Assembly (NCBI GenBank): GCA_020832925.1
Contig: JAJHRF010000012.1
Span: forward strand, 1-37,883
From: Desulfurococcaceae archaeon
GTDB lineage: Archaea; Thermoproteota; Thermoprotei_A; Sulfolobales; Ignisphaeraceae
Length of the DNA stretch: 37,883 nucleotides
Direction: 5' to 3'
The notes beneath the pieces were generated by a model that saw only the letters and a list, made by a program, of their open reading frames with translations, had not been told where the DNA came from and did no database searches. Shown piece by piece: positions 1 through 37,883 of this stretch; positions within the stretch are counted from its first letter, which is position 1, and every line of letters starts with the position of its first letter. The translations under genes and the position numbers were made by a program.

Positions 1-6
1 GGAATT

Positions 7-1062
7 TCAGCATATTCTTGGGACTAGCTCTCCTCTAGGAGGATCTATGATCCTATAACCACCAACTCCTGTCTTAGCTAGCACTATACCTCTATATTTC
101 TCGCTTTGTTTAACTTCACCAATAATTCTTGCATTTTCAAAACCTAGACTTTTGATGAATTCTACAACTTCTTCAGCTACAGAAGAATCAACTGATAGAA
201 CTGCTACACCTTCACTAGCGAAATATAATGGGTCTATTCCTAACATTTCTGAGTATCTTTTCACAGAGGATCTTATTGGGATAGAGTTTTCATTAACGAT
301 GATTACTGTACCTGTTCTTGAAGCCCATTCGTTTAGAACCCCTGCTAGTCCTCCTCTCGTAGGATCTCTTGACGCGTGGATATAGTCGCCATATTTCTCT
401 ATCAAGGGTATCATCAGTTTTGTTAAGGTCTTAACATCGCTTTTTAGAAGACCTTTACTAAGCTCCTCAATTTTCTCCTCTAAACCCATCTGGAGAAGCA
501 TTATGACAGCTCCATGATCTCCTACGTAATCGCTCACAATTATTTTATCGCCTTGTTGTGGGTTATCGACAATAACCTTGTCCGCTATACCTATGGCTAC
601 GGTTGTGATAACGATTTTATCTATATGTCCTTTAGGCATAACCTTGAAATCTCCCCCTATCAACGCAACTCTTTCACTTTTTAGAATCTCTATGAAGGAG
701 TTCACTATAATGTCGAGCTCTTCTACAGGAAACCCTTCCTCAACAACTATAGAGTCTAGCATAGCTATAGGTTTTCCTCCCATCATAAGCACATCGTTTA
801 TCGATCCACATGCAGCTAGAACACCTATATTCCCTCCAGGGAAGAAAGGTGGATTGACTGTGTAAGCATCTATTGAGACAACGATGTGTTTTCCGTTCGG
901 AAGAGGGATGGCGGCTCCATCATCTAGAGCATCTAGTCCTATTCCGTTCAATGCTTTCTTTAAGTTACCCGGAACTTTTGATAGTATTAGCTTCTCTATA
1001 ATCTCATGCATTTCAACTCCTCCAGAACCGTGAGCTAAGGTTATCCTCGTAGCTCTACTCAT
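7..1062 (-). CDS. hypE: Hydrogenase maturation protein HypE
   Basis: HypE dehydrates the thiocarbamoyl group on its C-terminal cysteine to thiocyanate, the cyanide donor for the Fe(CN)2CO centre of [NiFe] hydrogenases. The protein has the AIR-synthetase/PurM-like fold signature: an N-terminal LAHGSGG motif at residues 9-15, a GLDALDDGA nucleotide segment, and SRDPTRGGLAG in the second half. It ends in PRIC, the exact C-terminal signature that HypF modifies, so the gene is complete. The reading frame is open upstream to 1089, but the ATG at 1062 gives the family N-terminus. It overlaps the hypC stop by 8 nt (ATGAGTAG), implying translational coupling. It is the last gene of the hypF-D-C-E operon within this window. 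Confidence 0.95.
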   Translation of the reverse strand: MSRATRITLAHGSGGVEMHEIIEKLILSKVPGNLKKALNGIGLDALDDGAAIPLPNGKHIVVSIDAYTVNPPFFPGGNIGVLAACGSINDVLMMGGKPIAMLDSIVVEEGFPVEELDIIVNSFIEILKSERVALIGGDFKVMPKGHIDKIVITTVAIGIADKVIVDNPQQGDKIIVSDYVGDHGAVIMLLQMGLEEKIEELSKGLLKSDVKTLTKLMIPLIEKYGDYIHASRDPTRGGLAGVLNEWASRTGTVIIVNENSIPIRSSVKRYSEMLGIDPLYFASEGVAVLSVDSSVAEEVVEFIKSLGFENARIIGEVKQSEKYRGIVLAKTGVGGYRIIDPPRGELVPRIC

Positions 1063-1357
1063 CTTTACCACCTTTAACAAGTTTTGCAAGCGATAGAAGT
1101 GTATTATACATGTTTATATACTGTTGCAGATCCTCACCTAGAACTTCTTTCAGAAACTCTATATGCTCTACAAACCCTTCATAGGTAAACTTAGATATGA
1201 TAACCCCTGCGTGCACTATAACGATATCACCTTTAGAAATTCTCTCATTTGCGATTCCTATAAAAACTTCGTGTACAATACCATCTCCGAAATCTACTTT
1301 CGCAATCATACCGTTCTCATCAATATCTACTACTACAGCAGGTGTACCCCAACACAT
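1055..1357 (-). CDS. hypC: Hydrogenase maturation chaperone HypC
   Basis: HypC is a small chaperone that binds HypD and the large-subunit precursor while the Fe(CN)2CO group is built and delivered. This 100-residue protein begins MCWGTPA, matching the family MC-x-G-x-P start whose Cys2 is essential; this fixes the ATG at 1357. The OB-fold-like strand pattern VDFGDG...VFIG and the HAG segment are typical. It lies 64 nt after the hypD stop and overlaps hypE by 8 nt. The C-terminal ~30 residues are helical and variable, as in other HypCs. Confidence 0.93.
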   Translation of the reverse strand: MCWGTPAVVVDIDENGMIAKVDFGDGIVHEVFIGIANERISKGDIVIVHAGVIISKFTYEGFVEHIEFLKEVLGEDLQQYINMYNTLLSLAKLVKGGKDE

Positions 1358-1421
1358 ATTCTTACCTAACCCTTATCATACATCTTTTACTACCTAAATA
1401 TTTTTGAATAGAGATTCAACC

Positions 1422-2639
1422 TTAGCCCTTATCTATACCTAGATCCTTAGCTATTTCAATGGCTATCATCCCCCCATGCTTAGCCCATATAGAACATGTA
1501 CCTTCAATAGAGACCATACATGGACCTACAGGTGTTGACGGTGTACATACCTTCATGAAGAGAGGGCAGTTCGTTGGTAAAGCTTTTCCCAGGATTATGT
1601 CTGCACATCTACATCCCGGAGAGAGATCGTAAACCCATTCGTTCTTCCCTAATTCCCTAATCTTGAATTCTTCAAAAGCATCGAATATCCTAAACCTCGA
1701 TTTCAATCTTAAACCGCTTTCAGGTATGAAACCTATCCCTCTCCATGCATCATCTACTACATCGAAAACCTCGTTAATCATTCTCTGCGCAACTTCATCT
1801 CCACTCCATGTAACAGCTCTTTTGTACTCATTTACTACTCTATACCGATCTTCAGATAACTGCTTGAGTATCTCTAGTATCGAGAACATGACGTCTATAG
1901 GTTCGAACCCTGACACAACTATGGGTATCTTGAATTCTTCCGAAACTTTCTGCCATGCTTTAGCACCAATTATTGTAGATACATGTCCTGGAGCTATCAC
2001 ACCTTTAACAGGTAGTTCTTGTCTATGTATATCTAGGGTATACTTCATAGCTGGAGGTGTAAGTTTAACTAAACTCAATAACTTGAGATTTCTGGGAATA
2101 GCTTTAGATAATATAGCTTTAGCATAACCTGAAGCCACAGTTTCGAAACCTATACCTATAAAGATAGAGTCTTTCCCATGTTTTTTAGAATCTTCAATAG
2201 CTTCAGCAAGGCTTGTTACAACTTTAACTAGTGCTCCAAGACTTCTAGCTTCACTTAATGATCTAACCTCTTTCACAGGTTTAACTGTTCTAAGTCTATA
2301 GGTATCGCCATACGTATACACAACAACCCCATCAAGAGCCAGCCTTAGTACTTCTTCAATATAGTGAGAAGGTGTTACACATACAGGACATCCAGGACCT
2401 GCTATCAACTCTATGTTCTTAGGAACCAGACTTCTTAAACCAAAGTGTGTAACAGTCCATTCATGTGTACCACAGAAATTCATAATCTTTATCTTCAGAT
2501 CGTTACCGTACTTCTCTACAAGCTTACCCATAACCTTCTCTATATTCTGCACAATGATTCTAGCCAACTCGTTATTTAATCTAAATATTTTCTCTACACC
2601 TTCAACAACTCTGTAAAAATGCTCTAATTCTCTACTCAA
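1422..2639 (-). CDS. hypD: Hydrogenase maturation protein HypD
   Basis: HypD is the [4Fe-4S] scaffold on which cyanide ligands are attached to iron, in complex with HypC. All family cysteine motifs are visible: NFCGTHEWT, GPGCPVCVTP, and a C-terminal set GCRCADI...NCPLF..CTPSTPVGPC. At 405 residues it is somewhat longer than usual, with extra N-terminal helix. The start is a TTG at 2639 that overlaps the hypF stop in TTGAGTAG, the same 8-nt arrangement seen at hypC/hypE but with TTG instead of ATG, so coupling from hypF is likely. Confidence 0.95.
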   Translation of the reverse strand: MSRELEHFYRVVEGVEKIFRLNNELARIIVQNIEKVMGKLVEKYGNDLKIKIMNFCGTHEWTVTHFGLRSLVPKNIELIAGPGCPVCVTPSHYIEEVLRLALDGVVVYTYGDTYRLRTVKPVKEVRSLSEARSLGALVKVVTSLAEAIEDSKKHGKDSIFIGIGFETVASGYAKAILSKAIPRNLKLLSLVKLTPPAMKYTLDIHRQELPVKGVIAPGHVSTIIGAKAWQKVSEEFKIPIVVSGFEPIDVMFSILEILKQLSEDRYRVVNEYKRAVTWSGDEVAQRMINEVFDVVDDAWRGIGFIPESGLRLKSRFRIFDAFEEFKIRELGKNEWVYDLSPGCRCADIILGKALPTNCPLFMKVCTPSTPVGPCMVSIEGTCSIWAKHGGMIAIEIAKDLGIDKG

Positions 2640-4968
2640 ATCCTACCACCTGTTGCGATACAATTATCTGTCCCAGAGCTATACCTCCATCACCTGGGGG
2701 AAGCTCTTTAGGTAATAAAACCTCAATCCCTTCTCTTTTGAGTACCTCTCTGATACCCCTAATGATATAGGTGTTCACTGCAGCTCCGCCACTTACGAAA
2801 ACCCTTTGCTCGACATTTCTCAATCCTTTTAAATACTTCAAAGCTATGTAGCCAAGACCTCTACCTATACTTTTTAGGATAGTAAGCGCTATATCTTCTC
2901 TACGATATTCTTTGAGATTCTCTATAACCCATCTAAGCATATCGAAGATATCAAGCGTATACCTATCTTCATAAAGACTCAGCTTCACATCATACTCGAT
3001 CTCTTTCCAAGCTTTATCAGCTAACGCTTCGAATCTCATCGCTGGCTCTCCTTCGTAAGTACGTTTAAAACAAACCCCTAGAAGAGCTGAAAAAGCGTCC
3101 AATACTCTTCCTAAGCTTGTTGTAACAGGACCTCTACCTCTCTTAGCCAACGTGTATGTTAAAACCATCTCTTCGTATCCATAATGAAAGCTTTTGTCGA
3201 GACCTAGCGAAGAGAGTATCTTCAACACCTCTTCCTCGCTAAAACCCGCCACCGCCATTAGCGATACTAAGGGTTTCGCAGGATATATAGCTGCATCATC
3301 TCCTCCAGGGAGAACAAATGGTTTTAAACTTCCAACCCTAGTAAAATCTCTATATGTCGTTAGCAATACTTCTCCACCCCATATACCGCCGTCTAAACCG
3401 TAACCTGTTCCATCTATCGTTATAGCTAGAGCTCTACTCCAGGGATCTACCCTATACTCAGCCATACATGATACTGCGTGTGCATGGTGATGCTGTACCT
3501 CAACCACCTCTACACCCATTTTCTCACTAAATTCACGTGCTATTAACCTGTTATGGTATAGGGGGTGCATATCTATAGCTACTATCCTCGGTTTAAGGTT
3601 ATACATATTGATGAACCACAGCAACTCTTTTCTAAGATCCTCTAGAGTCTCTATGTTATCTAGATCGCCTATGAACTGGGTTAAGACAACTTTGTTCTCA
3701 AAAGCAATAGCGCCTGCCGTTTGTAGTTCTGCTCCAAGTGCTACTGAGTCGTGTAGTTTTACAGGAACCTCTACCCATCTAGGAGCATAACCTCTACCTC
3801 TTCTAAGGAGAACAGGTTCTCCATCTGTAAACCTTACAACACTATCGTCAACTCTATGAACTATCGCTCTCTCATGCTCAACCACATAATCGACAACATT
3901 TCTCAACTTAGTTAAAACACACTCTAGATCTGTACACATAGAGTCTCCATGGATATTCCCACTAGTCATTATGAGAAACCCATCAGGTATTTCGTTTAGC
4001 AATAGGATTTGGAACCCTGTGTACGGAAGCATAACCCCTATAGTTGATAACCCTGGAGCTACAAGTTCCGAAACTTTCGATCCTTCTCTCTTCGGCATAA
4101 TAACGATAGGTCTTTGTGGAGATTCTAGAATCTCTTTAGCACCTGGAGGAGGTATCGCTATTTTCTCAACAACATCGAAATCTTTAGCCATGAGTGCGAA
4201 AGGTTGGTAAGGTCTCTTCTTCCGTATCCTCAACTCTAGAACAACATTATCATCAGATGCTAAACAGGCTATGTGGTACCCACCTACACCTTTTATAGCT
4301 ACTATCTTACCTTCAACGATTTTCTCAGCAATAAACTTAACAGGGTCTTCAACGTAGATTCTTTTACCATCACAGCTATATACATAGGTCTTAGGACCAC
4401 ATCTTGGACAGCTGATTCCTTGGCCATGGAATCTCCTAACATCGTTCGGATCATTATAACTTTTCGAACATTCATCGCATAGCTTGAATATAGCCATAGC
4501 TGTGTTCTCTCTATCGTAAGGGATTCTATACATCATAGAGAACCTCGGTCCACACCAAGCACAGCTATTCCAATGATATCTATAAAATCTACTATGAGAG
4601 TCTAGAATCTCTCTTATACAATCTCTGCATATAGCTATGTCAGGAGGTATCATACTCTTGTAAACTGCTTCCTGCTTACTCTTAAGAATCACGAAATCTT
4701 CATAACCTACAATATCGATCTCCTCCAGAACCATGTTCAGTATTTTAGCATTCGGTGGTTTATCTGAAAACAACCTCTTCACAAACTCTTCAACTCTACT
4801 CTTATCTCCTTCTACATGTATCTCAACTTCGCTACCACCAAGATTAACTACATAGCCTTTCAAATCAAGACTTTTAGCAAGTCTATAAACAAAGGGTCTG
4901 AACCCGACTCCCTGCACAACGCCTACAACACGAATTTTCAGAGCTTTAATATTCAATTCAAACACCAA
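2632..4968 (-). CDS. hypF: Carbamoyltransferase HypF
   Basis: HypF uses carbamoyl phosphate and ATP to carbamoylate the HypE C-terminal cysteine. Domains in order: an acylphosphatase-like domain at about 10-95 (VQGVGFRPFVYRLA), four paired Cys-x2-Cys zinc motifs (CRDC, CAWC, CDEC, CPRC), a YrdC-like domain (KKRPYQPFALMAKD), and a C-terminal Kae1-like domain with the metal motif VQHHHAHAV and IDGTGYGLDG. Full length at 778 aa. The start is TTG at 4968 or the adjacent GTG at 4965; no ATG is available, and an in-frame TAG lies 8 codons upstream of the TTG. It is the first gene of the hyp operon; a TATA-like ATTATAAAA stands near 5035-5043 on this strand. Confidence 0.95.
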   Translation of the reverse strand: MVFELNIKALKIRVVGVVQGVGFRPFVYRLAKSLDLKGYVVNLGGSEVEIHVEGDKSRVEEFVKRLFSDKPPNAKILNMVLEEIDIVGYEDFVILKSKQEAVYKSMIPPDIAICRDCIREILDSHSRFYRYHWNSCAWCGPRFSMMYRIPYDRENTAMAIFKLCDECSKSYNDPNDVRRFHGQGISCPRCGPKTYVYSCDGKRIYVEDPVKFIAEKIVEGKIVAIKGVGGYHIACLASDDNVVLELRIRKKRPYQPFALMAKDFDVVEKIAIPPPGAKEILESPQRPIVIMPKREGSKVSELVAPGLSTIGVMLPYTGFQILLLNEIPDGFLIMTSGNIHGDSMCTDLECVLTKLRNVVDYVVEHERAIVHRVDDSVVRFTDGEPVLLRRGRGYAPRWVEVPVKLHDSVALGAELQTAGAIAFENKVVLTQFIGDLDNIETLEDLRKELLWFINMYNLKPRIVAIDMHPLYHNRLIAREFSEKMGVEVVEVQHHHAHAVSCMAEYRVDPWSRALAITIDGTGYGLDGGIWGGEVLLTTYRDFTRVGSLKPFVLPGGDDAAIYPAKPLVSLMAVAGFSEEEVLKILSSLGLDKSFHYGYEEMVLTYTLAKRGRGPVTTSLGRVLDAFSALLGVCFKRTYEGEPAMRFEALADKAWKEIEYDVKLSLYEDRYTLDIFDMLRWVIENLKEYRREDIALTILKSIGRGLGYIALKYLKGLRNVEQRVFVSGGAAVNTYIIRGIREVLKREGIEVLLPKELPPGDGGIALGQIIVSQQVVGFE

Positions 4969-5081
4969 TTCAATACTAAAGCTTCGCTAATCTCTCTAAC
5001 GTTCTCTAGCGTACTCGATGTTGTAGAGGTAATACAGGTTTTATAATGTTAACGGTGTTAAAAAATCGTTGTCATCTTATT

Positions 5082-6554
5082 CTAGCTTTCCTTCGTCACA
5101 TAATCCTTTTTAGCCCATCTCAAAAGATTTGGAACACCTGATTTACTTAGTTCTTCTGGTGATCGCTCTTGTTGTTTAAGCATAGGGATAACAACTTTCT
5201 TGACAAAGCTATCTCTAACTGCTTCATATACATATTCATAGAATTTCTGAGGATCTATAAGTATATGTTTTGGAAATTTTGATACATACTTTAAAGCGGC
5301 GTTCCATACAATTTCGTAAGGTAGAATTGTTTCTACTTTTCTAACAACATTCTTATCGTAATCCTCAGGTGTTTGTTCTTTCCCACCGATCATGAATAGA
5401 CCGTTGGGCGAAACTTCGACACCGTCTTCGACAATTAATGCCTCGATATTCTCTAATCTGTTTCTGTCTTCCCTACTTTTCGAAACTCTATCTCTGGATC
5501 CTCTAACCCCTCTACCGTAGTACTTAAGATACGCATAGAATATAGCTCTATTAAGACCGAAACTTTTAGCTTTCTCTATATCCCCTGTTAAAAGATAGTA
5601 TCTAGCTGCTTGGAGTAGTGCCATCAGTTGGAATCTCGGGATCTCACTATCAATTTTACTTACATTAACTACATTAAGTTTACATTGGGGTACAGAGAAG
5701 GTCTCCGTACTTATCTTTGACCTGGTTTTCATCTTATCTAGAATTTTCAGAACCTCAATAACGATGTTCTCTGCTTCACCAACACTATACATTCTCCATG
5801 CATCAGACGACTTAAAGCTTCCAATTTTTGTCCAAGATAAATCAAAAAATTCAAGATCTCGCGGACTTAAAACTACAGCAACTAGATCGTGTTTCCTGTG
5901 GAGAGATAGAGGTGCTGTGAAAACTCTTTTAACATCAACCAAGTTCTCGATCTTAACTACACCGTTAGAACTACTCGCAACATCTTTTAATTTCTCCTTA
6001 TTCTGTTCAATCACGTACTCCACAATAGCGTACGCTACATCGACAAAGTTTCTCTCAAAAAAGACTTCGGGAGGTATAGCTTTCTCATGAATTCTAACGT
6101 GAATTCCCTCCCCACTCCAAACCATGTAGACAGAGTTTTTCACACCCATCTTCTCCAGAAAATCAACTATTATTCTCGCTACTTCAATTGCCCATCTCCA
6201 GTTATCGAGACCTTCAACATCTATATCCCAGAAAGGTGTTACACCTACTACGTTTGTCGGATCTTCGAGAACCTCTTGAGAACTTAACACACCGTAGATA
6301 TTTATAGATGCGTAAACAGTTCTTACATTGAGTTCTCTATACTTAACAATATAGTCGAGAACATAAGCTGGAGACTCGAAAGTCAACGGCTTTCCTCCTC
6401 TATAACGGATAAAAACTCTCTCACTACCTCTAGACCCTTCTAAAGCTATCCATCTATTTTTGCAAAACTCGTATATAGTATTCTTAACCAAAGGATTGCT
6501 ATAGTGCTTAATAACTACGCTACTCGTTGTAGTACACCCAATGAATTTCTTCAC
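5082..6554 (-). CDS. Archaeo-eukaryotic primase (AEP) fold protein
   Basis: I read this as an AEP-superfamily nucleotidyltransferase. All three core motifs are present in order: the metal-binding D-x-D in FWDIDVEG (Asp110, Asp112), the SGEGIHVRIH motif at 147-156 matching the family S-G-x-G-x-H pattern, and Arg210 followed by PLSLH at 215-219. The C-terminal ~260 residues are mostly helical and I do not recognise a helicase or PriL-like part. At 490 aa it is longer than the usual ~330-aa archaeal PriS, and no clear zinc knuckle is visible, so it may be replicative PriS or a separate AEP. The start is GTG at 6554; a TATA-like TATATAG at 6575-6582 is spaced for a leaderless transcript. It is monocistronic by layout. 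Confidence 0.75.
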   Translation of the reverse strand: MKKFIGCTTTSSVVIKHYSNPLVKNTIYEFCKNRWIALEGSRGSERVFIRYRGGKPLTFESPAYVLDYIVKYRELNVRTVYASINIYGVLSSQEVLEDPTNVVGVTPFWDIDVEGLDNWRWAIEVARIIVDFLEKMGVKNSVYMVWSGEGIHVRIHEKAIPPEVFFERNFVDVAYAIVEYVIEQNKEKLKDVASSSNGVVKIENLVDVKRVFTAPLSLHRKHDLVAVVLSPRDLEFFDLSWTKIGSFKSSDAWRMYSVGEAENIVIEVLKILDKMKTRSKISTETFSVPQCKLNVVNVSKIDSEIPRFQLMALLQAARYYLLTGDIEKAKSFGLNRAIFYAYLKYYGRGVRGSRDRVSKSREDRNRLENIEALIVEDGVEVSPNGLFMIGGKEQTPEDYDKNVVRKVETILPYEIVWNAALKYVSKFPKHILIDPQKFYEYVYEAVRDSFVKKVVIPMLKQQERSPEELSKSGVPNLLRWAKKDYVTKES

Positions 6555-6621
6555 TATTTACAGTATACTAAAGTATATAGGGACGTACATCTAACTTGTA
6601 GACAGAATATGCTAGTTACAT

Positions 6622-6680
6622 AAAATGTGATGAAGATTCCACGATCTGAGACGTGATGTGAGTTGACGTGGCTGATCATA
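6622..6680 (+). ncRNA. C/D box sRNA (2'-O-methylation guide)
   Basis: Canonical archaeal C/D box layout: box C GTGATGA (6627-6633), 12-nt guide AGATTCCACGAT, box D' CTGA (6646-6649), 3-nt spacer, box C' GTGATGT (6653-6659), 12-nt guide GAGTTGACGTGG, box D CTGA (6672-6675). Both guides have the 12-nt length and the D'-C' gap has the 3-nt spacing typical of the L7Ae-Nop5-fibrillarin RNP. It sits in the 174-nt gap between two minus-strand genes, on the opposite strand. Predicted targets are the complements ATCGTGGAATCT and CCACGTCAACTC; I could not assign them to rRNA or tRNA positions. Exact ends are estimated. Confidence 0.85.
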
Positions 6681-6728
6681 GCTAACTTGTTATAAAATGA
6701 AGAGTTGTAAAGATAATCGTTGACTGGA

Positions 6729-7589
6729 TTACGGAGGGTTCACATTGTATACTTTAACAACAGTATCAATGTTTACTTTGTATAGATACTCGCTATCAAC
6801 GATGTTTTCGTTTAGAAGTTTCAGCTGGTTCTCGACTATATTCCATGGATAAGACGAAACCCCAGGTCTCTTAGGATCGTCGATGAAATCGCTCTCGATC
6901 ATGTACTCTGGTTTCAATATCTTGAATATCTCTCTAAGTACTTGATATTTTCCTGGAACTGTAAACATCAACTTTTTAGCTTGTGATGCTCTTGCAGTCA
7001 CTACATCTACATGGTGGAGAATTACCCTTAATCTGTTTAAACCTAGAAGCTTTACGTAATCCTCGATATCTATTGCTGTAAGCTCTCCACCTTGTTCAAG
7101 ATGAAGATGCACAGGTACGTCAAGGTCTCTAGCAAGAGTAAGTGTATACCTAGTAACTATAGAGTTTATCACGAAAGCTTCTGGAGATGCTTTATAATGC
7201 GGTCTACCAACTTCACCAAAACCATCAACAAGCCCCTCCCGCACCGCTTTCGCTATATAGTTTAAAACTTTGAACACCTTTTCCAGTATTTCCACGCTAT
7301 GCTTAACATCCTTACTAACTTCATCCTCTATAGCCGCTGGATGTACACCAGCTAGACATACTGCTCTCAACCCGAGCTCTCGGGAAAGTTTGCACTCGTT
7401 AACTAGTATATCTATTGCTTTGACATAGCCTTCGAATGTGTTGTCTAGCCCGAGATGATGTGGAGGAAGAGAAACTAATACTACAAACCATCCACCTAGT
7501 TCTGCGAATTTCTTAGCTATAACCTTTATCCCCATCCCTTTAACAGGGTTGGTATGTAGATGCCCGTCAGCAAAAACAAGTTTCTTCAT
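6729..7589 (-). CDS. TatD-related metal-dependent hydrolase
   Basis: A TIM-barrel amidohydrolase-type enzyme of the archaeal TatD-related group (COG1831-like). Metal-ligand motifs are in the expected order: HLHTNP near the N-terminus (DGHLH), CLAGVHPAAIE, GFGEVGRPHY, PVHLHLEQGG, VILHHVD and IESDFIDD. Length is 286 aa and the protein is soluble. The substrate is unknown; TatD relatives are often nucleases, but nothing here proves that. The ATG at 7589 directly precedes the barrel's first strand. Neighbours (primase-like, protease) give no functional hint. Confidence 0.8.
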   Translation of the reverse strand: MKKLVFADGHLHTNPVKGMGIKVIAKKFAELGGWFVVLVSLPPHHLGLDNTFEGYVKAIDILVNECKLSRELGLRAVCLAGVHPAAIEDEVSKDVKHSVEILEKVFKVLNYIAKAVREGLVDGFGEVGRPHYKASPEAFVINSIVTRYTLTLARDLDVPVHLHLEQGGELTAIDIEDYVKLLGLNRLRVILHHVDVVTARASQAKKLMFTVPGKYQVLREIFKILKPEYMIESDFIDDPKRPGVSSYPWNIVENQLKLLNENIVDSEYLYKVNIDTVVKVYNVNPP

Positions 7590-7654
7590 ATAGATCCCAA
7601 GTACTTTGAGATATCAAAATGAAGCTACTTAATTAGTTATAACGATGTTCAGCG

Positions 7655-8593
7655 CTAAAGAGCTTCTATAGCTATAGGGACTTCGACTTCGTATACCCTT
7701 CCTTCTCTAAATATTTCGAGAACTACATAACCTCTGCTGACAGAGTCTTCGACTGCTGATCTCAGATCTTTTGCTGTCCCAACTTTTCTATTATTAGCTT
7801 TCATTATTATGTCGCCTTTCCTAATCCCAACTCGGTAAGCAGGACCACCTCTAACTACATCTACAACAACTAACCCTTCCTCTAATGGGAGTCTATACAC
7901 CTTGGCGAGGTACCTGTTTATAGGGGCTACGTATACACCTATCCACACCATAACAGGTCTTCCAAACCTTGCGATCATTTCGAGAAACCTCTTGACAGTA
8001 TTTATCGGTATTGCAAAGCCTATACCTTGCGCATAAGGTATTATGGCTGTGGCAATACCTATAGCTTCTCCTTCAACATTTACAAGAGGTCCCCCACTAT
8101 TACCAGGATTTATCGCCGCATCGGTTTGTATAAGATCTTCTAGAACTATGTCCTCCCCTACTATCGTTCTGTTGACAGCGCTAATGATGCCCATTGTGAC
8201 AGAGGATCCTGGTAAACCTAGAGGTGAACCTATTGCAAATACTATCTCCCCTACTCTAATATTATCAGAATCGCCTAGCTTTATAGGTTTAAGCCCTTCT
8301 ACATCTACTCTCAACAACGCTAGATCTCTACGAGGATCTGAAGCTATTACATCTCCTTCAATACTTTCACCATCTGGGAGTATAACTGTTACCTTCTGAG
8401 CATCTCTAATAACATGGCTATTAGTCACTATGAATCCTCTCTCATTAACAACAAACCCAGAACCTACACCTTGGATAGGTGTAAGCCCGAACAAAACATC
8501 CAGAGCTACTCTAACAGTTGTAATTGTGACAACACTCTTCTTTACATTATCTATGATATCCGCGATCTTATCACTAAAAGCTTTCAAATCCAT
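7655..8593 (-). CDS. HtrA/DegP-like serine protease with PDZ domain
   Basis: Trypsin-fold protease of the HtrA family with the triad His60 (TNSHVI), Asp90 (RRDLALL) and Ser166 (NPGNSGGPL). One C-terminal PDZ domain spans about 215-310. The N-terminus has no obvious signal peptide, so a cytoplasmic quality-control role is more likely than the periplasmic one of bacterial DegP. Two starts are possible: ATG at 8593 (used here, 312 aa) or GTG at 8602, 3 codons earlier. It follows the unknown 120-aa gene by about 40 nt and may be cotranscribed with it. Confidence 0.9.
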   Translation of the reverse strand: MDLKAFSDKIADIIDNVKKSVVTITTVRVALDVLFGLTPIQGVGSGFVVNERGFIVTNSHVIRDAQKVTVILPDGESIEGDVIASDPRRDLALLRVDVEGLKPIKLGDSDNIRVGEIVFAIGSPLGLPGSSVTMGIISAVNRTIVGEDIVLEDLIQTDAAINPGNSGGPLVNVEGEAIGIATAIIPYAQGIGFAIPINTVKRFLEMIARFGRPVMVWIGVYVAPINRYLAKVYRLPLEEGLVVVDVVRGGPAYRVGIRKGDIIMKANNRKVGTAKDLRSAVEDSVSRGYVVLEIFREGRVYEVEVPIAIEAL

Positions 8594-8640
8594 ATACAGC
8601 ACCGTTACAGTATTCTCTTCGGGAGACTAAATATGTTAGT

Positions 8641-9003
8641 TTAACCAGTTAATTTTATCATTAAGCCACATCCCTTAGCTAAGCTATACAGATTCTCAAC
8701 AACATCAGCAAGGTTTTCAACATCTTCACTCTCTAACACAATATACAGCTGCATAGCTTGCTGTATAGGTTCGTATACAGGTGGAAACATTGGTACAGAT
8801 GCTCTACGAGGAGATTCCTCCACCTTAGGTACGACCTTAACTACGCTCTTCCTATAGAAACAAACGAAAGCTGTTGTTGAACCAACACATTTACCTGAAC
8901 TACTTAGAATCTCGCGTATTTTGTTAAGACATTCTATTTCTGTAGGTAGACCTTTTAGATACACCTCGAACATAATTCTGTACAAAGTATACACCGAAAA
9001 CAT
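8641..9003 (-). CDS. Hypothetical protein, 120 aa
   Basis: I do not recognise this family. The protein is small, soluble and mixed alpha/beta, with a proline-rich middle (PMFPPVYEPIQQ) flanked by beta-prone segments (VYLKGLPTEIE, LYIVLESEDVENL), suggesting a split small alpha-beta domain. Four cysteines are scattered without a metal-binding pattern. The ATG at 9003 gives 120 aa; a second ATG at 8973 gives MFEVYLKG, which could be the true start. It lies just upstream of the HtrA-like gene on the same strand and diverges from the ABC transporter genes. Confidence 0.6.
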   Translation of the reverse strand: MFSVYTLYRIMFEVYLKGLPTEIECLNKIREILSSSGKCVGSTTAFVCFYRKSVVKVVPKVEESPRRASVPMFPPVYEPIQQAMQLYIVLESEDVENLADVVENLYSLAKGCGLMIKLTG

Positions 9004-9080
9004 ATTTACCCTAGAAGATATTATATGTTAGTCAAGAGAATCAGCATAGCGATTACTGTTGACTGAAGAAGGTGATCTCT

Positions 9081-9818
9081 ATGTCTCAGCCTGTTGTTGT
9101 CGTTGAGAATCTCGTTAAAGTTTATCAGAAGAATATTCGTGCTGTTGACAATATATCGTTTTACGTATACCCTGGCGAAATTTTTGGGTTGATAGGACCT
9201 AACGGAGCAGGTAAAACAACTACGCTTAGAATTATAGCTACAGTTCTTCAGCCAACACAGGGAAGAGTGTTGGTTTATGGTTACGATGTTGCTAAGGATG
9301 CTGCTAAGGTTAGGAGAATAATCTCTTATCTCCCTGAGGATGCAGGTGCATACAAGTATCTTACAGGGTTAGAGTTTCTAGAACTTGTAGCTAAACTATA
9401 TACAAAAGATCCGAAGAAGATTGAAGAATTCATAGAGATAGGTATAAAGCTTAGTGGTCTAGGTGATAGGTTGAATGATAAGGTGAAAACCTATAGCAAA
9501 GGTATGTTGAGAAGACTGTTAGTAGCAAAAACGTTGATGGTGAAACCCAAGGTAGCTATACTAGATGAACCTACATCTGGACTAGATGTTGTCAATGCTG
9601 TTCATGTTAGAGAATCTATAAAGAGGTTTGCTAAAGATGTTGGCGGAACTGTTATACTTAGTAGTCATAATATGCTAGAGGTAGAGTATCTATGTGACAG
9701 AGTCGCCATTATTCATAAAGGTAGGATACTCGTTGTAGGGAAACCTAGAGAGCTTATGGAGAGATTCGAGGCTTCAAATCTTGAGGAAGTCTTCGTAAAA
9801 CTTGTGTGGGGTGCATGA
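9081..9818 (+). CDS. ABC transporter ATP-binding protein
   Basis: ATPase of an ABC-2 type exporter. Motifs: Walker A GPNGAGKTT (39-47), LPED Q-loop variant (about 84-87), signature YSKGML (138-143), Walker B VAILDE (158-163) with EPTSGLD, and switch His196 in SSHN. The Q-loop LPE variant is usual for drug/Na+/daunorubicin-type export ATPases. The ATG at 9081 follows a GGTGATC Shine-Dalgarno-like sequence; an in-frame GTG at 9072 is less likely. The stop overlaps the permease start in ATGA, so the two form one coupled exporter. The substrate cannot be told. Confidence 0.92.
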   Translation: MSQPVVVVENLVKVYQKNIRAVDNISFYVYPGEIFGLIGPNGAGKTTTLRIIATVLQPTQGRVLVYGYDVAKDAAKVRRIISYLPEDAGAYKYLTGLEFLELVAKLYTKDPKKIEEFIEIGIKLSGLGDRLNDKVKTYSKGMLRRLLVAKTLMVKPKVAILDEPTSGLDVVNAVHVRESIKRFAKDVGGTVILSSHNMLEVEYLCDRVAIIHKGRILVVGKPRELMERFEASNLEEVFVKLVWGA

Positions 9819-11110
9819 ACATGGCGTTTTGGTTATTTGTAATCAAAGAATTGAAGAGCTTAGCAAGAGATCCTAAGATGCTTATAGCTATGGTTGTAGT
9901 ACCTCTGGTACTTATGGCTATAGTATACGGGGTACTAGGTCAAGCTGTAGTAGAGCAAATTAAGCAAGTTACTAAAGCTGGCTACTCTATCTCTGTTATA
10001 GATATGGATAGAGGTGTATATGCACAAAAATTTGTAGAATATCTAAGAAGTTTAGGTGTTGATGTAAACCTCGTTGAGAAAGATGTGGAAGATAAAGTAG
10101 GTATCGATATACAGAACATCTCTACGAAGATATTGTTTATAATACCGAGAGGTTTCAGTGAAAATATATCGAAAACCATACCGGCTCATATCGTAACTTA
10201 CGTAAAGATAGAATCGCTTACCATAGGTGAAGGAGGTATACTAGATGTTGCTAGAACATATGTTTCTCAATTCAATTCAGCTCTATTAAAATCTATAGCG
10301 AGAGAGAGGAATATCCCAGAACAACTTCTCTCAGGTATAGTCTTTAGCGATATTGTGGGTCTACTGAAGGAAAAGATCATTAAAAACCCCAGTATTTTCT
10401 TCAGCATTGTCACTATGGGAAGCGTGTTTATCCCGATGATAGTACTACTTCTCGTCGTATTTGCAGCACAACTAGTTGCTACAAGTATCGCTATCGAGAA
10501 AGAGGAGAAGATGTTCGAAACACTCCTATCCCTACCAATAAACAGGATGAGTGTTATCGGGGCTAAGCTATTCACATCGATATTTATCAGCTCTATCTAT
10601 ATGCTAGGCTACAGCTTAATACTGTTCCAGTTATTCCTTAACCAAATACTAAGAACTACTGTACTAACTCCAGCAGAGCAGATGGTGGGGCTAGATACGT
10701 TAACGAGTTTTACAATGCCTAGAGAATTCACAGTCTATCTGGTAGTGAACGTTGTAGGTTTAGCTATATTCATAGTCTCTTTATCGCTGTTACTCAGCTT
10801 ATTTGCTGAAGATGTTAGAACAGCTCAGGCAATCGTAGGTAACATTGTAGGTCCTACAATCATAGTGATATATCTTCCAATGTTTATCGAAGCTTCAACT
10901 ACTGAAACAAGGTTAGCCATAGCTTTAATACCTATAGCGAATACAGCATTTCTATCAAAATTTATTCTTCTAGAAGACTATACAACATCTATTGCTGCAG
11001 CGGTATCCAACATCGTGTACGGATTGATAGTATTCGTAGTACTCAGGAAAATCGTTAACAGCGAAACGATATTCACACTAAAGCTCTTCCGTAGAAAAAG
11101 AGCTGAATAA
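9815..11110 (+). CDS. ABC-2 type transporter permease
   Basis: Membrane partner of the preceding ATPase. One N-terminal membrane helix (about residues 20-42) is followed by a ~160-residue hydrophilic, presumably extracytoplasmic domain, and then about five hydrophobic helices in the C-terminal half: the NatB/ABC2_membrane_3 layout. The motif EKEEKMFETLLSLPI between helices is typical of this family, as the contact to the ATPase. The start is the ATG at 9815 within the ATGA overlap (431 aa); a further ATG lies at 9821. NatB-like proteins export sodium or small molecules; the cargo is unknown here. Confidence 0.88.
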   Translation: MNMAFWLFVIKELKSLARDPKMLIAMVVVPLVLMAIVYGVLGQAVVEQIKQVTKAGYSISVIDMDRGVYAQKFVEYLRSLGVDVNLVEKDVEDKVGIDIQNISTKILFIIPRGFSENISKTIPAHIVTYVKIESLTIGEGGILDVARTYVSQFNSALLKSIARERNIPEQLLSGIVFSDIVGLLKEKIIKNPSIFFSIVTMGSVFIPMIVLLLVVFAAQLVATSIAIEKEEKMFETLLSLPINRMSVIGAKLFTSIFISSIYMLGYSLILFQLFLNQILRTTVLTPAEQMVGLDTLTSFTMPREFTVYLVVNVVGLAIFIVSLSLLLSLFAEDVRTAQAIVGNIVGPTIIVIYLPMFIEASTTETRLAIALIPIANTAFLSKFILLEDYTTSIAAAVSNIVYGLIVFVVLRKIVNSETIFTLKLFRRKRAE

Positions 11111-11120
11111 TCTGGAACAC

Positions 11121-11825
11121 CTAGTATTTGTAAACAATCTCGGTACAGGATCTCCACCCTACTTTCTTAAGTAACTCAACAACAATCTGAACAGCTTTCA
11201 CTACAAGCTCTTTCTCAACCCCAGGTACCCCTGCCGCTATAGTAATTATTCTCTTAGTAGAATCTGTAACACATGTTTCAACAGAATCTCTGTGAGGATA
11301 TATATGCATAACCGTACCTTTGCTGTCGACTAGTATCGGTACCCCTTTGCCGAGAACCTCCTCTCTCCCACCTATAGGTTTGAATACTTCGCTACCCCTA
11401 CTCAACTTGATTCTTAGAGGTAGCAAAGCTTTATCTAGATCGTATATTCCTATAGGGATGAAGGTGTATACAGAAGCAATATTTCCAGCATCTACTACAG
11501 TATTTATTCTAGGGAATTGATTTCTTAAAGCTCTTCTAACCAAAGCTTCGCTTGCAGGTCTCGTCTTCGTTGGATCTATACCTAACCGCCAGAAAAAATC
11601 TCTATAAGCTCTTACAACTCTGTGGTTCTTCAAGTTCTCTAGCGTGAAATTACTCTTAACAAACTCTACTAAACGATTAACATCGTCTTCGAATGGGTAC
11701 CCAGAGATAGGTACAGATTCTTCAGCCCACGAAACTGTGAACGCTATATGTATACCAAAAGTTTTCACTTCCTCATCTATATGAACAAAATCTTCGATAC
11801 CAGTACATAAATCCGGAGATCTCAA
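11121..11825 (-). CDS. B3/B4 tRNA-binding-domain protein
   Basis: Stand-alone protein with the B3/B4 domain found in the beta subunit of phenylalanyl-tRNA synthetase, where related domains bind or edit tRNA. The characteristic segment YRDFFWRLGIDPTKTRP followed by SEALVRRAL and DAGNIASVYT is clear, as is a C-terminal GVPGVEKELV. At 234 aa it matches the COG3382-like free-standing form. No ATG fits; the TTG at 11825 follows a GGTGAT Shine-Dalgarno-like sequence. It ends 10 nt past the convergent ABC permease stop. A role in clearing mischarged amino acids is possible but unproven. Confidence 0.8.
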   Translation of the reverse strand: MRSPDLCTGIEDFVHIDEEVKTFGIHIAFTVSWAEESVPISGYPFEDDVNRLVEFVKSNFTLENLKNHRVVRAYRDFFWRLGIDPTKTRPASEALVRRALRNQFPRINTVVDAGNIASVYTFIPIGIYDLDKALLPLRIKLSRGSEVFKPIGGREEVLGKGVPILVDSKGTVMHIYPHRDSVETCVTDSTKRIITIAAGVPGVEKELVVKAVQIVVELLKKVGWRSCTEIVYKY

Positions 11826-12036
11826 GAGGGTATCACCATAGTTTAACTACATTATAGATATACCTGACGTAAATAACGTAAGTATCAGTAAGTATTTCTG
11901 CTTATCTCTGAAAACATTATGTTTAGGGCTGTTACGATTTGAAGTATTTGTGGATAGCTGTAAATATTTTAAACGCTTGGCAAGTAATGATCGCTCTATA
12001 GAAACCTTTACGCTTCTTATAGATGTAGATTGTTAA

Positions 12037-12771
12037 CTACACAACCTTCTCTACACCGTGTTGAGTGATGTTGAATAATACTTTCTCTGTTCTATGTCTT
12101 ACACCTTTCATCCTCTTAACTATTACATATCTTAAAACTTCGTTATCTTTACACATCTTGTCGATTTGTATTAATCCGTCTACTACGTGAGCAACAAAGG
12201 ATTTAAAACGTTTTGCTTTTTTTGAAGATGTGTGGAGTACAGCTATCGTTAGAATACCTCTGTATTTCGATATATTAGCCCTGATATTCTTGACGAATTC
12301 TCCTACCTTAGCATATCCATGATATGATAGAAACTCGTTAAGAGAATCTATTATGAGGACACCTCTATTCCTTATCTCAAATCTATCGATTAACTGAATA
12401 ATTGTGTGTAAAACTTGCTCTGGATTCATGGGGTCTACATCTTCTAACACAGCTATATGCATTCTCCCCTTCTTATCCTTTATCCTGAAGCTGAAACCAT
12501 CAACAACAAGAAGAAGCCTCTCACTTATATAGCTATATACTTCTACTCCTTGGCTCTGAAGAAAATTAGTTAAAGAATTTGGATCATCATCGAAAACAAC
12601 ATAGATAACAGGCTCTTTTCTTAGGAGAAACTGTTTAGCTATCAATATTGTTAAAATAGTTTTCCCGGATCCCTCATGACCAGAGAACATTATGAAGGAT
12701 GTTCTAGGTATACCTTCAGGTAGAACTTCATCTAGTATATCTATACCGAAATTAATTTTCTCAAATCCCAT
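12037..12771 (-). CDS. KaiC/RadA-like ATPase
   Basis: Single-domain RecA-fold ATPase of the archaeal KaiC-like group. It begins with the family pattern GIDILDEVLPEGIP, has Walker A GHEGSGKT (31-38) and Walker B GVLIIDS (137-143), followed by LNEFLSYHG. At 244 aa it holds one KaiC domain, not two. Archaeal KaiC-like proteins are signalling ATPases often linked to motility, stress or redox control; the neighbours here give no link. The ATG at 12771 is well placed. Confidence 0.85.
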   Translation of the reverse strand: MGFEKINFGIDILDEVLPEGIPRTSFIMFSGHEGSGKTILTILIAKQFLLRKEPVIYVVFDDDPNSLTNFLQSQGVEVYSYISERLLLVVDGFSFRIKDKKGRMHIAVLEDVDPMNPEQVLHTIIQLIDRFEIRNRGVLIIDSLNEFLSYHGYAKVGEFVKNIRANISKYRGILTIAVLHTSSKKAKRFKSFVAHVVDGLIQIDKMCKDNEVLRYVIVKRMKGVRHRTEKVLFNITQHGVEKVV

Positions 12772-12981
12772 GAGCTATACCCCTAATTAATAACTGATAC
12801 GAGGACACCTTATTAAGAAGAATCCTAGTTTTCACCTAGTTTTAAACTTCGTTATCCAATAACCGAGCCCAGAGATGTACTATCGTCATACTTAGTATAA
12901 AGATTTGGCTAAGATTATTTAACTACTGGAGTAAGAAAGACCTAAATCTTGGACAACAAAGTGTATACACCATAGCATTAA

Positions 12982-13249
12982 GTACTCTCAATAATCATTT
13001 GCAGAACCACGAAGTTCATCGCTGAAGTTGTAGCTGAATGTTTAGAATATATAAAAAGGTATGAGGACAGGATATGGAGTAGAGGTTGTTGATGTATTAA
13101 TAATGAATTGAGAAGATTTTCATATAGTAAAAGCTGTGGAGAGAAATACTTGGGACAGTATCTATGGTGATTACCTATATTTCGCAGTACTCGAAATCTT
13201 CTCAACATCCTACCTAGAGATACTAAATCAAACCTTAGGATATGATTAA
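12982..13249 (+). pseudogene. Decayed protein-coding gene, family unknown
   Basis: The plus strand reads as protein in pieces. From 12982 one frame gives FIAEVVAECLEYIKRYEDR and stops at a TGA near 13090. A second frame, starting at ATGAGGACAGG near 13060, reads YGVEVVDVLIMN, then a TGA (13108-13110), then EDFHIVKAVERNTWDSIYGD and LYFAVLEIFSTSYLE, and ends with TAA at 13247-13249. The two halves join across one frameshift plus one stop. The composition is that of a soluble helical protein. I do not recognise the family. The opposite-strand ORF here is low-complexity and is not called. The rest of the gap, 12772-12981, shows nothing I can support. Confidence 0.45.
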
Positions 13250-13290
13250 CATTTTATGCTGAGATATGTACACAAACTTTAGGTGGTACT

Positions 13291-13707
13291 ATGTGTCGTA
13301 TTTACCATGAGGTTATAAATATCTCAACGAGTAAAAGATTCGAGTTAATTGATGTAACGTACAAGGTTGAAGAAGTGGTGAAGAGGAGTGGTATTAGGAA
13401 TGGTATATGCATAGTTTTCGCACCTCATGCAACAGCTGCGATAATTGCTAATGAGCATGAACCAGGACTTATGGACGACTTGATAACATTTATTAAGGAG
13501 TTTACTCAGGTTTCACGGGATTGGAAACACAATATTATTGATGATAATGCTCATGCACATATAGGTTCAGCATTAATTTCTACACATAGACTTTTCCCTG
13601 TAATTAACGGGAAACTTGTTAGAGGTACTTGGCAAAATATATTCTTAGTCGAGATGGATGGTCCTAGACCGGGTAGAACTGTGTACGTAGTAATTATGGG
13701 TGAGTAG
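13291..13707 (+). CDS. YjbQ family protein (UPF0047)
   Basis: YjbQ/UPF0047 proteins are small beta-rich trimers with a conserved His/Asp/Glu site; the E. coli member can rescue thiamine phosphate synthase loss, but the true role in archaea is not settled. Conserved motifs: PHATAAIIANE (His46, Glu55), NAHAHIGSALI (His88, His90), and GTWQNIFLVEMDGPR near the C-terminus. Length 138 aa is typical. The ATG at 13291 follows AGGTGG. The gene overlaps the convergent deacylase-like gene by 14 nt at its 3' end. Confidence 0.9.
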   Translation: MCRIYHEVINISTSKRFELIDVTYKVEEVVKRSGIRNGICIVFAPHATAAIIANEHEPGLMDDLITFIKEFTQVSRDWKHNIIDDNAHAHIGSALISTHRLFPVINGKLVRGTWQNIFLVEMDGPRPGRTVYVVIMGE

Positions 13708-14521
13708 ATATATCCTTTTTTTCGATAGCAATTACAGCTATAACTTCGTCTAGAGTACATAGCCTCGGGTTTGAAATATATAGTACAACCCCGTTAATAT
13801 CAGAGACTATTTCCTTATTCTCGATAACACCTATTGGTGTACCTTTATATACATCTACACCTCTCTGAATCTTGGGAATAAATATACCTCTATCAGCACA
13901 TCTAACAACGCTGTATCCTTCGAAATACCTATGCGTAACTTGTGTAGCTTTCCTCTTAACTACACCAATATTAGATAGGAACTTCATCAATATGTTAAGG
14001 TAGTTCTCTACATGGTTAAGGTCGAACTCCTTCCCACCATTCAGAACAATAGTTACAGCGTTCAACTCCAAATCCTTGATTATTTCGGTAATACCTTTTC
14101 TAGAATCTTTAACTACATATTCTATCGGTATTGCTTCAACAAAATTCTTAACACCATCATAAAGTTCTCGATATACTACTAAATGCTCAACAAAATTACT
14201 CCTACACCTAATCACAAAGACAACGCAATCTCTTGGAATAACTGTAGCAAGTTTTTCAATAATTCTACAAAAAGTAGAGGATCTACTAGATCCTCTACAA
14301 GAGGTAATCCTTAAGTTAAGTTCATTTAGCTGAGGTACAACAAGTATTGTTCCATGCAGAGTCTTGTCCTTTAATTCTTCTACAAACTTCTTAAGCAAAG
14401 CTATACCACATGCATCGTTATCAGATATGCCTGATACGAAGGTGATACAAGGCTTGTCTTCGCCAAGTCTATACATTGTAAAACCTATGTCTATAGCTAT
14501 GTTAACTCTCTCGATATACAA
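13694..14521 (-). CDS. Deacylase-like (AstE/AspA fold) protein with degenerate metal site
   Basis: The overall pattern fits the succinylglutamate desuccinylase/aspartoacylase group: an early turn FVSGISDNDACGIALLKKF resembling the G-x-H-G-x-E motif, LVVPQLNELNLR resembling the following NP..N-R strand, and a C-terminal beta domain (RCADRGIF, GTPIGVIENKEIVSDINGVVL) like the family's lipoyl-type barrel. The usual zinc His and Glu of the first motif are Ser33 and Asp36, and no D-x-H replaces the third ligand. I infer a catalytically altered or inactive paralogue. The only recognised start is TTG at 14521, yet the frame stays open and protein-like to 14584 without ATG/GTG, so the true N-terminus is unsure. 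Confidence 0.55.
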   Translation of the reverse strand: MYIERVNIAIDIGFTMYRLGEDKPCITFVSGISDNDACGIALLKKFVEELKDKTLHGTILVVPQLNELNLRITSCRGSSRSSTFCRIIEKLATVIPRDCVVFVIRCRSNFVEHLVVYRELYDGVKNFVEAIPIEYVVKDSRKGITEIIKDLELNAVTIVLNGGKEFDLNHVENYLNILMKFLSNIGVVKRKATQVTHRYFEGYSVVRCADRGIFIPKIQRGVDVYKGTPIGVIENKEIVSDINGVVLYISNPRLCTLDEVIAVIAIEKKDISTHP

Positions 14522-14675
14522 ATTCTCACCTAGTGCATCTATATCTACAGCTTTAAAAGACGAATTATATACATAGAACGTGGGTTATCATCTGTTTCTT
14601 CTATAATGTTTACCAGCTACTCTTATATGCATAAACGTTTTATAGCTACAGAACTCTACAATAAGTGGGATAGGG

Positions 14676-14909
14676 ATGCCTAAAGCTATAATCCTCATAA
14701 ATACAGATGTAGGTGCAGAAGAAGAAGTAGCTAAAGCTTTATCATCTATACCTGAGGTTAAGGAGGTACATATAGTGTACGGTATTTATGATGTTGTAGC
14801 GATAGTTGAAGCCTCCACATTTGATTCACTTAGAAACGCTGTAATTGCTAAGATTAGAAAGTTCCCGCATATAAAGAGTACTACAACATTGATAGTTGTT
14901 GAGAAATAG
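14676..14909 (+). CDS. Stand-alone Lrp/AsnC ligand-binding (RAM) domain protein
   Basis: A 77-residue protein equal to the ligand-binding half of Lrp/AsnC regulators, with no DNA-binding helix-turn-helix. The ferredoxin-like pattern AIILINTDVGAEEEV-ALSSIPEV-VHIVYGIYDVVAIVE-TTTLIVVEK is complete. Free RAM domains in archaea assemble into rings and bind amino acids or modulate full-length Lrp proteins. The ATG at 14676 follows GGGATAGGG; TATA-like TTATATG lies about 45 nt upstream. Confidence 0.85.
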   Translation: MPKAIILINTDVGAEEEVAKALSSIPEVKEVHIVYGIYDVVAIVEASTFDSLRNAVIAKIRKFPHIKSTTTLIVVEK

Positions 14910-14991
14910 CTTATATCTTAAAAGCTTTACAAAACTACGATCATTTCAATTTTTTACTTTGCACAACTTCTATATATGGAGTGGAGCAGAA

Positions 14992-15822
14992 ATGAGTACG
15001 TATGAAAAATATGTAGAAGAGTTACTTAAATTACAGAGGTGTTATCGAGTTCAAAACATTTTACAAAAAGATGTTATCTCGAAAATAGATCTTATAGCAA
15101 AACCTAGCATAGCTTTAACATTAGCTCTAACCCTATGGAGTGTAGCGAAAATTAGACAGGGGGTTCTTTCCTATAGCGATGTTGTTTATCTTCAAAAAAG
15201 ACTTGCAAACTTCCTCATAGGTAGAGGTAAGAACGATGTAGAGGTTTTAAAGAAGTTATTCGATTTAATACCTATGCGGTACGGTATGAGTATACCACTC
15301 GCTGCTCGAAGATGTAATGTATCTGAAGAAATTCTATCAAATACTATGAAAGCTCTGAACATGTTAAGAGAGGTTGTCGATATGGTTAGCATAGGTGTAC
15401 AGCTGAATGAGCCTTTAAAGCATAACCCTAGTACATGTTTAAACGATGTGGATATGCTCCCACCCACAGCTTCTAATTCTAGAGAATACCTAATGCTCAT
15501 GATTACCTCTCTCAAGGCTAATATAGAGAAGATACCGGATCCACTTCTACGTCAAATAGCTACTCTAATCTATGAAGAGATAAATTCTGTAGATAACTTA
15601 AGACCCGACGATGTAGCGGCCATAGCCTTGATTATAAAGATACTCACAGAAAACCTAAGATCTTCAACACTCTGTGCAGAACCAAGTATAAACATAGCTG
15701 CATTATCTCAGAAACTGCTAAACGATCTTGCTTCACTTGGTGTAGACCCTAGTAATTCGCCTTTCTATAGGTTATATCAAGAGATTTCTACGAGAGGGCT
15801 TATGCATAACGTTGAAAAGTAG
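14992..15822 (+). CDS. Hypothetical helical protein, 276 aa
   Basis: I do not recognise this protein. It is almost entirely alpha-helical and soluble, with an N-terminal basic segment (QRCYRVQNILQKD), a central VAKIRQGVLSYSDVVYLQKRL helix pair, a helix-turn-like GMSIPLAARRCNVSEEIL at about 97-114, and a C-terminal LNDLASLGVDP. Four or five cysteines are scattered. The ATG at 14992 after GGAGTGG is chosen; the frame is open back to 14896, but that part overlaps the RAM gene's end and is unlike protein. It is followed by the glycerophosphodiesterase gene after 3 nt, so the two are probably cotranscribed. Confidence 0.65.
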   Translation: MSTYEKYVEELLKLQRCYRVQNILQKDVISKIDLIAKPSIALTLALTLWSVAKIRQGVLSYSDVVYLQKRLANFLIGRGKNDVEVLKKLFDLIPMRYGMSIPLAARRCNVSEEILSNTMKALNMLREVVDMVSIGVQLNEPLKHNPSTCLNDVDMLPPTASNSREYLMLMITSLKANIEKIPDPLLRQIATLIYEEINSVDNLRPDDVAAIALIIKILTENLRSSTLCAEPSINIAALSQKLLNDLASLGVDPSNSPFYRLYQEISTRGLMHNVEK

Positions 15823-15825
15823 TCT

Positions 15826-16554
15826 ATGGTTATATCTATGAGCTGGAGAAACAACTTTCTATTCATAGCGCATAGAGGTGCATCAGCATTAGAACCTGAG
15901 AATACATTAGCTGCGTTTAAAAGAGCTCTATCTATGGGTGCCGATGCTATAGAACTCGATGTTAGGAGGAGTAAGGATGGCGTTCTTGTAGTATTACACG
16001 ACGAAGATTTGAAAAGGGTTGCTGGTGTAGATAGAAAGGTGTGGGAGCTAACAATTGAAGAATTAAAGAGAATCAAAGTTTTTGGAAAAGAGTTTATCCC
16101 AACTCTAGAAGAAGTACTTGCTGAATTTGGGAATAAGATCCCGTTGTTTATAGAGATAAAGGATGAGGGTATAGAATCCAAGGTAGTAGAGTACTTGAAT
16201 CTATACAAAGTTTACGACAATACCCTTGTAATATCCTTCAACTACAACGTTTTGCTCAAGATAAAGGAGATTCTTAGCAAAGTAGACGTAGGCTTAATAA
16301 CGTATAGATATCCTCTACCTGTAGATGAAGCTCAGAAACTAAAAGCTTTAGCAATATTACCAAGGTATAACTTAGTATCGCCGAGAGCTATCAGCATAGC
16401 TAAATCAAAGAACTTGAAGGTATATACATGGACTATTAACGATGTTTCAACAGCTCTAAAAGTTATTAATTACGGTGTAGACGGTATTGCTACAGATAAT
16501 CCTGCACTTAAAAACGAAGTTAGAAAACAACAAAAATTAGTTAGGTATTTTTAG
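15826..16554 (+). CDS. Glycerophosphodiester phosphodiesterase
   Basis: GDPD-family TIM barrel that cleaves glycerophosphodiesters to glycerol phosphate and an alcohol. Signature: IAHRGAS (His16, Arg17), EPENTLAAF (Glu24), IELDV (Glu43, Asp45), and HDE with catalytic His58; later FIEIKDE, and C-terminal YTWTINDVSTA and GVDGIATDNP. Length 242 aa is normal; no signal peptide, so it is cytoplasmic. Start is ATG at 15826, with another ATG at 15838 (MSWRNN) equally possible. In archaea the substrate may come from ether-lipid head groups. Confidence 0.92.
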   Translation: MVISMSWRNNFLFIAHRGASALEPENTLAAFKRALSMGADAIELDVRRSKDGVLVVLHDEDLKRVAGVDRKVWELTIEELKRIKVFGKEFIPTLEEVLAEFGNKIPLFIEIKDEGIESKVVEYLNLYKVYDNTLVISFNYNVLLKIKEILSKVDVGLITYRYPLPVDEAQKLKALAILPRYNLVSPRAISIAKSKNLKVYTWTINDVSTALKVINYGVDGIATDNPALKNEVRKQQKLVRYF

Positions 16555-16573
16555 CTATACACGACAAATGTAC

Positions 16574-16630
16574 TTAAATGATGTTGCTCCACCACACTGA
16601 TACATGATGACAATTCCTTTAACTGATAGA
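16574..16630 (+). ncRNA. C/D box sRNA with a guide to 16S rRNA
   Basis: Box C ATGATGT (16578-16584), 12-nt guide TGCTCCACCACA, box D' CTGA (16597-16600), 3-nt spacer, box C' ATGATGA (16604-16610), 12-nt guide CAATTCCTTTAA, box D CTGA (16623-16626). The D guide is fully complementary to TTAAAGGAATTG, part of the near-universal 16S rRNA segment around E. coli 911-922. By the N+5 rule the methylated base would be A915 (E. coli numbering). The D' guide pairs over about 8 nt with GGTGGAGC, found slightly downstream in archaeal 16S rRNA; this is weaker. It lies between the convergent GDPD and RidA genes. Ends are estimated. Confidence 0.9.
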
Positions 16631-16648
16631 ATAAAGTATTACCGAGTA

Positions 16649-17035
16649 TTAACCTTCTTTATAAGCTATAACATCGATCTCTATCTTTGCATTTCTAGGT
16701 AGCCCAGCAACCTGTACTGTTGTTCTGGCAGGAGGTTTATCCTTAAAGTACTCGCTGTAAACATTGTTAAATCTAGGGAAATCTTTTAAATCAGCTAAGT
16801 AAACTGTAACCTTAACGACGTCGTCTAAGGTGTAGCCCATACTTTCAAGTATAGCCTTTACATTCTCTAGAACTCTACGAGTCTGAACCTCTATATCCCC
16901 ATCAACAACTTCTCCACTCCTAGGATCGATAGGTATCTGCCCAGATAAGAATAGCCAAGGTCCTACCTTTACCGCTTGAGAATACGGACCTATAGGTTTT
17001 GGAGCTTTATCTGTGTACACAACTTCTTTCCTCAT
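16649..17035 (-). CDS. RidA/YjgF family enamine/imine deaminase
   Basis: RidA proteins hydrolyse reactive 2-aminoacrylate and related enamines/imines made by PLP enzymes. The 128-aa protein carries IGPYSQA (15-21), [10 protein letters not shown], the substrate-binding Arg104 in PPARTTVQV, and Glu119 in [10 protein letters not shown]. The ATG at 17035 is standard. It lies alone, convergent to the GDPD gene with a C/D sRNA between them. Confidence 0.94.
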
Positions 17036-17187
17036 GATTTCTCACTAACACAATATTGATCAGTACACAGTTTTAAAAACGCTATCCAATCCCTACACCC
17101 TGGAATTACATAGTATACTTCATGACCATCTCTTTAAGGTGTTCTAGACATACATCTACATTATCAGATCCTCTAATAATTCTCCTC

Positions 17188-17362
17188 TTAACACTGACCT
17201 CCTCCCCACTCTAGAGAGCAAGGACTCCTCTTGGGGTAGTTCATGAATCCCCCGTCTATTTGTGTTTACATCTATCATCTGAGGAACGGTTGAGAGAACT
17301 AGAGCTTCCCCACAACCTGTTTAGTAGTTGCATTCCCTACATCCAGATACTTAGGGACAACA
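17188..17362 (-). mobile_element. Remnant resembling an IS200/IS605 tnpB 3' end
   Basis: On the minus strand this segment ends in a stem-loop (CCTTGCTC-TCTA-GAGTGGGG, G-U pairs allowed) followed by AGGAGGTCAG, resembling the right end and omega-RNA terminus of IS605-family elements. One frame reads STVPQMIDVNTNRRG, like a TnpB C-terminus, but is broken upstream by stops. A homologous copy lies on the plus strand at 20391-20560: shared blocks are a CTGGATG..GG-AA-G-AACTAC segment, TCAGATGA-A-ATGTAAAC, and GGGGA-GAGGTCAGT, at the same spacing. No transposase body remains. I infer a decayed element; an independent RNA repeat family is the alternative. The remaining gap sequence, 17036-17187, shows nothing else. 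Confidence 0.55.
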
Positions 17363-17426
17363 ACGTTCTAATCCTACTCATTATCGAAAACAATTTAAAA
17401 CAGAAGAAGTTTATAAACTTTTCTAT

Positions 17427-17978
17427 TCATTCACGCCCTAGAGAAGCGAGACTTTCAGTTGTAATAACTTCTTCTTTAAGAGGGTTGAGCTCTGTTTATC
17501 GATATAATAGTTATATAGACACGAACCTGAGGATTCTCAATCCAAAGCTATATCTATACCTATACTCTTCAACTCTTCAATCAGGCGTTGATCTTCTTCA
17601 ATATAGTAGAGATATGCATAGTATAGAGCTTCGAGATATAGTTGTTATACCCAACCCTAACTCTATACAGGTAGTAAGATATAGCTAAACAGAACTCGAT
17701 AGAATTGTTGCTGATACGCTTACAACATTGAATTCTCCACCTCTGTAAGGAATATTTCTGAATAAGTATAGGTTAACCTCATCGCTTACAACATGGCAAA
17801 AATAGACATTGAAGTAGCTAATGAGCTTCTTGCACCCCTCTATTAATGCTCTATGTACTTCATAATCTCTTACAGGCTTGTCTTCTAAAGTTTTCCCAAA
17901 CCCAATACCATCTAGATATACAACTATAGGTAATTGAATTCTGTTAACCAAGACTTTCTCTTCGAAGTATTTAGACAA
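17427..17978 (-). pseudogene. Broken Thg1-like (reverse 3'-5' polymerase) gene
   Basis: Thg1-like proteins add nucleotides in the 3'-5' direction to repair tRNA 5' ends. The intact 97-codon N-terminal part reads LPIVVYLDGIGF (Asp23-Gly24 metal site), then VVSDEVNLYLF (Ser65-Asp66-Glu67) and NVVSVSATILSSS, in the family order, then stops at TAG 17685-17687. Homology resumes in other minus-strand frames: YLEALYYAYLYYIEEDQ and IEELKSIGIDIALD, a TGA at 17537-17539, SGSCLYNYYI, then NPLKEEVITTESLASLGRE in yet another frame, ending near 17427. So at least two frameshifts and two stops are present and part of the middle is missing. Start TTG at 17978. The long opposite-strand ORF is a shadow of this remnant. 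Confidence 0.7.
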
Positions 17979-18003
17979 AACACTGGGATTGATGAACAGT
18001 ATA

Positions 18004-18135
18004 TTAACTATTTCCTTCAGCCTTGGCTACAAGTTCTTCAGTACCCGGACTATACATCACGATATCAGAAGAAGTCCAATTCATCATCGTATCGCTAGTA
18101 CCTTGAGATCTGCTATCTACTATACATCTGTACAT
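18004..18135 (-). CDS. Small protein, 43 aa, upstream of Thg1-like remnant
   Basis: A short ORF with an ATG at 18135 and TAA at 18004-18006 reads MYRCIVDSRSQGTSDT, MMNWTSSDIVMYS, PGTEELVAKAEGNS. The composition looks like a real protein, and TATA-like ATATTTAAA lies about 17-25 nt upstream, compatible with a leaderless or very short-leader mRNA. The stop is 25 nt before the Thg1-like start, so the two were probably one operon. The sequence is polar, with a single cysteine and no membrane segment. I do not recognise the family; function unknown. Confidence 0.45.
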   Translation of the reverse strand: MYRCIVDSRSQGTSDTMMNWTSSDIVMYSPGTEELVAKAEGNS

Positions 18136-18221
18136 CAACTCTAGTAACTTTTAAATATTTCCAGATCTAAAACGTTTCTGCAGGTTGGACGTTGAACTCT
18201 ACTATAGATAGAACATTGTTG

Positions 18222-18878
18222 ATGGATATAGCCGTGGACATCGTTAAAGCTATCCCGCTCTTCATATACATACTATTGCTAGTTTACATGTTGACGAAGA
18301 AGCTCTACTTCGTTATGGTATCGAAAGGTTTGAGACACAATGTAGCAGTGTATTTTAATAGGAAGATTATACATATATTGAGTGGAGGCGTTATAGCCTT
18401 ACTCGTTCCCTACCTATTTAAAGAACCGTTTGTACCTATGGTATTCGCGTATATATTAGCGATAGCGACGTATCTACCTCATAAGAAGAGACAAATACTT
18501 AACTGGTTTCAAACAGAAGACAATATGTATGAAGTAAACTTCTGTATTGCTTGGGGTACAACCATAGCTTTGCTATGGATTTTAACAAACAATCCATGGA
18601 TATCTATTCTACCCGCATTAGCTATATCGTTCGGAGATGCTGTTACAGGTATTGTGAGGAATATCGTTTTCGGTTATAGAACTAAACACTGGATCGGGAA
18701 TATAGCTATGGCGATCCTGATGATACCTATAGGCTACTCTATAGCTGGAGCTGCAGGAGCTTTATCTATGGTTGTTGCCTCAGCTATAGAGAGAATAGAG
18801 GTTAACCCTGTAGACGATAATCTGTTGATAAGTTTTAGCGTGGCAGCAATACTAACTATATGGTATATAGTTTTCTAA
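18222..18878 (+). CDS. Dolichol kinase/CTP-transferase-like membrane protein
   Basis: Polytopic membrane protein of the Sec59/Dgk1/VTE5-like family, which uses CTP to phosphorylate lipid alcohols or diacylglycerol. Visible family motifs: FNRKIIHILSGG (Arg-Lys-x-x-His), FGDAVTGIVR (Gly-Asp-Ala), and KHWIGNIAM in place of the K-T-x-E-G-S signature, a weakened form. About six or seven hydrophobic helices span the protein. The ATG at 18222 places the first helix normally (218 aa); an upstream TTG at 18192 adds 10 residues. In archaea it may act in polyprenol recycling for glycosylation or in ether-lipid salvage (inference). Confidence 0.72.
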   Translation: MDIAVDIVKAIPLFIYILLLVYMLTKKLYFVMVSKGLRHNVAVYFNRKIIHILSGGVIALLVPYLFKEPFVPMVFAYILAIATYLPHKKRQILNWFQTEDNMYEVNFCIAWGTTIALLWILTNNPWISILPALAISFGDAVTGIVRNIVFGYRTKHWIGNIAMAILMIPIGYSIAGAAGALSMVVASAIERIEVNPVDDNLLISFSVAAILTIWYIVF

Positions 18879-18885
18879 AGGTACT

Positions 18886-19212
18886 CTATGTTCTCATCAA
18901 ATAGTTATCGAGTACAGAACCTTTGTAACTACGGTCTACTAGTTGAAGATACAGAGATGGGTTTCCGTAACCAGATCTTGTTAACGGTTTTAACTCGCAT
19001 TGAATTCTAAATCTATTCAGTATCTCCTCCACATTCTTGAGCAAGCTGTTCATCTCCAAAGTATCGTCAATGAATATGAACAGAGTTTTGTGTGTAGCTA
19101 TGAAAACCTTGATGTTCTTAGTAATAAATAAATCACTTAGAGTTCTTCTCAACTCTTTCGCTATAACGTGAACAGTGATACCAACATTTTTGCAACTAAT
19201 TTCTATAGGCAT
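18886..19212 (-). CDS. Hypothetical protein, 108 aa
   Basis: I do not recognise this protein. The first ~70 residues alternate strands and helices (EISCKNVGITVHVIAKEL, KVFIATHKTLFIFIDDTLE, MNSLLKNVEEILNRF), possibly one small alpha/beta domain. The last 30 residues are polar with YGNPSLYLQLVDRSYKG. No metal motif or membrane segment. ATG at 19212. It converges on the dolichol-kinase-like gene with 7 nt between stops and diverges from the Fe-S protein gene. Confidence 0.55.
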   Translation of the reverse strand: MPIEISCKNVGITVHVIAKELRRTLSDLFITKNIKVFIATHKTLFIFIDDTLEMNSLLKNVEEILNRFRIQCELKPLTRSGYGNPSLYLQLVDRSYKGSVLDNYLMRT

Positions 19213-19355
19213 GTCTTTTCCAGAGATTTAGATATATTGAAGTTTATAGATAGTAGCTTTCATAATCTGTTTACCTGTACATCTTGGTTCCGGTAGTACT
19301 AAGTAATACGTTGTTATTCTGCATACTTATAACCACGGCTACAGTAGTAAGGTAT

Positions 19356-20309
19356 ATGGTGTTGTACCTAATGCCTTTACTAGATATAGATAGAATAGAA
19401 AGAGTTTCAGAAGCTATGAAGAATCTAAGTTTTAAACCTATGGATCTATTCGATCCTAGATTTTACCCACCTAAAAATGAACCTCTTGAAAAGGTTCTTA
19501 TGTACTTCATAACGATGGTTGCTATGGATCACAGATTAAGTAGACCTGGAAAACTATACAAAGCTGTTATAGATGGTGAAGAAGTGAAAGGAGCAGATCT
19601 TCTTTACAGATTGGGTATGAAGATGTTTCAATCTAATCCAGATTTCTTTACACCTGAAAATCTGAGTAGGGTAACGGTGAAAGATGTTATATTGTGGCTT
19701 TCAATAGGAAACACATCGCCACCAGATCCAGTTACAAGAGCTATGCTTCTTAATGACCTAGGTGTAAAAATTCTACGTTTTTTCAATGGAGATCCTCGCG
19801 AAATTATTAAGCTATGTAATGGGTATTTGAGGAGAGATGATGGTTATGGATTGCTGGATCTGTTGAGGATGTTTAAAGCTTATAGCGATCCTGTTGAGAA
19901 AAAGTCTATGCTTTTAATAAAGTTTCTTAGCTATAGAGGTATACTCAATGTTGTAGATGAAGAGAACATACGTGTACCTGTAAATAACCATTTAACAAGA
20001 ATAGCTCTTAGACTAGGTATAGTTGTTCTAGAGAAACATTTAGAAGCTAAAGTCCTCAAAGAAGAAGAGGTAGGATTCGACGAAGATATCTTAATCAGAT
20101 ATACCGTGAGAGAAGCTTATAGACATCTTGCTGCAAAAGCTAATGTAAATCCGTTTCATCTAGATGATTTTCTATGGAGTTTCGGAAGAACAGTATGCTT
20201 AAGAGATGAACCAGTATGTAGAATATGTAACTTAAGGAATTTATGCAAAGCTTACGAAACAAGGATATACTTAAACGAACACACATACTACAACACATGG
20301 TTTTACTAA
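19356..20309 (+). CDS. HhH-GPD-like protein with [4Fe-4S] cysteine loop
   Basis: The C-terminus carries a Cys-x6-Cys-x2-Cys-x5-Cys loop (Cys281, 288, 291, 297 from this start), identical in spacing to the [4Fe-4S] loop of endonuclease III-type DNA glycosylases. Before it, VPVNNHLTRIALRLGI resembles the catalytic V-D-x-H-x-x-R-x-x-R-L-G motif, but Asn replaces the catalytic Asp. The helix-hairpin-helix LPGVG-K motif is also not recognisable. I infer a divergent, perhaps non-glycosylase, DNA-binding relative. The frame is open from a TTG at 19284; the added residues are hydrophobic and unlikely, so the ATG at 19356 after AAGGT is used (317 aa). An ATG at 19371 is also possible. Confidence 0.6.
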   Translation: MVLYLMPLLDIDRIERVSEAMKNLSFKPMDLFDPRFYPPKNEPLEKVLMYFITMVAMDHRLSRPGKLYKAVIDGEEVKGADLLYRLGMKMFQSNPDFFTPENLSRVTVKDVILWLSIGNTSPPDPVTRAMLLNDLGVKILRFFNGDPREIIKLCNGYLRRDDGYGLLDLLRMFKAYSDPVEKKSMLLIKFLSYRGILNVVDEENIRVPVNNHLTRIALRLGIVVLEKHLEAKVLKEEEVGFDEDILIRYTVREAYRHLAAKANVNPFHLDDFLWSFGRTVCLRDEPVCRICNLRNLCKAYETRIYLNEHTYYNTWFY

Positions 20310-20390
20310 CCTTTACAACTGAAAACATCGCCTATTCAGGGTGGGGATAGGGAAGCTCACAATCTTTCTTTATTTAACTGCTCTTGATGA

Positions 20391-20560
20391 TTGCCCTTAA
20401 GCATCTGGATGCGGGAAACGTAACTACATAGAGATGCAGAGAGCTTTGACATCTCTGAATGCCCTTCAGATGACAAATGTAAACCTGAATAGCTGAGAGG
20501 GATCTGCGAACCGTTTCAAGAAGAACTCTCGCTCTTCAAAGCGGGGAAGAGGTCAGTCAG
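20391..20560 (+). mobile_element. Second remnant resembling a tnpB 3' end, inverted relative to the first
   Basis: Homologous to the minus-strand remnant at 17188-17362. Shared blocks at equal spacing are CATCTGGATG-GGGAAA-GTAACTAC, TCAGATGACAAATGTAAAC and GGGGAAGAGGTCAGT. The stem before the terminal block is kept with different bases: CTCGCT-CTTCAA-AGCGGG. One frame reads NYIEMQRALTSLNALQM and TNVNLNS before a TGA, matching VPQMIDVNTN in the other copy. No ORF of useful length remains. The sequence between this and the upstream gene (20310-20390) may hold more of the element but I cannot define it. Confidence 0.5.
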
Positions 20561-20798
20561 ACCAGAAACCGTTCATCATTTCTCAGCTAATCTAGCTTAC
20601 ATCATCTAAGCCTCTATATCGATTGCAACACCTATATACTCATTAGAGCTTGTAACCTTGCTCTCTACATCCGTAGAGAACTTTTGAGCTAATTAGAAAT
20701 CCATTTAAATCAAGAGTCTGTAAAACCTATGTTGATGAGTATTCGTGTTTCGAGGGCTATTCAAAACAAGAATAGAGAATTTCAATTAAATTAATGTG
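20561..20798. other. Non-coding stretch without recognised gene
   Basis: This AT-rich stretch holds no ORF I can support. The only local structure is a perfect hairpin, TCTCTAC-ATCC-GTAGAGA (20662-20679). It does not have the loop size or arms of a tRNA, and no U-tract follows it. Confidence 0.5.
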
Positions 20799-20904
20799 TT
20801 AAATTCTAAATACAGCATCAATCTTCATAGCGAAGCCTCGAAAATCTTTAGCTATAATTATTCCTATCTCCTAAGCTTTTAGTAGATCTAATGCTGAAAA
20901 TACC

Positions 20905-21186
20905 TCAACCAGGTAGGGAGCTATTAATGCCATTAATAACACTACTGTATTTGAATTGGTATACAGAGCTATATATCTTCATAATACTTTCATTAGCTAC
21001 TTTCTCTAATAATGTTAAGTTGTATCTTATCCCTGGTTTATTTAAAACAACTTCAACAGCATACTTACTACTAGGGTCAATACAAGCCAATGTATATACT
21101 GGAAACAGTATCAACACTACGATAATGGCTATGGCTATAATTTTAAATAGGGTCTCTATATCTCTATAGGTAAAACTTAGCTTCAT
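20905..21186 (-). CDS. Small secreted or membrane-anchored protein, possibly truncated
   Basis: A 93-aa ORF from ATG 21186 has a short N-terminal segment, a hydrophobic helix (IIAIAIIVVLILFPVYTLA, about 16-34) and then CIDPSSKYAVEVVLNKPG, looking like a signal peptide or anchor plus an extracellular domain. It stops at SLPG. Just after, another frame of the same strand reads YLVEVFSALDLLKA, a TAG, then EIGIIIAKDFRGFAMKID, ending at a TAA near 20799. This suggests the original gene was longer and is now frameshifted. Family not recognised. Confidence 0.5.
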   Translation of the reverse strand: MKLSFTYRDIETLFKIIAIAIIVVLILFPVYTLACIDPSSKYAVEVVLNKPGIRYNLTLLEKVANESIMKIYSSVYQFKYSSVINGINSSLPG

Positions 21187-21483
21187 CTTATACACAACCT
21201 CACAGTATTTCAGTATTCTGAAAATCTTTATAGTACCTACTTAAGATAACATTATCGTCATGTACAAAATGACACAATTTTGTTGAATATTTCTTAAGAA
21301 AATCGATAGAGGTGCAAAATGGTGAAATTGCTTTAATTGTCGAGAAAAATGTTTAATATCTATTGTTTAACGATATGATGATGCGCTATATTTTTCTAGC
21401 GATTCTTTATGATAAACATATATCTGCGGTGCACAATTATTAAATATCTAGCTATGGAGAGTTCGTGGTACAGAGGTTGAAAT

Positions 21484-22890
21484 ATGGAGTATCTAGTTGA
21501 TTTAGCTGAGAAGATTCTTAATGAAGCTCTAAATAGAGGGGCTCAAGATGCTATTGTTAGAGTTCAAGAGAAAGTTTATGAAAGTATAGTTTTTGATAAT
21601 GGTATTCTAAGGGTTTGCAGTATTTCGAGAGTGAGTGGATTAGGATTAACGGTTTTCGTAGGGGGTTCGGTGGGATATAGCTACGCATCTATTGTAGATA
21701 GAGATTCTATCCCTAAAATTGTTGATGAAGCAATTACGGTAGCTAAAGCTCTTGAATACGGTTCTGAGAAGAGGTTGGTATGTGAAGAGGTAAAGGGTGC
21801 TAGAGGTAGCTATAGAACGGAGTTCAAGGTTAACCCGTTTGATGTAGACTTAGAGACAAAGGTTAAACTAGTTAGTAATCTCAACAATGAGAGTATGAAG
21901 AAGGAAGGCATAGTTTCAGCTTTTACTAGATATGGATGTGAAATCGATAGAAAGTATATAGTATCCAGCTTCTACTCCAAGGTCCAGGTAGAGGTTGTAG
22001 CTATAGGTTTATCTCATCTAGCTGTAGCTAGGTATGGAGATATTGTTGAAAGAGTTGGTGATCAGAAAACATTTATAGGAGGTTACGAGTTTATCGAGAA
22101 ATTCGACTGGAGTTCCTTCGTAAACGAGATAAATGATCTAGCTTATAAAGCTTCTCAAGCATCAACAATCACACCAGGTGTTTATCAAGCTGTTGTAGAT
22201 AATGAACTTGTTGGACTACTACTCCACGAAGCTTTCGGACACGCTTCAGAAGGCGATGCTGTTTACTCAGATCTATCTGTTCTAAAGGGGAGGCTAGGTC
22301 AGGTTGTAGCTAGCGAAAAAGTTACCATAGTCGACGACGGTATGGTTTCAGGAGGCTACCCAGTACCATTCGATGACGATGGTATTGAGAAGAAGGTGAC
22401 ATACATCGTTAAGAATGGGGTTCTTGTGGGCTACCTGAATAGTATTGTAACAGCTAAAAAACTTGGACAAATACCTACAGGTAATGCTAGAGCTCAGGAC
22501 ATAACGTTCAACACAATCGTTAGACAAACAAACTTTTACATGTTGCCGGGGGATGCAAAAGTTGAAGAACTTTTTGAGGGAATAGACTACGGGGTATACC
22601 TTAAAGGAAGAGGTGCTGGTGGAGGTCAGGTAAACCCAGCTTTAGGAACATTCACGTTTGGTGTAGGCCCTTCCTACATCATTAGGAAGGGAGAGATAGG
22701 GGAGCTTGTGAGAAGCGTAATCGTTAGCGGTAATATACTTGAAGTTCTGAAGAACGTAGATATGGTTGCTAACGATCTTAATGTATCTACCTCTGTTTTC
22801 GGTGGGTGTGGTAAGATGGGACAGATGGTCAGGGTAGGGGATGGAGGTCCCCATATAAGGGTAAAGAAGCTCGTGGTAGGTACAAGATGA
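21484..22890 (+). CDS. tldD: TldD family metalloprotease subunit
   Basis: TldD is the zinc-protease half of the TldD/TldE heterodimer that degrades unfolded or small peptides in the cytoplasm. The HExxxH motif is present as LLLHEAFGHASEGD (His248, Glu249, His253), and the C-terminal GGCGKMGQ supplies the usual family cysteine segment. Length 468 aa is typical. The ATG at 21484 follows AGAGGTTG. It overlaps the partner gene by 4 nt (ATGA), so the two are cotranslated. Confidence 0.94.
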   Translation: MEYLVDLAEKILNEALNRGAQDAIVRVQEKVYESIVFDNGILRVCSISRVSGLGLTVFVGGSVGYSYASIVDRDSIPKIVDEAITVAKALEYGSEKRLVCEEVKGARGSYRTEFKVNPFDVDLETKVKLVSNLNNESMKKEGIVSAFTRYGCEIDRKYIVSSFYSKVQVEVVAIGLSHLAVARYGDIVERVGDQKTFIGGYEFIEKFDWSSFVNEINDLAYKASQASTITPGVYQAVVDNELVGLLLHEAFGHASEGDAVYSDLSVLKGRLGQVVASEKVTIVDDGMVSGGYPVPFDDDGIEKKVTYIVKNGVLVGYLNSIVTAKKLGQIPTGNARAQDITFNTIVRQTNFYMLPGDAKVEELFEGIDYGVYLKGRGAGGGQVNPALGTFTFGVGPSYIIRKGEIGELVRSVIVSGNILEVLKNVDMVANDLNVSTSVFGGCGKMGQMVRVGDGGPHIRVKKLVVGTR

Positions 22891-24248
22891 TTGACATAGA
22901 TCGTTTAATTGGTAAAACTTTAAAAAGAGCTGAAGAACTTGGAGCTTCAGAAGTAGAGCTTCATGTAGTTGAAGAGAAGAGTGTAAGCATATACGCTACA
23001 AGTAAAGGGATAGAAGGTATTAAAAAAGGAACTATAGTAACAGCTGATGTAAGAGTTTCCATAGGTAAGAAGGTGACTGTTCAAGGATGTGTCGTCTCTA
23101 GCGAGAATGATGTTCTAAACCTCGTAGAGAAAGCTGTGTCTATAGCGAGAGTTGTTCCTGAAGATCCTAACTGGGTTTCCTTACCTAGGAACTGTGGTTA
23201 TACAACTACATTCGATTTAGTTGATGATAAAGTTAAGGTTTTCGATATAGATATGCTTACATCGATTGTTAAAGAAGCTCTAAGACTTCCTCCTCAAGTA
23301 GATAGAAGAGCTTCAGCAAACGAGGTAGTAGTTGATACAGGTGTTATACGTAAATGGATTGCTAATAACTACTCCGTAAACCCTGTATCATATGAAAAAA
23401 CATCGTTTTCGTTTGTAGTAGAAGTTAAGGCTTCTGAAGAAGGTTTCGAAAGCTCTTACTATAGGTACTACAATGCTCCTACACTCAAGGAATTCGACCT
23501 AGAGGCTATGGTCAGGGATGCTGTAAACATCGCTGTAGCAACTCTTAAAGCTAAGCCTATCGAAACAGGGAGGTATAACGTGGTATTCATGCCAACAGTT
23601 TTCGCAGCCATATTAAGAGCTTTGCTCGTCCCCGCTGTTAGAGCTGACCAAGTTCAGAAGAATAGATCTCCACTAGCTAGAAAACTTTTCACAAAAGTGC
23701 TATCCGAAAACATAACAGTTATAGATGATGGCTCAGCACCTAACATGATAGGCTCAGCACCTTTCGATGATGAAGGTGTTCCAACTAAGAGGAAAACTGT
23801 TATAGATAAAGGTGTTTTACTAACATATCTATACGATACATACACAGCTTACATAGATAACCAAGAATCAACAGGTAACGCTATAAGACCAGGGCTAGGA
23901 TCCCCACCTATACCTAGCGCAACCAATATCATCGTCATACCCGGGACAAAGTCTGTAGAAGATATTGTTAAAGATGTTAGAGATGTTCTAGTTGTATACG
24001 CAACTATTGGGGAATGGCTATCTAACCCTGTTAACGGAAACCTTGGTGCAACCGTTACAAACGCTATATACTATAGAAACGGTGAACCTATTCAGCCAGT
24101 TAAAGGTGTAGCGATATCGGGGAACATATACAGACTCCTAAACGAGGATTTCGAAGAACTCTCGAAAGAAGTAGAGCTTGCTGGAAACATGTTGGTGCCA
24201 GCTGTATGCGTAAGAAATGTTGCTATAGCAGGTGAGAAGAGTGGTTAA
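22887..24248 (+). CDS. tldE: TldE/PmbA family protein, partner of TldD
   Basis: PmbA/TldE-type subunit homologous to TldD but without the HExxxH zinc motif, as expected of the non-catalytic half of the heterodimer. Landmarks are IGKKVTVQGCVVSSENDV near 60-80, FMPTVFAAILRALLVPA, the FDDEGVPTKR segment and a C-terminal GNLGATVTNA. Length 453 aa. It starts with the ATG at 22887 inside the tldD stop (ATGA). The pair is convergent with the purine genes that follow. Confidence 0.92.
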   Translation: MIDIDRLIGKTLKRAEELGASEVELHVVEEKSVSIYATSKGIEGIKKGTIVTADVRVSIGKKVTVQGCVVSSENDVLNLVEKAVSIARVVPEDPNWVSLPRNCGYTTTFDLVDDKVKVFDIDMLTSIVKEALRLPPQVDRRASANEVVVDTGVIRKWIANNYSVNPVSYEKTSFSFVVEVKASEEGFESSYYRYYNAPTLKEFDLEAMVRDAVNIAVATLKAKPIETGRYNVVFMPTVFAAILRALLVPAVRADQVQKNRSPLARKLFTKVLSENITVIDDGSAPNMIGSAPFDDEGVPTKRKTVIDKGVLLTYLYDTYTAYIDNQESTGNAIRPGLGSPPIPSATNIIVIPGTKSVEDIVKDVRDVLVVYATIGEWLSNPVNGNLGATVTNAIYYRNGEPIQPVKGVAISGNIYRLLNEDFEELSKEVELAGNMLVPAVCVRNVAIAGEKSG

Positions 24249-24310
24249 GGGTAAGAGTTGTATAAGAAGTTTAGATAAAGCTCTCTGCATATTCTCTCTA
24301 AAAACTATTT

Positions 24311-25651
24311 TCAGCATTTGCTTAGCACAGTTCTAGCGTAAACTATAGCTCTCTCAATAAGTTTTCTATGAGACCCTAGATACTTCCTGTAGTCCAGTAT
24401 CTGTTGAAGTTCTTCGCGTGAGAATATCTTTGCTACCTCTTCATCTCTTAGTAACCTTTCTAAGAAGTTCTCACCGCTAACCATGGTCATAGCCAGCTCC
24501 TGCATTTTCTTGTGGGCTACATGTCTTGGAATTCCTTTCTCTACCATTTTCACCATAACGGCTTCGGACATTATAACTCCTTTCATCAAATCTAAGTTCT
24601 TCTTCATAGCTTCTTCATCTACATATAGAACGGATAAGAGTTTCTCCATATCTATGAGCATCTGGTCTACAACTAGGAAAGCGTGTGGTAACATAATTCT
24701 CTCGCTACTGCTATTAGTTAAATCTCTTTCATGCATTAACGGTATGTTCTCTAGAGCTGTTGTTACCAGAGCCCTCATTATCTTAGCCAACCCTGATATC
24801 CTTTCAGCTATAACAGGATTCCTCTTATGGGGCATAGTACTACTACCGATTCTTTTAACAGACTCGTATAACTCCCCTATCTCAGGTCTAGAAAGCTCTC
24901 TAATTTCAAGAGCAAATCTATCAAGTTGACTTGCAAGTATAGCTAGATCTGATACAAGTTCAGCAAACCCATCTCTAGGAGCTACCTGAGTAGATATTTC
25001 ATGCGGTTCTAGCCCTAGGTATTCAAGAGTATACCTCTCCACAGCTAAACCTTTATCTCCCCATGCAGCCATAGTACCAACAGCTCCACTCATCTTACCT
25101 TTGACAACTCTTCTCCTACATTCACAAAGTCTTTCATAACTACGAGAAAGTTCATATACATAGTTAGCAAGTTTGAACCCGAAGGTTATGGGAAGAGCGT
25201 GTTGACCATGAGTTCTCCCAACCATTAATGTATCTGCGTATCTCAAAGACATCTCGATCAGCATCTCTATTACTTTCCTAAGCCTTTTAAGTACTAGGTT
25301 TAGAGCATCGCTGAAAGCTAAAGCCCACGCTGTATCGACTATATCGTAACTTGTTGCACCTAAATGTACATATCTACCACATTCACCACATCTCTCTCCG
25401 AGTAGGTAAGCAAGAGAAGCTATATCGTGACCTAGCTCTTTCTCTTTAGCATAAACTTCTTCTGCTGATATCTGTGAAGCGCATCTCTCTACAACTTTAT
25501 AGCATTCCTCAGGAGCTATACCTGCTTTAGCTAAGCCATAGAGAAGAGCTTTCTCCACATCTATATACCGTTTAACCATAGATTCAGCTCTAAAGATATT
25601 CCGCATATCTTCAGATCCATACCTCCAATCAAGAACACATATACTCTCCAT
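24311..25651 (-). CDS. purB: Adenylosuccinate lyase
   Basis: PurB cleaves fumarate from SAICAR and from adenylosuccinate, steps of IMP and AMP synthesis. The fumarase/aspartase-superfamily signature SSTMPHKRNP is clear, as are GRTHGQHALP and LGATSYDIVDTAW. Length 446 aa is normal for the archaeal/Bacillus-type enzyme. The start ATG at 25651 lies 9 nt after the purP(1) stop, so it is the second gene of a purP-purB unit under the palindromic operator near 26870. Confidence 0.95.
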   Translation of the reverse strand: MESICVLDWRYGSEDMRNIFRAESMVKRYIDVEKALLYGLAKAGIAPEECYKVVERCASQISAEEVYAKEKELGHDIASLAYLLGERCGECGRYVHLGATSYDIVDTAWALAFSDALNLVLKRLRKVIEMLIEMSLRYADTLMVGRTHGQHALPITFGFKLANYVYELSRSYERLCECRRRVVKGKMSGAVGTMAAWGDKGLAVERYTLEYLGLEPHEISTQVAPRDGFAELVSDLAILASQLDRFALEIRELSRPEIGELYESVKRIGSSTMPHKRNPVIAERISGLAKIMRALVTTALENIPLMHERDLTNSSSERIMLPHAFLVVDQMLIDMEKLLSVLYVDEEAMKKNLDLMKGVIMSEAVMVKMVEKGIPRHVAHKKMQELAMTMVSGENFLERLLRDEEVAKIFSREELQQILDYRKYLGSHRKLIERAIVYARTVLSKC

Positions 25652-25660
25652 ATAGATCCC

Positions 25661-26785
25661 CTAGGTCACTATCTCCTCGATACACCCCATGTAGAGACAG
25701 TCCTTTATCTCTATAGCTATCCTCCTACCCATGCTGATAGGCTTACCGAAGTACAGCTTACTGTACTGCCCCCCAATACCCATGTGGACATTAGTACCAC
25801 CACCGATCCTGGTAGCTACATCGAATACAACTACATCTAGATCAGGTGTCACCATGAGCTGCAACGTGAATGGCCCTATGATACCTGGGGGCTCCAGCTT
25901 TATCGTTGCATCGACGAATCTATCCCCGATTTCGAAAAGCTTCTCCAACATACTCTCCCTAATTGTGGCCATCTCATGGCCTATCTCTATCATCTCTATA
26001 TCTACGATCTCCCGGAGTTCTAGTTGTACATCTGCTGGTAACCTCAGTACTCCATCTAGATTCGTCTGGATCCTTCTATCGATGCTGATTACCTCTACAT
26101 CTTTTCTAGCGATACTCCTGAAGTAGTTAACGTTGAAATGCGCTCCTATTATGAGCTCCTCTATCGAGGCTTTCACAAGATCGTTTTCACTTACTACACC
26201 ATCTGAAATAAGTTTTCTAAACTTTTTCCAGAAATCATCTCTATCTACTGCTACGAAGAACCCTCTTTCAACACGTTTCTTTGCATGAGGCATTTTAACT
26301 ATGACAGGTCTATCTATTTCATCTGGGTTTGAGTATGTTCTAGGTCTTCTAATCCCTGCTTCATCTAGAAGCTTATAGTAAGTCTTGATCCCTACTCTCT
26401 CCTCATACCTCAGCAAATACCTATTCCCAAATATTGGGATAGGGAAATTCTGCTCGATATTGTCGTAGCCTACATATACAGCGAAACTTCTATTAGGTAT
26501 GAAGATGGAGTTCCGAGACCTTAGAATCGATACCACATCGTTTTTCACAACATCGGCAAAGCTATAGAGTATTAGAGGGTAGTCAACAACTCTCCTAAAT
26601 CTTAAGTAAGGCTTTTCTCTCCCTTTCTGACATACAGCGATAGTTTTGAAACCCTCGTCTTTAGCTCCATCGAATACATCTAGAGCTGAATGACTTGCTA
26701 TCGTAGCTATGTGGATAGCTTCAACATCTAGTCTATAGTCTTTGAGTAGATCTCTTGGATTATATCGTGAGCTCAAGGTCTCCAC
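25661..26785 (-). CDS. purP: Formate-dependent AICAR formyltransferase (PurP), copy 1
   Basis: PurP is the archaeal ATP-grasp enzyme that makes FAICAR from AICAR, formate and ATP, replacing the bacterial folate-dependent PurH formylase. The N-terminus [20 protein letters not shown] is the family signature; the ATP-grasp core includes [29 protein letters not shown] and the C-terminal [12 protein letters not shown] metal/ATP segment. Full length at 374 aa. The start is GTG at 26785; TATA-like ATTTATAA near 26810-26817 makes the transcript leaderless or nearly so. It heads the purP-purB unit. Confidence 0.93.
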
Positions 26786-26809
26786 AAGTAGAACACCTTA
26801 GTGAAGATT

Positions 26810-26817
26810 ATTATAAA
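26810..26817 (-). promoter_or_regulatory. TATA-like element for purP(1)-purB
   Basis: On the minus strand the sequence reads ATTTATAA about 25 nt before the GTG at 26785, the spacing expected for an archaeal TATA box and a leaderless start. A second AT-rich block, TTTTTATAAA, lies just upstream and could serve instead. Confidence 0.5.
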
Positions 26818-26862
26818 TTTTTATAAAAAGCTTGGATTCACTAAAACTATGGAATGCATACT

Positions 26863-26882
26863 ATCTACATAGCTATGTAGAT
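26863..26882. promoter_or_regulatory. Perfect 20-nt palindrome, candidate purine operator
   Basis: ATCTACATAGCTATGTAGAT is a perfect inverted repeat of 10-nt arms. Its core TACATA-GC-TATGTA is the same as the sites between purE and purC. It lies about 80 nt upstream of the purP(1) start and ends exactly at the purP(2) stop codon, upstream of the TATA-like element, where it could regulate the purP(1)-purB unit. Confidence 0.6.
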
Positions 26883-27943
26883 TATGTTAAGACTTTCTCT
26901 AACATGTTTCTCTGAATAGCTAACCTGATTTCTCTTGCTATTCTTCTACCTGTACTCATAGGCTCTGACCAGTATAGATATGAGTAGGGGCTACCATCTA
27001 TATAGAGATTAGTACCTGCAACAATTCTACCTGAGAACTCAAATACCTTTATCTCCATATTATCATCTATAACGCTTTCTAAACAGAAAGGCCCTATTAC
27101 CCCGGGGGGTAAGCTCTTCTTAGTCTCTTCAACAAATTTAATACCGTATTCTAGAACTTTCGTTAGCAAGCTTTCTCTTAAGACTAGAGGTATGTTTCCT
27201 ACAACTACGAAACTAGGTTCAGTACCGAGTTCTGCAACAATATTGTGAGGAATTCTTCGAAGACCATCTACATTAGTTTCGTACCGTATATCTGCACCAA
27301 GTATCTCTACTCTTTCTAGTACTGGGCTATAGAAGTAGTGGAAGTAAGCTGTAACACCAACTAAATAGTCCTGAACCATAGCCTCTTCGAAAGATTTTAT
27401 AAGACCTTCCTCGATTCTCTTCTTAAGACCTTCAACAACCTCTGTACCTGATCTAGCTAAGAAATACCCTTTACCACCTTTAGCACCAGGTAGTTTAACT
27501 ATGACTAGCCTGTCTATCTTATCTCCAACTCTGTAGACCTTGGGTATAGGTATACCTGCTCTCCTCAGCAGCTCCATCTTCGCCCATTGATCAGCTTCTA
27601 CTCTGAATAACTTCCTCAACCCGAATATCGGTACCTCGATATTTTCAGCACAATCGAGACCTACGTACTCTACATAGCTACCGTGAGGCACTATAACAGC
27701 GTTCAGAGATCTCAGTTTTTCAACAATATCTCTTCTACAGAGCTCTCTCCAGCTATCTAGAACTACAAAGTAGTCTATCAAATGCTTAAACTGTTCATAG
27801 AACCAAAGTCTATCTCTAACAACTATGGCAATTGTTCTGAAACCCTCTATCTTAGCTCCATGAAATATCTGAAGAGATGAATGACTAGCTAAAGTTGCTA
27901 TCGACAACTTCTCCAAATCATACCTAGTCATGAACTCCATCAT
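26882..27943 (-). CDS. purP: PurP family ATP-grasp protein, copy 2
   Basis: Second PurP paralogue, sharing with copy 1 the N-terminal [20 protein letters not shown] block, the [18 protein letters not shown]-grasp strand, and the C-terminal [12 protein letters not shown] segment. In copy 1 the corresponding late motif is [11 protein letters not shown], so the last active-site region differs slightly. Crenarchaeal PurPs often occur in two groups; which copy makes FAICAR is unresolved here. Starts possible at ATG 27943, 27940 or 27931; an upstream open stretch to 28006 overlaps purK and is rejected. It lies 16 nt after the purK stop, third in purE-purK-purP(2). Confidence 0.9.
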
Positions 27944-27959
27944 ATATGTGCACCAGCAC

Positions 27960-29063
27960 TTAGACGTAGTTTTCAACACCTTCGGGGTAAAGAAGTTTAG
28001 TAACATGTCTTATCTTCTCTTCAACTTCTTCTATAGTTTTCCCGACGATGTTTATATGCCCCATCTTTCTTCTCCTCCTAACCTCGTTCTTTCCATACCA
28101 ATAAATTTTCCCTATCTTTAATACCTCTATAGGTATGTTATTTAATGATAAACCGAGTATATTAACCATGCCGCCCGGAGATAGGATTTCTACTTCAGCT
28201 AGATCTACACCTATTATAGCTCTAATATGCTGTTCAAATTGTGAAACATTTGCTGTATCTAATGTATAGTGACCTGTGTTATGTACTCTTGGAGCAAATT
28301 CGTTAACCATAACGTCGCCATCTTTAACAAAGAATTCTATAGCCATAACCCCTACATAGTTAAGCTTAGTTGCTATCTCTACAGCTATATCAAACATTTT
28401 CTTCGTCACTATTTCGTTCCTCAGAGGTCCATAGTTATATACTAAAATCCCTTTAACATTCATATTATATGTAGGAGGATATAGCTGAATTTCACCGTTA
28501 TGATTTCGAGCAAGAACTATTGAGGCTTCGTAATCGAAGTCTACATACTCTTCAACTATGAATACATCTCTTATTTTAGCAATTGCGTCATATATTTGTT
28601 CAAAATCGTTTCTACTCTTGATAAAGAACTGGCCCTTGCCATCATAACCACCTTTAGACTGTTTAACAACAGCTAAGTAGTTAAACTCATTTCTTACGAG
28701 TTTAAGAACCTCGAGAGGATCCTCTGTAATGAAGAACTTAGGGATAGGGATACCTAGTTTTTTAAAGAACATTCTTTCTCTCCAACGTTCATGCTTAAGC
28801 TCTACAACATCTAGTCTTGGGATAAGCTTACCCTTTTCTTCTGCATATCTTAGAACTTCGTAGGGTATATGTTCGAATTCGTATGTAACGATATCTACTA
28901 TCTCTACCATATCTTTGTATTCATCGAAATTAAAACATTTATCAGCTAATCTACATGCAGGAGCACTTAGATTATCCACGACGTAGAAAGTTAGAGGATA
29001 CCTTCTACCCTCTAGAATCATCATCCATCCTAGCTGCCCACCCCCTAGGATCCCTATCCTCAT
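27960..29063 (-). CDS. purK: N5-carboxyaminoimidazole ribonucleotide synthetase
   Basis: PurK carboxylates AIR with ATP and bicarbonate to N5-CAIR, which PurE then rearranges. The N-terminus GILGGGQLGWMMI is the family start and fixes the ATG at 29063, one nucleotide after the purE stop. ATP-grasp features: VVKQSKGGYDGKGQFFI, IVEEYVDFDYEASIV and NEFAPRVHNTGHYTLD. Length 367 aa. It forms a unit with purE and purP(2). Confidence 0.95.
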   Translation of the reverse strand: MRIGILGGGQLGWMMILEGRRYPLTFYVVDNLSAPACRLADKCFNFDEYKDMVEIVDIVTYEFEHIPYEVLRYAEEKGKLIPRLDVVELKHERWRERMFFKKLGIPIPKFFITEDPLEVLKLVRNEFNYLAVVKQSKGGYDGKGQFFIKSRNDFEQIYDAIAKIRDVFIVEEYVDFDYEASIVLARNHNGEIQLYPPTYNMNVKGILVYNYGPLRNEIVTKKMFDIAVEIATKLNYVGVMAIEFFVKDGDVMVNEFAPRVHNTGHYTLDTANVSQFEQHIRAIIGVDLAEVEILSPGGMVNILGLSLNNIPIEVLKIGKIYWYGKNEVRRRRKMGHINIVGKTIEEVEEKIRHVTKLLYPEGVENYV

Positions 29064-29064
29064 T

Positions 29065-29547
29065 CTACTCAAGTCTTGTAGAGAGAACCTCATTCTTCAT
29101 ATCCTCTGCAAATTTCTTTAATTTTTCAGCAATCTCAGGATACTTAATCCCCAGAATCCTCAAAGCCAAAAGAGCTGCATTCCTAGCATTACCTATAGCT
29201 ACTGTTGCCACTGGTGTACCGTAAGGCATCTGAACAATTGATAGAAGTGAATCAAGTCCATTTAAATACTTTGATGGTATTGGTACACCGATAACAGGTA
29301 AATGAGTTAGAGATGCAACCATCCCAGGAAGATGTGCAGCTCCACCTGCACCAGCTATTATAACCTCTATACCCTTTTCAGCAGCTGTTTTAGCGAACTC
29401 AAACATGAACTCAGGCGTTCTATGAGCAGATATAACTCTTGCCTCGACCTCTACCCCGAACTGTTTCAAAATTTCAACAGCTTCTTTCATGTATTCCCAA
29501 TCGTTTTTACTACCCATTATTACAGCAACTTTCGGGATAAGTACCAC
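29065..29547 (-). CDS. purE: N5-CAIR mutase
   Basis: PurE class I mutase converting N5-CAIR to CAIR. Motifs: [14 protein letters not shown] with the catalytic Ser/Asp region, SAHRTPE, and [15 protein letters not shown]. Its association with PurK marks the two-enzyme, bicarbonate-using branch. Length 160 aa. The start is GTG at 29547; TATA-like TTATATAG at about 29571-29578 and the palindrome at 29549-29566 lie immediately upstream, so the mRNA is probably leaderless and the palindrome overlaps the start region. Confidence 0.95.
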
Positions 29548-29752
29548 CTATACATAGATATGTATATAAGCTATATAAGTCTTCTGTTTTACTTAACCGT
29601 ATTAAATTTACATATTTATGTATATTAATATTTACACTTAGATTTTCACACTATTTAACTCAACATGGAAAACGCTTTTACATATTTATGTATATTTAAG
29701 TTTGATTATGTAGAAGAGAGATTTATATTCAGTATTACATAATCTATGTAAT
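29548..29752. promoter_or_regulatory. Divergent purE/purC control region with four palindromes
   Basis: This 205-nt AT-rich region serves both directions. It holds four inverted repeats of core TACATA-Nx-TATGTA: 29549-29566 (spacer GA, arms extended to TATACATA/TATGTATA), 29609-29622 (TT), 29679-29692 (TT) and 29735-29751 (TTACATA-ATC-TATGTAA). The second and third lie within an exact 20-nt direct repeat, TTTACATATTTATGTATATT, 70 nt apart. The first abuts the purE start; the fourth sits between the purC TATA-like box (TTTATATT, 29722-29729) and the purC start. Such placement suggests a repressor binding over both transcription starts, with inner sites perhaps for looping. Confidence 0.75.
29722..29729 (+). 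promoter_or_regulatory. TATA-like element of the purC operon
   Basis: TTTATATT lies about 24-31 nt upstream of the GTG at 29753 and 33-40 nt upstream of the ATG at 29762, the normal archaeal distance for a start at or just before the initiation codon. The fourth palindrome lies directly downstream. Confidence 0.6.
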
Positions 29753-29761
29753 GTGGAGAAT

Positions 29762-30517
29762 ATGAGGAAACTCCAACTTGTTTACGAAGGGAAGAGTAAA
29801 CGTGTTTACTCCTTAGATGAAGATAGCCTTGTTATGGAGTTCAAAGACGATGTAACAGCTTTAAACGGGAATGTCAAAGCTATTGCCATGGGAAAGGGGG
29901 TTCTTAGTGCACGTCTATCTGCTTTCTTCTTCAAGCTTCTAGAAGATCACGGTATTAAGACTCATTTCCTCAATTATGATGGGTGCAGAATTGTTGTAGT
30001 TAAACGTCTTAATATAATACCTGTAGAGGTTATTGTGAGGAATTATGCGTATGGATCACTCTTCAAGAGAATACCTCTCTACAGACCTCTCCAAAGATTA
30101 GATCCCCCACTTATAGAGTTTCACTACAAAGATGATGACCTACATGATCCGCTAGTACTTGAAGAAGATCTTATTAGAACCAGGCTATTGACGCATGAGG
30201 AACTCGATTTCATTAAAAACGTTAGTCTGAAGGTTAACGATATACTAACTAAGTTCTTTGAGTCTAGGAATCTTAAATTCATAGATATGAAGCTAGAGTT
30301 CGGTAGAACAAAGAAAGGTGAAATACTTGTTGCTGATGAGATTTCTGGTGATACGTTTAGAGTTGTAGATGACCAAGGTAACCATCTAGATAAGGAGATA
30401 TTTAGAAGGAGTCGAGATGTAGCTCTTCTTTTGAAAGCTTACATAAGGTTGGCACAGGTTGTAGGGGTGGGTATAGATGACATTTATACACCGTGTAGAG
30501 ATTATTATAACGAATAA
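29762..30517 (+). CDS. purC: SAICAR synthetase
   Basis: PurC joins CAIR and aspartate with ATP to give SAICAR. The N-terminus LVYEGKSKRVYSL and the blocks VEVIVRNYAYGSLFKR, DMKLEFGR and VADEISGDTFRV are diagnostic. Length 251 aa from the ATG at 29762; an in-frame GTG at 29753 would add three residues and could serve as the leaderless start. It is the first gene of an eight-gene plus-strand pur operon. Its 3' end overlaps purS by 41 nt. Confidence 0.95.
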   Translation: MRKLQLVYEGKSKRVYSLDEDSLVMEFKDDVTALNGNVKAIAMGKGVLSARLSAFFFKLLEDHGIKTHFLNYDGCRIVVVKRLNIIPVEVIVRNYAYGSLFKRIPLYRPLQRLDPPLIEFHYKDDDLHDPLVLEEDLIRTRLLTHEELDFIKNVSLKVNDILTKFFESRNLKFIDMKLEFGRTKKGEILVADEISGDTFRVVDDQGNHLDKEIFRRSRDVALLLKAYIRLAQVVGVGIDDIYTPCRDYYNE

Positions 30518-30737
30518 GAAAGGTGTTAAAGATCCTGAGGGAGAGACTATACATAAGCATTTAATACTTAGGAAAGGGTATAACGTGGTTCACAACGTTA
30601 GAACAGGGAAATACTTGTTACTCACGGTTAGCGCATCCTCGGAAGAAGAAGCTGTTAATATTGTTAAAGAGATGTGCGAGAAATTGAGGATATACAACCC
30701 TGTGGTCCACGATATCGAGGTGAGAATACGTGGTTAA
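30477..30737 (+). CDS. purS: FGAM synthase small subunit PurS
   Basis: PurS is the ~80-residue scaffold that bridges PurL and PurQ in the three-subunit formylglycinamidine ribonucleotide synthetase. The RVEIIITNKKGVKDPEG opening and KYLLLTVSASSEEEA match the family. The only usable start is the ATG at 30477, giving 86 aa and overlapping purC by 41 nt; this is a long overlap for the operon. It then overlaps purQ by 8 nt (GTGGTTAA). Confidence 0.92.
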   Translation: MTFIHRVEIIITNKKGVKDPEGETIHKHLILRKGYNVVHNVRTGKYLLLTVSASSEEEAVNIVKEMCEKLRIYNPVVHDIEVRIRG

Positions 30738-31419
30738 AGTAGCTGTACTGAAGTTCCCTGGTACGAATTGCGATGAAGATGTACACCATGTTTTAAAGAA
30801 CGTTTTCTTTGTAGATTCCCAGATTGTTTGGTATAAAAACTTCTCGTTAAATGGTTGGGACGCCATTATTATCCCTGGAGGGTTTAGCTATGGAGATTGG
30901 CTTAGAGCTGGCGCAATAGCTGCGAGAACTTCTGCAATTGAAGAGCTTATTAATGCAAGAGATATAGGGGTACCTGTTCTCGGTATATGTAACGGTTTTC
31001 AAATACTTGTTGAAGCTGGTCTGCTTCCAGGAGCTCTTCTACCTAATGAGAGTGGCAGATTTGTATGTAGATGGGTAAGAACATACGTAGAGAGACCTAG
31101 AGGTCCGTGGCTTTCACTAACTACAGAAGGCTACGAAATACATATGCCTGTAGCGCACGGTGAAGGGAGGTACTATATAGATGAAGAGAATTACCAGAAT
31201 ATTTTACTGAAGAGCCCTTTGATCAGGTATGCCAAAGGCGATAATCCTAATGGAAGTGTTTACGATATAGCTGGTGTAGCATCTGAGGATGGTCTTATCC
31301 TCGGGCTTATGCCTCATCCAGAGAGATCTTCTGAAGACCTTCTTCCTCCAAGAGGTTTCAGACCTGGGGGAAGGATAATATTCGAAAGCCTTGTCTACTC
31401 GCTTAAAAGGGGTTGGTGA
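30730..31419 (+). CDS. purQ: FGAM synthase glutaminase subunit PurQ
   Basis: Class I glutamine amidotransferase subunit that supplies ammonia to PurL. The nucleophile is Cys87 in LGICNGFQ; the second part of the triad lies in LMPHPERSS near the C-terminus. The N-terminus VAVLKFPGTNCDED is standard. Start GTG at 30730 inside purS; the stop overlaps the purL ATG in TGATG. Length 229 aa. Confidence 0.95.
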   Translation: MVKVAVLKFPGTNCDEDVHHVLKNVFFVDSQIVWYKNFSLNGWDAIIIPGGFSYGDWLRAGAIAARTSAIEELINARDIGVPVLGICNGFQILVEAGLLPGALLPNESGRFVCRWVRTYVERPRGPWLSLTTEGYEIHMPVAHGEGRYYIDEENYQNILLKSPLIRYAKGDNPNGSVYDIAGVASEDGLILGLMPHPERSSEDLLPPRGFRPGGRIIFESLVYSLKRGW

Positions 31420-33617
31420 TGCCTCTTAGTTTAGAAGAGGTTGAAGAGATTAGGAGGATACTGGGTAGAGAACCGACAGAAGAAGAACTTGCTATGTTTG
31501 AAGCTCAGTGGAGCGAACATTGTTCATATAAAAGTAGTAAGCTTCTGCTAAAATTACTACCAAGCGAAGGAAGGCATGTGGTGGTAGGTCCTGGGAGAGA
31601 TGCTCCAGCTGTTAAGGTGTTCAAGGACTGGGTAGTTGTTTTTAAAATCGAGAGCCACAACCATCCCTCTGCTGTCGATCCGTATAACGGTGCTGCAACA
31701 GGTATTGGAGGAATAGTTCGAGATATACTATCGTTAGGTGCTAAACCCATAGCTTTACTAGATATGCTCTACCTAGGTAACCCTAGGAATCCTCACGCTA
31801 ATTGGTTGATAAGAGGTATAGTTAGAGGTATAAGTGATTATGGGAATAGGATAGGTATCCCCACAGTCGCTGGCGATACGTGGTTTGACAATGCTTTTAA
31901 CAGCCAGCCTCTCGTTAACGTAGCTTGTATAGGTATAGCGAAGCCTGATAAAGTTGTTCTCACAACACCTGAGCCCGGGGATCTAATAATAATCATGGGG
32001 AATTCTACCGGTAGAGATGGTTTACTGGGGAGCAGCTTCGCTTCTAAACCTCTTGCTGAAGATGTGGATAGAGATATAGGGGCTGTTCAAGTAGGAGACC
32101 CTCTCACAGAGAAACTATTAATAGACGTTATCCAGATACTGATCGAGAAAGGCGTTGTTAAGTATATTAAAGACCTTGGCGGTGGTGGTTTAACAACAGC
32201 TGTATGTGAAACAGCTGCAGACCATAATCTAGGGGCTGTTATATATCTAGAGAAACTCCATACAAGACAGAGTTTAACACCTTTAGAACTCCTTGTATCT
32301 GAAAGCCAGGAAAGAATGCTGCTTGTGGTTAATCCGGAGAATATAGAGAGTGTAGCTAGAGTCTTGGACGAGTACGACGTTATGTACAGCGTTATAGGGT
32401 TTTTCACAGACGACGGGATTATAAAGGTTTTCTACAATGGGGTAAAGGTAGCTGAGGTACCTGCTAAAGAACTTGCAAAACCTAGACCTCTAAGAAGAGC
32501 TTCTACACCGCCTTTAGAAGTTTTGAAAGGTTTGAAACCTCTCTACAATCTGCCTCCGGAACCTAACTACGAGGAATCCATAGTAAAGGTCTTGACGTCG
32601 CTGAACATAGTCTCTAAGAGGTGGATCTATGAGCAGTACGACCATGAGGTAGGGATAAGAACAGTAGTTAAACCAGGGTATGGAGATGCTGCTGTTCTAA
32701 GACTTCTAGATGGTAGTAGACGGGGTATAGCTGTTAAAGGTGATGCTAATCCTAGATACACATACCTAGACCCTTTCAATGGAGCAGCTAATGCTGTTGC
32801 TGAATGCTTTAGAAATCTCGTAGCTGTAGGGTCTAAGCCTATAGCTATTGTTGACGAGCTAAATGCTGGCAACCCTGAGAAACCTGAGCATTTCTGGTAC
32901 TTCGAGATGATGGTTAAAGGCATTGCATGGATAGCTGAAGAACTTAAGTTACCTGTTGTAGGTGGGAAAGTGAGTTTCTATAACGAAGACCATAGAGGTA
33001 AACAGGTGAAGCCTACAGCAACTATTGTGGGCATTGGTAGGGTAGACGATATCACTAAAGCTATGACTATGGATTTCAAAGAGAATGGATCTTATATAGC
33101 TATCGTCGGTGTTACATACCCTGAGCTAGGTGGAAGCGAGTACCTCTTCAGAATATTCGGTTTAGAGGAAGGAGAGATACCCAGGCCTAGACCTTCTTCA
33201 GAACTTAGGAACGGGAAATTCGTTTACAAAGCTATTAGCTTAGGATACGTAAATGCTGTCCACGACATAAGCATAGGGGGTCTTGCAACAGCATTGATAG
33301 AGATGGCTGTGAAGGGAAAGATAGGTTTTGAAGTAGATATAGCTAAGGTTTTCGCTAGAGGTATACAACGTCTCGACGAGATCTTATTCTCGGAGACGCA
33401 AGCTCGTTACATCTTAGAGGTGAAAGGTGAGTACCTAGAGGATCTCCTAAAACTTGCCGATAGGCTCGGAGTTAAGGTTAGTATCATAGGGAGGACTAGG
33501 GATAGAAATAGCGTGGTTTTCACTAAGAACTCTACAGTTCTAGTTAATCTCGACCTCTCCTACCTATCCGATATCTACGACAAAACTCTAGAGGAAGAGA
33601 TAGAAGGTGGTGTATAG
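31419..33617 (+). CDS. purL: FGAM synthase large subunit PurL
   Basis: ATP-dependent synthetase subunit converting FGAR to FGAM with PurS and PurQ. Small-form PurL of 732 aa with two AIRS-like halves. Motifs: WSEHCSYKSSK (catalytic His34), KIESHNHPSAVDPYNGAATG, and in the second half DANPRYTYLDPFNGA. The ATG at 31419 is preferred over TTG/GTG a few codons earlier because it makes the coupled TGATG junction. The stop overlaps the purF GTG by 1 nt (TAGTG). Confidence 0.96.
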   Translation: MPLSLEEVEEIRRILGREPTEEELAMFEAQWSEHCSYKSSKLLLKLLPSEGRHVVVGPGRDAPAVKVFKDWVVVFKIESHNHPSAVDPYNGAATGIGGIVRDILSLGAKPIALLDMLYLGNPRNPHANWLIRGIVRGISDYGNRIGIPTVAGDTWFDNAFNSQPLVNVACIGIAKPDKVVLTTPEPGDLIIIMGNSTGRDGLLGSSFASKPLAEDVDRDIGAVQVGDPLTEKLLIDVIQILIEKGVVKYIKDLGGGGLTTAVCETAADHNLGAVIYLEKLHTRQSLTPLELLVSESQERMLLVVNPENIESVARVLDEYDVMYSVIGFFTDDGIIKVFYNGVKVAEVPAKELAKPRPLRRASTPPLEVLKGLKPLYNLPPEPNYEESIVKVLTSLNIVSKRWIYEQYDHEVGIRTVVKPGYGDAAVLRLLDGSRRGIAVKGDANPRYTYLDPFNGAANAVAECFRNLVAVGSKPIAIVDELNAGNPEKPEHFWYFEMMVKGIAWIAEELKLPVVGGKVSFYNEDHRGKQVKPTATIVGIGRVDDITKAMTMDFKENGSYIAIVGVTYPELGGSEYLFRIFGLEEGEIPRPRPSSELRNGKFVYKAISLGYVNAVHDISIGGLATALIEMAVKGKIGFEVDIAKVFARGIQRLDEILFSETQARYILEVKGEYLEDLLKLADRLGVKVSIIGRTRDRNSVVFTKNSTVLVNLDLSYLSDIYDKTLEEEIEGGV

Positions 33618-35011
33618 TGTGTGGAATAGCTGGTTATGTAGGTACACGTAACATTATCTCGACAATCATATCTCTACTTATAGAGGTTCAGCATAGAGGT
33701 CAAGAAGCTGCTGGAATCTCTTTAATTAGGACGGATGGTCGTATAGATGTTGTAAAAGGTCGAGGATATGTTCTCGATGTTTTTAACGAAGAGACCATAA
33801 ATATTCTTCGTATTGCTAGCGATAATATCTTCGGTGCTATAGGGCATGTGAGGTACTCTACAACAGGTGAATACCTGGAACATCAAGCTCAACCAGTAGC
33901 TTTAGGAGATGAGAATTATAGAATAGCGATAGCGTTCAACGGCACTATAGCTAACTACATCGAGTTGGCTAAGGAGTTCAATATCAGTAGTAACCGTGGA
34001 GATGTCTTTGTTCTTGCTGAAGTTATCTATAAACTTGCCCTAGAGTACGGAAAAGATGTTGTAGAAGCTTTAAAGGTATTGCCTTACTACGTTATAGGAG
34101 GTTACAGTCTAGCTGTAGCAACATCCGAGCCGAGAATAGCTATTGCACGAGATCCTTACGCGTTTAGACCTCTTGTATATGCATATAATGAGCGTGAATT
34201 TGTTTTCGCTTCAGAAACTTCTGTACTTGAATGTGTAGGCTTTAACAATTGGAGCGAGGTTTTGCCAGGGGAAATCGTGGTTTTCGATGGAAACTCCGTT
34301 GAGAAAACGAGGTCGACATTTTCTGCTGAGTTCTCTCCATGTATATTTGAGTACGTGTACTTCTCTAGACCGGACTCCATATTCAACAGTATCAGTGTAT
34401 ACAAAGCTAGGATAGGTATGGGGGTAGAGCTAGCTCTCACAAATCCTGCCCAAGGAGATGTTGTTATACCTGTTCCCGATAGCAGTAGACCAGCCGCCAT
34501 AGGTTTCAGCAAAGCCTCTGGTATACCTCTTGAAGAAGGTATTATCGCTAATAAGTACGTTGGTAGAGGATTCATAGCTCCTCCATTCATTCGAGATACC
34601 TTATCCAAGCTGAAGTACGGATTCGTTAGAGAAGCTGTAAATGGGAAAAGAGTTGTACTTGTAGATGATTCGATAGTTCGAGGTACTACTATGAGGAGCA
34701 TCGTTAGGAGGTTGAGGGAGGTAGGGGCAAAGGAGGTTCACGTAAGGATAGCGAGCCCGCCATTCAGATACCCATGCTTCATGGGTATAGATATCTCTTC
34801 TCGAGAAGAGCTTCTAGCGTGGAGGTTCAGCGATTTGAAGAATATAGCGAAGTCTATCGAAGCTGATAGTCTTGGATACAACACTGTAGAAGGTCTTCGT
34901 AGAGCTGTAGGTCTTCCCTCAGCATGTTTTGCATGTTTTACCGGTATCTACCCCTTCAAGGAATTCGATTTAGAGAAAATGGAGAAAATGATTTCGAGGT
35001 GCTACGTATGA
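33617..35011 (+). CDS. purF: Amidophosphoribosyltransferase
   Basis: PurF makes phosphoribosylamine from PRPP and glutamine, the first step of the pathway. It begins directly MCGIAGYVG, so Cys2 is the N-terminal nucleophile with no propeptide. Glutaminase landmarks HVRYSTTGE and FNGTIANY and the PRPP loop VVLVDDSIVRGTTM are intact. Cysteines in RYPCFMGID and SACFACFTG match the ligand regions of the Fe-S-type PurF. Length 464 aa. Start GTG at 33617; the stop overlaps the paralogue's ATG (ATGA). Confidence 0.96.
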   Translation: MCGIAGYVGTRNIISTIISLLIEVQHRGQEAAGISLIRTDGRIDVVKGRGYVLDVFNEETINILRIASDNIFGAIGHVRYSTTGEYLEHQAQPVALGDENYRIAIAFNGTIANYIELAKEFNISSNRGDVFVLAEVIYKLALEYGKDVVEALKVLPYYVIGGYSLAVATSEPRIAIARDPYAFRPLVYAYNEREFVFASETSVLECVGFNNWSEVLPGEIVVFDGNSVEKTRSTFSAEFSPCIFEYVYFSRPDSIFNSISVYKARIGMGVELALTNPAQGDVVIPVPDSSRPAAIGFSKASGIPLEEGIIANKYVGRGFIAPPFIRDTLSKLKYGFVREAVNGKRVVLVDDSIVRGTTMRSIVRRLREVGAKEVHVRIASPPFRYPCFMGIDISSREELLAWRFSDLKNIAKSIEADSLGYNTVEGLRRAVGLPSACFACFTGIYPFKEFDLEKMEKMISRCYV

Positions 35012-36276
35012 GCTCCTTGTTAACGGTGTACGCATTCGATGAGCTATGGAGTTTAGTAAACATTGTACGATACGGATTCCAAGCTTTACAACATAGAGGA
35101 TCCCAACTTTATGTACTCTGCACAGTTAAAGATGGTGTTACATGCTATGAAGATGACGATGTAGATATCTCTAGACATGCTCTAGATCACGTAGCTATAG
35201 CCGCAACGTATGCTGATAAGAATGGTATTAAAACAAGCGTAGTTAGTAGAGATGGAGTTGAGGTAGCCGTTGTAACAGATAGAGCTTGGAGAAAACTACC
35301 CGATTTCGCATCAGAGCTTATCAGAGAAGTTAAGAGGTGTAGAAATGTTGAGGAAGCGTTTAAGAGTACTCTACAGCGCTTCGTTGATGAAAAAGATTCT
35401 ATTCCTTCAATTCAAATCCTTACAAACAATAGAGAAGTCATCGCCTGGAGAACACCCCATGGCTTAACCCCTCTTGTTCTAGGGAGCTACTGTTTCGATA
35501 TGGCTATAGTTTCCTCGGAGTCTACAGCTGTGGATATTCTTGGTGGCGATGTTAAGAAGTTTATGGGTGCAGGGGAAGGTGTATATATCTCGCGCTACCT
35601 AGTGAAAACATTTGCGACATCCATATCCAAGGAGCCTAGTCTATGTATGTTCGAGCCACTCTATATAGCGAGACACGACGCTGTTGTCGATGGTGTAAGC
35701 GTCTACATATTCAGGAAGTTATTGGGTGAGAAACTTGCTGAACATCTAGATACTGAAGTCGATGTTGTTGTAGGTGTGCCTGAGACAGCTATACCTTACG
35801 CAATAGGTTTCTCGCATAAGATCGGGAAACCGTTTGAACTAGCTTTCGTTGCTACAGGAGGTAGAAGAAGATCTATGCTTCTCTCAGATCCTTTCGAAAA
35901 AATAATTGCTGTACATCTCAAGATGAACCCCGTAAAGTCTGTTTTAGAGGGAAAGAAAGTTGCGCTTATAGATGATAGCATGGTGACAGGGGCTACCATG
36001 AAAACTGTTGCTCAGATATTGAGGTTTAGGATCGGTGTAAAAGAGCTGCATATATTCATAGCTTCTCCACAATTAATTTCAACATGTCCTTTCGGTATAG
36101 TGAACTTAGATATGAAAACTCTGCTAGCAGCTAATCTTTCATCAGATCTCGCTAGAGATTATCTAGAAGCTGATTCGCTCCACTGGTTATCTAGAGAAGA
36201 TGTGGATACCGTGTGCAGAAAGTTCTCTTTAAAGCTATGCGGTAGATGTTTCGGAGTTAATTTCTTGGGTGGGTGA
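35008..36276 (+). CDS. PurF paralogue lacking the glutaminase nucleophile
   Basis: Homologous to PurF along its length but altered. It begins MSSLLTVYAFDEL, so no cysteine stands at position 2, and the RYST and FNGT glutaminase motifs are gone, though LQHRGSQ remains. The PRPP loop is kept as VALIDDSMVTGATM, but the flexible-loop region NKYVGRGFI of PurF is replaced by VATGGRRRSML. Cysteines matching the Fe-S region persist in STCPFGI and KLCGRCFG. It therefore probably binds PRPP or a nucleotide without using glutamine: a regulatory partner of PurF, an ammonia-using enzyme, or a sensor. The ATG at 35008 is in an ATGA overlap with purF; 422 aa, not decayed. Confidence 0.8.
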   Translation: MSSLLTVYAFDELWSLVNIVRYGFQALQHRGSQLYVLCTVKDGVTCYEDDDVDISRHALDHVAIAATYADKNGIKTSVVSRDGVEVAVVTDRAWRKLPDFASELIREVKRCRNVEEAFKSTLQRFVDEKDSIPSIQILTNNREVIAWRTPHGLTPLVLGSYCFDMAIVSSESTAVDILGGDVKKFMGAGEGVYISRYLVKTFATSISKEPSLCMFEPLYIARHDAVVDGVSVYIFRKLLGEKLAEHLDTEVDVVVGVPETAIPYAIGFSHKIGKPFELAFVATGGRRRSMLLSDPFEKIIAVHLKMNPVKSVLEGKKVALIDDSMVTGATMKTVAQILRFRIGVKELHIFIASPQLISTCPFGIVNLDMKTLLAANLSSDLARDYLEADSLHWLSREDVDTVCRKFSLKLCGRCFGVNFLGG

Positions 36277-36281
36277 TCTAC

Positions 36282-37772
36282 ATGAAGGTTCTACTCGTTG
36301 GATCTGGTGGAAGAGAACACGCTATAGCTAAACTCATTAGGAGGAGCTTGCTAGAGCCGAGAATCTTCGTCGCCATGGACTACAGGAACCCCGGGCTTGA
36401 GAAAGAAGCTGAGGATACGGGAGGTGGCTGGCGTATAGTTAAGACAACAGATCCGCAAAGTGTTGCAAAAGTAGCTGAAGAAGTGTCGCCAGACCTTGTC
36501 GTTATAGGTCCGGAGGAACCTCAGTTTCACGGTGTTTCAGATATCCTTAGAGAGAAAGGGTTCGTAGTCTTCGGGGTATCCAGGAGGTGTGCTGAGGTTG
36601 AGAAGAGCAAGGTTTTCGCCAGGACGTTAATGTGGAAGTACGGTATCGAGGGTAGGCTTTACTTTAAAGCTTTTAGAGATCTTTCGGAAGCTAGGAAGTT
36701 TATAGAGTTTGCAGGGGATGTCGTTATCAAACCTGCTAGACAAGCAGGTGGGAAAGGTGTTAAAGTTCTTAAAGATACCCAGGCTTATCTCTCGAAAGAC
36801 AGGCAAGAGGTTAAGAAGACATACGTAGAGAAGTTGTTTTCGGAGATGGAGCATTTCGTAGATATAGACTACAAGATCTTGGTAGAGCAGAGAGTTGAAG
36901 GTGTTGAGTACACATCCATGGTTATAACAGACGGCGATACAGTTCTACCTTTACCGCTTGTACAAGACCATCCACATGCTTTCGAATTCGATGTAGGTCC
37001 GGAGACAGGAGGTATGGGAAGTATCCAGGGGCCTGGATGGTTGTTGCCGTTCATTACACGGGAAGAGTATCTCAAGACTTTAGAGATAGTTAAGAAGGTT
37101 TTAGATGTTCTTCAGCTAGAGGTTAGGGATAGATATGTAGGGGCTTTCGCTGGGCAAATGATGTTAACAGGTATTTGGGGGCCAACAGTTATAGAGTTCT
37201 ATAGCAGGTTCGGTGATCCTGAGATCTCTAACCTAGTCCCTATAGTTGTTAACGATTTCCTGGAGATCCTCGATAGAGCCGCTAGTAGGAGGTTAGCTGG
37301 TGCTAAACTTGAGATAGATGAAGAGTCTGTAACTATAGTCAAAGCTATAGCTCCAGCGGGTTACCCAGATAACAAGGTTTTAGCGTCAAACCATCCCATA
37401 GCTATCGATGAGCAGAGGATTAGGGAACTAGGGTGTGAAACTCTCTATGCAAGTATTGAGATGAGAAACGACGGGTTTATGTATACCAAAGGTTCGAGAG
37501 TTTTCGAGATAGTTTGTGTAGGTAAAGATTATGAAGATACCTATAAGAGAAGCGAACTTGCTGTAAACTACGTAAGGACGCTCGATGGGCATCCGCTGTT
37601 CTATAGAAGAGATATAGGGTCTAAGGAGCTTCTAAGCGATAGAGTTAGAGTAGCTGAGAAAGTTAGGATAGTCTACAGATCAAGAGCTGAGAAAGGGCTT
37701 CTAGGTAAGATGCTGGTCTGGGTCCCTGGTGAAGGAATTTTTGAGAATCCTTTGATAGGTTTCGTGAGGTGA
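36282..37772 (+). CDS. purD: Phosphoribosylamine-glycine ligase
   Basis: PurD (GAR synthetase) joins phosphoribosylamine and glycine. The N-terminus VLLVGSGGREHAIA and VVIGPEEPQ are family signatures; ATP-grasp landmarks are VIKPARQAGGKGVKVL, FDVGPETGGMGS and IEFYSRFGDPE. At 496 aa it is longer than the bacterial ~430, with extra residues after the ATP-grasp B domain and at the C-terminus. The ATG at 36282 follows GGTGATC; an in-frame GTG at 36273 overlapping the previous stop (GTGA) is possible. Confidence 0.94.
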   Translation: MKVLLVGSGGREHAIAKLIRRSLLEPRIFVAMDYRNPGLEKEAEDTGGGWRIVKTTDPQSVAKVAEEVSPDLVVIGPEEPQFHGVSDILREKGFVVFGVSRRCAEVEKSKVFARTLMWKYGIEGRLYFKAFRDLSEARKFIEFAGDVVIKPARQAGGKGVKVLKDTQAYLSKDRQEVKKTYVEKLFSEMEHFVDIDYKILVEQRVEGVEYTSMVITDGDTVLPLPLVQDHPHAFEFDVGPETGGMGSIQGPGWLLPFITREEYLKTLEIVKKVLDVLQLEVRDRYVGAFAGQMMLTGIWGPTVIEFYSRFGDPEISNLVPIVVNDFLEILDRAASRRLAGAKLEIDEESVTIVKAIAPAGYPDNKVLASNHPIAIDEQRIRELGCETLYASIEMRNDGFMYTKGSRVFEIVCVGKDYEDTYKRSELAVNYVRTLDGHPLFYRRDIGSKELLSDRVRVAEKVRIVYRSRAEKGLLGKMLVWVPGEGIFENPLIGFVR

Positions 37773-37779
37773 GGACTCT

Positions 37780-37883
37780 GTGTACAGGAAGAGAGAATAC
37801 CTCGCTACACCCATGTTCAACAACTCTATAAAGATGATGTTGCTTGGAGGTGGTGAGCTAGGTAAAGAGATAGCTATAGAGGC
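37780..37883 (+). CDS. purT: Formate-dependent GAR transformylase (PurT), 5' part only
   Basis: The window ends 34 codons into this gene. The visible protein starts at GTG 37780 and contains MMLLGGGELGKEIAIE, the N-terminal ATP-grasp signature of PurT. PurT formylates GAR with formate and ATP, the folate-free alternative to PurN. It follows purD by 7 nt as the eighth gene of the operon. Confidence 0.85.
   Translation, partial: MYRKREYLATPMFNNSIKMMLLGGGELGKEIAIE

Follow-up and report, generated by a model that had tools for sequence, protein, structure and literature searches.

The intergenic region between the divergent purE and purC genes of an Ignisphaeraceae genome carries a cluster of short palindromes, TACATA-N2/3-TATGTA, which are probably (at roughly 80%, by our estimate from sequence) the operators by which Ignisphaera and some related hot-spring Thermoprotei control a purine regulon. 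A candidate archaeal purine operator had been proposed here in the original prediction, and the idea is now strongly supported by the association of every promoter copy in the genome with a purine gene and by conservation upstream of pur genes. Taken together, the confinement of promoter sites to one pathway, their recurrence in relatives and their near-fixed spacing make the purine operator well supported, and the palindromes most likely mark a new crenarchaeal purine regulon that would be bound by a dimeric factor.

Palindromes and purine genes of the window

The window, the whole 37.9-kb stretch of DNA that was analysed, contains two divergent series of purine genes headed by purE and purC (Table 1). 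Comparison with homologues points to the ATG at 29762, rather than the GTG at 29753, as the likely start of purC. The plus-strand series ends with purD, which follows a purF-like paralogue; the same series is found in G009, where additional pur genes come after it (G-numbers denote genomes and L-numbers loci throughout). The PurF-like paralogue, encoded directly after purF, has only a phosphoribosyltransferase (PRTase) domain by Pfam, with the glutaminase domain absent, and the NCBIfam purF model matches its residues 165-446 only, below the cut-off. The arrangement of purF and PurF-like paralogue also occurs in G009, G021 and G022.

Each of the four palindromes that had been claimed within 205 nt of the purE-purC gap was confirmed in the sequence, and so was the exact 20-nt direct repeat said to accompany them (TTTACATATTTATGTATATT, at 29607-29626 and 29677-29696, 70 nt apart). 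The two outer palindromes had been described as overlapping the starts of purE and purC. They abut the start codons instead, with site 1 immediately preceding the GTG of purE (29547) and site 4 ending directly before the GTG at 29753, and the starts that they do cover are the predicted transcription starts. Site 4 lies 49 bp from the upstream half-site of the purC promoter. When the 205-nt segment (79% AT) was shuffled 20,000 times with its dinucleotides preserved, two or more exact sites never arose and a single one arose in 56 cases. The window as a whole holds five exact sites against 0.07 expected. The operator consensus reads WTTACATA-N2/3-TATGTAWA. Two elements had escaped the original prediction: a lone half-site between site 3 and the purC TATA box, and a fifth palindrome, upstream of purP.

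Table 1 Purine genes, predicted promoter elements and candidate operators of the window
Feature	Position	Strand	Sequence	Remarks
purB	24311-25651	-		follows purP
purP paralogue	25661-26785	-		formate-dependent AICAR formylase family
Fifth operator	26863-26882		ATCTACATA-GC-TATGTAGAT	20-nt palindrome, exact core 26866-26879; upstream of purP 25661-26785
purP paralogue	26882-28006	-		within purE operon
purK	27960-29093	-		
purE	29065-29547	-		first gene of purE-purK-purP operon
Site 1, purE start-site operator	29549-29566		TATACATA-GA-TATGTATA	between purE TATA box and GTG
Predicted purE TATA box	29572-29579	-	CTTATATA	predicted from sequence only
Site 2, purE upstream operator	29609-29622		TACATATTTATGTA	proximal half-site starts 35 bp from purE TATA box
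Site 3, purC upstream operator	29679-29692		TACATATTTATGTA	proximal half-site starts 35 bp from purC TATA box
Lone half-site	29707-29712	+	TATGTA	exactly 20 bp downstream of site 3 half-site at 29687
Predicted purC TATA box	29722-29729	+	TTTATATT	as for purE
Site 4, purC start-site operator	29734-29752		ATTACATAATCTATGTAAT (ATTACATA-ATC-TATGTAAT)	3-nt spacer
purC	29753-30517	+		first gene of purC-purS-purQ-purL-purF-purF'-purD
purS-like small ORF	30477-30737	+		identity by position and conserved ORF in relatives
purQ, purL, purF, purF-like paralogue	30730-36276	+		under purC promoter; purF-like paralogue 34924-36276

Distribution of the candidate operator within and beyond Ignisphaeraceae

PurC matches and the relatives found place the window genome (1.88 Mb) within Ignisphaera or beside it. 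Across this genome, the exact palindrome occurs 14 times against 0 for a reversed control, and widening the spacer to N1-4 gave 15 sites against 2. Seven of the 14 lie in promoters, five inside ORFs (sites within coding sequence were taken as chance) and two were unassigned. A genome-wide search had been named as the way to check the prediction, and its outcome is that promoter sites cluster at pur and other purine genes, in seven cases out of seven: four between purE and purC, and one each before purP, before guaA (L010, preceding the GMP synthase PP-loop subunit) and before gpt-1 (L002, preceding a GpT-1-type purine PRTase related to PDB 4TRB). The same box is thereby found at several unlinked purine transcription units of one genome (purE/purC, purP, guaA and gpt-1). 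A rough binomial estimate for this genome, using assumed promoter and noncoding sizes, gives a probability of ~1e-11, to be read as an order of magnitude only. In this genome a PnrA-like protein had no match, and formate dehydrogenase gave weak matches only.

The box is also kept upstream of pur genes in relatives, the other point on which the prediction had been staked. Before purC, TATGTA-N14-TATGTA is exact in nine Ignisphaera genomes, half-sites 20 bp apart occur in 11 of 12 Ignisphaeraceae when one-letter variants are allowed, and in 8 of the 12 a TACAYA follows TRTGTA at a distance of 48-49 bp, all of these being counts over orthologous promoters that are not independent of each other. 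Throughout the genus the upstream element is better conserved than the start-site element, which is reduced to a half-site or missing in many genomes (G001, G002, G009). Of the exact sites that lie between genes in ten relatives, roughly 15 in all, nine stand at purE/purC, at a Bmp/PnrA-like transporter or at a formate dehydrogenase alpha homologue, and six are without evident purine link (L021, L028, L175, L176, L179 and L191). The promoter of the Bmp/PnrA-like nucleoside ABC transporter has an exact box in G004, G005 and G006, a half-site or variant box in G003, G008 and G010 and a weaker one in G007 and G009; the formate dehydrogenase alpha homologue is preceded by an exact box in G004, G005, G006 and G010 and by a variant in G003.

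Beyond the genus, two more distant archaea (G021 and G022) carry exact palindromes in divergent purC/purP promoters, with the partner at the same 48-49 bp, and G022 has another before an SsuA/TauA-type ABC transporter. A survey of 29 further archaeal purC promoters found the TRTGTA/TACAYA pair at 48-49 bp in three (L262, L266 and L273) and one other such pair at any spacing. Most other families examined (Thermoproteales, Pyrodictiaceae, Vulcanisaeta and others) showed no box at purC, so that its occurrence is not universal.

Formate dehydrogenase is a sensible member of such a regulon because formate is the substrate of PurP. In G021 and G022 its gene adjoins purA and the purC operon, and the G021 protein, which shares 40% identity with the Ignisphaera enzyme, exceeds the cut-off of the NCBIfam Fdh-alpha model. 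In two non-Ignisphaera archaea (L342, 14612-17157; L343, 14359-16916), genes for an Fdh alpha and a ferredoxin-type subunit sit beside purA, a purine PRTase gene, purP and purC, where the enzyme is a likely source of formate for PurP.

Promoter geometry and proposed mode of regulation

The purE and purC promoters are divergent mirror images built on one plan, each having a palindrome ~35 bp ahead of the TATA box and a second one that covers the predicted transcription start; TATA boxes were chosen by eye, and both they and the transcription starts are predictions. Towards purC the order is palindrome, half-site, TATA box, palindrome and GTG, and towards purE, mirrored, it is palindrome, TATA box, palindrome and GTG. 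Measured from the proximal half-site, the box-to-TATA distance is 32-37 bp at purC, purE, gpt-1, pnrA and the G022 ABC transporter, 23-25 bp at guaA and 14 bp at fdhA; the purP site of the window, ~42 bp from its TATA box by eye, falls outside the tight range. These distances differ in steps of ~10 bp, which suggests that the sites are bound on a single helical face with respect to the TATA box.

In the TrmB family, binding upstream of BRE/TATA activates and binding downstream represses (PMC4158304). By that rule, the inner sites of the purE-purC gap, upstream of BRE/TATA at fixed helical phase, would be in an activator position, and the outer sites, being located at predicted transcription starts, would be in a repressor position. 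The earlier picture of a dimeric repressor acting on both promoters is only half supported: the outer sites suit it, and the inner ones suit activation. A dual activator/repressor mode, read from the arrangement of sites, is a tentative model to which we would give only slightly less than even odds. A dimeric DNA-binding protein most likely reads the operators and would respond to purine status, with PRPP, a purine base or a nucleotide as its putative effector. In the dual mode, occupancy of the upstream operator, whose helical phase relative to TATA is fixed, would most likely activate transcription when purines are scarce, and occupancy of the start-site operator would repress it when purines are plentiful. 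The fuller proposal, in which a crenarchaeal regulator of a new type controls the whole IMP pathway, GMP synthase, purine salvage, nucleoside uptake and a formate dehydrogenase supplying PurP with formate, each promoter having a pair of operators in fixed phase to TATA, one activating and the other repressing, is more speculative, and we hold it to be possible rather than probable.

A pure repressor could also produce much of this pattern, if the start-site palindromes were its main operators and the upstream ones auxiliary, cooperative operators, with the repressor released when purines are low. It would explain why, in this genome, the predicted starts of purE and of purC each lie under a full palindrome, and why relatives place a TACAYA half-site 48-49 bp from the upstream half-site. 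It sits less well with the genus-wide record, in which the upstream element is the better kept and the start-site copy is half or absent in G001, G002 and G009, and with the exact palindromes at gpt-1, guaA, pnrA and fdhA, which lie upstream of TATA in 10-bp steps, that is, in the activator position. We consider repression alone conceivable, with the evidence leaning against it.

A broader regulator, of nitrogen, one-carbon or Lrp-type feast/famine metabolism and with targets not limited to purine genes, appears unlikely. The box at formate dehydrogenase and at the SsuA/TauA-type ABC transporter, together with several non-purine intergenic sites in G008 and G010, would suit it, and short AT-centred palindromes in regular arrays, as found here, resemble Lrp-type sites; however, all promoter sites of the window genome are at purine genes, and the formate dehydrogenase target itself leads back to purines, formate being the PurP substrate and fdhA adjoining pur genes in G021 and G022. 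The AT-richness of the segment could further be taken to indicate generic promoter or chromatin elements requiring no specific regulator, yet shuffling fails to yield such sites, the reversed control gives none in the genome, the promoter sites of the window genome are limited to one pathway and the spacings are fixed, leaving this explanation largely refuted and very improbable.

Candidate regulators, known systems and significance

Among the window ORFs scanned, Pfam identified no HTH protein, and sequence clustering of the window with 20 flanking neighbourhoods gave no linked HTH regulator. The window genome encodes five RAM-domain proteins. A stand-alone Lrp ligand-binding (RAM) protein without HTH is encoded in the window (14676-14906) and in G007 (C83:5016-5228), in the latter ~1.5 kb from purE. 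A protein in which a winged-helix-looking N-terminus is fused to a PfkB kinase, or in G008 the N-terminal part alone, is encoded at further loci (L205, 409-1758; L346, 12967-14313; L217, 6420-6929); two genomes have it close to the PnrA operon and a third has it close to guaA. Both the PfkB fusion and the RAM protein are weak leads to the missing regulator.

Three other ideas gained no support. For autoregulation of Lrp genes via the box, a scan allowing one mismatch gave no convincing copy at any of 30 Lrp-type loci. Control at the RNA level was set aside, the window having no Rfam match at gathering scores and the sites lying at or upstream of predicted starts. The GpT-1 PRTase has a C-terminal extension, which was considered as a possible DNA-binding domain; since the protein matches solved GpT-1 purine phosphoribosyltransferases (4TRB family), we read it as an enzyme under the regulon's control rather than as the regulator. 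Beside gpt-1, ~100-200 nt upstream, is a conserved GC-rich element of ~73 nt (GGCCCCCG...CTCTGCGGGGGCC; L071, L073 and L075-L080), absent from the window genome (L069) and on the opposite strand in G009. Two-sided compensatory changes affect 4 of its 16 predicted pairs across seven sequences, and the loci tested gave no Rfam or ARAGORN match; it is possibly an unlisted small RNA.

A regulon for purine metabolism and transport in Pyrococcus was reportedly predicted by Gelfand, Koonin and Mironov in 2000. It resembles the present one in being an archaeal purine regulon predicted by comparing genomes, in which a common upstream box precedes genes of both synthesis and transport; unlike the present one, it is euryarchaeal. 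Two Thermococcus purC promoters (L285 and L325) do not have the paired TACATA/TATGTA layout. The bacterial PurR regulons (LacI-type in E. coli, PRTase-type in Bacillus) likewise place synthesis, salvage and transport under one operator family, but their operator is another, the basal machinery here is archaeal, and no regulator homologous to theirs emerged. The window has 0 copies of the E. coli PurR core CAAACGTTTG; the core of the Bacillus PurBox, CCGAACA, has 0 copies within 29448-29852, around the promoters, and one elsewhere in the window.

Halobacterium TrmB, also archaeal and with purine biosynthesis targets, activates from upstream and represses from downstream (PMC4158304); it differs in being a global sugar-responsive factor with the motif TACT-N7-8-GAGTA, of which the window has 0 copies. 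Operators of Pyrococcus TrmB, TrmBL1/Tgr and Ss-LrpB are likewise missing from the window. The activators Ptr2, TFB-RF1 and TrmBL1/Tgr bind a site, palindromic or specific, that directly precedes BRE/TATA; the resemblance is one of position only, their motifs and pathways being different. The literature searched yielded no account of how purine metabolism is regulated in Crenarchaeota, and a review of archaeal purine synthesis (PMC3261824) describes, in the passages searched, no repressor or operator and gives the crenarchaeal IMP cyclohydrolase as unidentified.

A defined operator, its regulon and a promoter geometry fixed across lineages offer a direct handle on the regulator and its signal. 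With formate dehydrogenase among its members, the regulon ties the supply of formate to a purine synthesis that depends on it, and it may aid in locating missing steps of the pathway, such as the crenarchaeal IMP cyclohydrolase.
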